A stretch of 51,256 nt of DNA from a virus. Location: the IMG/VR virus record IMGVR_UViG_3300030090_004676, positions 1 to 51,256 of that record; one strand, written 5' to 3'. Shown one piece after another: positions 1-51,256 of the stretch (position 1 is the stretch's first letter; each line of letters opens with the position of its first letter). Below the pieces are notes generated by a model. That model ran no database searches and was not told the origin of the DNA. It saw only the letters and a program-made list of their open reading frames with translations. A program made the position numbers and the translations under genes.

Positions 1-1264
1 ATAAATCTGAATGTGATTTAGAACCTCTATGTTGACCTTTTTTTCTAGGTACTCTAGCTGCTTCTGTTTTACTTGTATCAGTTTTAAGAAACGGGCCTCT
101 TCTAAGTGTTTGAAACTTTACAGGTACTTCTTGACCAAATAATTTTTTAGGTGATAGTATTCTGAGTGTAACTAATTTTTTAGGGTTATCTACTTTAATA
201 GTTTCAAATTCTATCTCTTTATACTTTCTACCCTTATGTGTAAGATTTTTACCAGTTATAAACTTCTCTACTTTATTACCTCTAACTGCAAATGCTTCTG
301 AAAGACCTTTTCGTTTTAATATTTGTTGTTTTTTAATCCAACTCTTAGCAATTTTATTTTTTATTGGTTTTTTAATAAATTTACTGATTTCTTTTTTCAT
401 TAATGTTTCAAACTTTCTCATAGCTTGCATATAATTTAAAGTTTTACTATTATCCACATAAGAAATATTACCTTTAAATAATGCCTTAAAAGCTTTACCA
501 TTTGACATAACATCAGTCCAAGATTTTTTTACTAAATCTGGTGGTAGTATTCTATCTCTTTGTTGATTTCTTTTTTGAGCTGTTTCTAAATCAGTTATTA
601 CAAAAACCATATATGTATCATAACCATCTTGTTCAAGTTCTTTTTTCATTTTAGCAAGTTTATTATAGTCGTGTCCTGTACCATCTATAATCATACCCAA
701 CTTACCATCTTGATATTGTTTCATTCTTTGAGCAGTAAGTTCTTTACTATAATCTCTCAATCCACTATAATCTTTATCTTTTGGATTTGTGAGTTGATTA
801 AATAAATCATCAGGCATTTTATCTAAATCTGTGCCGAAACCGAACTTATTTAAAAGAAACTTTAACTCTTTATCAGAGTTTACCATCTTCATACCTGTCA
901 TACTAATATTTAATCTATCAGGTATACCGAAGAGTTGTTTTGCTACAAAAGTCTTACCACTACCTGGTCCACCTGCAAGAAATACAGCTTTAAATATACC
1001 TGGGTCATTTACGCCCTCACTAATATTCTCTTGTTTTTTTCTTCTGGCATTGATTATTTTAGTGTCGTCTTTTTTGATAGTTCGAAATGTTACAACTTTT
1101 TTACCATTTATAGTTGGCATACCGTGGTCATCTTTACCAATTGATTTAACAATCGTTTTTTTATTCTTGAATCTACCCGTCAATATAGTATCACCTACAT
1201 TTACAGGTATCTCAATATCTTCTTCGATTAAGTCTTTAACTAACCATTCGGTTAATTTTTTCAT
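1..1264 (-). CDS. P-loop kinase, 3' end cut by window edge
   Basis: An open frame starts at an ATG ending at 1264 and runs off the left edge without a stop, giving 421 visible codons. A Walker A motif GGPGSGKT lies near residues 98-105, followed by a region with IIDGTG and VFVITD strands, as in zeta-toxin or polynucleotide-kinase-like P-loop enzymes that phosphorylate small molecules or nucleic-acid ends. The substrate cannot be read from the sequence. The region after about residue 260 is very basic and has no fold I recognise. The N-terminus, with L-I-E at residues 12-14, resembles the leader peptides of several other proteins here (see findings). It lies 12 bases downstream of the endolysin. 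The P-loop call is firm; the family is tentative. Confidence 0.8.
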   Translation of the reverse strand, partial: MKKLTEWLVKDLIEEDIEIPVNVGDTILTGRFKNKKTIVKSIGKDDHGMPTINGKKVVTFRTIKKDDTKIINARRKKQENISEGVNDPGIFKAVFLAGGPGSGKTFVAKQLFGIPDRLNISMTGMKMVNSDKELKFLLNKFGFGTDLDKMPDDLFNQLTNPKDKDYSGLRDYSKELTAQRMKQYQDGKLGMIIDGTGHDYNKLAKMKKELEQDGYDTYMVFVITDLETAQKRNQQRDRILPPDLVKKSWTDVMSNGKAFKALFKGNISYVDNSKTLNYMQAMRKFETLMKKEISKFIKKPIKNKIAKSWIKKQQILKRKGLSEAFAVRGNKVEKFITGKNLTHKGRKYKEIEFETIKVDNPKKLVTLRILSPKKLFGQEVPVKFQTLRRGPFLKTDTSKTEAARVPRKKGQHRGSKSHSDL

Positions 1265-1276
1265 TACGATTCCTTG

Positions 1277-1774
1277 TTAGACTGAAAGTGCTCTTTTATA
1301 CCAACCGAATATGAATCGTTCTTGTTCAGGTTTCTTATTTACTAAATCATAGTAGTGTTTTAATCTGTAACAACGAACTCTATCTAATTCGGGTGTGTAT
1401 TTGTCTAAAGCTGCTTTTGTACCTGGACCGAATCCTCCATCAACAACTAAATCACCACCTTTAGCATTTATAGCTCTTTGTAGTATTTTTACAGCGGTTC
1501 CTCTGCCTTGATTAACACACATATCAAAAAAGATATGTTTTAAATCATCAGGTAAATCATCTACTTTGTTTTTATCCCAATAGTCTTTTTTGTAGATTTC
1601 TTTAGCTCCCTCTTCAGTAAGGTTTTTTATATCGACATCAGGATAGAATCGTTTAGCTATACCGAAGTTTGTCTCACCACCTAAATCTTTTGGGTCGTGA
1701 ACGTAACCTCCCTCGTGGTCTAATGTGATTTGTATTATCTCATCGAACGTGGTTAGAGTTTTATCTGTTTTCAT
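1277..1774 (-). CDS. Endolysin, GH108 muramidase with peptidoglycan-binding domain
   Basis: Likely cell-wall hydrolase used for lysis. The N-terminal half shows the GH108 pattern EGGYVHDPKDLGGETNFGI with the catalytic Glu at its start. The second half has the VDGGFGPGTKAAL signature of the PG_binding_3 domain that usually follows GH108. GH108 enzymes are N-acetylmuramidases. The frame is open up to an ATG at 1828, but I chose the ATG at 1774 (165 residues): it follows a clear GGGAG site, and the candidate late promoter at 1829-1839 almost touches the upstream ATG. If the 1828 start were used, the protein would gain an 18-residue amphipathic or signal-anchor-like N-terminus. That would suit a SAR-type endolysin, so the start stays open. 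Confidence 0.85.
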   Translation of the reverse strand: MKTDKTLTTFDEIIQITLDHEGGYVHDPKDLGGETNFGIAKRFYPDVDIKNLTEEGAKEIYKKDYWDKNKVDDLPDDLKHIFFDMCVNQGRGTAVKILQRAINAKGGDLVVDGGFGPGTKAALDKYTPELDRVRCYRLKHYYDLVNKKPEQERFIFGWYKRALSV

Positions 1775-1828
1775 AGGTTTACTCCCTAGTAACTTTATTA
1801 TAAATTGAAAAATTTTGTATAGATTCAT

Positions 1829-1839
1829 ATATAAATATC
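1829..1839 (-). promoter_or_regulatory. Candidate late promoter (GATATTTATAT)
   Basis: On the minus strand this reads GATATTTATAT. The same 11-mer occurs at 24463-24473 and 47557-47567, each just upstream of a late-type gene. It lies about 55 bases upstream of the preferred endolysin start. The T4 late box is TATAAATA; here that octamer is read on the opposite strand, so the assignment to the gp55-like sigma factor is inference. Confidence 0.5.
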
Positions 1840-1841
1840 TA

Positions 1842-2357
1842 CTATACTAAAAGATGTAATACTTTACCAGCATTTCCACTTTGTCCTGCATCTCCATTAG
1901 GTCCGGTTCCTGAACCTCCTGAACCCCCAGAACCTCCCGAAGCCGTAACGGTTCCAATACTTGCATCTGCTGTGATGATTATGACAGCTCCTCCATTTCC
2001 GCCTGCTCCGCCGCCACCGCCGCCTGCATTTCCTGAACCGGCTGGTGCATTAGCTACTCCAGGTCCGCCACTACCTCCGATTGCTCCACCACTTGTAACA
2101 ACACATCGTGAACCTGCTACTCCGGCTGTTCCATTATCACCTTCTGTAGCATCACCTTCTCCTGAGGTGCTTGAACCACCTCCTCCGCCACCGCCACCAG
2201 CTCCACCTGATACAGCTAATCTAGCAGCTGTTGAGGCTGAACCCATAAAATCTCTCATAGCTAAAAGTAAATGTGGGTCCATCGTATCGATATCGGTTGC
2301 GGCTACGGTTGAACCTCCGCCACCTCCAGTTCCACCCCCTGGTCCAGAATCTCCCAT
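1842..2357 (-). CDS. Glycine-rich adhesin-like tail fibre tip protein
   Basis: A 171-residue protein dominated by runs of glycine with serine, alanine and threonine, between short hydrophobic strands such as AVIIITADASIGTVTASGG and a hydrophobic C-terminus. The start follows an AAGGA site. The glycine-rich pattern resembles the polyglycine-II sandwich of gp38-type receptor-binding adhesins (known for phage S16 and T2). The last part also mirrors the C-terminus of the adjacent giant fibre: poly-Gly, then a beta strand, then GTI/GTV followed by more Gly. It lies 17 bases downstream of the fibre gene, as gp38 does after gp37. A role as the exchangeable receptor-binding tip is inferred. Confidence 0.65.
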   Translation of the reverse strand: MGDSGPGGGTGGGGGSTVAATDIDTMDPHLLLAMRDFMGSASTAARLAVSGGAGGGGGGGGSSTSGEGDATEGDNGTAGVAGSRCVVTSGGAIGGSGGPGVANAPAGSGNAGGGGGGAGGNGGAVIIITADASIGTVTASGGSGGSGGSGTGPNGDAGQSGNAGKVLHLLV

Positions 2358-2374
2358 ATTATTGTCCTTTCATA

Positions 2375-5300
2375 TTATTCACTACTACTTCCTCCGGCAC
2401 CTCCGACGCCTCCATGCGACCGTATTGTGCCTGAGTTACTTATATTTCTAGCAGCTATAAAAACGAAGCCTCCTGTGCCTCCGCCTCCGCCACCTCCTGC
2501 TCCCGAGACAGCATCTGGGTCTGCTCTGTTCCCTCCTGCGCCTCCCGGACTTCCTGCTTGTCCACTTGACAGATTACCTCCGCCACCAGCAGCTCCTCCA
2601 GCACCCCCTGTTCCAGCAGTATTAGCTGTATCACCGCCAGCGCTTCCACCAGCTCCATCATTGTGAATTGTGGTAGTTGATTGTGTTGTTAAGGTATCCA
2701 TCACGAATAATCTATATCCGTTTGTATCTAGGGTTGATGTATAACCTGAAGGAAAGTTGTAATTTTGAGCATAAATATCATTGTCCATTCGCCAATTACC
2801 AGCACTTGTTCGTGTAAGTACGACTTGACCTCTTGAATTAGACCATGGTCCTTGAGAAAAACCAGTATTACTTGTCAAAGAGGGAGCTGTAACTGCATTA
2901 GCATAATGTAAAATATCACCATCTGAACCTGAACCAAATAATCTAGTTCTCTCGATTAAAAAGGTTCTTGAAGTGATATCACCATCTGCAGCAAAAGTAA
3001 TATTTCCGTCAGCAAAACTTGCGTTACCATCAGCCAATAATTCAAAAGCTCCATTTGATGCTGCTACTTTTGTTGTTGAGGCACTATTTGTACCTGCAAT
3101 AGTGATGGTGTTCGAACCATTTGTACCTACGGTTAAAGTACCTGCAGTTGAACCTTTTCCAATAGTAACGGTTGATGTAAAATTACCTGCTCTTGCATTA
3201 AGTGTTCCTTGAACTGCTAAAGCAGCATTACTTTGATTCCAAGACATATAACCAGCTGTGTTTGAAGTGGAATCACCTAAGAAAAAGTTACCTGAACTAT
3301 CCATATAAGCTGTCCAAGTGGCTGAACCAGGAGCAGGTGAGATTGATACAAATCCCATTGAAACTGGATTCATAAATAATCCACTATTACCTTCTCCTAT
3401 TTTACTTACTGCAGCTGCATTATTTGCTCCTAAGAAATCAAAGTCTTGATTATCAGCGCCAGCACCTCCTGTACCACCAGTTCCGCCAGTACCTCCTTGT
3501 GCTCCTGTACCTCCTTGTGCTCCTTGTGAACCAGCTGTTCCTGAGGTTCCAGCAGTTCCTGAAGTACCACTTGTACCTGCTGCTCCATCTGAACCTGTTA
3601 TCTGATTACTTGTGAGAACGACCGTACCATCATTTAGAGCTATCGAACCAGAAACAACTAATGTGGAACCGTCCCAATGTATATGTCCTCCACTCTTATT
3701 TCCTACGAAAAACTCGTAATCACTACCATCTTTACCTATTAAAATTCCTTTGTCTGTGCTAGAACCTATATTGCTAAAATCATCAGCATCTCCGAAACGT
3801 GCTGTCTCATCAACTGAACTTATATCTAATTTTCCAGACTCTAATATAAACTTGTCGGGATTCATATCAAACGTACTTGTCGTGTTATCATAACTTACTT
3901 TGTTTGATAAACTGAATCTCCCTGAAGAGTCAGCATAAAAACCTGTACCACTGCTACTAAATTCACCTGTACCAGTGAATATTTTGTTAGATTGCATATT
4001 GATACCACCAATAGAACCTGTAGTAGCTGTTATTGAACCTTTCAAAAATACATTATCAGTATAGAGTCCGAAACCAGGGTCACCTGGAGCAGATACTTCT
4101 GATAATCTTGCTGAACTCAATCCACTTAAATCACCTAGTCTTACTTTTAAGTCTACATCATATATTCCACTACCAGTTCTCTCGACAACATCCATATAAG
4201 GAGTAGTAAAATCATTAGGATTAGCATTTAATCTGATATATCCAGTATTAGGAGGTTTACCTGTTGATACGATTACTTGAGAACCACTATAAGTTTGTGC
4301 ACTTGATGGAGTATCTCCAAGAGAACCACTATCTCCACTTACACCACTTCCGAAACCTCTTTCTACGAATAAAAGACCTGAGAGGTCTGTCTCACTACTT
4401 GGTTCGTTTCTTGAAGCACTTACAACCTTCACATACTCGGTACCGAATCCTGTTGAACTTACTTTCTTGATTGATAATATTTCGTCAGCTACGAAACCAG
4501 AAACATTCTCGACTGACATTGTTGTTTGAGCGGCAGTATGTATACCTCCAGGAGCTACTGCTGAACCTGTCAATACGGTTGAGTTAGCTACATACAACTG
4601 ACCTCCGACAGCATTGACGGTTTCTTTTTCAAATACAGCAGTTTTTAATGTACCTCTTATTCTAGCGTTCTCAACTTCTAAGAATCCTCCATCATCTGCT
4701 GTCAATCTAAATCCACTACCTGCTACATTCGTTGCAAATTGATTCGATTCAATAGTACCTGTACTCGTTATAGTCATCTCACCACCAGTAAAACTTGTTG
4801 CTCCTAACGTCCAACCTCCGATTGTACCAGACTCGGCTTTCAACACACCTGCGTTTGTAACACTAAATGGTGCTGATGCTAAACTAGCATCACCTAAATG
4901 TATTCCTGTACCTGATGCTAATTTTATTGTACTAGCACCTGTACCAGCAGTCAAATCATTAGCATTTATAGTGAATCCTCCAATCGTGCCTCCAGCTTCA
5001 GCCGTAATAGTACCTTGTAGTACAACATCACCATCAGGTTGTAGATGAAAATTACTTGAAGTGATTTCAATAAGTCCATTTGAACCACTGATAAAGTTAC
5101 CGGCTGTCTCACTACCTAAAAAGAATGTTTTTGTTTTAATATCTAGTATAGATGGATTAGTTCTAAATCTCAAATAACTTTCATCTGCTCCAGTATTACC
5201 ATCGTGAATTTCTAAACCAGCTCCTTTGTAATCATCAGGAGCATCAGGTAAGACTGAACCACTGAAAAGTAGAAAACCTCCTCCTACAGCCGCAGAAGCA

Positions 5301-7420
5301 CTTTGAAAACCTTGATACCCTACTGAACGTACAAAAGCAGAGTTCACACCTGCCATCTCTATACCCGAACCCTCAACATTACCCATAAATAATGAACCAG
5401 TCAATAAGTTATCGAGGCCATCAATTACGAAAGCTGAACCACTTATATCAACATTTTCAGCTGTAGTTATTGTTTCGACCGTATTACTATTGATATCAAA
5501 ATACTCAATAAATAAATCTAACTTATCAGGTCTCTGAGTTCGTGGTAGAGGAACAATTATATTATATTCATCAGGTGAGAAACCAGTGTCTTGTGCCGGT
5601 CTCAATGATAAATCACTTATGTGCCATTCACCTGAAGTAGCTCTGATTTGTAAAGTCGTATCAATATTTCTTAATACATCTAAATTAAATAAAGGTTGAA
5701 AACTATGTTCGACTCTATTGAAGTCTTGTATTCCATTTATAGTGTCGTCTAACTCTAGTGATACAACATTACCACTTTCGTTGTCTGTTAACTCTGCTCC
5801 TAAATATGTATTTGTGTTTAACTTTTTAGAACCATTCAGGTTGGAACCTGATAGATGAAAATACAACTTACCTGTATTTCGTGTTTCATCACTATCATTA
5901 AACTTTGGTGTATTTTGTCCTTTTATTTTAGCTGATAAAGTATATATAATGTCTTTTTCTAAAATAAAAGGATAATCAGGATGAGTTTCAGCAACTATCG
6001 ATTGATTAACTCCGGATGTCGAACCACTTAAATGTAATGAATCAATATATTGACTTCCAGTATGTGTCATAGCTACATTAGCAGTTTTCACGTTACTATC
6101 AAAAGAAGAAGCAGTCCAATAAGTATTAATATGATTTTGGTCTAAGAAATAACCTGTTCTTAAAAATCCTGATATAGAGGTATCATCTCTAAGTAACTCA
6201 GGTGATTCAATTACGGTGTCAGCTAAAACAGCGAATCCCGAGTTTTGTGATTGCATTTTACCGTGAACTTTAACTCTATAAACATCACCAGAGAATGTTC
6301 TTAGATTTTTAATTGTTAAATTTAAAAAAGAATCTTGATGTACACTAGAAGATATTATTGTTCTATCAACATCATCAAAAGACATTGTCAATGGTACATC
6401 CGTAAAGTCATCAACTATTTTGTGGTCAGTTTTATCCGGGTCATCAAAAGTTGGTACTTCATCAAGAACAAGTTGAGTGTCATTTATAACTTCTTTTACT
6501 TTAGCCTGAAACTCAGGTACACTAACCTCTTCATTAAATGTTCTACCTTCCCCATCAGTTTTTTTAATAGTAGTGGTGTGGGGAGGTATAGTTAATGTAC
6601 CTCCTGTCATTTTGCTAGTGAGATTTGCTTGAGGAATCGTGATTGTTTGTGGAGGTTCCTCTTTTGAAGCAAAAAATCTTTGAGCACCTCTTCGTTTTAT
6701 AATAGGAGGAGCTCCCCCATATAAACCTGTTTTGAACTTAAATTTTTCCGTAAATTTTTCTATATCTAGTGTAGGTCTATAAGGTGTTACATTATCTTCT
6801 TTTTCTTGTGAACCTGTTGTAACATTAAAGGATTGATTTGTCAACTCAGGTGAAGTTGTAGCTGAACCTGAAGTAAAAAGTTGTGTTGATTGTGTAACTG
6901 GTGTTAATACAATTCTTGGTTTAACTATTTCAGAAGCTTGTATAAAAGGTGATTTAAAAAATCTGATAGGTTGTGTATTTACTGAAGTTGATAAATCAAG
7001 ATTGATTTTTTGTTCATACTTGACGTTATATGTGTTTCTAAACTGAGAGGGTATGTTAAAGTTAACAGCTTCAGGGTTAATTTCACCAAGTATAGTTAAA
7101 GAACCTATTCCTTCTTTATTGATGGGGGGTCTGTAAACTTCGACCGTAACAAAACGATAGGGTAAAAAGGGAGCTTGTTCTTCTCCTACTAAATCTACTG
7201 GTGATATGAATACCGTGTTACCTGCCTTGTCCAACATTTCCATTTTTAAAGGAACACCTGGTTTCAATAAACGTGAACCAAATATTTTAAAAGCTGACCT
7301 ACCTTGAGTAAAAGTTGTAGGTACCTCAACTACATTAAAATATTCATTGATTGTATCATTTACTAATACTTGTACGTTTTGTAAATCTTGTTTTATTAAA
7401 CGACGGGCTATGAATCCCAT
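2375..7420 (-). CDS. Giant tail fibre protein with collagen-like and polyglycine regions
   Basis: A 1681-residue virion protein. The N-terminal 150 or so residues (starting MGFIARRLIKQDLQ) look like a compact particle-attachment domain. The middle has many repeats of the type GSIGG and GTIGGWTLG separated by beta strands, as in trimeric fibre shafts. A collagen-like Gly-x-x run (TSGTSGTAG, then QGAQGGTG) lies in the last third. The C-terminus is polyglycine-rich and similar in style to the next gene. It is most like long tail fibres or large tip proteins of T4-like marine phages. Plus-strand open frames opposite it are shadows of its biased codons. A candidate late promoter lies 25 bases upstream. 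Confidence 0.8.
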   Translation of the reverse strand: MGFIARRLIKQDLQNVQVLVNDTINEYFNVVEVPTTFTQGRSAFKIFGSRLLKPGVPLKMEMLDKAGNTVFISPVDLVGEEQAPFLPYRFVTVEVYRPPINKEGIGSLTILGEINPEAVNFNIPSQFRNTYNVKYEQKINLDLSTSVNTQPIRFFKSPFIQASEIVKPRIVLTPVTQSTQLFTSGSATTSPELTNQSFNVTTGSQEKEDNVTPYRPTLDIEKFTEKFKFKTGLYGGAPPIIKRRGAQRFFASKEEPPQTITIPQANLTSKMTGGTLTIPPHTTTIKKTDGEGRTFNEEVSVPEFQAKVKEVINDTQLVLDEVPTFDDPDKTDHKIVDDFTDVPLTMSFDDVDRTIISSSVHQDSFLNLTIKNLRTFSGDVYRVKVHGKMQSQNSGFAVLADTVIESPELLRDDTSISGFLRTGYFLDQNHINTYWTASSFDSNVKTANVAMTHTGSQYIDSLHLSGSTSGVNQSIVAETHPDYPFILEKDIIYTLSAKIKGQNTPKFNDSDETRNTGKLYFHLSGSNLNGSKKLNTNTYLGAELTDNESGNVVSLELDDTINGIQDFNRVEHSFQPLFNLDVLRNIDTTLQIRATSGEWHISDLSLRPAQDTGFSPDEYNIIVPLPRTQRPDKLDLFIEYFDINSNTVETITTAENVDISGSAFVIDGLDNLLTGSLFMGNVEGSGIEMAGVNSAFVRSVGYQGFQSASAAVGGGFLLFSGSVLPDAPDDYKGAGLEIHDGNTGADESYLRFRTNPSILDIKTKTFFLGSETAGNFISGSNGLIEITSSNFHLQPDGDVVLQGTITAEAGGTIGGFTINANDLTAGTGASTIKLASGTGIHLGDASLASAPFSVTNAGVLKAESGTIGGWTLGATSFTGGEMTITSTGTIESNQFATNVAGSGFRLTADDGGFLEVENARIRGTLKTAVFEKETVNAVGGQLYVANSTVLTGSAVAPGGIHTAAQTTMSVENVSGFVADEILSIKKVSSTGFGTEYVKVVSASRNEPSSETDLSGLLFVERGFGSGVSGDSGSLGDTPSSAQTYSGSQVIVSTGKPPNTGYIRLNANPNDFTTPYMDVVERTGSGIYDVDLKVRLGDLSGLSSARLSEVSAPGDPGFGLYTDNVFLKGSITATTGSIGGINMQSNKIFTGTGEFSSSGTGFYADSSGRFSLSNKVSYDNTTSTFDMNPDKFILESGKLDISSVDETARFGDADDFSNIGSSTDKGILIGKDGSDYEFFVGNKSGGHIHWDGSTLVVSGSIALNDGTVVLTSNQITGSDGAAGTSGTSGTAGTSGTAGSQGAQGGTGAQGGTGGTGGTGGAGADNQDFDFLGANNAAAVSKIGEGNSGLFMNPVSMGFVSISPAPGSATWTAYMDSSGNFFLGDSTSNTAGYMSWNQSNAALAVQGTLNARAGNFTSTVTIGKGSTAGTLTVGTNGSNTITIAGTNSASTTKVAASNGAFELLADGNASFADGNITFAADGDITSRTFLIERTRLFGSGSDGDILHYANAVTAPSLTSNTGFSQGPWSNSRGQVVLTRTSAGNWRMDNDIYAQNYNFPSGYTSTLDTNGYRLFVMDTLTTQSTTTIHNDGAGGSAGGDTANTAGTGGAGGAAGGGGNLSSGQAGSPGGAGGNRADPDAVSGAGGGGGGGTGGFVFIAARNISNSGTIRSHGGVGGAGGSSSE

Positions 7421-7445
7421 TAATTAATCTCCGAATTGATATAAT

Positions 7446-7453
7446 AATAAATA
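7446..7453 (-). promoter_or_regulatory. Candidate late promoter (AATATTTATT variant)
   Basis: On the minus strand this is TATTTATT, a variant of the GATATTTATAT motif, 25 bases upstream of the giant fibre start. The rest of the 250-base gap (7421-7668) holds only this motif and the small plus-strand gene at 7527. Confidence 0.4.
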
Positions 7454-7526
7454 TTTAGGAGATAAATTTTGGTAAGATAAGTAGGTAAAAAGTAGTTAAA
7501 AAGTGTGTATTTTTATATTTATCATT

Positions 7527-7682
7527 ATGGAAGACAAATTCGTAAATATAAAAATTCGTCAAGAATATCGTGATATGTTAAAAGAATATTCGAAAACTCA
7601 CGGTTATAAAATGTATGCTTTGATAGAGGAAATGATAAAAGATAAATGTACAAAAAGAATATTATATTCTAATCAAACATAA
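7527..7682 (+). CDS. Small ribbon-helix-helix-like protein
   Basis: A 51-residue plus-strand frame convergent with the SbcD-SbcC gene, overlapping its 3' end by 14 bases. The pattern VNIKIRQEYRDML, a turn at THGYK, then ALIEEMIKDK matches the strand-helix-helix layout of MetJ/Arc/CopG-type DNA-binding proteins, which act as dimeric repressors. I see no strong ribosome binding site and no convincing plus-strand promoter. It is one of only two plus-strand genes in the window, which fits a separately controlled regulator. The reading frame is clear; function is inferred from the short pattern only. Confidence 0.55.
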   Translation: MEDKFVNIKIRQEYRDMLKEYSKTHGYKMYALIEEMIKDKCTKRILYSNQT

Positions 7683-10600
7683 TATTACTATATCCCTTTT
7701 CTTTCTTCACTTCCAATAAAGTATCAACAGCATCTCTCATAGATTCTATATGGGACACAATCAACGTAAACTGAAATTGTGTTTTGAGATATTGAAATAA
7801 CTGATATACTGAGTTTAGATTATCACTATCCATTGTTCCCCAACCCTCGTCAATAGCTAAAAAATTACTACGAGGTAAATTAGAAACATTTATCAATCCA
7901 ACTCTAATAGCTAATGATGATATGAATCGTTCCATACCACTCGATAATTCTAATGGCCATACATTGTCGTCATCATACACAATGTAATTATTAATATTTT
8001 TTCCGTCCATCTCAAATAACATTTGAAAATCAACTAATTGAGCTAATATGTTATTTACTTCACCCTCGATAGTTGGTAGAGCTTTAGTAATCAAGTCGTA
8101 AGGAACACCATCACGTTTTACAGCATCAAGATAATATTGATATGCTTCATATCTATCCTCTAACTCTTCTACTTTTTTAATATTGTTGAGAATTGTTCTT
8201 CTATTTGTATCTACAACCTTTATCTCACCAAATACATTATTGATTTGATTTGTCAAAATATCGAGTTCATTATTTATATCTTCCAAATCAATTTCTGTTT
8301 TTGAGATTTCAGTTTCGACTTGTTGATTGTAAGTAATATCTTTTTCTTGTTCATAATATTTTAATATTTTTTCCTCAGTAGCTGTTATCTGGTGTAAAAC
8401 ATTTTTTCTTTTTTCTTGAAGTATAATCTCAGTACTATTAGTTTCATTTACTAAGACTTCTACTTGTTGTAATCTTGAGATTGCTTCATCTAAATCTATC
8501 TTCCGTTCCCTGGTGTGTTTTAATGACTCAATACTATTAATAATATCATCAAGTTTGACCAAACTTTGTTTTACTTTTTCTTTATCCTCATCGACTGATT
8601 TTTGTGTTTCTATAGCATCAAGTGTAAATGGATTCTTCATACAATATTCACAATTTTCATCATATTCAAGATGCCCAAGTTTATCTATTTTTTCTAATTT
8701 AGTTTTTACTTCTATTTTTAATTTATCTAAATCAAACTCAGCTTCTCTTTTTTCACCTTCCAATGTTTGTATCTTAGTGAAGTTTTCTTCAGTCTTTTGT
8801 TCTGTATGATAGTCTACTTTTGTTCTTAGTTGTTCACTCAATGTTTGAGCTTTCTCGACCTTGATTTTACTTTCACCAAGTTGATTATCAATACCAGATA
8901 ATGTTTTAGTTAAGATTTCTTTATTCTCTTTTAAATTATCTAAATTCTCGATTGACGGGTCTGTTGGTCTTAATTTTTTAGTCAGAGTTCTTATAGCCTT
9001 TTCATGCCATTTCTTCTTAGATTGTAATTCATCTTTAGTACTTTCTAATTCTTTCTGTTCATCTTTGTATTTTAATTTCTTATCTTTGATTTCAGCTAAA
9101 TCATTTTCCCAATCATTTTGTTTAAAGTTTTTAAGGACTGCTGCTACATCCTTGATTTCTTCAGAAGCAGTTTGCCACAACTTATCGAATACCTCTAATC
9201 CCATAAACTGAGCTAATAGCATCTTTTTTTCTTTTTGTGTTTTTTCTATAAAGACAGAGTTGTTGTTTTGTGAAGATAGGGCTGTCAAAATAAAATCATC
9301 ATAAGAACCAATTACTTTTCGTATGTTAGCGTCCGTACTTCTACGTTGGTCACCATTCATTGATACTTTATCACCCACATCGTCAAATGTATAAAAATCT
9401 ACATCAACTTTGACATTACCTTTTCTTTGTTTTTTAGCTACACGTTCAACAAAATAATCCTGTCCGTCTATTGTGAAGTTGAGTTTACAGAAAAAATCTT
9501 TTTTCTTATTATTTAATACATTTTCTGCTTTAAAAGCTCTACTACACGTATCGAATAAACAAAATGATAAAGCATCTAACAATGACGATTTACCACAGGC
9601 ATTAGGAGCAAACATACCCACAATACCATTTAGTTTTGTAAAGTTTACTTTGTTATCTTCACCATAACTAAACATATTAGAGAACTCAAAAGTTTTAAGT
9701 TCCCAGTTAACATTACGATATATTTCTTCTTCAGGTATAACTTGATTTAGTGATTCATTTATATTTTTTATTTTGAGTAAAACTTCTTCACTTACAATAT
9801 GGTTATCATTTAGATAATCTCGTATTAAATCAAATTGCACGTCTGAACTACTAATATCACCTACTGATATAGATTTGTTTCTAACTCGTTCATTACTATA
9901 AATCGTATCAGTTCTTGTAACTGACATCTCTTGAACACCATATTTATCGTGTATTACAGCTAATGCTTTTTTCAATTCTGTAGCTGAAGTATTAGCAACT
10001 CTTACTCTAAGACGAGCTTTTTTAGGCATATCATCTATAATAGGAACTACGCCTTTATCAATATCTAAAGTATAATAACCATAATCATTAGGTATCTCAA
10101 TGTATTCTGATTTACGTTTAGGAACATTCCATAACAAGTAACCGTGTGATAAACCTTCACCGTGATTCTGTTGTACAAGTGAACCGCAGTAAGAAATAGT
10201 TTCTTCTTTATTCAAGTGTTGTCTTTTGTGAATATCACCTAACAGACCCATATCATAACCTTTAAACTTAGATATGTGAACGTCGGATGGTAACTTGAAC
10301 CCTAAGTCTGTTTCTGCTCTATCTACCGTTCCGTGAAATAATACAATCTTGGTATCACCCTCTACTTGGTCTGACGTGATAAAATCTTTTTCATCAGTCC
10401 AACAATCCCATACTACGAATGACACGTCAGCACATTTATATACTCCAGTGTCTTTTAGATAATGAAGGTTCGGGTGATTTAAGTTTTCAACGATAGGAGT
10501 CAATACATCGAGACGTGAACGATTATTTAGATTACAATCGTGATTACCTGCGATGATTATTGTGGGAACAATATCTGATAAGTTTTTAAATAATCTTGAT

Positions 10601-10824
10601 AACTGGTCAACAAGTTCAGGAGACATATCAGTCTTTGAGTGAGCAATATCACCTCCTATATAAGCAACAGCATTATCTTTATTTTTTCGTACAGCTTCAT
10701 AAGTACGTTCGAATACTTCCTCATACTCTGTATGTCTTTTAAGATTACGAATTTGTATATCTGATATGTGGTGTATATGTTTTAATTTACGAAATGGGAC
10801 TTTTACAACTTCTGGTTTTATCAT
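7669..10824 (-). CDS. SbcD-SbcC (gp47-gp46, Mre11-Rad50) fusion nuclease
   Basis: One 1051-residue chain joins two proteins that are separate in T4 (gp47, gp46) and E. coli (SbcD, SbcC). Residues 1-260 are an Mre11-type phosphoesterase: SDIQ (D22), GGD (57-59), GNHD (93-96), H164 and GDIH (196-199). From about residue 375 comes a Rad50/SbcC ATPase: Walker A around 406-412 (NACGKSS), a Q-loop near 519, long coiled coils with a CEYC zinc hook at 725-728, then a signature (LSSGMERF), Walker B (AIDEGWG) and an H-loop (VSH). All catalytic parts look intact. Expected role: resection of DNA ends for recombination-dependent replication and host DNA breakdown. It starts inside the primase stop (ATGA). 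Confidence 0.93.
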   Translation of the reverse strand: MIKPEVVKVPFRKLKHIHHISDIQIRNLKRHTEYEEVFERTYEAVRKNKDNAVAYIGGDIAHSKTDMSPELVDQLSRLFKNLSDIVPTIIIAGNHDCNLNNRSRLDVLTPIVENLNHPNLHYLKDTGVYKCADVSFVVWDCWTDEKDFITSDQVEGDTKIVLFHGTVDRAETDLGFKLPSDVHISKFKGYDMGLLGDIHKRQHLNKEETISYCGSLVQQNHGEGLSHGYLLWNVPKRKSEYIEIPNDYGYYTLDIDKGVVPIIDDMPKKARLRVRVANTSATELKKALAVIHDKYGVQEMSVTRTDTIYSNERVRNKSISVGDISSSDVQFDLIRDYLNDNHIVSEEVLLKIKNINESLNQVIPEEEIYRNVNWELKTFEFSNMFSYGEDNKVNFTKLNGIVGMFAPNACGKSSLLDALSFCLFDTCSRAFKAENVLNNKKKDFFCKLNFTIDGQDYFVERVAKKQRKGNVKVDVDFYTFDDVGDKVSMNGDQRRSTDANIRKVIGSYDDFILTALSSQNNNSVFIEKTQKEKKMLLAQFMGLEVFDKLWQTASEEIKDVAAVLKNFKQNDWENDLAEIKDKKLKYKDEQKELESTKDELQSKKKWHEKAIRTLTKKLRPTDPSIENLDNLKENKEILTKTLSGIDNQLGESKIKVEKAQTLSEQLRTKVDYHTEQKTEENFTKIQTLEGEKREAEFDLDKLKIEVKTKLEKIDKLGHLEYDENCEYCMKNPFTLDAIETQKSVDEDKEKVKQSLVKLDDIINSIESLKHTRERKIDLDEAISRLQQVEVLVNETNSTEIILQEKRKNVLHQITATEEKILKYYEQEKDITYNQQVETEISKTEIDLEDINNELDILTNQINNVFGEIKVVDTNRRTILNNIKKVEELEDRYEAYQYYLDAVKRDGVPYDLITKALPTIEGEVNNILAQLVDFQMLFEMDGKNINNYIVYDDDNVWPLELSSGMERFISSLAIRVGLINVSNLPRSNFLAIDEGWGTMDSDNLNSVYQLFQYLKTQFQFTLIVSHIESMRDAVDTLLEVKKEKGYSNIMFD

Positions 10825-11744
10825 CAGAATCCTTTTAACTTCATTTTCATTAAATCAGAAAATTTTGTTTGATTTGTATTATTGATTAAATTTATTAAGT
10901 TTTTAAAACCTATTTCACTAGGGTCTTTTTCTTTGAACTTCATCATACGAACGTCAATACCATTGTTGATAAAGTTATCTGAAATTTTAATTGCATCTTT
11001 TATAGCATCATTATCAAGTGCTAAATAAATTGTCTTTACTCTATTGTCGATTATTTTCTTTTGTAGATTATTCATAATAGTTTTACCGAACAAAGGGATA
11101 GCATTTCTACGAAAAGCCATAGCATCAAATACACCCTCACATAATATAATCGGTTCATCCCAATTTATAAATAACTCAAATCCAACAACATCTTTCGTAG
11201 TAGGAGTATTTCTATATTTCAAAGGACTTTTATAAAAATCTCTACCTACAAAAAAATTTAAGTTACCGTTTTCATCATAAGACGGTATTATAATTCTGTT
11301 GGAATATAGTCCCTCATCACAATAACCTATGTTATATTTTAATATATCTTCTTGAGTTATTCCTCTTTTCTCAAGATAATATAGTGCATGTCGTTTTACT
11401 ATATTATCAGAACCTTTCCATAAAGGTAAAAACTCTTTAGGTAATTCTAGCTTTTGTTCTACTTTATCATCTTTCTTTTTACTAGAATATGAAAAATCTC
11501 CTGTAATTTCTTTTAACTCTTCAAAATGTTGTCTGTTAGCTCCTATCTTTTTAAACAACTGAAATAGATTATGTCCCCCTTGATTACTTACCCAACAATG
11601 CCACTTACCTGTCTGAACGTTGATTTGTAATTTAGGTTTATGATGTTGAATAAAAGGACTCCAATACATATACTCATTTTGTTTTTTGAGATGTTTACCT
11701 GAATTATTTAAAACTCTATTAAGTAGATTTATAACTTTACTCAT
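10824..11744 (-). CDS. DNA primase, T4 gp61-like (Toprim)
   Basis: Makes RNA primers for lagging-strand synthesis. The Toprim core is visible as LCEGVFDAM (catalytic Glu) and ALDNDA (acidic pair), with GRDF upstream. The N-terminus has a degenerate CHC2 zinc-finger layout (WSPF, KWHCW, GGHNLF): most zinc ligands are replaced, leaving a single Cys. Such loss is familiar, as far as I recall, in primases of marine T4-like phages. The frame is open to an ATG at 11771; I chose the ATG at 11744 (306 residues) because it forms an ATGAGTAA junction with the upstream gene. It overlaps the SbcD-SbcC gene by one base. No helicase is seen in the window. Confidence 0.85.
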   Translation of the reverse strand: MSKVINLLNRVLNNSGKHLKKQNEYMYWSPFIQHHKPKLQINVQTGKWHCWVSNQGGHNLFQLFKKIGANRQHFEELKEITGDFSYSSKKKDDKVEQKLELPKEFLPLWKGSDNIVKRHALYYLEKRGITQEDILKYNIGYCDEGLYSNRIIIPSYDENGNLNFFVGRDFYKSPLKYRNTPTTKDVVGFELFINWDEPIILCEGVFDAMAFRRNAIPLFGKTIMNNLQKKIIDNRVKTIYLALDNDAIKDAIKISDNFINNGIDVRMMKFKEKDPSEIGFKNLINLINNTNQTKFSDLMKMKLKGF

Positions 11745-12534
11745 TATTATATTCATTACTCCATCTATCATTTAACCATACTTCAGGAAACTTTTTACCA
11801 CAAATTCGTTCACTTGTATTCTTTTCATAAAACTCTATCCAATCTGACTCTGTTGTTTTATCTTCGTGTAACTTTTTTTGTTTCAAAAAACCTCTAACAT
11901 TTTCTTGTGGTAAGAACCATTCAATTGGTCTATAATGTAAAAAAAGATTAATAAAGTATTTACCATTTAAAGGTTGTGTTCTTCCATGTAAAAGTTTAGC
12001 TCCTTCATAATATAAAATATCTCCGGGTTCTAAAAAAACATTGTGAAGTTTGTTATCATAACCATAAATTTGAAGAGGCCATTCTGACTCAACGTCTTGG
12101 TCAATATTAATTATAGAACTAATAATATGAGTATATGGTCTATCAGCGTGAGCTTGAAGAAATGCCCCTTCTACATACTTTCTAGGACCATACCCCATAC
12201 AAGGAAATAATTCGAATCCACACCAATCTTCGTGAAATACTTTTAAATTTTCGAGACACCATATTGTAAAATCTTTATGAGGAGCTATATACGAACCGGG
12301 TTCGGTCTCGTCCCAAGCATTTATAATACCATTTTTATCAAGTCCACCATCTTCATCAACAAATTTTTCTTTATTATCCTTATAATATTCCGTAATAACT
12401 GAAAATATTTTATCTGTTAATCTTCTTTTACCAAAACCATCCTTTGTCAAACGAGGTACATATTTAAGTTGATTTATTTGATTAGCAGTAAATACATTAC
12501 CTTCAATCACTAAGTAACTCCAATAACTTATCAA
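11737..12534 (-). CDS. 2-oxoglutarate/Fe(II)-dependent dioxygenase
   Basis: A 265-residue protein with the double-stranded beta-helix signature of 2OG-Fe(II) oxygenases: HAD at 129-131 (first His and Asp metal ligands), GDILYYEG at 171-178, H183 as the distal His, and R202 in FLHYR as a likely 2-oxoglutarate ligand. These enzymes hydroxylate proteins, nucleic acids or small molecules; prolyl-hydroxylase-like members are common in marine T4-like phages. The substrate is unknown. It overlaps the preceding endonuclease gene by 32 bases and the primase by 8, so it is co-transcribed with replication genes. Confidence 0.8.
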   Translation of the reverse strand: MISYWSYLVIEGNVFTANQINQLKYVPRLTKDGFGKRRLTDKIFSVITEYYKDNKEKFVDEDGGLDKNGIINAWDETEPGSYIAPHKDFTIWCLENLKVFHEDWCGFELFPCMGYGPRKYVEGAFLQAHADRPYTHIISSIINIDQDVESEWPLQIYGYDNKLHNVFLEPGDILYYEGAKLLHGRTQPLNGKYFINLFLHYRPIEWFLPQENVRGFLKQKKLHEDKTTESDWIEFYEKNTSERICGKKFPEVWLNDRWSNEYNNE

Positions 12535-12838
12535 ATTCTAAAACTGCATATGTTTTAGTTCTGTTTCTTTTAAATATCAACAAAGGTACGTGATTATTCG
12601 AATTATTTTCCGTTTGTTCTAAAGCAGACCAAATATTTAATTTTTCTTGATTTTTACACTCTACACTAAAGGGAAATAACTTTCGAGCTGCCGGCGAAAG
12701 CAAAACGTCTTCACCACTATCTCCCATAGTAGTTGAACGAACATCATCTTCTTCTAGTTGTTGGAATTTCTCAAGAATTAAATCTCGGACTTTATTTTGT
12801 AACCTTTTACCTTTATTCTTAGCTGAACGTGGTTTCAT
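12503..12838 (-). CDS. PDDEXK-type endonuclease, Holliday-junction-resolvase-like
   Basis: A 111-residue protein with a basic N-terminus (KNKGKRLQNKVRDLI) followed by GEDVLLSP and FSVECKNQE, the D-(x)n-E-x-K core of PDDEXK nucleases. The layout resembles small archaeal-type Holliday junction resolvases and related phage nucleases. It could trim recombination or replication intermediates for the adjacent SbcD-SbcC and primase. The exact substrate is not shown. Its start lies 66 bases after the Nudix gene stop, in a gap with a TATAAT-like box but no good -35. Confidence 0.7.
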   Translation of the reverse strand: MKPRSAKNKGKRLQNKVRDLILEKFQQLEEDDVRSTTMGDSGEDVLLSPAARKLFPFSVECKNQEKLNIWSALEQTENNSNNHVPLLIFKRNRTKTYAVLEFDKLLELLSD

Positions 12839-12904
12839 TTATACTATTCTTTTCTTTGGATTATATAAAACATCCGTTAATAACTATTGGACTAAAACTT
12901 CAAA

Positions 12905-13663
12905 TTAGAATTTATTTTTCCACTTTAAATACTCACGTTTACCCCATTGTTCTGCTTGTTCCTCAAACTTATTATCATCGTGAAAATGACCTCCACGTTG
13001 TATAGCCATCTCTCCTGCTATCGAGTATAGTTTTTCATATCGTTTTACACCTAGTTTTTTTCTATCAAGAGCATGTTTGATTTCGTGTAAAACCGTTATC
13101 AAAAATGCTTTTACGGTGGGATAACTCTTTCTGAGATTTATTACATCACGAACCCAATCATAGTCAGCTAAGTCCTTACCACTTGTAAATCTTACTTTTG
13201 ATTTTAACTTGTAAGCTTTTACTAATTGTTCTGCTGTATCTAGTAAATCAATACGTTCTAATATTAAGGACTCATTGAGATTATCTACAACTTTGATAAC
13301 TCTTTCGTCAAAAGGTTGAGGTAAATCATTTACTTTGTAGTAACCCCAATCTATATGTTCGTGGCCTATGTGAGCTGTAATTTTTTTATCACCTTTACAA
13401 GTAAAGATGTGTAAATCACCTCCACTTTTTTTCTTAGCTTTATGAGAAAACTCTATTGGTTTACTCAATATAATCTGAGTCTCTTCAGTAAATTCTCTTT
13501 GTGCTCCTTCTTCAGGAGTTTCATCAACTTGAATATGACCTTTGGGTATCTCCCAACGACCATTAGTATTTTGAACACATAACATTTCATCACCGACAAT
13601 ATAGGCAATACCGGCTCCATTTTTTGAATCTTTATTTTCGTATATTTGTTTTAATTTAATCAT
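12905..13663 (-). CDS. Nudix hydrolase fused to HExxH metallopeptidase-like domain
   Basis: Two domains in 252 residues. Residues about 15-125 are a Nudix fold: the Nudix box runs from G42 to I64 with REFTEE intact, but the usual Gly near its end is Gln (ETQI). Nudix enzymes cleave nucleoside diphosphates linked to other groups. Residues about 140-252 carry HEIKH (193-197), a zinc-metallopeptidase motif, with downstream acidic candidates for a third ligand (AGEMA, EEQAEQWG). The N-terminus MIKLKQIYE ends in I-Y-E, like capsid-targeting leaders (see findings). Its ATG overlaps the preceding gene (ATGATTAA). Confidence 0.8.
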   Translation of the reverse strand: MIKLKQIYENKDSKNGAGIAYIVGDEMLCVQNTNGRWEIPKGHIQVDETPEEGAQREFTEETQIILSKPIEFSHKAKKKSGGDLHIFTCKGDKKITAHIGHEHIDWGYYKVNDLPQPFDERVIKVVDNLNESLILERIDLLDTAEQLVKAYKLKSKVRFTSGKDLADYDWVRDVINLRKSYPTVKAFLITVLHEIKHALDRKKLGVKRYEKLYSIAGEMAIQRGGHFHDDNKFEEQAEQWGKREYLKWKNKF

Positions 13664-13874
13664 TATTACAATCGTTACATTGACAAGAAGAATTAGGAGC
13701 TTCAGTTCTAGTTATTTCATTACCTTGTGAATCATAGAAAGTCATTGTGTCTGAATTAGCCCATTTAGGTTTTGTGATTATATCATCAACATTAACATTT
13801 TCAACAAAACAACCACAAGTATCACATCTCTTAGATAAAGATTGTTCACCATTCTTGATGGATAATCTAATCAT
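13656..13874 (-). CDS. Small cysteine-rich zinc-ribbon-like protein
   Basis: A 72-residue protein with two cysteine clusters, CDTCGC near residue 17 and CQCNDC near the C-terminus. Together they could bind one zinc ion as a ribbon. No family recognised. It is linked by TAATG to the preceding basic protein and overlaps the Nudix gene by 8 bases, so it is translated within the same chain of small genes. Confidence 0.6.
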   Translation of the reverse strand: MIRLSIKNGEQSLSKRCDTCGCFVENVNVDDIITKPKWANSDTMTFYDSQGNEITRTEAPNSSCQCNDCNND

Positions 13875-14026
13875 TATCTTCTACCATAAACAGGTGTTTG
13901 TGGACCTTTTTCTCTTTCCTTAGCTAACCACTTTTTATATTGTATAGCGGTTCTACCTTTTTTACTTAATTCTTTGTTTTTCAACATTCTTTTTCTTTTA
14001 CGTTGTTTTGCTTCTTTACTTGGCAT
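13874..14026 (-). CDS. Small highly basic protein
   Basis: A 50-residue frame starting MPSKEAKQRKRKRMLKN and ending YGRR. It fills an otherwise empty gap, overlaps the upstream membrane-protein gene by 11 bases and joins the next gene by TAATG. The extreme Lys/Arg content suggests nucleic-acid binding. No family recognised. The tight packing at both ends is the main support for a real gene. Confidence 0.6.
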   Translation of the reverse strand: MPSKEAKQRKRKRMLKNKELSKKGRTAIQYKKWLAKEREKGPQTPVYGRR

Positions 14027-14249
14027 CTTTACCACCCATTACTTTTTCAACACCAGCTATTCCAAAACAACCAAGTGTAATATATAAAAAACTATTATAA
14101 ACAAAATCGTTTATGGGTAATTCCATACCGAAATATCCAGTTACTAAATCTGTCATACTATACATAGTCATAACAGCAAATGACATAAAACCTATTATTG
14201 TTTTTTCATTAAACTCGTTTTCGTCTTTGAATATGTCTTTAAATGCCAT
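14016..14249 (-). CDS. Small membrane protein with two transmembrane helices
   Basis: A 77-residue protein with hydrophobic stretches around residues 20-40 and 48-70 and a short charged N-terminus (MAFKDIFKDENEF). The start is taken at the ATG that forms TAATG with the upstream stop; a GTG six bases earlier is possible. Size and two-helix layout would suit a class II holin, but nothing in the sequence proves that and the endolysin lies 12 kb away. Confidence 0.6.
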   Translation of the reverse strand: MAFKDIFKDENEFNEKTIIGFMSFAVMTMYSMTDLVTGYFGMELPINDFVYNSFLYITLGCFGIAGVEKVMGGKDAK

Positions 14250-15310
14250 TACCACTTTCTACAGGACCAATACCTCGCTTTATGTCTTGGTCCTGGATTA
14301 TCACAATTATGTCTAGCTCTGAATGATTTACGAGCTGCGGGATTAGACTTTCGTATTCTCATAGTACCACCTTTAGCATCTCCTCCTTGACCAAAGTTTA
14401 CTTTAACGACATTACCTTTAGGATTCTTCACATATACTTTAAACTTTTTAGTATCACCCTGCATAATCTTACCTAGCTTCACTTTACGACCTTGATATTC
14501 AGCTTCATTCATAGGTTGGTCCTCAAACTCAAATGTGTAGCCACAACTTTCACCTAAATTGTTTTCCCAATAGATTTCGTTTTCACCTAACCACAAATTA
14601 GTTTGGATACCTTCTTTTTTAACACAATTAGGATACATCTTACCGAACATCTTTTTCATACCTTTTTTCTCGTATCCCTTCCAACATTTTTCATCTAAGT
14701 CCCAAACCTTAAAAGATTCCTTAACTGGAGCTAAACCTTTTCTTTTTCTTTTTTTAGCCATAGTGTCCATATATTCTTTTTTAGATTTATTACCCCAATT
14801 TTTAGCACCGACTTTACGACATTTAACTAAAGCTCCTGAAGCATATGCTGAAGGCCATACATCGTATCTTGCTTTTACCTTATGATAACAAGCATCTTTC
14901 TTACCTGCTGCTTCATCAAATTGAGCTTCTGTAATAGGTTTTCCTACTAACTCTTCTAAATTCATAACGTTCTCCGCTTTAGTTTTTACTCTGATAGGTT
15001 TTTTTCCACCACCTCTTAAATCTGAAGTGCCTCCTCTACCAGCTTTGTTTTGAGCTGCTCTTTTTCTACGAACAGCTGATTTTTTTTGTTTTTTAGTCAT
15101 TGATGCGGCTTTTGAAGCTGGAACACATTTAGCGTATCCCCTCTTCTTACCACTTGTTCCACAGGGAGGATGTCCTCCTCCTTTTTTCTTCTTACCGATG
15201 TTTACCCATCTGTCCTTAAACCATTTTCTCAAATTTTCATTTGTGATATTTCCACAATTTATACAAATATTGCTTTCGATAATTTCAATTTGTTCTTGTG
15301 TAAGATTCAT
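14249..15310 (-). CDS. Basic, cysteine-containing multi-module phage protein
   Basis: A 353-residue protein, very rich in Lys and Gly. Modules in order: N-terminal CINCG (about 15-19); a WVNIG-(K)n-GGGHPPCG region followed by a strongly basic stretch; a central KDACYHKVKARYDVWPSAYA module; a second Cys-containing segment (KCWKGYEKKG); and a C-terminus with RARHNCDNPGPRHKARYWSC. Similar modules recur in large marine phages and viruses, where they are usually unassigned (DUF5872-like is my memory, not checked). Basic charge suggests DNA or capsid-interior association. The N-terminus contains I-I-E, compatible with the leader peptides described in the findings. Confidence 0.65.
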   Translation of the reverse strand: MNLTQEQIEIIESNICINCGNITNENLRKWFKDRWVNIGKKKKGGGHPPCGTSGKKRGYAKCVPASKAASMTKKQKKSAVRRKRAAQNKAGRGGTSDLRGGGKKPIRVKTKAENVMNLEELVGKPITEAQFDEAAGKKDACYHKVKARYDVWPSAYASGALVKCRKVGAKNWGNKSKKEYMDTMAKKRKRKGLAPVKESFKVWDLDEKCWKGYEKKGMKKMFGKMYPNCVKKEGIQTNLWLGENEIYWENNLGESCGYTFEFEDQPMNEAEYQGRKVKLGKIMQGDTKKFKVYVKNPKGNVVKVNFGQGGDAKGGTMRIRKSNPAARKSFRARHNCDNPGPRHKARYWSCRKW

Positions 15311-15311
15311 T

Positions 15312-15812
15312 TTATTTTCCTAATATACGTTTAGCATATTCGTCTTTTGTTGCTTCAGTTTTACCACGAACAACATCTAAAACAAAATTAATAGTTTTAT
15401 CATTAGCTACTAAATCACCACATCTAGCTGTAACGGTGCCTTTGAGTCCATCAATTATGATTGAACCGGTTACACCCGCAAATTTTTCAAATAAATCAGT
15501 ATCTATTATGTGCTTACCTTTATCTTGTTGCCATTCAGGTACACTATAAGTGGTGTAAACAAAATCTCTATGGTCAGCTGGAAATGAATGTTTTATTGAT
15601 TCATCTACGATATATACTTTATCAACATCAGTAGTTAACATCTCGTATTTACCATACTGCTTAGGTAACTTAACATTATACCAACCATATTCTTTTTCAC
15701 TCTTATAAGTTGGTTTACCTATTAATTCAATCAATTCACTCAAGTAAGCATCAGCATCTTTATTTTTAAAAATACCTTTTTCTTCTTTAAGTAATTTTGA
15801 AAGTTTTATCAT
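15312..15812 (-). CDS. Hypothetical protein with capsid-targeting-like leader
   Basis: A 166-residue protein, not recognised. The start is taken at the ATG that overlaps the upstream stop (ATGA); an ATG 12 bases earlier is less likely. The N-terminus MIKLSKLLKE is amphipathic and ends in L-K-E, like the leaders of the Nudix fusion and of the gene at 16969-17910. The rest is a soluble alpha/beta-looking chain with a single Cys near residue 134. It may be a packaged internal protein, but that is inference from the leader alone. Confidence 0.6.
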   Translation of the reverse strand: MIKLSKLLKEEKGIFKNKDADAYLSELIELIGKPTYKSEKEYGWYNVKLPKQYGKYEMLTTDVDKVYIVDESIKHSFPADHRDFVYTTYSVPEWQQDKGKHIIDTDLFEKFAGVTGSIIIDGLKGTVTARCGDLVANDKTINFVLDVVRGKTEATKDEYAKRILGK

Positions 15813-16531
15813 TTCCAGTCCCAAAGTTTAATTAAGTTGTAAGTTATTCCTATACCCCAAATTGGTTCGGTCAAACCTGTTAACTGATTGTATGTTACAC
15901 CTAATATAGGTCCTATTGAAATTTGATTTCTTGGTGGTTTGATTTTAATCACCTCACTTTGTCCACCTTTTATTTTCAAATTCAAAAATTCATTATCTGG
16001 GTAAATAGCTCTGTATTGATATCTATCTAATTCTTCTATTTGAGGGGGTCCTAAACTAAGTTCACCTTCAAAATCAGCTATTGTTTCAGATTGTACGACT
16101 TTATTGTCTTTAATACGAAGACCAGTCCGGCCGAACACTTTTATATAATTATCTTGATTTCCAAATTCCTTTAAAAAAGGAACCATAGCAGCTTCAGTAT
16201 TAAGTAATTCTAATTTCATCACGTCAATAGTGTCTTGTAGATTTTGTATTCTTTGTTCGTATTCTTTACTCCATCTTACTATTTCATACAAATCAGTAGA
16301 ATATTTTTTAATTCTATTTTCTTGTTTTTTACTTTCTATTTCAAGTTTTGATGTAATTTGAGACAAACTATCTATGTAGGTCTCATTATTTTGTATCAAT
16401 ACATCTTGTCTAACACTATCATTTTTAAGAAAATCAACTTCTTGTTTAGCGTAAAAATAACGAACTCCTATGATTGCTAATACGGTTATTAGATTTATGA
16501 TATTGATACCTATGACGTAACTTTTTTTCAT
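15809..16531 (-). CDS. Membrane-anchored coiled-coil protein, spanin-like layout
   Basis: A 240-residue protein with one transmembrane helix (about residues 6-26), a long coiled coil (about 30-120) and a beta-rich C-terminus ending GVTYNQLTG...GIGITYNLI, which resembles outer-membrane strands. An inner-membrane anchor, periplasmic coiled coil and outer-membrane-facing end is the layout expected of a spanin or an envelope-bridging protein. It starts with an ATGA overlap and sits in the envelope cassette with CsgG-like and barrel proteins. Family not recognised. Confidence 0.6.
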   Translation of the reverse strand: MKKSYVIGINIINLITVLAIIGVRYFYAKQEVDFLKNDSVRQDVLIQNNETYIDSLSQITSKLEIESKKQENRIKKYSTDLYEIVRWSKEYEQRIQNLQDTIDVMKLELLNTEAAMVPFLKEFGNQDNYIKVFGRTGLRIKDNKVVQSETIADFEGELSLGPPQIEELDRYQYRAIYPDNEFLNLKIKGGQSEVIKIKPPRNQISIGPILGVTYNQLTGLTEPIWGIGITYNLIKLWDWK

Positions 16532-16665
16532 TTTGATAACTCCTTACTTGCGTAATCTTTTAAGACATCAGGTAACCAGGCGTGAATAAATAGAGCTCCA
16601 CTCATTTTTATAGCTCTCCACCAATGTTCCCAATATCCCATATTATTTTCTTTTAAATGTTTCAT
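16528..16665 (-). CDS. Small amphipathic protein, DUF6356-like
   Basis: A 45-residue frame, MKHLKENNMGYWEHWWRAIKM then SGALFIHAWLPDVLKDYAS, ending in an ATGA overlap with the next gene and starting two bases after the ferredoxin stop. The HWWRA...ALFIHAWLP pattern reminds me of DUF6356, a short membrane-associated family; I could not check this. It probably inserts in or lies on the membrane. Confidence 0.55.
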   Translation of the reverse strand: MKHLKENNMGYWEHWWRAIKMSGALFIHAWLPDVLKDYASKELSK

Positions 16666-16667
16666 TT

Positions 16668-16955
16668 CTACTCAAAAAATTTTGCGTTGATTTCAATATA
16701 TTTTTCCCATTCCGCGGGTAATTCAGTTTCTTCAAAAATTGCTTCTACTGGACATTCTGGTTCACAAGCTCCACAATCAATACACTCAAGTGGGTCTATG
16801 TAAAGTTGTTTCCCATCAGGATTAAATCCATTTACTTTTGCCTCTTCACCTCTTCCATCTACGATTTCTGGTCCGTGAATACAATCCACTGGACAAACTT
16901 CTACACAAGCTGTATCACAAGTTCCTACACAAGGTTCTGCTATAATAAATGACAT
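16668..16955 (-). CDS. Dicluster (7Fe/8Fe-type) ferredoxin
   Basis: A 95-residue electron carrier. The start is the ATG at 16955 giving [11 protein letters not shown]; the frame is open further upstream but that part overlaps the neighbouring gene and lacks ferredoxin sequence. The first half has Cys in [19 protein letters not shown]; the second half has [12 protein letters not shown], a classic 4Fe-4S set. The two halves plus the C-terminal extension match bacterial ferredoxins with one 3Fe-4S or 4Fe-4S cluster and one 4Fe-4S cluster. Phage ferredoxins known to me are mostly of the plant 2Fe-2S type, so this is unusual. The redox partner is unknown. Confidence 0.88.
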
Positions 16956-16968
16956 TATTTTAAATCTT

Positions 16969-17910
16969 TCATCCTGTATGAATTTTACCTTTTCGTTCTT
17001 TGAACCATTTTCTAAACTGAGCAGGTGAACCAATAGTTATTGGTTTGTTACCACTTGCTGTTGATAATAATTTTTCTATTTCAATTTTAGCCAATACACT
17101 ATTATCCAATACTCTTTGCATTACAAACATATCAATTATCTTTGTATCATAAACAAGAATTTCATTCCACCAAGCACTTTTTTTATTAACATCAGAATCA
17201 ATCAAACTCTTTCTGAATATTTTTTTATTTTTGATTAGAGTTTTGTTTGCCACATTAATAAAATCTTTTACATATTTTGCAATTACAGGCCCTTGGTCTT
17301 CTTTAACTTTTGCTTTATACTCATCATAACTAATATGTTTTGGGTCTGTTCTATCTTTAAACATCCATAAATCGTGGTATTTTCTATCTATTTTAAACAA
17401 TTTATTATCAATAGAATCATAATCAATTTTTGCAGCTTTCAAAGCCTTTGCCCATATTTCAGGTTTTTTATCAAACACGTGAAAAGCACTTACCCATCTA
17501 CGACCTTGTTTATCAGGTACGGTATCAAAATCCATACTTCTTTGTGCTAATAAATGTCCCTCTACATAACAAATAATACCACCCATACCTGTTTGAACAC
17601 CACGACCTTTAGCTAATGATTCAGATTCGTGAGTTGCTGTAAACGTAGATATGGATTTTTTCTTATTAAGAACGTATTTAAGTTGTCCTATACCATCTGG
17701 TCCTGTAATGTGAAATGATTTTACAGGTATCTTTTTACCAAGTGCTTTCTCTACAACTGCAGGTGTAAGAGGTATATATTCTTTTCTACGTACCCAATTC
17801 AATACGGCTTTTGTATGAGCAGGATACCACTTATTATCTATCCAACTCGCCCCAGCTTGTTTAGAAGGTGCATAAGTGGATTCCATTAATAAGTTTTTTA
17901 ACTTAATCAT
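16969..17910 (-). CDS. Hypothetical protein with leader peptide; possible injected effector
   Basis: A 313-residue protein starting [10 protein letters not shown], an amphipathic leader with L-M-E, then STYAPSK. The middle has [17 protein letters not shown], then ISTFTATH and GGIICYVEG. The spacing of short strands faintly recalls ADP-ribosyltransferases such as the injected T4 Alt, but I cannot place the R-S-E catalytic triad, so this remains a guess. The ATG overlaps the CsgG-like stop (ATGA), and the stop lies 13 bases before the ferredoxin start. Confidence 0.6.
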
Positions 17911-18512
17911 TTTAAATCTTTTGTTGCCTCTACTATTGCTTTTCTTACAGCTCCACCAAACTCACTTCTGTTGAATGGTAAATCTTCTTCAATCTGTAAA
18001 CCTGTAGCTTGTATATCTGTTGTGATTGTTCCTATACCTCTACCCGTAACTACTCTACCTGTAGCTACTTCTTGGACCATCACGTTCATACGAACTTCTG
18101 TTTCAGACTTTCTTCTATTAAATATACCAATAATACTAAATGCTTCATCAGGTCTTCCAACCCATACAATCTCAGCTGATGCTACGAAGTTAGCATTATC
18201 ATCATCTACCAACTTATAACTACTTTCTTGAAATTGTTCTTCAAGTAACTGACGAATACCCATCGTTACTCTGTCGTCTTGTATACCAACTTTATCTGCT
18301 ACTCTTACAAACTCACTAATCTTTAATGTAGGTACAACTAAGTCCTCACCCAAGATAGCTGGTTGTGGTAATACAGCTTCCTTTTGTTCTTGTCTTTGTT
18401 TTTCACGTTCTTTTTCACGTTCTATTCTTGAACGCATAATCTGACCTTGAGCTGATATTATCTCCATCATCGAAAACCCAAGTAATAAGAAAATTAAGAA
18501 TCTACGTTTCAT
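17907..18512 (-). CDS. CsgG-family secreted protein
   Basis: A 201-residue protein with a signal peptide (about residues 1-22, ending SAQ), a charged linker rich in Glu, Lys and Gln, and a CsgG-like domain: VADKVGIQDDRVTMGIRQLL, AEIVWVGRP, VMVQEVATGRVV and a terminal helix AVRKAIVEATKDL. CsgG forms the outer-membrane pore for curli export; shorter family members act in the periplasm or on the outer membrane. There is no lipobox Cys, unlike classical CsgG and the second copy at 19511-20143. Part of the envelope cassette. Confidence 0.75.
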   Translation of the reverse strand: MKRRFLIFLLLGFSMMEIISAQGQIMRSRIEREKEREKQRQEQKEAVLPQPAILGEDLVVPTLKISEFVRVADKVGIQDDRVTMGIRQLLEEQFQESSYKLVDDDNANFVASAEIVWVGRPDEAFSIIGIFNRRKSETEVRMNVMVQEVATGRVVTGRGIGTITTDIQATGLQIEEDLPFNRSEFGGAVRKAIVEATKDLK

Positions 18513-18521
18513 TGTTGTCTC

Positions 18522-19505
18522 CTAAAAATAAGTCCCAAATAATACTGAAAATGTTTTATTTCTATCTCCATAATCATTTACAACGGTGTTATATCCCATC
18601 GATATACCCACATTAAATGTAAATGCTGTTCCTACTCTCCAATCAAATGAAATTGTAGGAAAAAATATTACAGGGCTCCTTAAAAATAAATATCGACCAC
18701 CCTCAATATTCCCTTCATAATATCTCAGCAAAGTATAAGCTATATAATTGGAAAATGTTACCTCACCAAAATTAAATTTAGCCGGATATCTAATAGCGTA
18801 CATTCCTGTTATATTTCCAAACCCTACACCACTCACACTACCATAACTCATAGTCAATACAGCAGCTTCAGGATTACGTTTAACAAGTGATTTAGCAGCT
18901 GAAGCACTTAATAACCAATCCCAACCTTCGAACGTTTTATAAGTCAATCCACTTGATGATAATTGTAAATTTTGTTTTTTAGCTTTAAATCTAAATCCTC
19001 GTCCATACGTCAAAGATGTTTTTCTGAAATCATTTGTAAAGTTAAAGTTACCATCGTGTCTACTACTACCATCAAATGATGTAGCAGTATAAACACTATT
19101 AAACTGAGTTATCCATCTATCTTCTCCTTGTGTAGAACGAATAGCATAGTTAACCTGAGTTGGGTCATTACTAATATCACTTTTAGTGAATTGTTCAGTA
19201 ACATTATCAGCAATGACCGAAGATAATATTTCTTCAGCTACTTTGACAGCACAGGGAAAAAGTCTTTCAAAATCATTGTAAACTTTTTCAGTCCAAGATT
19301 CTAACTGACCTTCTAATACTTCTTGTAATGTAAAAAACTTAGTACGATTGTAATAAGTTACTTGAAATCCTTGTTGCCCATCACCTCCTATAGCTACATT
19401 CGTTCGGACTATTGTTTGTTCACAAGGGTCTATATAACTATAAAAGAATGATTGGGCAGAGATACTACTCAGTAGAAATAAAAAACTAAATAACCTCTGC
19501 CTCAT
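18522..19505 (-). CDS. Secreted outer-membrane beta-barrel-like protein
   Basis: A 327-residue protein with a signal peptide ending SSISAQ (about residue 18). The first third is soluble, with DPCEQT and LFPCAVK cysteines that could form a disulfide. From about residue 150 there are repeated amphipathic strands rich in Tyr, Phe and Gly (for example GVGFGNITGMYAIRY), and the chain ends with an aromatic residue (LFGTYF), typical of an outer-membrane barrel recognised by BAM. It lies between two CsgG-like genes, so it may be their partner. Exact family unknown. Confidence 0.65.
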   Translation of the reverse strand: MRQRLFSFLFLLSSISAQSFFYSYIDPCEQTIVRTNVAIGGDGQQGFQVTYYNRTKFFTLQEVLEGQLESWTEKVYNDFERLFPCAVKVAEEILSSVIADNVTEQFTKSDISNDPTQVNYAIRSTQGEDRWITQFNSVYTATSFDGSSRHDGNFNFTNDFRKTSLTYGRGFRFKAKKQNLQLSSSGLTYKTFEGWDWLLSASAAKSLVKRNPEAAVLTMSYGSVSGVGFGNITGMYAIRYPAKFNFGEVTFSNYIAYTLLRYYEGNIEGGRYLFLRSPVIFFPTISFDWRVGTAFTFNVGISMGYNTVVNDYGDRNKTFSVLFGTYF

Positions 19506-19510
19506 TCATA

Positions 19511-20143
19511 TTACCAACCTCGTCTGTCAATAGCTTTTATAACATTGACTACGGCTGTCTCCATAGCTTTATTTGATGCGGAACTCAATGAACTCTGATT
19601 CCAAGCCATATTAGGATTCATCAAAAATCCTTTACCTATGGTTGAAGCAGTACCTCTTCCACTACCTACAACATATTGTGTGTTTTCATTATTGATAAGT
19701 TTTACTTGTATACCAACAAACGTTTCGTTGATTGTCTCGACTTTACCAGCTTTGATTTCTTCTTTTAGATTTACACCAAAGTCATAGATACTAACACTCG
19801 CTGAATACTTAGCTTTTGTAATCTTAGCATCATTTGCTTTCAAGTCATTGAGTATCAAAAGTTGCATATCTCTTTCGGCTTCAATCAAGTTAAATCTACC
19901 TACATAAGATATTACATTTTGAAGTTCTTGAACCAAACCCATAGATACTCGTTTTTCTGCAAGTTCAGGATATCTTTCTTCCAATTCTTTATTGAACTTC
20001 AAGTCATAGAGTTTTAATCCATCAACTTTTGTTACTTCGACCTCATCAAGAGATTTTTGTTTCTCAAACTCAGGAACGTATTGTTCGGTTGATACTGATG
20101 CGGCACAACCAAGAAATACTAATAAAGGTAATAATTTAATCAT
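19511..20143 (-). CDS. CsgG-family lipoprotein
   Basis: A 210-residue protein starting MIKLLPLLVFLGCAAS, a short lipoprotein signal with a lipobox (FLGC) that should be acylated at Cys13. The mature part has the CsgG pattern: SMGLVQELQNV, FNLIEAERD, SASVSIYDFGV, GIQVKLINNENTQYVVG and a final helix TAVVNVIKAIDRR. CsgG proper is a 9-mer outer-membrane lipoprotein channel of about 260 residues; this is shorter, so channel formation is uncertain. A GGAGA site precedes the ATG. It lies next to the barrel protein and the coiled-coil membrane protein. Confidence 0.75.
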   Translation of the reverse strand: MIKLLPLLVFLGCAASVSTEQYVPEFEKQKSLDEVEVTKVDGLKLYDLKFNKELEERYPELAEKRVSMGLVQELQNVISYVGRFNLIEAERDMQLLILNDLKANDAKITKAKYSASVSIYDFGVNLKEEIKAGKVETINETFVGIQVKLINNENTQYVVGSGRGTASTIGKGFLMNPNMAWNQSSLSSASNKAMETAVVNVIKAIDRRGW

Positions 20144-20152
20144 TACATTCTC

Positions 20153-20542
20153 CTATCTCAAATCTGATAAAGGGTCTTTAAGGAGTTTTTCTAACTTCTT
20201 GATTTCTCTTTTCAGATTTTTGATTTCATTGTTTAAATTAGCAACATCTTTATCATAAGACTTGACTTTAGGTGCTTTCATCTTGTCAACCTTTTCACGA
20301 AGATATTTAAAATCTTCATCATACTTCTCAAGTTTAGTTGTTACTAATTCTATATCACTTGCTTCAGCAAAACCTTCGACAATTTCTTCCAATCCATCAA
20401 TACGACCTGTGAAACTATACCAACCTGCAATACCTGTTGATAAAACCGTTACAAGTGCTATTATGTTTTGTATAGATAAACCGAACTTTTTATTCTTCAG
20501 TTCTTCTACAGCTGCTTCTGCATCTACTACATTTTTTGCCAT
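20153..20542 (-). CDS. Membrane-anchored coiled-coil protein
   Basis: A 129-residue protein with one transmembrane helix (about 22-44) and a long coiled coil (about 50-129, ending in a NLNNEIKNLKREIKKLEKLL heptad run). An AAGGAG site precedes the start. It could bridge the inner membrane to the CsgG-like lipoprotein translated next, or be a spanin-like component. Family not recognised. Confidence 0.6.
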   Translation of the reverse strand: MAKNVVDAEAAVEELKNKKFGLSIQNIIALVTVLSTGIAGWYSFTGRIDGLEEIVEGFAEASDIELVTTKLEKYDEDFKYLREKVDKMKAPKVKSYDKDVANLNNEIKNLKREIKKLEKLLKDPLSDLR

Positions 20543-20553
20543 AACTTATCTCC

Positions 20554-20598
20554 TTAATTACAACAACCGCATTCGCAGTTATCTTGATAATTTTTCAT
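20554..20598 (-). CDS. Possible 14-residue cysteine-rich peptide
   Basis: A tiny frame, MKNYQDNCECGCCN, starts 2 bases after the PorV-like stop. The AAGGAG site of the next gene follows its stop. Four of its last seven residues are Cys. Spacing fits a translationally coupled leader or metal-binding peptide, but chance cannot be excluded at this length. Confidence 0.25.
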   Translation of the reverse strand: MKNYQDNCECGCCN

Positions 20599-20599
20599 A

Positions 20600-21460
20600 T
20601 TAAAACTCCAAGTTTATTGTTAATCTAATTGTGTTACTTAATGGTAACGTTCTGTCTCCATAAATATAACTCATACTTACTAAATACTTATCATATTTAA
20701 AATCTAAACCGAAAGTAGGATAACTTAATTTATGTTGTGAATCTGTAAAGTATCCAAACTTACCAATTAAATTATCATAAACGTAACCGACTCCGTTACC
20801 AATAGTGTAAAAATCTTCAAATATATTATATTGTTCATAGAACATCCATTGTTTATATGGATACGTCATACCAATACTGAAACTTGTTGGTAGTTTTGAT
20901 AGATGATTTCCAAACTTAGGAGCAAATCCGAAATTTTTAATCATCAAGTCTAAATCTAAATCTTTGTATATTTTAGGAAAATATCCTCCGATACCTAATA
21001 CTAAACCTGTGGCTTTTTGTGTATGAAGACTATGATGTATAAGTTTAGCCTCAACACCATAATAATAATCTTTTACTAATCCTCCAAAGGCTGTACCAGG
21101 AGCTTTGTTTCCATAATCAACACTAAAAACCCAACTTATAGGTGTGAATTGTCCTTGAATTATCCCATACTCATCAGCTTGTTTCTGTTCACCATAATTA
21201 AAAAACAATAAACTACCACCGAAATTATCCTTTTCTATATTTAAAAAATTATAATTCATATCATTTACAATATTAGTCATCCAGTTTACACGACTGAAAC
21301 TAAAATTGTTTTTATTAAGCACATTACGAGCAGGATTCATCAAGGGTAAAGTAACGTTACCTATTGAGCTCACAGGAGCAGTAGGTGCAATACTGAGTAT
21401 CCTGTTAGCTTGAGCAAACAAATTACTCAAAAGTAGTAATGTTAAAAGTATTTTCTTCAT
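20600..21460 (-). CDS. PorV/PorQ-like outer-membrane barrel
   Basis: A 286-residue protein with a signal peptide ending NLFAQ (about 17). The mature protein opens with a short segment ending in LMNPARNVL, equivalent to the WNPAGL-type motif of the PorV/PorQ family, then SFSRVNWMTNIV and alternating amphipathic strands to a final LTINLEF. PorV and PorQ are T9SS accessory outer-membrane proteins: PorV is the shuttle that carries cargo to the attachment complex. Its gene follows that of a T9SS cargo protein with one 35-residue protein between, which supports a cargo-handling role. A different FadL-like barrel role is possible. Confidence 0.65.
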   Translation of the reverse strand: MKKILLTLLLLSNLFAQANRILSIAPTAPVSSIGNVTLPLMNPARNVLNKNNFSFSRVNWMTNIVNDMNYNFLNIEKDNFGGSLLFFNYGEQKQADEYGIIQGQFTPISWVFSVDYGNKAPGTAFGGLVKDYYYGVEAKLIHHSLHTQKATGLVLGIGGYFPKIYKDLDLDLMIKNFGFAPKFGNHLSKLPTSFSIGMTYPYKQWMFYEQYNIFEDFYTIGNGVGYVYDNLIGKFGYFTDSQHKLSYPTFGLDFKYDKYLVSMSYIYGDRTLPLSNTIRLTINLEF

Positions 21461-21564
21461 TTCTTTTTCTCTATTTTTTCAGCAAACCATACGATAGCTT
21501 TCATTGTCCAGTATAATGCTGGTAATAATAATGCAACTGCTAAGAAAAATTGTCCTTCATTCAT
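21457..21564 (-). CDS. Very small single-pass membrane protein
   Basis: A 35-residue frame: MNEGQFFLAVALLLPALYW then a basic tail ending KIEKKK. It is joined on both sides by overlaps (TAATG with the T9SS cargo gene, ATGA with the PorV-like gene), which is strong support for a real gene at this length. One transmembrane helix with a cytoplasmic basic tail is likely. Function unknown. Confidence 0.6.
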   Translation of the reverse strand: MNEGQFFLAVALLLPALYWTMKAIVWFAEKIEKKK

Positions 21565-24395
21565 TATTTTTCTACCGTAAATTTATTGGCTTTTATTTTG
21601 TCATTTGTTTGTAAGACAAATATATAAACACCTGGTTCAAGTTTTTGATGATTCTCATAAACACTCATTTCAGGTATCCAAACACTTGGTTGATTAGTAA
21701 AATCAAAAGTATGTAATCCTGATAACACGTGTTCATCAAGTAATGTACCAACCTTTTGACCTATCGAATTTAAAATATATAATTTAACCTTTTTCGGTTC
21801 AGGTAAATAAAACTGAAACGTTGTGTTTTCTTTAAAAGGGTTAGGATAGTTGTAAGTAATACCATCACTATCTGGTTCTGAACCTCCGAATGCCCAATAT
21901 TTATTCCATACTAATACTTGTCCATCATTTCGTTTCATCAACAAGTCTCTACCTGCTGGTGTACCTGCCGAATACTTACCAGTAAATCTTATAGGAGCCG
22001 TTGTCCACTCTCTATCTGGAAAATCAGCTTCGAATAATAAATTTAACCCTGTAATCTCTTTATCAATCCAATATGTTTCAGGTTTATTACTAGGTGAATA
22101 ATCAACACCTCCGAATGATACTTTTCTCCAACCATCTACTGCTTCGTGAACATTTACATACGTCATCCAAGGGCCTGGTAGAACGTCGGTTTTCATATCT
22201 ATAAATTTTAACTCGTCTTCTTTATACTCAACTTCGAACTCGAACCCAGCTAATGTAGTGCCTTCTTTAGGTGTAATTGTCAAAGGAACTTCTATTTGAT
22301 TACCAGATTGAACTCGTACGGTTGAATCAGCAGGTAACGATAAAGTTACATCAGGATTTATTGATTGATTGTTCATAATTACTTTGTTGAGATAATTAGA
22401 AGGAGCACTACCACCTTTCCATCTATGAAACGTTATGTTAGATGCTATATCATCTTGATATCCGTCTCCTCCACTCTCTGATACTTTAGTACCTGTAGCG
22501 TTTATATCACCTGTAAAGTAATATCCAATGTCTGGTATCAAGTAATCTGGATTACCTTTTTGACCACTTCTCTCGTGTAGTCTATCTTTATGCCACTCAG
22601 AATCACCAGCACCTAATATTAAGTGAAGAGTATCTAATCCTGTTTGATGGTCATCCATCAAAGGGTTGATAGTTTCTATCTGACCGAATGTTAAAGCCTT
22701 TTGATTTGTGGCTAAAGCTCTTGTTGTTGTGGTCGGTGATTTCAATCCATTATTATTTCCAGAACTTCTATCTCCTGCTGTTCCTGATTCTGCTGTTGTG
22801 GTCTCGTCCCAATATACCGTGAACTCATATTTTTGAGGTCGTGATTGTCCATTTACGGTTTGATAATATACGTAATTATTAGCATTACCACTTTCTTTAA
22901 ATACTTCTATTGTAGCCCAATCTTCATAAGAATTTCCATTGTGGTGTGTGTAGTTGTTTAGAATACCTGAAACGTAAGCCCACAGAATGTAGGTATCATT
23001 TAACTGATACACATCATCACCATCTACATCACCAACTAAGTATTCGATAGCTGTCAATGTATCGATTCTACCTGCTCCACTATTATAGTTATGATGTTTA
23101 CCAGATTGAAAATTAAATGAAGCTATAGCATCATTCGCATTCGTGATAGCTGTTCTGTCTAATTCAAGTTGAGTGTGTGATTCAATATTATCACTTGCAT
23201 CAGGTGGCCAAAATGATATACGATATCGGTTATTTCTCGGTAACTGAATACTATAATATCCTTTGTCGTCTGTATAAGTTGAATCATAATAAGAGATACC
23301 AAGAAATCCCTCTTTGGGTAATGCTTGTGCTGCAGTTGTTGATTTGTTATCATAATAGAATGTTGATGTATGGTCTCCAATAACATCGTCTGAATTATCC
23401 TCATCAACTAAATTACTCTCATTGGTTGTATTCTCTAAGTTTAACCAATTAGATATTCTAGGATTAAAGTTAGCTTCATTGTGGTCTAACTCAAATTTTA
23501 CTTTCCAATATGGATATGTGTTTTCTGCTGGTGCACTCCAAGCAGCTCCAAGAGCTCTGTCTTTACCTTGAGCATATCTGAAGTATCCCTCAACGTCTAA
23601 TAGTTTTGGGTGTAGTGTTATATCACCTCTAGCACCACCTATACCAACTTGTTCTGTACCAGTGTTGCCATCAATGTAAACTTTATAACTAGAGCCATAA
23701 AGTCCGTTTGTAACGTATGTGTAATACCCTGTGCTACCATCGTATTTTGTTGCAACCCTAAATGCTTTAGGAGCAAAGTTATCAGCTACATCATTGACTT
23801 TGAAATGTAGTTTTAATAATTCTGTTTGTGTACCGTTACCATTACCAAAAGTTTTGACATTACCATTGTGAGATACCATTGTTATTCTCAACCAATCATA
23901 TCTTGTATCAGTAACGGATAATTCATCATCGGCGTCAGCTAATGAATCAGTATATCCTACGTTAGCATATCTTACAACTTCGTATGAATAGTGAGCACCT
24001 GCTGAACTATCACCTTCTGTCCAACCTGAAATGTAAGCTCCTTTTTCAACGTGAGTTGAGTCGTGTCCCCACGTAAATAAATCATTGTCGAAAGCTAAAT
24101 CTAAACGAAAGGCAGTAACACTAGCTCCGTTATCATCAAGAGTAACAGCTAAAGTCATTACTGAATCTCTCCAGGCATCAAAGTTATTGTTTTTATAAGC
24201 TACACCTACAGCGGCATTAGTTGTGTTCATACCAGTTGTATCGTCAGCTAAATAGCCTCTCAACTTAAAAGTTTCAGAGTCTCTCCACCAAAATTTAGGT
24301 GTCTTATATTCTCTACTTTGCATGAGTCTTATGATAGGTGTCTGAGCTTCGATAACACTCACAACCATCAACAGACTTAATAAAAATTTACGCAA
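21564..24395 (-). CDS. Large secreted cohesin/dockerin-like protein with T9SS sorting domain
   Basis: A 943-residue surface protein. The start is the TTG at 24395, six to seven bases after AGGAG, giving signal peptide MRKFLLSLLMVVSVIEAQ; an upstream TTG would place that site inside the gene. Domains: a cohesin-like beta domain (about 50-240), a carboxypeptidase-regulatory-like segment with KGYYSIQLPRNNRYRIS, a dockerin-like calcium loop (VGDVDGDDVYQLNDTYI), a second cohesin-like domain after VQSGNQIEVPLTI, and in the last 95 residues a type A T9SS sorting domain (NYPNPF, LYILNSIGQKV, SGLHTF, GVYIFVL, NKFTVEK). The sorting domain directs export and attachment by T9SS. Its promoter is the late-type motif. 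Confidence 0.85.
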   Translation of the reverse strand: MRKFLLSLLMVVSVIEAQTPIIRLMQSREYKTPKFWWRDSETFKLRGYLADDTTGMNTTNAAVGVAYKNNNFDAWRDSVMTLAVTLDDNGASVTAFRLDLAFDNDLFTWGHDSTHVEKGAYISGWTEGDSSAGAHYSYEVVRYANVGYTDSLADADDELSVTDTRYDWLRITMVSHNGNVKTFGNGNGTQTELLKLHFKVNDVADNFAPKAFRVATKYDGSTGYYTYVTNGLYGSSYKVYIDGNTGTEQVGIGGARGDITLHPKLLDVEGYFRYAQGKDRALGAAWSAPAENTYPYWKVKFELDHNEANFNPRISNWLNLENTTNESNLVDEDNSDDVIGDHTSTFYYDNKSTTAAQALPKEGFLGISYYDSTYTDDKGYYSIQLPRNNRYRISFWPPDASDNIESHTQLELDRTAITNANDAIASFNFQSGKHHNYNSGAGRIDTLTAIEYLVGDVDGDDVYQLNDTYILWAYVSGILNNYTHHNGNSYEDWATIEVFKESGNANNYVYYQTVNGQSRPQKYEFTVYWDETTTAESGTAGDRSSGNNNGLKSPTTTTRALATNQKALTFGQIETINPLMDDHQTGLDTLHLILGAGDSEWHKDRLHERSGQKGNPDYLIPDIGYYFTGDINATGTKVSESGGDGYQDDIASNITFHRWKGGSAPSNYLNKVIMNNQSINPDVTLSLPADSTVRVQSGNQIEVPLTITPKEGTTLAGFEFEVEYKEDELKFIDMKTDVLPGPWMTYVNVHEAVDGWRKVSFGGVDYSPSNKPETYWIDKEITGLNLLFEADFPDREWTTAPIRFTGKYSAGTPAGRDLLMKRNDGQVLVWNKYWAFGGSEPDSDGITYNYPNPFKENTTFQFYLPEPKKVKLYILNSIGQKVGTLLDEHVLSGLHTFDFTNQPSVWIPEMSVYENHQKLEPGVYIFVLQTNDKIKANKFTVEK

Positions 24396-24462
24396 GGTAA
24401 ATCTCCTGTTAGTTATCAATGAGTAACCTTTTTAGAATAAAAAAGTGTAGACTTTATTTCTT

Positions 24463-24473
24463 ATATAAATATC
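24463..24473 (-). promoter_or_regulatory. Candidate late promoter (GATATTTATAT)
   Basis: An exact copy of the 11-mer seen at 1829-1839 and 47557-47567, about 70 bases upstream of the TTG start of the T9SS cargo gene. No terminator is seen between this point and the structural gene upstream. It suggests that the envelope cassette is expressed late, with virion genes. Confidence 0.5.
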
Positions 24474-24504
24474 GGATAATGAATGAAAAATGTCGATATT
24501 GAGA

Positions 24505-25605
24505 TTAATTTGTGTCGAATTTCACTAGAAAAGAAATTGACATCTCTTTTTCATTTTTTATTGGCTTGGATGGTTTACCTACGGCTAATAATTCATTCTG
24601 GTCATTATAAAGACCTATTTGAGTTATGTAGGTATTGAAGTCTGAATGGGTCGCTGGACCTATCAATTCAGTTCCAATATTATATCCCTCCGGGTTGAAT
24701 GAACTTGTGGCGTAACCAACTCGTTCATAGGGAAAGTTAGGGTCTTCATTATTAGAAAATACTGAAGAGGTGAAAGGTGTACCTGCAAAAGATATACTTC
24801 CACTCTGTCCTACTTTAAGACTTTTGTTTGTGGTATGTGTAAATTTATTTTCTTCAATCGAACAAAAATATGAACGTTCGTAAATCGTTTGTGTGGAATC
24901 AAACTCTATCGTAAATCCATCTGTACCTGTGCCTGAACTTATCGTATCGTATGAACCTGTATCAGTAAATACAATTATTCCGTCATTATAAAAAACATTA
25001 CCTACGACACTTCCACTCATTGTATTTGTGTTTGGTTCACGTCTAGCATAACTAGCTGAAAAAGCCACATCATAAATATTTCCTCTACCATCATCTCGTA
25101 AAGTAATCGTTTTAGATGTACTATCATCCACAATCTTGACAGAACTAGGTTTTATATTTTCACCGAATAATTCTTGAGGAATTGACAAAACATTTGCTGT
25201 ATCTCTAAGTTGACGTGTGTAAGGTCTACGATATTTAAATGTTTGAGGTTCAGAATTTGTTGTGAGAAATCTTGTAAATGTATAATCAAGTATAGCTTCA
25301 GATGAAGTAGGAACTCCTCGTATCAAATCTATGTAACCATTCATTTGAGTTATATTACGATAATATAAATTGTTGATAGAATGATACGTAGGAACTTTAT
25401 AGAAAACACTTTCAGAGGGGTTAGATATTGTTTTAGAATCACCATCAGTAGTGTTATAGTTGAATATAGTGCTATCAGTACCTTTTGTTATTGGTACTGA
25501 ATATATTCCACTCCCACTATCAGCCTCAGTAAATGAAAACGTCTTGTGGACTTGAAATGACGAAACTACAATATCTTCGGGTTCAAGGTTTTTCTTGAAT
25601 GACAT
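24505..25605 (-). CDS. Virion structural protein, probably tail or baseplate
   Basis: A 366-residue protein rich in Ser, Thr, Asn and Gly with predicted beta structure. It is the last gene of the structural block. Its C-terminal part (ITQIGLYNDQNELLAVGKPSKPI) closely parallels that of the next gene upstream (ITSVGMYNSENELLAIAKLSQPI), so the two are paralogues or share a domain. That shared domain is probably a tail-decoration or fibre-attachment fold. A GGGGG-type site precedes the ATG. Confidence 0.65.
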   Translation of the reverse strand: MSFKKNLEPEDIVVSSFQVHKTFSFTEADSGSGIYSVPITKGTDSTIFNYNTTDGDSKTISNPSESVFYKVPTYHSINNLYYRNITQMNGYIDLIRGVPTSSEAILDYTFTRFLTTNSEPQTFKYRRPYTRQLRDTANVLSIPQELFGENIKPSSVKIVDDSTSKTITLRDDGRGNIYDVAFSASYARREPNTNTMSGSVVGNVFYNDGIIVFTDTGSYDTISSGTGTDGFTIEFDSTQTIYERSYFCSIEENKFTHTTNKSLKVGQSGSISFAGTPFTSSVFSNNEDPNFPYERVGYATSSFNPEGYNIGTELIGPATHSDFNTYITQIGLYNDQNELLAVGKPSKPIKNEKEMSISFLVKFDTN

Positions 25606-25617
25606 TTAAAAACCCCC

Positions 25618-26640
25618 TTAGAAATCAAGTTTGACTTTGATAAGAGCTTCTCTCGATTTTGATTTTAAAATTGGTTGACTTAGTTTTGCAATAGCTAACA
25701 ATTCATTTTCTGAATTGTACATTCCGACCGATGTAATATAAGTTTTAGGGTCTGAAGCTAATCCATCAACAACTCTTTTTACACCTGCGACTGATTCTGT
25801 ATAAAACGTCTCATTAGTTGTTGAGTTAAATTCATTAGCTGTTGCTCTTACAAAGAAGTGTCGTGAAGTTATTTGTTCTTCACGTTTAGCTTGGAAGTAA
25901 GCACCTGTTTTGATTACATTATAAAGTTTCTCATTATTTCTATCATCACTATTTGAACCACTGACGCTAACCAAATTAAGATTACTTGGGTCAGCTAACT
26001 TTGTAGGGTTTAACACTAATACTCCGATACTTGGATAAAACTTACCATAAGTACCAGTAGCTCCTTCACTAGCAGCTGCTGTATCAATACTTGTTCCCCC
26101 AACTAATGAACCACTGACAATGTTGTACTCAGGAGCAAAATTAACTTGACTTGAGTTACCACCTTTGTTAGTAGATGAATCATCAATTAACTTTACAACA
26201 GGACCTGCAGCTCCATTTTTTAAATGAAGTTCCCAACCTCCTGCTTCCATTCTTTCTCTGATTCTAGCACGATTAAATGAGATTGCATAAAATTCTTTTG
26301 TTGATAAATCACCGAAAGTAAATTGTGTTGTTTCGGGTGGATTTAAAATATTATTGAATTGACCGAAAATAGCGGCTGTAGGTCTATCACCACTGACACC
26401 TACACCTCCTAGTGAACCACTTCCATCTCTATGACCAAACACTACACCAAACTGAACTGAAGCTGATGCATTTGTACCAGGAGCATATCTATATAAGTCG
26501 ATATTGTAATCACCTGTATTTGTGTATTGTGTTGACGAAGTGTGAAAAGTTGTGATGTTTGAAGCACCATCTTGAAATAAACCAGATGTTACTATAGCAA
26601 CATCAGATACTTTGTCGGTTTCTGTAAGTTGTTTAAACAT
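25618..26640 (-). CDS. Virion structural protein, paralogue of its downstream neighbour
   Basis: A 340-residue protein. The ATG at 26640 is chosen because a GGGGGAAAG site lies just upstream and it overlaps the preceding stop (ATGTTTAA); the frame is open 33 codons further, but that part lies inside the upstream gene. Its C-terminal TSVGMYNSENELLAIAKLSQPI segment matches the one in 24505-25605. Location in the tail block makes a virion role likely. Confidence 0.65.
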   Translation of the reverse strand: MFKQLTETDKVSDVAIVTSGLFQDGASNITTFHTSSTQYTNTGDYNIDLYRYAPGTNASASVQFGVVFGHRDGSGSLGGVGVSGDRPTAAIFGQFNNILNPPETTQFTFGDLSTKEFYAISFNRARIRERMEAGGWELHLKNGAAGPVVKLIDDSSTNKGGNSSQVNFAPEYNIVSGSLVGGTSIDTAAASEGATGTYGKFYPSIGVLVLNPTKLADPSNLNLVSVSGSNSDDRNNEKLYNVIKTGAYFQAKREEQITSRHFFVRATANEFNSTTNETFYTESVAGVKRVVDGLASDPKTYITSVGMYNSENELLAIAKLSQPILKSKSREALIKVKLDF

Positions 26641-27304
26641 TAGGCTTTCCCCCTGAGTAGGTTTGTCCTCCAGCTCCGCCAGTAGTGTCACCTCCAGTAT
26701 TAGCATCAGTAGTTGGGTCTTGAGTTCCTTGAGCATCACCAGTACCTGTTGTATCAGTCTTTACCGTGATGTTAATCGTTGAGACAAGTCCTGAATTAAC
26801 TCCTTGAATAGTAACTAAAGTTGAAGCATTTGGAGTTGGTGTACCAAATGATTGTGCCATTAATTCAACACTCTTACCTGTAAACGTTTTAGTCGCTCCT
26901 TGTCCTGAGAATCTAACAATGTTAGTATTTTCAATCGTGAATGAGTAATCTTCGGCTGGTCCACCTTTTGTAGTAGGACTTAAAGGTATAGGTGCTCCTG
27001 CATTTACACCAGTGTAAGTAAGTTGAGCTACCTCTAAAGAGGCTCCTGCTGCTGATTGATTTGTAAGAAAACTATTGAAAGTCGTTCTATTAGGTGCTCC
27101 TTCGAGTAATGACATATTCTCGATAACTGCTCCATAAGAATCGGTTCCGTTTGGGTGAGTAACATCATACAAAGTGTAATCAACTTCTTCATCACTAAGA
27201 GCGAACTTAGTTATGTTGAAATTACCTCCTTGTGAGAGTATTTCACGTCCTCTTTTTGTTAAAATAGCATCAACGGTTATCGTTGAATTATCTAAAAATC
27301 CCAT
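26633..27304 (-). CDS. Virion structural protein
   Basis: A 223-residue protein starting MGFLDNSTITVDAILTKRG at an ATG preceded by GGAGATAATA; an upstream TTG is ignored. The N-terminal ILTKRGREIL...FNITKFALSDEEVDY pattern recurs, as I recall, in structural proteins of marine T4-like phages. The C-terminus is a flexible Gly/Thr tail. A late-type motif lies about 42 bases upstream, marking this as the first gene of a late unit of three structural genes. Confidence 0.65.
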   Translation of the reverse strand: MGFLDNSTITVDAILTKRGREILSQGGNFNITKFALSDEEVDYTLYDVTHPNGTDSYGAVIENMSLLEGAPNRTTFNSFLTNQSAAGASLEVAQLTYTGVNAGAPIPLSPTTKGGPAEDYSFTIENTNIVRFSGQGATKTFTGKSVELMAQSFGTPTPNASTLVTIQGVNSGLVSTINITVKTDTTGTGDAQGTQDPTTDANTGGDTTGGAGGQTYSGGKPNV

Positions 27305-27346
27305 TATTATCTCCAAGATTTGAGTGTATATATAACTTTCCTATTA

Positions 27347-27354
27347 ATAAATAT
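27347..27354 (-). promoter_or_regulatory. Candidate late promoter (AATATTTATT variant)
   Basis: On the minus strand this is ATATTTAT within AATATTTATT, upstream of the 26633-27304 gene in a 75-base gap between structural genes. Confidence 0.4.
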
Positions 27355-27379
27355 TGGTAAGTTAAATTTTTACACATTA

Positions 27380-30300
27380 TTAATCCTCATCTACCTGTAG
27401 GTCTGAAATACCAACGTCGGTTGGAACTGCTACCGTAGGTGCTGTTTTTCTTATGATGATTGGTAAATCACCATCTAAAGTTGAATTTGTTGTGTTTTTG
27501 ACACCTTCATAAAAACTATTATTAAAAGCTGTTATCTCGGTATATCGAGGGTCAATATCAGTGCTTGCTAATGATTTTGTGTGATAGAAATGTTCAGCTT
27601 TATCAAGAGTATATCTATTACTATTTATGTAATCACCTGAACTCGTGTATACAAAATTATATACTTGATTAAATTCAGATTTTACACCCTCAAGAATCAT
27701 AGAACCTGTTGCTTCACTAAATACTTTATTAGGTCCTCCGTAAGAAGCTGTAGCAGTTATATAAATATTTGGGTCATCGTGGTTGAAATTAACTTTATTA
27801 AGTTCATATAATGAAGGAGTTTTAAATATATCTGTATTATTTGCTATTCCTACATAATTAGGATATTGTGTTTCTATTCTGACGATTGAACGACTATCTT
27901 CATTTTCATTATTTTTTTCAAAATTTCCTACATTTATCTCATCTTCATATGCGGGTTGTGTAAATGAAGGTCTGTTACGTTGTACAGGTGATTTAGGTCT
28001 TTCAAATAGATTACCCTCGATTACCGTACCAAGTTGTGTTTTTGCTCTAGCAGGAATAACTTTTCTTAATTGTTTAAATATAGACTGGTCATAATATTTT
28101 ATAAGATGCATATAATCCCAAAAATTATTATTATCTGTATATTTTTTAAAGTAATCATCTGCTGTATATTTTAATGTTCTGTATTCATCTTCGTAATTAT
28201 CACGAGGGTCACCAATCAACTGGTTAAAATCTAAATTAGCAAATGAATTTATAATATCATCATTTATTACATCAACAGGTGAAAAATAAATTCCCAATTT
28301 AGGAGAATCAAGAGGAGCAAAATCATTTGAACTTTGGTCATATCGTGCAAATCTACTCAACATAGCTCCACTACCACTCAAGTAATTGTTTTCGATTCTA
28401 ATCTTTGTAGCAGTTCTTCTCACGGGACCAAAATTAGGAAGTATTGTTTTTGTTCTGTCATTAACAGATTCGAATAAATTTAATCCATCAAATCCGTGAG
28501 CACTACCTGTTTGAGTAGCATCTTGATTAGGTCTTGTATCACGAACTCCGTCTTCATTACTACCAGTAAATTCTATATTATCATCCATCGGAAATCTTCG
28601 TACTAAATTAAAGTATGAAGAAGAAGGAGTATTTCCAATATATGATTGGGGATTAGATACGTGTGTATTGAATTTATCTTCCTCTAATTTTTCAGTCCAT
28701 AATCTGAACTCCATAATCGAACCACTAAGTTTAATATTATTTGTGCCAAAACTTGTGGTCGTGTTACCACCTATAAATAAATCACCACTACCAGTCCAAG
28801 CAGCATTATAAGAAGATGTAGTTGTATTTGAACCTGTAATGTATAATGAAGTTTTAGATGATTGAGTTATTCTATCTACACCTGCATCATACTTCTTTAC
28901 AAATAAATCATAAATAAAAGCAGCTGATATATCATCAGTATTTGTAACTGCTTTTCTTACTGAGACATCGTCCCATAAGATTGTAGATTTAGCTTTTCTG
29001 TTTTCAAATCTTACACCTAATCCTGAAGTGTTAGAAAAATGTATTGTTTTTTGAACTTTGATTTGTTTCCAATCCGTTTCATTTAAACCAACTACTTCTG
29101 ATTCATTTATACCTCCTTTTTGTAAATTAGAATCAACGTTCCAATTCACAACTTCACCATCAGAATCTAACTCAAATAAAGCTAAACTTCCTACACTATC
29201 AACTGAACTACCTGAAGCTTTTGCATAAACTGAAAACTCATAAGTCTGTCCTTCACTTACACTAGCTACAGAGGCATTGAGAGAAGGATAGTTTACGTTA
29301 TCATTACGATACAGATTAGTGTAAGATATATTTGTTGTATCACCAGTGTGTTCGTGTCGTAAAGCATTTGTTCCCGTACGAGATACATTTGAACTACTTA
29401 CAATTTTTAAATTACCAAACTCTACACTTGTTGTATCAGTTGCTCCTGTTATAAAAGGAGGATTAAATAATGACGAGGTTTCAAAGCCTTGATTAGTAAA
29501 TAGATTTGTATTGACTTTATTTTTACGTAACATTACAGAATAAAATTCACCATCATAAACTGGTAATAAAGATGAACTTATTTCCTGATATCCAGGTGAA
29601 CCAGATAACTGAAATGCAACCGTTCCATAGTTATCATCTTGTCCGTTATCCTTAACCTTAATAGCCCAATCTGAATCTTTTTGGACAAGTATTTGTTCAG
29701 CTGAACCACTCGACACTCTGAATCTAAATTCAACGGTGTCAGGTTTACGACTTGTAACTGAATCATCGTCCCAAGGTGTTCTTATAAACTGGTCTCCTCT
29801 AAAACCTAAAGCTTTTGTAAATCTTCTAGCTATTTCAAACTGCTGTCTTTGTCCTGTTTTTTGTAAACCTCCATACTCACGTACGCGTAAAATACTTGAA
29901 GGAATACCATAACAATTAAGAATTGCTTTTAATGAGTTGATTGTACCTTTAGTTTTAAGTATGTAAGGCATGCTAGCTATCAAACGTTTAGTGATTTCTT
30001 TTGTTATTTCACCTTCAGGTACCGAAGCGGCTGTCCCATCTACAATCTTAGAAAATCCTGATGAACCTGATGTGTATAGTGAGTAACTATCACCACTAAG
30101 TTTTTGACCGAAACCTACTCTACTTAAATCTAATAAATCTTTACCATCATCAACAGACCAACCTAAAGATTTAGCTAAGTTATACACAAGGTCATTCGAG
30201 AAACCTTTACTCAAATCATTTTGTCTGTCGGTTAATTCTGATATACCATTAGTGTAAACCCACAACTCATCAAAGTGTTGACCGACCATATCCATAAAAC

Positions 30301-31696
30301 TAAAGAAGTCTAAATTGTTTTCATCCTCTTTGACAAATGTAGGTAATAAATTTTTAAGTCTATTTTTATTTTCATTATCATAAAGAGAGGCACTATAAAT
30401 TTGTCCATACTGACTATAAATTGAACCATACCAATTCGTAAAATCTGCATGAGATGAACTTACAGGAACAAATGGGTCCTCATAAGTACCACTTCCTGTT
30501 TTAGGCCAAGAAGCATCAGGAAACTCACCTAATGAACTTGACTCATAAGATGAACTTACATTGTAAAGATAATTTTCATACCCATCAAAGTTTGTTTTGA
30601 TTTGTCTTATCTTTTTATCAAAGTTAGCGGCATCACTAGGTGAAGGAATAGAAGCATAAGAAGCACTCTTTGAAGTGTAGTCTTCAATCAATTCTATTTT
30701 GTATTTAAAATTTTCTAATCGTTTTTGAGCAGATGAGAAGTTAACAAAGTTTTCATAATTTGAATAATCTATGTTTAGAGTAACAGGTTTTCTACTACCA
30801 CTTATAAACTTGTCTTCGATTTCTTTTTTAAGTCTTGTGTCTCCTGTAACTAAATCTGTATAATTTTTTAACTCAGTAGAACGATTCGTAATAGGTGAAT
30901 CAACCTGAGAACTTTCAGGATTTCTAAGAACTAAAACATCTTCATCTTCTTGGTCATATGGAAAGATTTCGATTGTTTGTTCTAGTTGAGGTAAAATTTC
31001 TTTGACTATAAATACGTTATCCTTAATTTCAATATCATCAGGTAAAGGTTCGTATAATTTATAAATACCTGAATTGGGATAATTTTTTATAGTTTCAATA
31101 TCTTGTTTTACATTTGTGATTAGTGATAATTTATCATCACCTAAATGCATGTAGGTATTTAAATCACTATAATCATTTATTTTAGAAGAGATTTCATACG
31201 TTGTAAAATTTTCTAAAGGACTCTTAAACTCTTGTTCTGGTTTAATTTTGTTTGTAAATTCTTCCCAACTTGTGTTGATTGTGATTTCATCATTCTCGAC
31301 AGCGGCAATTTGTGCTACAAAAGGGATAAATATAGCTTGAGGTAAAGTTTCCTCTTTACTATTGAGTGTAAATTGAATCTCAAAAGAACCCTCATCAATT
31401 TCACCTCCTTGATAAGATGATACAAGAACTGCTTGTACAACATATTGACCTGCATTTTCAGGATTATTACCAAGTACGTCAGCTATATTTACAGAGAAAT
31501 TAAATCCTTCACCCAATAGTTGATATATTATTTCTTGGCCCTTATAAACATACCAGTTAACATAAGAAAATTCAATTTGTTCACTAATATTTTCAGATAA
31601 AGCAAGTTCAACCGTGTTGATTAAATCACCAGTATAACTATTATCAGGTCCTTTGTCTAAACTAATTAAGCTAAATTGTTCTGCTGTAGTTGCCAT
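27380..31696 (-). CDS. Large baseplate wedge protein, gp7/tail protein I-like with LamG-like insert
   Basis: A 1438-residue virion protein. A central region (LKNLLPTFVKEDENNLDFFSFMDMVG...LAKSLGW, then ITKRLIASMPYILKTKGTINSLKAILNCYG) has the tail-protein-I layout found in P2 gpI and T4 gp7-type wedge proteins. After it comes a beta-sandwich that looks like a LamG/concanavalin-like domain (SLYITG, LFIGG, GSIMEFRLW). N-terminal residues 1-150 are Ig-like beta structure. Longer than T4 gp7 (1032), consistent with the inserted sandwich, which may bind glycans or other fibres. It is downstream of the gp25 and gp6 genes, as expected for a wedge component. Confidence 0.75.
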   Translation of the reverse strand: MATTAEQFSLISLDKGPDNSYTGDLINTVELALSENISEQIEFSYVNWYVYKGQEIIYQLLGEGFNFSVNIADVLGNNPENAGQYVVQAVLVSSYQGGEIDEGSFEIQFTLNSKEETLPQAIFIPFVAQIAAVENDEITINTSWEEFTNKIKPEQEFKSPLENFTTYEISSKINDYSDLNTYMHLGDDKLSLITNVKQDIETIKNYPNSGIYKLYEPLPDDIEIKDNVFIVKEILPQLEQTIEIFPYDQEDEDVLVLRNPESSQVDSPITNRSTELKNYTDLVTGDTRLKKEIEDKFISGSRKPVTLNIDYSNYENFVNFSSAQKRLENFKYKIELIEDYTSKSASYASIPSPSDAANFDKKIRQIKTNFDGYENYLYNVSSSYESSSLGEFPDASWPKTGSGTYEDPFVPVSSSHADFTNWYGSIYSQYGQIYSASLYDNENKNRLKNLLPTFVKEDENNLDFFSFMDMVGQHFDELWVYTNGISELTDRQNDLSKGFSNDLVYNLAKSLGWSVDDGKDLLDLSRVGFGQKLSGDSYSLYTSGSSGFSKIVDGTAASVPEGEITKEITKRLIASMPYILKTKGTINSLKAILNCYGIPSSILRVREYGGLQKTGQRQQFEIARRFTKALGFRGDQFIRTPWDDDSVTSRKPDTVEFRFRVSSGSAEQILVQKDSDWAIKVKDNGQDDNYGTVAFQLSGSPGYQEISSSLLPVYDGEFYSVMLRKNKVNTNLFTNQGFETSSLFNPPFITGATDTTSVEFGNLKIVSSSNVSRTGTNALRHEHTGDTTNISYTNLYRNDNVNYPSLNASVASVSEGQTYEFSVYAKASGSSVDSVGSLALFELDSDGEVVNWNVDSNLQKGGINESEVVGLNETDWKQIKVQKTIHFSNTSGLGVRFENRKAKSTILWDDVSVRKAVTNTDDISAAFIYDLFVKKYDAGVDRITQSSKTSLYITGSNTTTSSYNAAWTGSGDLFIGGNTTTSFGTNNIKLSGSIMEFRLWTEKLEEDKFNTHVSNPQSYIGNTPSSSYFNLVRRFPMDDNIEFTGSNEDGVRDTRPNQDATQTGSAHGFDGLNLFESVNDRTKTILPNFGPVRRTATKIRIENNYLSGSGAMLSRFARYDQSSNDFAPLDSPKLGIYFSPVDVINDDIINSFANLDFNQLIGDPRDNYEDEYRTLKYTADDYFKKYTDNNNFWDYMHLIKYYDQSIFKQLRKVIPARAKTQLGTVIEGNLFERPKSPVQRNRPSFTQPAYEDEINVGNFEKNNENEDSRSIVRIETQYPNYVGIANNTDIFKTPSLYELNKVNFNHDDPNIYITATASYGGPNKVFSEATGSMILEGVKSEFNQVYNFVYTSSGDYINSNRYTLDKAEHFYHTKSLASTDIDPRYTEITAFNNSFYEGVKNTTNSTLDGDLPIIIRKTAPTVAVPTDVGISDLQVDED

Positions 31697-31698
31697 AA

Positions 31699-33048
31699 TT
31701 AATCACCCTTACCTACAACTTCGATACAAGCCGGTAATGAAAGTGTACTTGTTTCATTCTTTGTATCTATTTTTAAACTGACACCTATACGTGAATTGTA
31801 ACTACCTAATCTTATTGTTACTTCACTACCATCTGTTTTATCTTTATCAATTACTTGTAAACCAGCGGAAGGTGGAGTTAAAATAGTTACATCATCTCTG
31901 TTATCTGTAAATTTTATCCACTCACCTCCGTTATCAGCGTTCCAATCATAACCATAAAATGTCCAGGTATAGGTTGTTGAAGTGTTTGGTTTACTCGAAA
32001 CACTTTTAAGAGTAATAATATCTTGTTTTCCATAAGCAGGAACTTCCATATTATCTTCATTAAGTTTTCTAATTACGTTTACATTACCTTTTCCTTCTTG
32101 ATGTCCTATCACCTGACCTAACATAGCTCCATAATCACCAGTAAATCCTTTTTCACGTAAAAAATCTTCTGTTGGATAACCATCTTTAAAAATATCGTAT
32201 ATCTTTTTAAATGTAGTATCACCTCTTCTACGTGTAGCTTGACTTTCATCTGAAATTATAAAGTTAGCTTGTACGAGTTCACTTTCAACTTCACCTCCAG
32301 TTAATGCTCCTGTTGTACCGTCCGGAGCAGGAGGAGGGGGGATTAATCTTTCAATATAAGCATTAGGTAAATAAACATAACCTCCTACTAAACTTTGTAC
32401 GTTTTTAAACTTACTTGTTAGTCCTGATAACTTCATTCTTAGTGAATCTCTTTTTGTTGAATCACCGTCCGAAATAAACTCGGCTACATTATTGATTTGA
32501 ATTTTTTTTCTCAAAACTTGACTATCTTTAAAATTATCTTTGTATTCATTATCTTTAATAGTTTGTGCTATAAGACGAACTTCATTTCGAGAAGGTGATA
32601 TTTCTTGAATAGGATATTTGTTTTCTTTTATAAATAACTGATATGACGCATCTGAATGTTGAGCTCCTGACATAACACTACCATCAGACATCGTATGAAA
32701 CTCACCTCTGTAAACTTTACCTGAAGAATCGACTAAAAGTGTTTCGTTTGAACCCGCTAACTTTCTAAAAAAGTTAAACTTTACATTATACTTTCCTCGG
32801 TCATATCCCATTTTTCTAAGAATTGTTCCTGTTTTAATTTTGATACCGTTGGTTCCGTCATTTGTGTAATCAGTTGATTCTACAACACCTGATTCTAAAA
32901 AATTATCACCTGAATATATTAACACTTCAATATAATCATTGGTATTCGAACCAAACTCACCTCCTAAATAGGCATACTTTTGACTACTTAAATCAATTAC
33001 TTGATTAGTATTAAGTAAATCAGAATCTTTTTGATTTAATCTAGCCAT
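31699..33048 (-). CDS. Baseplate or tail structural protein
   Basis: A 449-residue protein, mostly beta-rich, with a Pro run (PPPPAPDG) in the middle and an Ig-like C-terminal region (STTYTWTFYGYDW). It is translated by TAATG coupling with the preceding gene and ends two bases before the gp7-like gene. In T4-like order a gp8-type or fibre-connecting protein could sit here, but I see no specific motif. Confidence 0.6.
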   Translation of the reverse strand: MARLNQKDSDLLNTNQVIDLSSQKYAYLGGEFGSNTNDYIEVLIYSGDNFLESGVVESTDYTNDGTNGIKIKTGTILRKMGYDRGKYNVKFNFFRKLAGSNETLLVDSSGKVYRGEFHTMSDGSVMSGAQHSDASYQLFIKENKYPIQEISPSRNEVRLIAQTIKDNEYKDNFKDSQVLRKKIQINNVAEFISDGDSTKRDSLRMKLSGLTSKFKNVQSLVGGYVYLPNAYIERLIPPPPAPDGTTGALTGGEVESELVQANFIISDESQATRRRGDTTFKKIYDIFKDGYPTEDFLREKGFTGDYGAMLGQVIGHQEGKGNVNVIRKLNEDNMEVPAYGKQDIITLKSVSSKPNTSTTYTWTFYGYDWNADNGGEWIKFTDNRDDVTILTPPSAGLQVIDKDKTDGSEVTIRLGSYNSRIGVSLKIDTKNETSTLSLPACIEVVGKGD

Positions 33049-33599
33049 TATTGTATGTCATCTCCTGTAACAATACTATCGATAATACTTTGATTGAACG
33101 TCTCTAACTTTACTAAGGAGTAATCAGTAGCATAATATGTACCTAAATCTGAAAATTCTCTTTTGGTATTATTTTCGATTAACCATCTTCGTGAATCGTC
33201 AGCTTTATCATTAGTTACTACCATTCCATTTTCGATATTTTCAGGTAGTTTTTTACCAATTTTGAGTTCAGATAGTTCGGATATGTTTCTCTCAATAGTT
33301 TTTTCTAATAACTCGGATTTATCATAGATAGAATATTTTTTTGTTTGATAAGAATTTGAAAAATTTTGTTGTTCGGGTGTAAGAAATGTTTTATAGATAC
33401 TATCCTGAGAAACATTAGCATCTTCTATTCCCATACCAGTTAAGATGTCCTCAAATAAATATAAATCTGTATTTTCATCACCAAAAGGTATCGGTCTATT
33501 AGCGTAATCTTTGATTTGTTCAAGATATGTGTTTCGTAATCTGTTTACAAAATCTTGATAAAAATCAACATTTTGTAATTCTTGTTTTGTGTATGGCAT
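33048..33599 (-). CDS. Hypothetical baseplate-block protein
   Basis: A 183-residue soluble protein starting MPYTKQELQNVDFYQDFVN, with a helical N-terminus and no recognised motif. It shares TAATG junctions with both neighbours in the wedge gene block, so a structural or assembly role is inferred from position only. Confidence 0.6.
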   Translation of the reverse strand: MPYTKQELQNVDFYQDFVNRLRNTYLEQIKDYANRPIPFGDENTDLYLFEDILTGMGIEDANVSQDSIYKTFLTPEQQNFSNSYQTKKYSIYDKSELLEKTIERNISELSELKIGKKLPENIENGMVVTNDKADDSRRWLIENNTKREFSDLGTYYATDYSLVKLETFNQSIIDSIVTGDDIQ

Positions 33600-34738
33600 T
33601 ATAGAGTTACCTTAAATGTAAATCCTTCATCAAAATACTGGTCAGTCTCTTCATCAGTAGTACTACCACTTTGTATTCTATATTCTATTTTATAATATCT
33701 TTCAGGTTGATAACCATCCATTCTAAGTAGGAAATAGTTTCCGTCAGAATCACAACTCAATTTCGAACCACTACCGAAAGGAACAACTACGTCATCAGTT
33801 TCAGCATCTGTAATAGAATAGAATGATGAACCACTTGGTAAATATTTTACCGATAAATTATCAGCAGTTGTTGAATATGTTTTATCAGGAAATCTTTCTC
33901 TACCTACGACTCTAAATTTAGCTATAGATTTTTCTTTATATTCTGGTCTGAGGCCTTTCATATAAATAACCATATCTTCGATATTACCTTTTGTTAGAGG
34001 ACTTAATGAACCTGTTGTCCATTTTGAGTCGTCCCAAACCGCTTCAAGAGTTGGAGGATATTTTGTGTGAGTATCAGTTGAGAAGAATGAAAAATTACCA
34101 AATCTTGTAGAGTTACCCTCATCACTTCCACTATCATTATTTCCAAAAGAACCTGAAGTGGTTGTTGGATTGTAAAAACTACCACTACGTTTTACTATAA
34201 ATCCCTCATTAGGAATTGTCCCATCTAACCACGCATTTACAACACCTGTTACATCCATTCTCATATCAGAAGACTTAACTCCGAATGAATGAGACATCTC
34301 ATAAGCTCCATCATTATTAGAATACCAAGAACCTCCTGAAGAAGTTTCCTCTGACCAAAGTTTACCATCTGTTTCACCGTGTCTGAAATTCCAACTACAA
34401 CCTTCAGCAGTTACTGGGTCATCATAAGCACGTCCATCACCCATTGTCCAGGATTGACTTACAGGATAAGCATATAAACTTTGAGAAGTAGCTAAAGCTG
34501 TAGGTCTAGCATCAAATAAATTTAAAAAGTATTGTGCGTTGTCTTTTATAACATTTTGATTTTTTAATTTTGAAATAGGGTCTAAATCAAATTTAATCAT
34601 AATACGAGAAACGGTAACGACTTCACCTGAAGGACTAACGTCTTTTCGTACTTCTAATATCTCATCTAATCCTGAATTTAAACTACCACTTTGTTCATAT
34701 AAAGTTGCGTCTTTTTCTGCGAATGTAAAATAATGCAT
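33599..34738 (-). CDS. Structural protein with DNRLRE-like beta domain
   Basis: A 379-residue protein. The first 240 residues follow the DNRLRE-type layout: an N-terminal EKDATLYEQSGSLNSGLDEIL segment, a strand-rich middle with RIMIKFDL, then DVTGVVNAWLDG and NEGFIVK. Such domains are stiff beta sandwiches used in surface and fibre proteins. It lies between the gp6-like gene and the gp7-like gene and could be a baseplate-attached fibre or wedge accessory. Confidence 0.65.
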   Translation of the reverse strand: MHYFTFAEKDATLYEQSGSLNSGLDEILEVRKDVSPSGEVVTVSRIMIKFDLDPISKLKNQNVIKDNAQYFLNLFDARPTALATSQSLYAYPVSQSWTMGDGRAYDDPVTAEGCSWNFRHGETDGKLWSEETSSGGSWYSNNDGAYEMSHSFGVKSSDMRMDVTGVVNAWLDGTIPNEGFIVKRSGSFYNPTTTSGSFGNNDSGSDEGNSTRFGNFSFFSTDTHTKYPPTLEAVWDDSKWTTGSLSPLTKGNIEDMVIYMKGLRPEYKEKSIAKFRVVGRERFPDKTYSTTADNLSVKYLPSGSSFYSITDAETDDVVVPFGSGSKLSCDSDGNYFLLRMDGYQPERYYKIEYRIQSGSTTDEETDQYFDEGFTFKVTL

Positions 34739-34742
34739 TTAG

Positions 34743-36734
34743 TTACTCCACTATACCTAAGTTATCACCGACTACTTTTCCTTTAATATCGGAATCAGGA
34801 TATTTGACTTCGAAAATACTTGGGTCTAAAGCAGGATATAATACACCATCAATGATACCACTAGCAATATCATAGAAGTTTCCTGAATACCCCTCAGTTG
34901 TTTTATATTTGTTTTCAATCACAATCGGTAAATCATTTGGATTATTTTCGACAGGTTTCACTACTGATGCTACACCATCAATCAATGATAGTTCGTAAGC
35001 TATATCAGAGATAACAATAGGTTGTCCTATTTGTATTCTGTCTGTATTGAAAAAATCTTGAACTGCTGCTACACATTGTAACAAAACATCGTTTTTGTTA
35101 AACCCGGCTTTTGTTAAAATTGAAAAGTTTATACCTATGTTAATAACATAAGCATCTTTTATGTTTACTGCATCCGTTACTAATCTAAATTGTGATAAAT
35201 ATGTTGATAAATTTTGTTTTACAATTTGACTCATAGGAGCTAAATTTCTATTAGTGTCATAACCTAAAGTATACATATTCATAGCTAAAGGATTAGGAGT
35301 TTTTACTTGTAGTTGTTTAATAGTTCTTCCTGCATCAACATCTGCTTGAGTAACTTTCCTTTCAAGTTCATCAAAACCTACTGATTTATTTAATTGGTCA
35401 TCTTGTACCATACTAACTTTTGCTATGTTCCCGTATTTTTGAGGTAGTGATAAAGCTCTCACAACATAATCTTCTTTAGTAACAGCTCGACTTTGAGCCT
35501 GAAAATAGGCTAACGCACTCTCACGTGTCTCACGTACGGTTTGTCCTCCTGAACCTCCTGTAGCAGGTCTAGGATTTGTAAACGAAACTGAGTTCTTACT
35601 ATCAGTAACGGTGCTCGCATTTAACAAAGCATCCTGTATTTCATACTCTATATTTGTGATTTGATTTATTTCATTCGAAGGAACATTATCATCGATACCA
35701 CCTCCATGAGAATACTCTATTGTTAAAGTTGTTCTACTGGGAGCTAAACCGTAAGCTTCTGTCTTTAAAAAATTACTTGGGTCAAAAGCACTTGTCAACT
35801 TTGATGGACTACCTGGTAAACTTGAACCAACGTTTGTAGGATTAGGAATAATCTCTTCATCAGGATTACTCGATATACCAGCTCCGAATCTTAAAATTGT
35901 TTCATCGTTATCGTTAATAAAAGTTGTAAATCTACGTGCTGTTTTTTTCAATTTCAGTATGTAAGGAGCCACATCTCTGTTCACAACCGATGTTGGGTCT
36001 GTTACTGAATTATTTTCCATATCTTCAAAAATAGTATCAGTAGCTAATGAATCTACTTCATACCATTTATTATTATCACTATCAGTACAGGATAATATTT
36101 CAATCACATCAGTTGAACCTAATTTGATTTGAGAATATTTTTCAGAAGTTCCGAATGTAAATTTTTCAGTAGTAATATTACCACTTTCAACTCTAACTTG
36201 TTTTTTCAGTAAAAACTTTGTTATTGTGCTACCATCGTTTTCAAACACACTTACTTCTTTAGGGTCAAAAGAACTTGAGAACTTAAAGTTACAATCTTCA
36301 ATAGTTCGGAATTGTGTACCAGTTGAAGCAGCTTGAAGAGTTGTTCCTGCTTTTACATTAAGAGCATATCTTTCATCTGGTTTATTATTGACAGCCGGTA
36401 CGGTCTGAAATACATCTAAAACAGCTACAGCAGGTGAAGTTGTTTTAGGTTTGTAACCGAATGATTGTGCTATTGTATAAACATTTCTTTTTTCTTCAGC
36501 ATAAGCTAAAAGTGATTCTCTAAAAGAAGAATCAATGTAATACGATAATACATCACCAACGTATGCAGCCATCTCAATAAACATCATTCCCGGTGAAGCT
36601 TCATTAAAGTCATTGTAGGTATTAGGGAAGTAAACCTTTGCATATTCAATCAAACTATCTCTAAAATCTGAAAAGTCTTTATTGAGATAGTTTACTTGTT
36701 TAACTACATTTTTATTTATACTTGAACGAGCCAT
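34743..36734 (-). CDS. Baseplate wedge protein, gp6-like (baseplate J family)
   Basis: A 663-residue protein. The N-terminus (NEASPGMMFIEMAAYVGDVLSYYIDSSFRESLL) is the conserved start of T4 gp6-type wedge proteins: an oligomerising helix pair that forms the inner baseplate ring. The middle contains the typical TRESALAYFQAQSRAVTKEDYVVRAL segment, and the C-terminal part (DRIQIGQPIVISDIAYELSLIDGVASV) matches the baseplate-J end. Length equals T4 gp6 (660). Gene order with gp25 directly upstream is also canonical. TAATG junction. Confidence 0.92.
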   Translation of the reverse strand: MARSSINKNVVKQVNYLNKDFSDFRDSLIEYAKVYFPNTYNDFNEASPGMMFIEMAAYVGDVLSYYIDSSFRESLLAYAEEKRNVYTIAQSFGYKPKTTSPAVAVLDVFQTVPAVNNKPDERYALNVKAGTTLQAASTGTQFRTIEDCNFKFSSSFDPKEVSVFENDGSTITKFLLKKQVRVESGNITTEKFTFGTSEKYSQIKLGSTDVIEILSCTDSDNNKWYEVDSLATDTIFEDMENNSVTDPTSVVNRDVAPYILKLKKTARRFTTFINDNDETILRFGAGISSNPDEEIIPNPTNVGSSLPGSPSKLTSAFDPSNFLKTEAYGLAPSRTTLTIEYSHGGGIDDNVPSNEINQITNIEYEIQDALLNASTVTDSKNSVSFTNPRPATGGSGGQTVRETRESALAYFQAQSRAVTKEDYVVRALSLPQKYGNIAKVSMVQDDQLNKSVGFDELERKVTQADVDAGRTIKQLQVKTPNPLAMNMYTLGYDTNRNLAPMSQIVKQNLSTYLSQFRLVTDAVNIKDAYVINIGINFSILTKAGFNKNDVLLQCVAAVQDFFNTDRIQIGQPIVISDIAYELSLIDGVASVVKPVENNPNDLPIVIENKYKTTEGYSGNFYDIASGIIDGVLYPALDPSIFEVKYPDSDIKGKVVGDNLGIVE

Positions 36735-37150
36735 TAATATCCTCCTGTAGAAGCATCTATTGTGATTTGATTTATTGTATTAGGATTCAATGTCGTTGAG
36801 TAATCTATCTTGACATAAATTTGATTTAAATCTCCTTCTTCAGTCAAAGTCTCAACGTTTTGAATATTAATGTAATCTAACCACTCTGAGACAGCACGTC
36901 TCACTTCTTTTTCAATGTTTTCTGGTAACTCATCATTTTGTTGTTCAAAACAAAGTTCCAAAAGTTTACTACCAAAAGTTGGTTGCATTGGTCTTTCACC
37001 AATATAAGTTTGTAATAAATTTTTTAAATTAAACTCAGCTTGTTCTAAGGAAGTTTTTGTCAAAGCAAAATCATGGAACTTATCTCTTCCTAAAGGTAAT
37101 TTTAATCCAACGGTTTTATTCGGATTTAAATCTGTTTCAATAGCTGACAT
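36734..37150 (-). CDS. Baseplate wedge protein gp25-like
   Basis: A 138-residue protein of the GPW/gp25 family. The diagnostic GERPMQPTFGSKL segment lies near residues 72-84, followed by the acidic helix EKEVRRAVSEWL. In T4, gp25 joins the gp6-gp7 trimer core and contacts the sheath. TAATG overlaps with the genes on both sides; gp6 follows directly. Confidence 0.92.
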   Translation of the reverse strand: MSAIETDLNPNKTVGLKLPLGRDKFHDFALTKTSLEQAEFNLKNLLQTYIGERPMQPTFGSKLLELCFEQQNDELPENIEKEVRRAVSEWLDYINIQNVETLTEEGDLNQIYVKIDYSTTLNPNTINQITIDASTGGY

Positions 37151-37593
37151 TAATTACCTTTCTTGTTCATAGCTTTCATTAAATCACTATAATCACGTGT
37201 CAAAGCATTTGTTACGTGTTCGGGTACTTGTTCAGAAGTTACACCTGCTTTTTTCATAGTATCGACTGCTACCATATCACGTTGAACTTCTTCGTTTTTA
37301 CCATAACCTAACATTTCAGTCATACGATTTGTATCGAATACACCACCTCCTAAAGTAGGATATTCTTCCTTACCTTGTTGGGGAAGACCTCCTCGTGTCT
37401 CGTTTAAAACTTTGTTTAAAGTTTCGTCTTTTGTGTATTTGATTTGTTTTTTAGGTTCAGAAACTTCGGGTTTAGAAATCATTGATTCTAAAGTGGGTGA
37501 AGATTCCTCCTTAATAAATATCTTTTCTATCTCTTTTTTGACTTCTCTACGAACCGCTTCTTGTATTATCTTTACAAGTTCTTTTTTAGTCAT
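37150..37593 (-). CDS. Hypothetical protein of the baseplate block
   Basis: A 147-residue protein with a basic, helical N-terminus (MTKKELVKIIQEAVRREVKKE), a Pro/Ser-rich linker and a C-terminal segment VTSEQVPEHVTNALTRDYSDLM. No family recognised. Its place between gp5-like and gp25-like genes suggests a hub or wedge assembly factor. It ends in TAATG with the gp25 gene. Confidence 0.6.
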   Translation of the reverse strand: MTKKELVKIIQEAVRREVKKEIEKIFIKEESSPTLESMISKPEVSEPKKQIKYTKDETLNKVLNETRGGLPQQGKEEYPTLGGGVFDTNRMTEMLGYGKNEEVQRDMVAVDTMKKAGVTSEQVPEHVTNALTRDYSDLMKAMNKKGN

Positions 37594-37601
37594 AACAACT
37601 C

Positions 37602-38600
37602 CTATATTGTTTTTACTTTATCACTTAAATAAGTGGAATTATCTATTGCATTTTGTAAATCTTTATTTTGTTGTAAAAGTGTTTTATTTTCTTTTGTCAA
37701 GTCAACAACTTTTTGAGGATTCGGTGTAGGTCCTCCTGGTGATGATGCTACGATTTCTGCTGTGTTTTTAGCTATCATAGCCTGATTTACTGATTGTTGA
37801 GCTGCAAATATCGGGTCAAGTAATTCTTTCAAATCATTACCTTTAACCACTGGTTGTAAATTATTATTATCACCGCTTCCTAATCTAATATCACTCCCTT
37901 TAATAAATATACCATCACTTTTTATTAGTATTTTTTTTCCGGTTATTTGTTGATTATCAAACTTAATATCACGTAAACCATCTGAAGTGAGATATATCGA
38001 AGAAGCATCTGTATCGATATTTTCTTTTACAGATTTTCCTGTAATCTGTCGAGTTCCAGAATCAAGAGTCTGTCCCGCTCTTATCTTAATTACTGGTGAA
38101 TTATTAGCATCATTACATCCTATATTAATAGAATTACCATATCTTCCTTCAAAAACAACATCACCTTCTTTTACCTCGATATGTCTAATATCTTTTTTTG
38201 TAAAGGTCTTACCAAATTTAGTATTGGTTGGTAAATCAACAGGTATAGAATTTTCATTGACTGAATTTTTTCTATTGATTATCGAAAAATAAAAAAGTTT
38301 TCCATTATACTCAGATGTTAAGACGTGTTCACCAACAACAGGTATTGTCTGAATATGTGGCATCAAAGGAAAAACTTCATCAACTTCATCACCCGAGACT
38401 GAAAATTTTCCGTTGATTGCTCCTTGTAGTCCTGTATCATTTAAATATACTTTACTCACAACAACAGGTTCTGTTTCGTGAAAATCATATTGTGATGCTT
38501 TGATTAGTTTTTTGATGTATGAACTAATTTGTTGAGGTGTACCTAAACGGTCTAAAGGTATAGAAGTATGCGTGTCAACACCCTTTCGTTCTCTGTACAT
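37602..38600 (-). CDS. Baseplate hub/spike protein, gp5-like OB-fold
   Basis: A 332-residue protein. The first half shows an OB-fold-type hub domain (GAINGKFSVSGDEVDEVFPLMPHIQTIPVVGEHV) followed by DVVFEGRYGNSINIG, a motif of gp5-type puncturing proteins in marine T4-like phages. Next come short DIRLGSGDNNN-type strands of a spike beta helix and a helical C-terminus. I see no lysozyme domain, unlike T4 gp5. Expected role: central hub and membrane-piercing needle. Confidence 0.7.
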   Translation of the reverse strand: MYRERKGVDTHTSIPLDRLGTPQQISSYIKKLIKASQYDFHETEPVVVSKVYLNDTGLQGAINGKFSVSGDEVDEVFPLMPHIQTIPVVGEHVLTSEYNGKLFYFSIINRKNSVNENSIPVDLPTNTKFGKTFTKKDIRHIEVKEGDVVFEGRYGNSINIGCNDANNSPVIKIRAGQTLDSGTRQITGKSVKENIDTDASSIYLTSDGLRDIKFDNQQITGKKILIKSDGIFIKGSDIRLGSGDNNNLQPVVKGNDLKELLDPIFAAQQSVNQAMIAKNTAEIVASSPGGPTPNPQKVVDLTKENKTLLQQNKDLQNAIDNSTYLSDKVKTI

Positions 38601-38993
38601 TTATTGTCCTTTTACTGATTCTATTCGATTTTGAATTTTGTCTGATTCTATTTGAATGTCTTTTATAGTATCTTCCATTCCAGCTAATAGTTGAGTTTTT
38701 TCTTCTTCGGATAAACCAAACTCATTTTCAGACCCAGCTTTGTTTTCAGCTGAAATTAATCTTTGTACAATACCAGCCATCTTAACAAGTTGGTCATCGT
38801 TTTTGACGTTGATTTCAAGATATTCTTTTATCATAGGAACTAATTGTACAGCTGTATCACCATCTTTGATGAACTGAACAAGTTCTTTTGTAAGTATATC
38901 TAGTTGTTTTTTGTTATATTCTGTATTGTCGTAAATGTCTTTGAAAAGAGACGAAAGAGATTTTCCTTCAAAGATTTCGTAGTCAATAGCCAT
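38601..38993 (-). CDS. Small helical protein, first gene of the baseplate block
   Basis: A 130-residue, mainly helical, acidic protein with no recognised motif (starts MAIDYEIFEGKSLSSLFKDIY). It is the first gene of the baseplate operon behind a late-type motif and ends one base before the gp5-like gene. Comparable small helical proteins precede gp5 in other marine T4-like phages, from memory. Confidence 0.6.
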   Translation of the reverse strand: MAIDYEIFEGKSLSSLFKDIYDNTEYNKKQLDILTKELVQFIKDGDTAVQLVPMIKEYLEINVKNDDQLVKMAGIVQRLISAENKAGSENEFGLSEEEKTQLLAGMEDTIKDIQIESDKIQNRIESVKGQ

Positions 38994-39020
38994 AATCTAC
39001 CTTAAATGTTATTACTCAAT

Positions 39021-39060
39021 TATAAATATATCGTAGTTTAAAAACTTTAATATATAAATA
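39021..39060 (-). promoter_or_regulatory. Candidate late promoter region for baseplate operon
   Basis: Two minus-strand TATTTATA boxes occur here (39021-39028 and 39053-39060), 27 and 59 bases upstream of the first baseplate gene. The interval 38994-39166 has no gene; it separates divergent transcription units, and the rest is AT-rich sequence plus the hairpin at 39105. Confidence 0.45.
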
Positions 39061-39104
39061 TATATAAGAATTTATTATTTGTTTACAATATAGTTATTAT
39101 TAGA

Positions 39105-39146
39105 GGTTACTCGGTTACCAAAATTACTGGGTAGCCTATTTTTTTT
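39105..39146 (+). terminator. Terminator-like hairpin in leader of plus-strand gene
   Basis: GGTTACTC (39105-39112) pairs with GGGTAGCC (39129-39136) over 8 base pairs with two G-U pairs. It is followed at once by TA and eight T. On the plus strand this looks like a Rho-independent terminator, yet it lies 20 bases before the GGGAG site of the gene at 39167. It could attenuate that gene, or end a short RNA started within 39060-39100. Confidence 0.5.
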
Positions 39147-39166
39147 CTAACTAACGGGAGAAAACC

Positions 39167-39388
39167 ATGAAGGAAATCGTAACAACGGTCAAAGGATACA
39201 TTGATGACTTAGCTCATCTATTGTTATCTTTTGTTACCATAGGTGCTATATCTGAAGTTATCTTTGGAAGTGGTATCTTTGGTGTCAATGTTATTGGTAA
39301 CCTGACATCCATCATAAACAAGTTTGGCGAATCGGGTTTCGCCGGACTCGTCGCCTTGTTGGTGTTGGTGGGTTTATTTCGAAAGTAG
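39167..39388 (+). CDS. Small hydrophobic membrane protein on the plus strand
   Basis: A 73-residue protein with two hydrophobic stretches (about 15-48, Gly-rich, and 57-71) and a very short basic end (LFRK). A GGGAG site precedes the ATG. It stands alone, against the direction of all nearby genes, with a terminator-like hairpin before it and a strong terminator after it. Its GC-richer last third (GFAGLVALLVLVG) differs from its surroundings. Holin, virion membrane-interacting peptide or superinfection factor are all possible; I do not recognise the family. Confidence 0.7.
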   Translation: MKEIVTTVKGYIDDLAHLLLSFVTIGAISEVIFGSGIFGVNVIGNLTSIINKFGESGFAGLVALLVLVGLFRK

Positions 39389-39430
39389 GAGCGAAATAGT
39401 ACAATAGTATTCCTACACTATTGGACACTT

Positions 39431-39461
39431 AAAAAGGGAAGTGTTATGCTTCCCTTTTTTT
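39431..39461. terminator. Bidirectional Rho-independent terminator
   Basis: GGGAAG and CTTCCC form a 6-base-pair stem with loop TGTTATG, flanked by five A on the left and seven T on the right, extending the helix to 11 pairs. It ends the plus-strand membrane gene. On the minus strand it would act just downstream of tRNA-Thr and end the sigma factor-tRNA transcript. Confidence 0.85.
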
Positions 39462-39466
39462 GTTTG

Positions 39467-39539
39467 AGCCAGAGATAGGATTCGAACCTACGACCTAGTG
39501 ATTACAAATCACTTGCTCTACCAACTGAGCTACTCTGGC
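39467..39539 (-). tRNA. tRNA-Thr (anticodon TGT)
   Basis: A 73-base cloverleaf: acceptor GCCAGAG/CTCTGGC with discriminator T, D arm GCTC/GAGC, anticodon arm AGTGA-TTTGTAA-TCACT, T arm GTAGG-TTCGAAT-CCTAT. The CCA end is not encoded. Phage tRNAs of this kind usually top up host codon supply. Confidence 0.95.
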
Positions 39540-39545
39540 TTATAG

Positions 39546-39638
39546 CGGCGACGGATAGGAATCGAACCTACCTGTAGTATCAACTACTACACTACGGTGT
39601 TGAAGACCGAGGAGAGCACCAGCTACTCAATCGTCGCC
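39546..39638 (-). tRNA. selC: Probable selenocysteine tRNA (anticodon TCA)
   Basis: A 93-base, long-variable-arm tRNA. Acceptor GGCGACG/CGTCGCC with discriminator G. Anticodon loop CTTCAAC gives TCA, which reads UGA. The variable arm is TGTAGTA-GTTGA-TACTACA (7 base pairs). Between acceptor and T stem there is one extra position on each side (either A.C, or G-C extending the T stem), so the stacked helix is 13 pairs long, as in tRNA-Sec, rather than 12. The D arm can form six pairs around a four-base loop TGGT with one bulged T, again Sec-like. No CCA end. A UGA-suppressing tRNA-Ser is the main alternative. Confidence 0.8.
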
Positions 39639-39643
39639 ATAAA

Positions 39644-40375
39644 TTAAAATATCGAACCAGTATTAGAGGTATCAATCTCACCTACTGCAGAAAACTCCTC
39701 CATCATATTGAAGTAATAACGTTTCATTTGATTTATCACTCGTGTAATATGTTGAGTATTAGAACCTGTCATTTCACGAATCATAATATAAAGAGCTTTT
39801 TTATTGAAGTTCTCGATATTTTTTCTACGTCTAAACAATTCTAATACAGCATCAGCTACAAGAATATCTTTTTGTCTACGAAAGATATTAGTAATATTAT
39901 TGTCCCAATACTCTAACATCTGGTCTACAAACTGAATGTTAAATTCATCAGCTTGCTCTTGTATAGACTCACTCAGAACATTTCGTTTAAAATCTAATAC
40001 TTTGACTTCATCGTGTGTTTTCATCTTTTTGTAATTATTGTTATTATTTAGAATCAAATAATTTTTACCAATTACAGAAAAATATGAGAAAGCTCTACCT
40101 TTGTCAGCTTTATATTTAGGCATCTGCATTACTAAAAAGGATACTACCTCGTGTTTAACTTCTTCAAAAGGATAATCAAAATAGTAAAACTTAAATGTGT
40201 GAATTAAGTTTTCAGCTAATTTATCAAAAGCAGCGGCTATATGTTCACGATAAATTCTATTTCGTATTATGGGACTTGAACATTCATTGTATCTAATGAT
40301 AGCATTTTGTACAGGTGTTCCAAAATATACTTTACTTTTTTTACGTCTTTTTTTCTTGACAACTTTAACTGGCAT
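39644..40375 (-). CDS. Late-transcription sigma factor, gp55-like
   Basis: A 243-residue protein with a basic N-terminus (KVVKKKRRKKSK), then a sigma-70 region 2-like helical domain: DKLAENLIHTFKFYYFDYPFEEVKHEVVSFLVMQMPKYKADKGRAFSYFSVIGKNYL, with aromatic residues suited to promoter melting. T4 gp55 (185 residues) with gp33 directs RNA polymerase to late promoters. The likely targets here are the GATATTTATAT motifs. It is the last protein gene of the early/middle operon, just before the two tRNAs and the terminator. GGAGAAG ribosome site. Confidence 0.85.
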   Translation of the reverse strand: MPVKVVKKKRRKKSKVYFGTPVQNAIIRYNECSSPIIRNRIYREHIAAAFDKLAENLIHTFKFYYFDYPFEEVKHEVVSFLVMQMPKYKADKGRAFSYFSVIGKNYLILNNNNNYKKMKTHDEVKVLDFKRNVLSESIQEQADEFNIQFVDQMLEYWDNNITNIFRRQKDILVADAVLELFRRRKNIENFNKKALYIMIREMTGSNTQHITRVINQMKRYYFNMMEEFSAVGEIDTSNTGSIF

Positions 40376-40625
40376 TTACATCTTCTCCTTTAAAACTTTC
40401 TAATTGTTTTATGGTTCCTTTGATAGCCTCAAATATACTACCAATCTCATCATCAGATTCAAAGTGTCCTGTTGAATCAATTTCTTTTAAGTCGGTATCT
40501 ACTTGCTGTATTACTTGTGTAAAATCTTCTACCCAAGTTTCGAGAAATTCTGTTTTTCTAAATAAGTTCCAAATAACATATCCCTCAATAACGACTAATA
40601 ATCCTAATACTATTTCTATTATCAT
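40365..40625 (-). CDS. Small single-pass membrane protein
   Basis: An 86-residue protein with an N-terminal transmembrane helix (about 3-20) and an acidic helical tail containing DSTGHFESDDEIGSIFEAI. I recall this tail from small conserved proteins of cyanophages and other marine T4-like phages, with no known function. It overlaps the sigma factor gene by 11 bases. Confidence 0.65.
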   Translation of the reverse strand: MIIEIVLGLLVVIEGYVIWNLFRKTEFLETWVEDFTQVIQQVDTDLKEIDSTGHFESDDEIGSIFEAIKGTIKQLESFKGEDVNAS

Positions 40626-41443
40626 TATTTATCTCCGAATAATTCGTTAAACAAATCTTTGGACTTTTCTGATAAAATATCAGGAGTTTCTGATTTAGTG
40701 ATAGCCTCTTTGATTGTGTTTACTGATTTTTGTTCTTGTTCTTCACGTTCTTTTTTGAGTTCAGGATTAAGAATCTCACTATAATTAATATCAGAATCTT
40801 TACTGAACATATAACGTTCTTTTTCTAATCTTGTGGCCATCATATCAGCTTGATGTAGTATTAAAGGTAAATTTGTTTTAAGATTTTTACCCTCACCGAA
40901 TCCCATCAAGTATCCTTTATTAGCATCTTCATACATTCCATCAGTCAATCGTAGAGCTAAATATTCGATTTGATTCATTTTAATATCAAACTGAGTTAGT
41001 AACCAAACAGCTCTGTCTGTAACGGTCATATAATGTAGTTTGTCATTATACTCGTACATTTTGCCTTGATTGATTCTATGCCACTCAGACTCGTTAGGTA
41101 CATAGTAATCTTCTTTCATATCACCTAACTTACCTAAGTCGTGATGAAGAGCACAGAAGATAACATTTTCAAGAGTGTATTCGTCTGTATGAGCTCCCAT
41201 CTCTTTCCACATCTCATATATTTTTTGAGAACATTCTGTAATGTTAAGAATATGGTCAACATAACCTCCAGGTATCGCATTGTGATAATACACAACACCA
41301 CTAGCAGGAGCGAACATAGCTCTATCTTTAAAGTAATCATACATTTTCAAGAGATTTTCTTTTCGTTCTCCTTCAAAGGTATCTTCTATTATACCGATTA
41401 GTTTGTCCCAATTTTCTTGTATTTGTTCTGCTGTAAATTGCAT
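40625..41443 (-). CDS. HD-domain phosphohydrolase
   Basis: A 272-residue protein of the HD superfamily. The metal ligands appear as H in GGYVDHIL (residue about 77), HHDLG (about 113-117) and D in LHQADMMATR. HD enzymes hydrolyse nucleotides or cyclic nucleotides. In this cluster a role in nucleotide supply, or in destroying cyclic signals of anti-phage systems, is possible but not shown. The last 60 residues are charged and helical. AAGGAG site before the ATG. Confidence 0.8.
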   Translation of the reverse strand: MQFTAEQIQENWDKLIGIIEDTFEGERKENLLKMYDYFKDRAMFAPASGVVYYHNAIPGGYVDHILNITECSQKIYEMWKEMGAHTDEYTLENVIFCALHHDLGKLGDMKEDYYVPNESEWHRINQGKMYEYNDKLHYMTVTDRAVWLLTQFDIKMNQIEYLALRLTDGMYEDANKGYLMGFGEGKNLKTNLPLILHQADMMATRLEKERYMFSKDSDINYSEILNPELKKEREEQEQKSVNTIKEAITKSETPDILSEKSKDLFNELFGDK

Positions 41444-41452
41444 TTTTTCTCC

Positions 41453-42655
41453 TTAAAAGAAATTGTGTGTTGAATTTGTAGGTTGTTTTTTAGTATTACT
41501 CATTTTCATATAAAGTTGTTTATATGATTCGAATACTCTTGATGGGTCTTCACTCTTGACCATATCATCAATGGACCTCAATACTTTATATACTTCACTA
41601 TCTACTGCTTGTTCCAATATATAATCGTGTCCATAAATTAGTTCAGTTACCATTCTGATAGCATCTTTAAATACATAAAAGTTATGTAATCTCATACCCA
41701 TAGTACATTGTGTATTCCAATCAGCTACATCTTTCCAAGAAACAAGTCCTCTAAGTACATCATCAAAAGCAGTCATACGAGGCCAATCTTGATTAGGTGT
41801 TTCTCTAAACCACTCTATAATGTCTGGATTGTGTTTTTCACTCGGAAAGTTGATTGATTCAAATGTACCTTTCTTTATACTAAATCGTGTGTAATATGTA
41901 CCAAAAACGACAGCTCTGTCAGGAGACGAACTATCAGTCGTTACAACAATATTGGAACCAATATCCTCAAGTGATTTCTGTAATTGAATCAACATCAAGA
42001 AGTCTCTGATTTTAGAAGTACCAAGAATGTGAAAGTATTCATTACGAGGATTTAAGTGTTCTTTACCTTGAAGTAGAGCATGGACACCTGACATAAAACG
42101 ATAAAGACTACCACCAGCACCTCCGATACCCCAACCATTGAAATCAAAATCTTTGACTTGGTCATACCAGTGTTTGTAAGTGTGTTCGTCATCACCTTGT
42201 ACTACGTTTAAGAACTTTGTAGAACCATCTTGTTTTGATTGAAAGTATTTGAAATTGTCAATACTAACATCTAAACATTCGTGAAACTTACCTTCGTTCT
42301 TTAAACGAGGAGGTAAATCTAAGTTCATCGCCACATCAGTATTTTCTGATAACCAGTTGAAGATTTTATCTCTATATTTTAAATCCCATTTGAGAGCTCC
42401 AGATGCGAACTGAAATCCTCCTGAATCACCCATAACAAGATTTCTATCAGTAAGTCCCATTTTGTTTTTGTAATCTTTTACTGACATATGCGCTCCCGCT
42501 GTAATCAATAATTGATTGTGTTGAAACTCTTCAGGATATTCTTCACTATAAAATCGTATCGTCATATCATTTCTGAAACGATGGTCTTTTACAAAGTTAG
42601 AACCCATCTCACCAGCTGAGAATGAAGGAAAATAAATAAAATTAGTTTTAATCAC
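41453..42655 (-). CDS. dpdA: DpdA-like tRNA-guanine transglycosylase family, DNA 7-deazaguanine insertion
   Basis: A 400-residue TGT-fold enzyme. The base-exchange motifs are present: DSGGFQ (D77), NLDLPP (111-116), VVQGDDEH (151-158), WGIGGAGG (175-182), HILGTS (209-214) and a likely nucleophile D241 in TTDSSSP. The zinc-binding CxCxxC tail of tRNA-acting TGT is absent, as in phage DpdA proteins, which swap guanine in DNA for a 7-deazaguanine. The gene uses a GTG start in an overlap with the glycosyltransferase (GTGATTAA). FolE, QueD and QueE in the same operon would make its substrate. Confidence 0.85.
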   Translation of the reverse strand: MIKTNFIYFPSFSAGEMGSNFVKDHRFRNDMTIRFYSEEYPEEFQHNQLLITAGAHMSVKDYKNKMGLTDRNLVMGDSGGFQFASGALKWDLKYRDKIFNWLSENTDVAMNLDLPPRLKNEGKFHECLDVSIDNFKYFQSKQDGSTKFLNVVQGDDEHTYKHWYDQVKDFDFNGWGIGGAGGSLYRFMSGVHALLQGKEHLNPRNEYFHILGTSKIRDFLMLIQLQKSLEDIGSNIVVTTDSSSPDRAVVFGTYYTRFSIKKGTFESINFPSEKHNPDIIEWFRETPNQDWPRMTAFDDVLRGLVSWKDVADWNTQCTMGMRLHNFYVFKDAIRMVTELIYGHDYILEQAVDSEVYKVLRSIDDMVKSEDPSRVFESYKQLYMKMSNTKKQPTNSTHNFF

Positions 42656-43628
42656 GGAACCACCTTTCCATAGCTTCTTGATAATCTCTAACGTGTAATG
42701 GAGCTAATAAGTTACCTTTCAAAGCCATATTAACTTTATCACAAGCAGTATCGAAAGTATCATACAAATATTGTTCACTATAAAACTCAGGATAAACCAA
42801 TCTGTTAGGAACAACAGGAACACAACCTAGATAAACAGCTTCAGCAATACTGAATCCAAAGTTTTCTTGTAGAGCAAAACTTACTACAACTTTAGCTCTA
42901 CTCAACAAATCATAATACTCATCTTTTGAAAAGTTATGTTCAAGAGTATTGATGAACTGAGTACTACCTATAACATCACCTAATCTATCTTCCATTTGTT
43001 TAAATAACCAAGGTTGTTTTTCATCTACATTTCTACCTGAGAATACTACTATATCTTCTTTAGGTTTCTTTTCAACTTTATCAAGATTTTCTGTATCTAA
43101 AGGAAATCCAGTTACAACTAACTTGTCAGGATTTATCAATCGTTTTTTAATAATATCATTTTTTATAAAATCACTACCACAATAAATTTCGTCAGCAATA
43201 TCAAACAAAGTATCTTCAAAGTTTTTAGCCCATCGTTCCATATCTCTCACAAAATCAGTATCAGTAAAACTACCAGCGTGAATAAGTCCTCTTAACTTTA
43301 CATCTTTCTTAGCAAAGTAATTCATATAAGCTATACTTTCGGGAAGTCCTGGATGCCATAAATCAGAACTCCAAATAACATCTCCACTATCAATCACATC
43401 TTCACGATATAATCTAGCCACTTCTTCAATCTGAGCTGCTTTGAATCTAATTGTAAACTCAGCATCAAGAAAACTTCCTGCCTTCATACTTGTAGGAACA
43501 GGAATGTCAGGATAAACTTTGATACATTCTCTATCTAAGTTATCAAGATAATTTGATATATCTCTGTCCATATGAGTTGTGTATCTTGACTCAATATGTT
43601 CAAGAGGTAAGTAAATTATTTTACCCAT
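42648..43628 (-). CDS. Glycosyltransferase, GT4-like
   Basis: A 326-residue GT-B type enzyme. The C-terminal half has VVFSGRNVDEKQPWLF, then SRAKVVVSFALQENFGFSIAEAVYLGCVPVV, the E-x7-E nucleotide-sugar binding motif. The start is the ATG at 43628, which overlaps the upstream stop (ATGGGTAA). It lies between the T-fold-like gene and dpdA, overlapping both, so it may glycosylate the modified base, as T4 does to hydroxymethylcytosine. Modification of host or phage surface glycans is the alternative. The acceptor is unknown. Confidence 0.78.
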   Translation of the reverse strand: MGKIIYLPLEHIESRYTTHMDRDISNYLDNLDRECIKVYPDIPVPTSMKAGSFLDAEFTIRFKAAQIEEVARLYREDVIDSGDVIWSSDLWHPGLPESIAYMNYFAKKDVKLRGLIHAGSFTDTDFVRDMERWAKNFEDTLFDIADEIYCGSDFIKNDIIKKRLINPDKLVVTGFPLDTENLDKVEKKPKEDIVVFSGRNVDEKQPWLFKQMEDRLGDVIGSTQFINTLEHNFSKDEYYDLLSRAKVVVSFALQENFGFSIAEAVYLGCVPVVPNRLVYPEFYSEQYLYDTFDTACDKVNMALKGNLLAPLHVRDYQEAMERWFRD

Positions 43629-43968
43629 AGATTTCAGCTCCATTCTCGTTATCTTCAAATACTGAACAATACACTAAATCAAATTCTTCTAACAATTCTT
43701 TAGCCAACATCTCACAAGACTTTGCCTTGAAGTTACAACAATCATATTGTTCATCATAGTATTTATCTTCTAAATACTTTTTGACCTTTCTTTTAAACAC
43801 GATAAACTCTACATCTCTGTCATCGTGAAAAACTTCTTTTTTAACTTCGATATGAAACATATGCCTATGAACTGATTCAAGGTATACCATTGTGGGTTCA
43901 TATTTACTTGCTTCTGACCACCAGTGTAGTCCTTCAACTTGTAGTCTACATATTATATTAGTTTTCAT
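43621..43968 (-). CDS. Hypothetical protein, possible T-fold (QueD-like) relative
   Basis: A 115-residue protein with VEGLHWWSEA near the start, then YLESVHRHMFHIEVKKEV and two Cys in YDCCNF. The spaced His residues and strand pattern resemble a shortened 6-pyruvoyltetrahydropterin synthase-type T-fold, but the catalytic Cys context is missing. It overlaps the phosphoribosyltransferase by 11 bases and the glycosyltransferase by 8, so it belongs to the modification operon. Function unproven. Confidence 0.55.
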   Translation of the reverse strand: MKTNIICRLQVEGLHWWSEASKYEPTMVYLESVHRHMFHIEVKKEVFHDDRDVEFIVFKRKVKKYLEDKYYDEQYDCCNFKAKSCEMLAKELLEEFDLVYCSVFEDNENGAEIYG

Positions 43969-44371
43969 TTAAATAGTCCTGTATTTCTTCTGAATCTTTA
44001 GTTTCCCAAGGATAAACAATCCATTTATCTCGTTTATCAATTAATGCTAAATCTGGTTTAACAATACTTTGTTCGTGTTCGTGAATTGTTACATAAAAAC
44101 TTTTCTCTGATTTAGGGTGATTTTTATATTTTTTTAATGTATTACCCGTGTCAGCTATATCATCAATTATTACAACGTTTTCATTTACGTCATCAAATCT
44201 ATCAATATATGGAATATCCATTTTATGACTTAATAATATAGCTAACAACGCTCCGCCTCTAGGTATACCATAAACACCTTCAAAAACTTTACCTCTATCT
44301 TCATCTTTTAGATAAAACGCTATATCTGTGATACACTCATCAATTAACTCCCAACTTATAAATTCTTTCAT
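43958..44371 (-). CDS. Type I phosphoribosyltransferase
   Basis: A 137-residue enzyme with the PRPP-binding motif VVIIDDIADTGNT (residues about 66-78), a GIPRGGALLA loop and the C-terminal WIVYPWE seen in xanthine/hypoxanthine phosphoribosyltransferases such as Gpt. It would join a purine-like base to PRPP. In this operon it could recycle guanine released by DpdA, or act in salvage. This link is inference. Confidence 0.82.
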   Translation of the reverse strand: MKEFISWELIDECITDIAFYLKDEDRGKVFEGVYGIPRGGALLAILLSHKMDIPYIDRFDDVNENVVIIDDIADTGNTLKKYKNHPKSEKSFYVTIHEHEQSIVKPDLALIDKRDKWIVYPWETKDSEEIQDYLNEN

Positions 44372-44994
44372 TTTAAATCCCTTATAAAGTTATAAAATTC
44401 TTCTCGTGAATGACTATCATAATTCATAAACTCACCACTCAACTTAGATGTTTTCATAGTAGAATTATGTTTGATACCACGTACACAAGCACACATATGG
44501 TCAGCCTCGACAGATACAGCAACACCAATGTTTTCTTCACACACATCGTGAATGTGGTCGTGTACCTGCATTGTTAAGTTCTCTTGTACTTGAGGTCGTC
44601 TAGCATAAAAATCAACAATACGATTGAGTTTACTAAGTCCAATCACTTTACCCTCAGGTGTAGGTAGATAAGCCACGTGAGCATGTCCTACAAAAGGTAA
44701 ATGATGATGTGAACAAAATGAATGTAATTTAATATTACCCTGAAACACAATACCATCATAACCATCTACATTATCAAATGCTGTTATCTTAGGTGATTCA
44801 TTATAAACACCTGAAGCTAAATCATTGACAAAAGCTTTAGCCACTCTGATAGGAGTTTCAGAAGAGTTAGGGTCTTCACTCCAATCGAATCCAAGAGCTG
44901 TCATATAATTACCATAATGTTCAGCAGCTTGTTCAATCATCTTTAGTTTTTCTTGTTCTGTCAACGGATTGTTTCCGTTAGCATGTTTCAACAT
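44368..44994 (-). CDS. folE: GTP cyclohydrolase I
   Basis: A 208-residue type I enzyme that converts GTP to dihydroneopterin triphosphate, first step toward 7-deazaguanines and folate. Zinc ligands and active site are intact: C94 and H97 within FCSHHHLPFVGHAHV, GLSKLNRIVDFYARRPQVQE, and HMCACVRG with the third zinc Cys near 168. It overlaps its neighbours by 4 and 17 bases and is in one operon with queD, queE and dpdA. Confidence 0.95.
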   Translation of the reverse strand: MLKHANGNNPLTEQEKLKMIEQAAEHYGNYMTALGFDWSEDPNSSETPIRVAKAFVNDLASGVYNESPKITAFDNVDGYDGIVFQGNIKLHSFCSHHHLPFVGHAHVAYLPTPEGKVIGLSKLNRIVDFYARRPQVQENLTMQVHDHIHDVCEENIGVAVSVEADHMCACVRGIKHNSTMKTSKLSGEFMNYDSHSREEFYNFIRDLK

Positions 44995-45562
44995 AATGTA
45001 CTTTCCTTATTAAATGTTTAAATCTTTTATCATCTAGTTTAACTGGTATAAGATGAGCATAATCAGATTGTTTAGTTCCAATATATGCTATTTTTTGAAT
45101 CCAATTATTGTGTTCAGGTCTATCCCATTCTCTATAAATAAAAGAACGCATTTCGTATAAATCATAATATACATAGCTTCCTGTAGCAATCCATTTATTA
45201 TTTTCTTGTATTATTTCCATATGATATATTCTATTAGATTGTGAATCTTGTATCCAACCTAACTCTTCTTCTCTACCATGTTCAGAAAATTTAGCAGGAT
45301 GCCATTTTGTATATTCTAAATCAAATTGATAACAATTATTATATTTATTATACCAAAAATTAGATTTAACGTCTGTGGTTATTTCACTTGACCAACTTTT
45401 ATTTTTAAAACCGTAATCTATACCTTTTCCCTGAACATCTTTCCACATTTCATAGTTAGTATAGTCATACACTTCGTCCCATTGCGATTGAGCCATTTCA
45501 CGAAAAGCTAATTCACCAGCTTTACCCTTTGTTAACTGCTTTACAAATAAAGCTTTACTCAT
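44978..45562 (-). CDS. PDDEXK-like nuclease in the DNA-modification operon
   Basis: A 194-residue protein. KGKAGELAFREMA (catalytic-type Glu), QGKGIDYGF (Asp) and TTDVKSNFW (Asp-x-Lys) are spaced like the core of PDDEXK restriction-type endonucleases. The rest is rich in Trp and Tyr. It lies between the small membrane-protein gene and folE. A nuclease inside a guanine-modification operon could attack unmodified host or rival DNA while sparing phage DNA. The nuclease call rests on motifs only. Confidence 0.6.
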   Translation of the reverse strand: MSKALFVKQLTKGKAGELAFREMAQSQWDEVYDYTNYEMWKDVQGKGIDYGFKNKSWSSEITTDVKSNFWYNKYNNCYQFDLEYTKWHPAKFSEHGREEELGWIQDSQSNRIYHMEIIQENNKWIATGSYVYYDLYEMRSFIYREWDRPEHNNWIQKIAYIGTKQSDYAHLIPVKLDDKRFKHLIRKVHYVETC

Positions 45563-45788
45563 CTAAACTCCATTGTCTGTAACCAAAAACATTCATACCA
45601 ATTACAAATGCACTTATTGCTATTTGAGGAGGTGCATCAATCAGATAAGCATATATCAAGAATGCAACATTACCTAATCCCCAAATAATAAAACAAGTCT
45701 TTATTTTTTTAGCATTGAAGTAGTAACCGGCTACTATAGCAGCAGTTCCTATCCAACCTATCCAATCATACCCCACGTTCATCTCCAT
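45555..45788 (-). CDS. Small three-helix membrane protein, PnuC/SemiSWEET-like
   Basis: A 77-residue protein with three hydrophobic helices (about 10-25, 30-48, 54-70), ending FGYRQWSLDE. The three-helix size and the N-x-x-G-Y-x-x-W ending recall PnuC and SemiSWEET-type half transporters that work as oligomers. It overlaps queE by 23 bases. Two in-frame ATGs (45788 and 45782) are possible; the second follows ATGGAG. A transporter for a pathway intermediate or nicotinamide riboside is speculative. Confidence 0.6.
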   Translation of the reverse strand: MEMNVGYDWIGWIGTAAIVAGYYFNAKKIKTCFIIWGLGNVAFLIYAYLIDAPPQIAISAFVIGMNVFGYRQWSLDE

Positions 45789-46512
45789 ATACTATTATAT
45801 GTAATCTATCTGTAAAATTGTAACCCTCACGAGTACATAGTTCTGTCAACCATCTTCGTCTTTCATTTAGTTGACTACGTTCGAGACCTTCAGGCATTAA
45901 ATATACCTTATCATTTGGTACACCTAATATTCTTTGTAACTCTTTTACTTCTTCTAAATCTTCTTCACTTGAGATAACTGGTTTGAGTTGATAATCAGGA
46001 TGATTCTCGATAAGTTGAGACATAGCCTCATAATTACAACGCCACTTTTCGTGTTTCTTTTTATCAGCCTCAGTAACAACTTTACCAGTATAGGGCATTA
46101 TTGTACCTGGTTTAGGTGTACTATTTGATAATTTAGGAGACAATGAAATTAAATCACCCATAGTAGAAACAAACTCACTACCTTCAGTTTCTATTGTGAT
46201 ATGTTGATAGTTTTTTTTAGCTATCTCACAAAGTTTTATTAACATCTCTTTATGTAGTGTAGGACCTCCTCCAGTAATCATAGTATGAGTAATGTGAGGA
46301 TGTTTTACAAAAAACTCGTGAACATCTTTATATGTAAATTTACCTTTTTCAGGTTTCCAAGAACTATAAGGTGTATCACAAAACGAATCAGCAAACTGAC
46401 AACGTAATCTACAACCACTTACACGAATCAAGATATGAGGTACTCCCATAAGTTTACCCTCACCTTGTAAACAAGTATATATTTCATTTATAGGTAAAAC
46501 TTTATCTGACAT
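45766..46512 (-). CDS. queE: 7-carboxy-7-deazaguanine synthase (radical SAM)
   Basis: A 248-residue radical SAM enzyme that contracts 6-carboxytetrahydropterin to 7-carboxy-7-deazaguanine (CDG). It has the family opening EIYTCLQGEGKLMGVPHILIRVSGC, three cluster Cys (C34, C38, C45) ending FCDTPYSSW, GGGP (81-84) and IETEGS. The Cys spacing is CX3CX6C rather than the common CX3CX2C; the four extra residues lie just before the last Cys. Larger spacings are known in other QueE proteins. It overlaps queD by 11 bases. Confidence 0.92.
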   Translation of the reverse strand: MSDKVLPINEIYTCLQGEGKLMGVPHILIRVSGCRLRCQFADSFCDTPYSSWKPEKGKFTYKDVHEFFVKHPHITHTMITGGGPTLHKEMLIKLCEIAKKNYQHITIETEGSEFVSTMGDLISLSPKLSNSTPKPGTIMPYTGKVVTEADKKKHEKWRCNYEAMSQLIENHPDYQLKPVISSEEDLEEVKELQRILGVPNDKVYLMPEGLERSQLNERRRWLTELCTREGYNFTDRLHIIVYGDERGV

Positions 46513-46945
46513 ATTCTGCGTGATTGTTTTCGTGCTCCCAAATTTCTACTCGTGTAATCTCTACACGATTGTTTGTTTTCTTTTGAATCATTGGATTTAT
46601 CATATCGTATAGATAACGACAAGACTCTTCGATTCCAGGATAATAACCATCAGGTAATATATTTAAATATATAGCACCTGTTTCTTCTAATTTTTTTAAT
46701 TCGGGAATGAGAGGGTCGTCAGCAGCTATTAAAACGTTATGGTCCCATTCACTTTCAATCCATCTCTTTATATCTCTCAAGTCACCAAAGTCCATAACCC
46801 ATCCTCGTTCATCAAGTTCTGATGCTTCGAATGTTAATCTTACATATCTTCCATATCCATGAATATAAGAACAATGACCTTTGTCTTTCCATTGACGATG
46901 ACCTGTAGTGATAGGCCCAAATCGTTTAGTTGATTTGAATTTCAT
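46502..46945 (-). CDS. queD: 6-carboxytetrahydropterin synthase
   Basis: A 147-residue T-fold enzyme that makes 6-carboxytetrahydropterin from dihydroneopterin triphosphate. Visible residues: H16 (TTGHRQW), catalytic C25 (KGHCSYIHG), H29, the DHN motif in EWDHNVLIAADDP, and Glu in IWEHENN. The usual HGH zinc pair reads HGY (H29, Y31), so one zinc ligand is replaced. It is the first gene behind the strong promoter at 46974-47002. Confidence 0.9.
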   Translation of the reverse strand: MKFKSTKRFGPITTGHRQWKDKGHCSYIHGYGRYVRLTFEASELDERGWVMDFGDLRDIKRWIESEWDHNVLIAADDPLIPELKKLEETGAIYLNILPDGYYPGIEESCRYLYDMINPMIQKKTNNRVEITRVEIWEHENNHAEYVR

Positions 46946-46966
46946 TTACAAAACCTTTGTTTTTTT

Positions 46967-46981
46967 CGTATATAATATACG
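46967..46981. promoter_or_regulatory. Palindrome over the -10 box, possible operator
   Basis: CGTATAT-T-ATATACG (minus strand) is a perfect 7-base inverted repeat around one base. It covers the -10 element of the queD promoter. A repressor or activator dimer could bind here; it could also arise by chance in AT-rich DNA. Confidence 0.4.
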
Positions 46982-47002
46982 AAAATATTTGTTATTTGTC
47001 AA
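46974..47002 (-). promoter_or_regulatory. Sigma70-type promoter of the queD-to-sigma operon
   Basis: On the minus strand TTGACA (47002-46997), a 17-base spacer and TATATT (46979-46974), 28 bases before the queD ATG. It shares ACTTGACA and TTCGTATATT with the promoter at 50727-50756. Probably an early promoter used by unmodified host polymerase. Confidence 0.8.
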
Positions 47003-47018
47003 GTGTTATTTTTTATTT

Positions 47019-47537
47019 TTAGTTAGTACCTTCAGCACCAGTGTGCGTCAAGTTTGTACGAGTAATTTTACCCGTCTCAAACTTATATGGTTTAGTACCT
47101 GGTGATTCTAAAATATCGATTCGATTTACGAAACGAGCATTCATAGCATCACGTACTTGGTACACACCATCTTTATCTTTAGTTCCTTTTAATAAAACAA
47201 AGTCGCCGTAATCTAACCAGCCTCCCCATCGTTTTAACAGATTTCTACTGACCGCTATAAATTTATAATTGGACGCCTCTTGGGTCCTAATACGCGTTCC
47301 ATCTGCGAGAATGTTCGGTGTAGAATCCGTTTGTTCACGAACAGGATGATACATAGTTACGGTCACGTGCATTCCTTCTGTTTCATATTCATCCAACTTT
47401 TCTGCTAGTCTTTTATTTTCATCTATCAGAGATTGCAGTTGGATATTCTTATCGCTAAGAAATTTAGTTGATACGATGCCATTAGCATACGTTATCAATA
47501 CAATAGCTATTCCTAATAATATAGTATTCTTATTCAT
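47019..47537 (-). CDS. Membrane-anchored 3D (double-psi barrel)-like protein
   Basis: A 172-residue protein with an N-terminal transmembrane or signal-anchor segment (about 5-24), a short coiled coil (30-52) and a C-terminal domain HVTVTMYHPV...NILADGTRI...YKFIAVSRNLL...YGDFVLLKG...YQVRDAMNARFVNRIDI. This follows the 3D/MltA-type double-psi beta-barrel pattern of peptidoglycan-acting proteins, with the Asp in VRDAM in the expected place. It may act on the cell wall in lysis or entry. A late-type motif lies 20 bases upstream. Confidence 0.65.
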   Translation of the reverse strand: MNKNTILLGIAIVLITYANGIVSTKFLSDKNIQLQSLIDENKRLAEKLDEYETEGMHVTVTMYHPVREQTDSTPNILADGTRIRTQEASNYKFIAVSRNLLKRWGGWLDYGDFVLLKGTKDKDGVYQVRDAMNARFVNRIDILESPGTKPYKFETGKITRTNLTHTGAEGTN

Positions 47538-47556
47538 AGTTACCTTTTATTTGTTT

Positions 47557-47567
47557 ATATAAATATC
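47557..47567 (-). promoter_or_regulatory. Candidate late promoter (GATATTTATAT)
   Basis: An exact copy of the 11-mer, 20 bases upstream of the 3D-like gene and preceded by AGTA, so a 15-base identity (AGTAGATATTTATAT) is shared with the site at 1829-1839. The gap 47538-47599 holds nothing else. Confidence 0.5.
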
Positions 47568-47599
47568 TACTTACTACCCAAAATGGTAATTTTTTTTCG

Positions 47600-48028
47600 T
47601 GGAGCTGGTGGGAATCGAACCCACGTCCAAATGTTTTCTCGATAAAGTCATTCACAGCTTAGTTCAGTTTCAATTAAAGGAGTAACTGACAAACTACTTG
47701 TACTTCTTTATACTCTACATACGAAAGAGTGTACTTCTTTATACTCTACATACGAAAGAGTTAGTGTTTAACTTTTTTTATGACCGAGTGTTAAACAACT
47801 CAGTATCTTCGCTTACTATATTAAGCGTATGCGTAAGATGGTTGAGAAGTACGAGCTGGTTCAACGTAAGTGTCAAACATCTGCTCGGTATTGGCTAAGT
47901 GCCAATCAATTTCCAACCCTTGTAGCGATTTATCGCCATTTGGTTTTTGTTGAGTCTTATTTAAGAGTTTACTCATACTCTGCTGCACTCTATTGTCAAA
48001 GAACATCTGTCGAAACCAGGTCAGCCCC
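47600..48028 (-). ncRNA. ssrA: tmRNA (trans-translation RNA)
   Basis: A 429-base RNA. The 5' end GGGGCTGACCTGGTTTCGAC and the 3' end GGACGTGGGTTCGATTCCCACCAGCTCCA form the tRNA-Ala-like domain, with the G3-U70 pair read by alanyl-tRNA synthetase. The tag frame ends in SYAYA with TAA at 47821-47823, inside a helix CGCTTA/TAAGCG. The resume codon is probably GCT at 47856 (tag ARTSQPSYAYA), or GCC at 47895. A pseudoknot follows: ACTGAGT/ACTCGGT hairpin whose loop GTTTAAC pairs with GTTAAAC. CCA is not encoded. tmRNA frees stalled ribosomes and tags their products for proteolysis. Confidence 0.93.
47700..47761. repeat. Perfect 31-bp tandem duplication inside tmRNA
   Basis: Two identical 31-base units (47700-47730 and 47731-47761) follow each other without a gap. 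On the RNA strand each can form an ACTCT/AGAGT hairpin with a GTAT loop segment able to pair with the GTAC at its 3' end, so each unit may be a small pseudoknot. It lies in the pseudoknot part of the RNA, not in the tag. Confidence 0.9.
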
Positions 48029-48164
48029 AATCTTCGTCTTGATACTCATCAAAGGGATTATCCATACTCATCTCAATCATAATTTCTATTACTTCCTGAA
48101 CTAAATCCCAATTTTCTTCTTCTTTAGCTTCTTCTAATTTTTCTAAAATTTCTCGTACATCCAT
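48021..48164 (-). CDS. Small acidic protein
   Basis: A 47-residue frame (MDVREILEKLEEAKEEENW, ending DEDWG), strongly acidic and helical, preceded by an AAAGGA site. Its TGA stop lies inside the first 8 bases of the tmRNA, so the RNA must be processed from, or start within, the same transcript. No family recognised. It overlaps the upstream membrane-protein frame by 41 bases. Confidence 0.5.
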   Translation of the reverse strand: MDVREILEKLEEAKEEENWDLVQEVIEIMIEMSMDNPFDEYQDEDWG

Positions 48165-48300
48165 TGCAAAAATCCTTTAAAAAGTCAACTGAAAATGCTA
48201 CAATAAAAGTAAGTAGCAGTAAAATTAAAACAAATGATGTAGCTATTGATACAAATATCAATCCTAATAATTTACCAAATGCTTTAAAAAATCTTTTCAT
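48124..48300 (-). CDS. Small single-pass membrane protein with CxxC
   Basis: A 58-residue frame with a basic start (MKRFFKAFGKLLG), one long hydrophobic helix (about 13-38), then FCNGCTRNFRKIRRS. The CxxC followed by a basic tail could bind metal or nucleic acid at the membrane. It starts 39 bases after the peptide deformylase stop. Function unknown. Confidence 0.5.
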   Translation of the reverse strand: MKRFFKAFGKLLGLIFVSIATSFVLILLLLTFIVAFSVDFLKDFCNGCTRNFRKIRRS

Positions 48301-48338
48301 ATAGTTAAGTAGTTACATACGACATTTTTTATATTTTT

Positions 48339-48989
48339 TTATGTAATCGGACCTCCTACATAGAGTTCCCATTCACCACTATCTATGAGTGGTTTTGCTT
48401 TTTTGTATTTTAATTCTTTTGTTTCTTCACCATTAGTAATCATAACGATTTCATTTCTACCAAACTTTTCTGTATTAACTATTGTAGTTAACATTTGTCT
48501 ATCTGAAATTGTTATTCCATTTAAATGGTCTATCTCGTGTTGTACACATATAGCTTCTAATAATCTTAATTCTTGGTCGTGTTTACTTTGTTCTTGTTTT
48601 TCCCAACTACCTTTACCATCACTAGGATTAGGAGCTCCACTAAAATACCATTCTGCTTCTTCTTGTTCAGTCTTAATAATTATATTAGAATATCTTTGAG
48701 TCTGAACACTTTTACCTTTAAATGATAAACAACCCTCAAAATAAGGAACAGGTTCCCATTGTTTTATAATTTTAGGATTAATTAATATTATTGGTTCACG
48801 AACATTAACCACAGCAACACTAGCATCGATACCCACCTGGTTAGCCGCAAGACCAATTCCGTCTTTTCTCTCATTAAGTATCCTGAATAACTCCTCTGCA
48901 ATCTTGAGTCCTTCATCTACACTTACCTCTTTTAATTTTTTATTAATTAATGGATTATTTTCTTTTAAACAATTAATTACTTGTTTCAT
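48339..48989 (-). CDS. def: Peptide deformylase
   Basis: A 216-residue metalloenzyme that removes the formyl group from new proteins. All three motifs are present: GIGLAANQVG (44-53), EGCLS (85-89) and QHEIDH (150-155), with Cys87, His151 and His155 as metal ligands. A hydrophilic insertion of roughly 25 residues (about 115-140, with SGAPNPSDGKGSW) separates motifs 2 and 3. The C-terminus extends some 45 residues past the usual core. Phage deformylases are common in marine T4-like viruses. It overlaps the upstream Zn-ribbon gene by 4 bases. Confidence 0.93.
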   Translation of the reverse strand: MKQVINCLKENNPLINKKLKEVSVDEGLKIAEELFRILNERKDGIGLAANQVGIDASVAVVNVREPIILINPKIIKQWEPVPYFEGCLSFKGKSVQTQRYSNIIIKTEQEEAEWYFSGAPNPSDGKGSWEKQEQSKHDQELRLLEAICVQHEIDHLNGITISDRQMLTTIVNTEKFGRNEIVMITNGEETKELKYKKAKPLIDSGEWELYVGGPIT

Positions 48990-49261
48990 TTATTTATTTG
49001 AACCTTATACTTTACTAAGGCATTACAAGTACCACACCAAATAGCTTTCATAGATTTATGGGTCGTGTATGTGGTCAAATGGTCCTCTATGTAATTTCTT
49101 ACATTCATTACATCTTCTGTATCATATTCATATAACAAATTTCTAACTGCACTATTCTCTCCGCACTCAATACAAGTTCCTTTTTTCTTAACTTTTTTTG
49201 ATTTTGATTTTAAAACGTAAGAACCATCTTTTTCTTTAACTAAATTGTCTTTAAAACCCAT
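48986..49261 (-). CDS. Small zinc-ribbon protein
   Basis: A 91-residue protein with CIECG and CGTC about 45 residues apart, which can form one zinc site, and a basic segment SKSKKVKKKG before the first pair. The start is the ATG at 49261, coupled by TAATG to the upstream gene; an in-frame TTG further upstream lies inside that gene. Likely nucleic-acid or protein binding. Family not recognised. Confidence 0.6.
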   Translation of the reverse strand: MGFKDNLVKEKDGSYVLKSKSKKVKKKGTCIECGENSAVRNLLYEYDTEDVMNVRNYIEDHLTTYTTHKSMKAIWCGTCNALVKYKVQINK

Positions 49262-49410
49262 TAAAAGAAATCTTTCATATAACCTATTAATTTTTTCCAA
49301 TACAATCCCATTGTAGTAAGAAATATTCCACCAGTTAATAATATACTTGGGTGTGAATACTCACCACACAACCCAATTAAATGTTTTAGAAAATGTAAAA
49401 AGTCGTTCAT
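49261..49410 (-). CDS. Small membrane protein
   Basis: A 49-residue frame, MNDFLHFLKHLIGLCGEYSH then a hydrophobic helix (SILLTGGIFLTTMGLYW) and a charged end. TAATG junctions at both ends make it very likely a real gene. Function unknown. Confidence 0.6.
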   Translation of the reverse strand: MNDFLHFLKHLIGLCGEYSHPSILLTGGIFLTTMGLYWKKLIGYMKDFF

Positions 49411-49484
49411 TAAAACCTCATATCATTATCATTCATTTTAATAGCTATATACCCTAATAAAAAAACTACAATTAATTCAAACAT
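49410..49484 (-). CDS. Very small membrane peptide
   Basis: A 24-residue frame, MFELIVVFLLGYIAIKMNDND plus three residues, with one hydrophobic helix. Its ATG directly follows the stop of the gene at 49485, and its TAA overlaps the next ATG. Real by packing, otherwise uncharacterised. Confidence 0.45.
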   Translation of the reverse strand: MFELIVVFLLGYIAIKMNDNDMRF

Positions 49485-49877
49485 TTATTTACCTACTTGA
49501 TGATTTAAAAAATCTTTTTGTTTCTTGATAGCTTTTTTCAGAGCTTGTTTTTTCTCGTTATGTCTATCGATAAGTATTTGTTCTTTAGTCCTACGTTTAG
49601 TTTTTACTTTTTTTACTTTAGCTTTAGTTATCTTAGTAGGTGGTAAAGTACCTTTTAATTGTTTTGCTTCAACACCTTTGTGAAACACATTACCATCTTT
49701 ATCAACAAACTCTTTCATAAAATGCCAACCTGCAGGACGACCTGTAGGTGTATAACTTGGTTTTTCCTCTGGCATACCTACTGCTTTCAAAACACAATAA
49801 GCACAAACTACGGTATGTGTTTCTTCGCCGAGATTATCTACCCAACGACCACACCTATTACATTCTAATGCTATCAT
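49485..49877 (-). CDS. Zinc-ribbon protein with basic tail
   Basis: A 130-residue protein. The N-terminal 30 residues hold CNRCG and CAYC, a zinc ribbon. The middle has TPTGRPAGWHFMKEFVDKDGNVFHKG, and the last 50 residues are strongly basic (KAKVKKVKTKRRTKEQ). I recall similar N-terminal ribbons in pelagic phages, function unknown. A role on DNA, RNA or ribosomes is plausible. Confidence 0.65.
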   Translation of the reverse strand: MIALECNRCGRWVDNLGEETHTVVCAYCVLKAVGMPEEKPSYTPTGRPAGWHFMKEFVDKDGNVFHKGVEAKQLKGTLPPTKITKAKVKKVKTKRRTKEQILIDRHNEKKQALKKAIKKQKDFLNHQVGK

Positions 49878-49901
49878 AGTAAATCGTTCTCCTTTATTTA
49901 G

Positions 49902-49974
49902 TGGAGCTGACAGGATTTGAACCTGCGACCCCCTCCGTGCAAGGGAGGTGCTCTCCCAACTGAGCTACAGCCCC
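49902..49974 (-). tRNA. tRNA-Ala (anticodon TGC)
   Basis: A 73-base cloverleaf: acceptor GGGGCTG/CAGCTCC with discriminator A and the G3-U70 alanine identity pair, D arm GCTC/GAGC, anticodon arm CTCCC-TTGCACG-GAGGG, T arm with TTCAAAT. No encoded CCA. Its acceptor stem is the same as that of the tmRNA. Confidence 0.95.
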
Positions 49975-50008
49975 ATACTTCGTGTCCATAGACACAAGTT
50001 TAATCTTG

Positions 50009-50076
50009 AGTGCCGGGTGAGATTCGAACTCACGAACAATGGATTTGCAATCCACCCCATTAGACCACTCTGGCAC
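50009..50076 (-). tRNA. tRNA-Cys (anticodon GCA)
   Basis: Anticodon loop TTGCAAA in the arm GTGGA/TCCAT, T arm GTGAG-TTCGAAT-CTCAC, acceptor GTGCCAG/CCGGCAC with one A.C mismatch, and discriminator T, typical for tRNA-Cys. The D arm is short. At 68 bases it is smaller than usual; the 5' end could lie one base earlier. Confidence 0.85.
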
Positions 50077-50087
50077 CGACACGGCCA

Positions 50088-50324
50088 CTATCGATACCTC
50101 TTATTAAAATTATCATCTTGTACTTTCAAAATATGTTTACAATACTTTTTCTTAAATTTATACCTATACTTAAATGCGGGACAATCGCAAGCCCACTCAA
50201 TACGAGAAGGGTCAAAACGAATGTCATAATCTTTTCCGTCTACTTTATAGTGTCTCCAACCATATTCATCAACAATAACACCATCAAAAAGTTCTACAAT
50301 CTGTTGAACTAAAGGATGTTCCAT
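50088..50324 (-). CDS. SWIM zinc-finger protein
   Basis: A 78-residue protein with CDCPAFKYRYKFKKKYCKHI near its C-terminus, the CxC...CxH pattern of SWIM zinc fingers, which bind DNA or proteins and occur in recombination partners such as RecA-paralogue complexes. The N-terminal half (YKVDGKDYDIRFDPSRIEWAC) provides the preceding strands. It is essentially a stand-alone SWIM domain. Role unknown. Confidence 0.75.
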   Translation of the reverse strand: MEHPLVQQIVELFDGVIVDEYGWRHYKVDGKDYDIRFDPSRIEWACDCPAFKYRYKFKKKYCKHILKVQDDNFNKRYR

Positions 50325-50328
50325 AGTT

Positions 50329-50457
50329 TTAAATAGTACCTAACACTAAAATTATTAACCAGCTTAGAATTATCCAAGTAAAACCTAAACCTTCTGTAAT
50401 AAACTTTTGACGATTTTGTTTTTTTAATAGTTGTTGTCTTGTTATTTGTTTTCTCAT
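50329..50457 (-). CDS. Small membrane protein with basic N-terminus
   Basis: A 42-residue frame: MRKQITRQQLLKKQNRQKF, then one transmembrane helix (FTWIILSWLIILVLG). It starts one base after the stop of the next upstream gene and ends 4 bases before the SWIM gene. Function unknown. Confidence 0.5.
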   Translation of the reverse strand: MRKQITRQQLLKKQNRQKFITEGLGFTWIILSWLIILVLGTI

Positions 50458-50458
50458 T

Positions 50459-50701
50459 TTATATTCCATAAGCTATATCTAGTTTTTCTTCTAACCAAGT
50501 TGTCTCTTTTGACTTATCAAGATAATCACGTTCTAATTCATCCATCAAACTTAACCTATTTTCATCAGACATATAAGATATCTTAGATGGTTTACCAGCA
50601 TACCACATATCTACAACCTTAATCTCTTTAGTGATAGAACTCATAACATACTCAACTTTAAGAGTAGCTAGTTTCATTTCTTTTTTAAATACAAAAGTCA
50701 T
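50459..50701 (-). CDS. Hypothetical small protein
   Basis: An 80-residue soluble protein (starts MTFVFKKEMKLATLKVEYV) with an acidic helical second half. It has a GGAGATAATAA ribosome site and its own sigma70-type promoter, so it is the first gene of an early unit. No family recognised. Confidence 0.6.
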   Translation of the reverse strand: MTFVFKKEMKLATLKVEYVMSSITKEIKVVDMWYAGKPSKISYMSDENRLSLMDELERDYLDKSKETTWLEEKLDIAYGI

Positions 50702-50726
50702 TTATTATCTCCTTTTTTCATACCTG

Positions 50727-50756
50727 AATATACGAATAAAAACCAATACGTGTCAA
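50727..50756 (-). promoter_or_regulatory. Sigma70-type early promoter
   Basis: On the minus strand TTGACA (50756-50751), 18-base spacer and TATATT (50732-50727), 25 bases before the ATG at 50701. The context ACTTGACA...TTCGTATATT is shared with the queD promoter. The upstream gene's TGA stop lies in the -35. Confidence 0.75.
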
Positions 50757-51256
50757 GTCTTTTTTTCACTTTTTTTCAAAAATCTTTTATACATCTTATT
50801 GAGAGCTAATTTCTGTTTAGGACTTAGATTAGCCCACCTACGAATTTGTTCTTCTATGGAATCTAAAAAATCTTCTGAACGCCAAACGTATGTTTCGTGA
50901 TAATTAGCTTTATGTAACGCTTCACGAACTAAGTTTAATTTAAGTAATAAACGTTCTGTTTCTAAACGTTTCTTTTCTACCTCTGCTGGTGATTTACTTT
51001 TGATAATCTTATTGATAGCATCTAACATTTTTGGTGTTATCTTTCTACCCTCTATCAAAGCTAGATACATATTAGTGGTAAAATCATCTGCTCTTTTAGT
51101 TTCAATTAGAAACTTTAATTCTTTTAATTGACTACTATAAGTCTTTTTATTATAAGCTAATGTTTTTTGCATCTCTTCAGGACTTTGTTTTTTAATTCTT
51201 TTGTACTTATTTTGTTGCATTGTATAGAATTGTTTAGCTGTTATCCTAATATTATC
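50753..51256 (-). CDS. Hypothetical basic helical protein, 5' end beyond window
   Basis: A Lys-rich helical protein (NLSPKQKLALNKMYKRFLKK near its end). An ATG at 51220 would give 155 residues, but it has no ribosome site, and the frame stays open through the 12 codons to the right edge. The true start is therefore probably outside the window. No family recognised. Confidence 0.6.
   Translation of the reverse strand, partial: DNIRITAKQFYTMQQNKYKRIKKQSPEEMQKTLAYNKKTYSSQLKELKFLIETKRADDFTTNMYLALIEGRKITPKMLDAINKIIKSKSPAEVEKKRLETERLLLKLNLVREALHKANYHETYVWRSEDFLDSIEEQIRRWANLSPKQKLALNKMYKRFLKKSEKKT

Follow-up and report, generated by a model that had tools for sequence, protein, structure and literature searches.

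The window, a 51,256-base IMG/VR virus record, encodes a tmRNA whose tag of 38 encoded residues opens with a conserved N-terminal module. We put at roughly 0.7 the probability that this is a working T4-like phage tmRNA whose module, as we infer its function, diverts tagged proteins toward a specific protease or adaptor. An earlier note on this DNA drew attention to a duplicated pseudoknot unit and did not mention the conserved tag of about 38 residues. The long conserved tag is the more unusual of the two features.

The tmRNA gene and its phage

A search with the Rfam tmRNA model RF00023 matched window 47597-48028 (minus strand) with 108.8 bits against a gathering score of 47 (E 1.1e-41) and spanned model positions 1-374 of 374, confirming a real, full-length phage tmRNA. 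The earlier note had proposed this search as a check, and its reading of a phage tmRNA with a two-ended tRNA-like domain, a tag frame, and pseudoknots is borne out by the result. The match is contiguous from 5' to 3' along the one-piece model, and no permuted order with the 3' half upstream was present, ruling out a two-piece (permuted) tmRNA. ARAGORN reported four tRNAs in the window and missed the tmRNA.

The RNA has its 5' end at 48028, and its tRNA-like domain ends at 47600, where it is followed by CGA, indicating that CCA is not encoded. A G3.U70 wobble, the alanine identity determinant, was read from the sequence between the 5' and 3' acceptor strands (GGGGCUG/CAGCUCC). The open tag frame lacks a start codon and reaches its UAA stop (47821-47823) inside helix 5. 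This helix covaries in relatives: a Thr codon AC. goes with GUU/GUC after the stop (27) and a Ser codon UC. with GAU/GGU (11), with 2 exceptions. A 13-nt extension of helix 5 lies right after the stop in the window (47811-47823) and is absent from all relatives with measurable spacing. The features are collected in Table 1.

Table 1. Features of the tmRNA gene, in window coordinates
Feature	Position	Strand	Support
One-piece phage tmRNA gene	47597..48028	-	RF00023 full model; 57 distinct full-length relatives
tRNA-like domain, 5' half: GGGGCUG acceptor strand and UGGUUUCGACA	48004..48028	-	sequence; Rfam alignment
Pseudoknot 1: S1 GAGU/ACUC, S2 UGAGU/ACUCA	47951..47980	-	sequence; spacing of S2 3' arm to resume codon
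Hairpin around resume codon (UGGCGA-UAAA-UCGCUA)	47923..47938	-	kept pairs; fold z -2.3; synonymous controls
Tag reading frame, resume codon GGC, 38 codons, GDKSLQGLEIDWHLANTEQMFDTYVEPARTSQPSYAYA	47824..47937	-	pN/pS; codon-position variation; A at -4
Conserved N-terminal tag module, first 15 codons, [GS][DE]xSLxGLx[IV]DWHLA	47893..47937	-	invariant residues in relatives
Second hairpin within tag frame (AUUGGC-ACUUA-GCCAAU)	47890..47906	-	fold
Helix 5, enclosing last codons and stop codon	47805..47839	-	covariation; fold z -3.2
Pseudoknot 2: S1 CUGAGU/ACUCGG, S2 GUUUAAC/GUUAAAC	47766..47803	-	sequence
31-nt unit copy 1, pseudoknot 3: S1 ACUC/GAGU, S2 GUAU/GUAC	47731..47761	-	exact repeat; S2 covariation in relatives
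31-nt unit copy 2, in pseudoknot 4 position	47700..47730	-	flank AAGUAGUUUGUCAGUUACU shared; identical pair in L110
tRNA-like domain, 3' half with T arm (GGACGUGGGUUCGAUUCCCACCAGCUCCA)	47600..47628	-	sequence; Rfam alignment

The window contains T4-like genes for baseplate wedge proteins, a QueD-like and a QueE-like protein, and peptide deformylase. The QueD-like and QueE-like genes lie within window 44368-46945 together with a putative GTP-cyclohydrolase-like gene, which suggests deazaguanine or queuosine-type metabolism. In the nearest isolates by baseplate wedge, Microcystis phage Mel-JY01 and Flavobacterium phage immuto, no tmRNA scored above the cut-off. A selenocysteine tRNA with anticodon UCA was found at window 39545-39638 (minus strand; RF01852, 65.4 bits); it is identical in the related contig L113 and 91% identical in L110. 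Assigning a host through this tRNA was rejected, as it is unlike the tRNA-Sec of the metagenome-assembled genome (MAG) TMED198. Four other viral contigs (L004, L007, L009, and L027) carry 77-79-nt tmRNA-like domains in which the tRNA-like ends are joined and no tag is present; we take these to resemble the tRNA-like-only form of DS6A. A molecule similar to such tag-less domains is reported to inhibit tmRNA (PMC4131195).

The long tag and its reading frame

The frame encoding GDKSLQGLEIDWHLANTEQMFDTYVEPARTSQPSYAYA is aligned with the Rfam resume position. Its architecture, a conserved 15-residue N-terminal module, then a spacer that varies, and last an ordinary ending of degron type (YAYA/YAYAA), recurs in relatives, which share the module motif at the N-terminal end and QPTYAYA(A) at the C-terminal end; the tags of 57 distinct full tmRNAs are 34-42 residues long. 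Residues L5, G7, L8, D11, W12, H13, L14, and A15 are invariant among 30 distinct tags. Searching IMG/VR with the tag profile gave 129 pattern matches, with 128 stretches confirmed in viral contigs. Among 84,980 genomes of prokaryote species, the same profile matched only once, in MAG TMED198, where the 7.5-kb contig concerned looks phage-derived by its ORFs. The chromosomal-type ssrA of that MAG encodes the ordinary tag ADYGYAAAA, and no cellular tmRNA with a long tag of the window type was found in this genome set.

Several lines of evidence indicate that the long frame is read. pN/pS was 0.32 in the tag frame versus 1.97 and 0.77 in the other two frames, and minor alleles at codon positions 1, 2, and 3 numbered 59, 40, and 153 in 49 distinct 45-nt cores; both measures treat related sequences as separate and are descriptive. 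Tag indels have lengths divisible by three, and the spacing between the core and pseudoknot 2 is constant modulo 3 in 52 of 53 cases, the exception being the window with its helix 5 extension. The residues D, H, L, and A of the DWHLA segment are kept while their third bases vary freely. Upstream, A at -4 and U at -1 are each present in all 54 members, and the resume codon is GGC in 44, AGC in 7, GAC in 2, and GGU in 1. It follows the 3' arm of pseudoknot 1 S2 by 10-13 nt in the 45 members in which the arm was located (13 nt in the window), compared with 12 nt after pseudoknot 1 in Escherichia coli, where A86 is near-invariant (PMC2481249). In two relatives, L110 and L112, in-frame stops precede the resume region shortly, with no in-frame start codon between. 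Together, the codon-position bias, the low pN/pS, the multiple-of-three indels, and the canonical resume signals show, by comparative analysis, that the long tag frame is translated and under protein-level selection. An alternative 13-residue product of the +1 frame, AINRYKGWKLIGT, was rejected, since it is not kept in relatives and the frame statistics speak against it.

A second group of long tags was found through the more distant relatives L187 and L190, whose tag is AEDNTSDLLAEAEYIFNNADE...LAA. The search for this family returned 84 confirmed stretches comprising 63 distinct members with tags of 32-45 residues, and all six members tested matched RF00023. Its minor-allele counts at codon positions 1, 2, and 3 were 74, 54, and 254, with A at -4 in 63/63, U at -5 in 61/63, and GCA as resume codon in 62/63. 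In many members (L333-L412) a hairpin starts from the second base of the resume codon. Comparison of the two families gave an hhalign probability of 17% and a pairwise P of 0.0014, so that their homology is suggestive only. Neither long tag had a convincing match among 50,697 phage records.

The coding part also folds. The four core pairs of the resume-codon hairpin form in 45 of 49 distinct cores, one of which replaces C-G by U-A on both sides, and the first 17 codons reach -11.4 kcal/mol in the first family versus -8.5 kcal/mol for synonymous controls and -11.2 versus -6.9 kcal/mol in the second with A+T-biased codons; these counts and comparisons take related sequences as independent. The conserved tag sequence could thus serve RNA hairpins in part.

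Two readings would deny the peptide its role. In one, selection acts on the N-terminal module mainly at the RNA level, its hairpins gating or timing resumption and the peptide having no partner. The kept resume-codon pairs, with changes on both sides, and the better folding of native codons in both families favor this view, and the block in the E. coli tmRNA A86C mutant has been attributed to a helix that encloses the resume codon (PMC2481249). We nevertheless consider it unlikely, because the module keeps D, H, L, and A of its DWHLA segment over free third bases and the codon-position counts of the second family show the same protein-like pattern. In the other, the true tag is short, with resumption further in (GDYQPTYAYAA, GDSQPSYAYAA) and the conserved upstream stretch acting only as a structural insert. 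ARAGORN does place internal tags, 11-25 residues long, in several relatives, hairpins form within the insert, and L177, a related phage, carries DNYTQYAYAA, a tag of the normal 10 residues. However, protein-like evolution in the same frame extends to the upstream core, the resume signals (A at -4 and the 10-13-nt spacing) precede that core, and the internal sites vary between members and lie far from pseudoknot 1. We rejected these internal sites on the codon and resume-signal evidence and regard a short tag as very improbable. ARAGORN shortens the long tags of L255, L275, L278, L282, L290, L293, L187, and L190 and misses most others, and such calls probably introduce errors into the annotation of tag collections.

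The 31-nt unit and the pseudoknot ring

A repeat search of the window located an exact tandem pair of a 31-base unit at 47699-47729 and 47730-47760, the strongest array in the window (TRF score 126, 100% matches); the coordinates in Table 1 follow the pseudoknot register. The perfect repeat described in the earlier note is thus upheld, as is its view of the unit as a pseudoknot, for which it had suggested looking for covariation in related phages. The second stem of pseudoknot 3 covaries there (AUGUU/AACAU, GCAU/AUGC, GUAU/AUAC, ACACA/UGUGU). Of 22 distinct relatives of the ACUC...GAGU type, 21 have a second stem; with shuffled partners the mean was 12.6 and the maximum 18. Because second stems covary in this way, the 31-nt unit is read as one H-type pseudoknot, pseudoknot 3.

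In relatives, pseudoknot 3 is followed by a distinct pseudoknot 4 with first stem UCAG/CUGA and a second stem that is variable but paired. In the window and in L110, copy 2 replaces that pseudoknot and is followed by the same flank, AAGUAGUUUGUCAGUUACU, which also follows pseudoknot 4 in L268 and others. Since copy 2 stands in the place of pseudoknot 4 with the same flank next, the ring most likely still holds the typical four (pseudoknots 1, 2, and 3 and a copy of 3 in position 4), which would make this a cassette swap and not an enlarged ring. Pseudoknots 2-4 are interchangeable according to Nameki 2000, as cited in PMC3985003 and PMC1168896, and some cyanobacteria have two small tandem pseudoknots in place of pseudoknot 4 (PMC1168896). 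Copying of pseudoknot 3 into this place is read as one among several cassette swaps by which such tmRNAs evolve, and it is expected to be near neutral.

The earlier note had suggested that the duplication could change the ring, which in its strong form means a fifth pseudoknot. Two complete units do stand in tandem, and the long hairpin over both copies that nested folding permits as a competing structure (-14.6 kcal/mol) is listed on the same side, as is the relative L297, in which the 31-nt unit is followed by two further pseudoknots. Against this, no separate pseudoknot 4 is present in the tmRNA of the window or L110, and the pseudoknot 3-4 stretch of 106 nt in the window falls within the 94-147 nt of relatives; we hold a fifth pseudoknot in the window to be highly unlikely, and the suggested change of the ring is not borne out. 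That the second copy is an assembly artefact, as the perfect identity of the copies might suggest, is less probable still: contig IMGVR_UViG_3300029448_000256 (L110/L302) has the same two perfect copies, and the two genomes, compared along about 11 kb where they are collinear, share only 84-96% identity. An assembly slip or chance is in practice excluded by this pair in a genome that differs by 4-16%.

Single copies also occur, in L018 with a different pseudoknot next and in L297, a tmRNA at positions 1078-1528 of a phage-like contig binned in MAG TMED198, which seems to have five pseudoknots, one extra. The gene appears mosaic: different segments of the window gene have different nearest relatives, namely L013 for the 5' part (96%), L219 and L217 for the tag spacer (86-87%), and L110 for the pseudoknot 3-4 stretch (99%). 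L113 is about 94% identical to the window over 5.4 kb downstream of the tmRNA and matches it on each side of the tmRNA middle, not inside it. These patterns of identity suggest that related phages have exchanged the middle of the gene.

Proposed role and comparison with known systems

Broken mRNA is plentiful during infection. From general tmRNA biology, the alanine-charged RNA, aided by host SmpB and EF-Tu, would enter ribosomes stalled on such messages; the ribosome would switch to the GGC resume codon, add alanine and the 38 encoded residues, and stop in helix 5. Host SmpB is presumed because SmpB was not found in the contigs of 25 relatives (most of them fragments, one of 216 kb); ClpP was likewise not found there. 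The coding hairpins from the resume codon onward probably keep the longer message compact. Host ClpXP-type proteases would receive tagged proteins through the C-terminal end of the tag, and an adaptor or a further protease may have an additional docking site in the N-terminal module, much as the longer Mycoplasma tag serves Lon. Structural searches lent no weight to docking: the AlphaFold prediction for the tag was of low confidence and showed no fold (pLDDT 57.6), and a PDB search with the tag profile gave only a chance-level hit (best E 0.8), so that the motif has no convincing counterpart among solved structures. More broadly, though we hold it less likely than not, lengthened phage tags may carry a conserved peptide that re-routes proteins from stalled ribosomes to a fate chosen by the phage (a different protease, an adaptor, or a non-degradative one), making rescue a takeover tool; the two families, possibly distantly homologous, would share this design.

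The usual account of tmRNA tags treats them as short signals for degradation. That phage tmRNAs in two groups keep a long peptide under protein-level selection suggests that the tag can carry a second instruction during infection. Because the usual gene finder misses or shortens long tags, surveys relying on its calls will have overlooked them. The swapped pseudoknot units illustrate in nature the interchangeability that engineering revealed in E. coli.

Compared with bacterial one-piece tmRNA (ssrA, RF00023), the window tmRNA has the same G3.U70 two-ended domain, a resume codon 10-13 nt after pseudoknot 1, A at -4, a stop within helix 5, and four pseudoknots. It differs in its conserved N-terminal module, its resume-codon hairpins, the pseudoknot 3 unit in position 4, and its tag of 38 encoded residues, whereas the commonest length is 10 (PMC11915505) and reviews in the open-access literature give lengths of 8-35 (PMC8012679, PMC2862035). 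The tmRNAs of mycobacteriophages and crAss-like phages are also virus-borne, those of mycobacteriophages adjoining tRNAs; the phage tags examined for comparison are mostly 12-25 residues, and those of GenevaB15, Tonenili, cr10_1, and cr50_1, in this range, have no similarity to the window tag. The two-piece tmRNA of marine phages such as Melnitz (PMC9004378) is likewise phage-encoded, whereas that of the window is contiguous and not permuted. By analogy, the nearest functional precedent is the Lon-directed Mesoplasma tag (AANKNEENTNEVPTFMLNAGQANYAFA, 27 residues; PMC9097571, PMC8138137): Mycoplasma/Mesoplasma ssrA tags are bacterial and shorter and, compared by eye, share no motif beyond the alanine-ended tail, but they too carry an upstream extension before a hydrophobic, alanine-ended tail.
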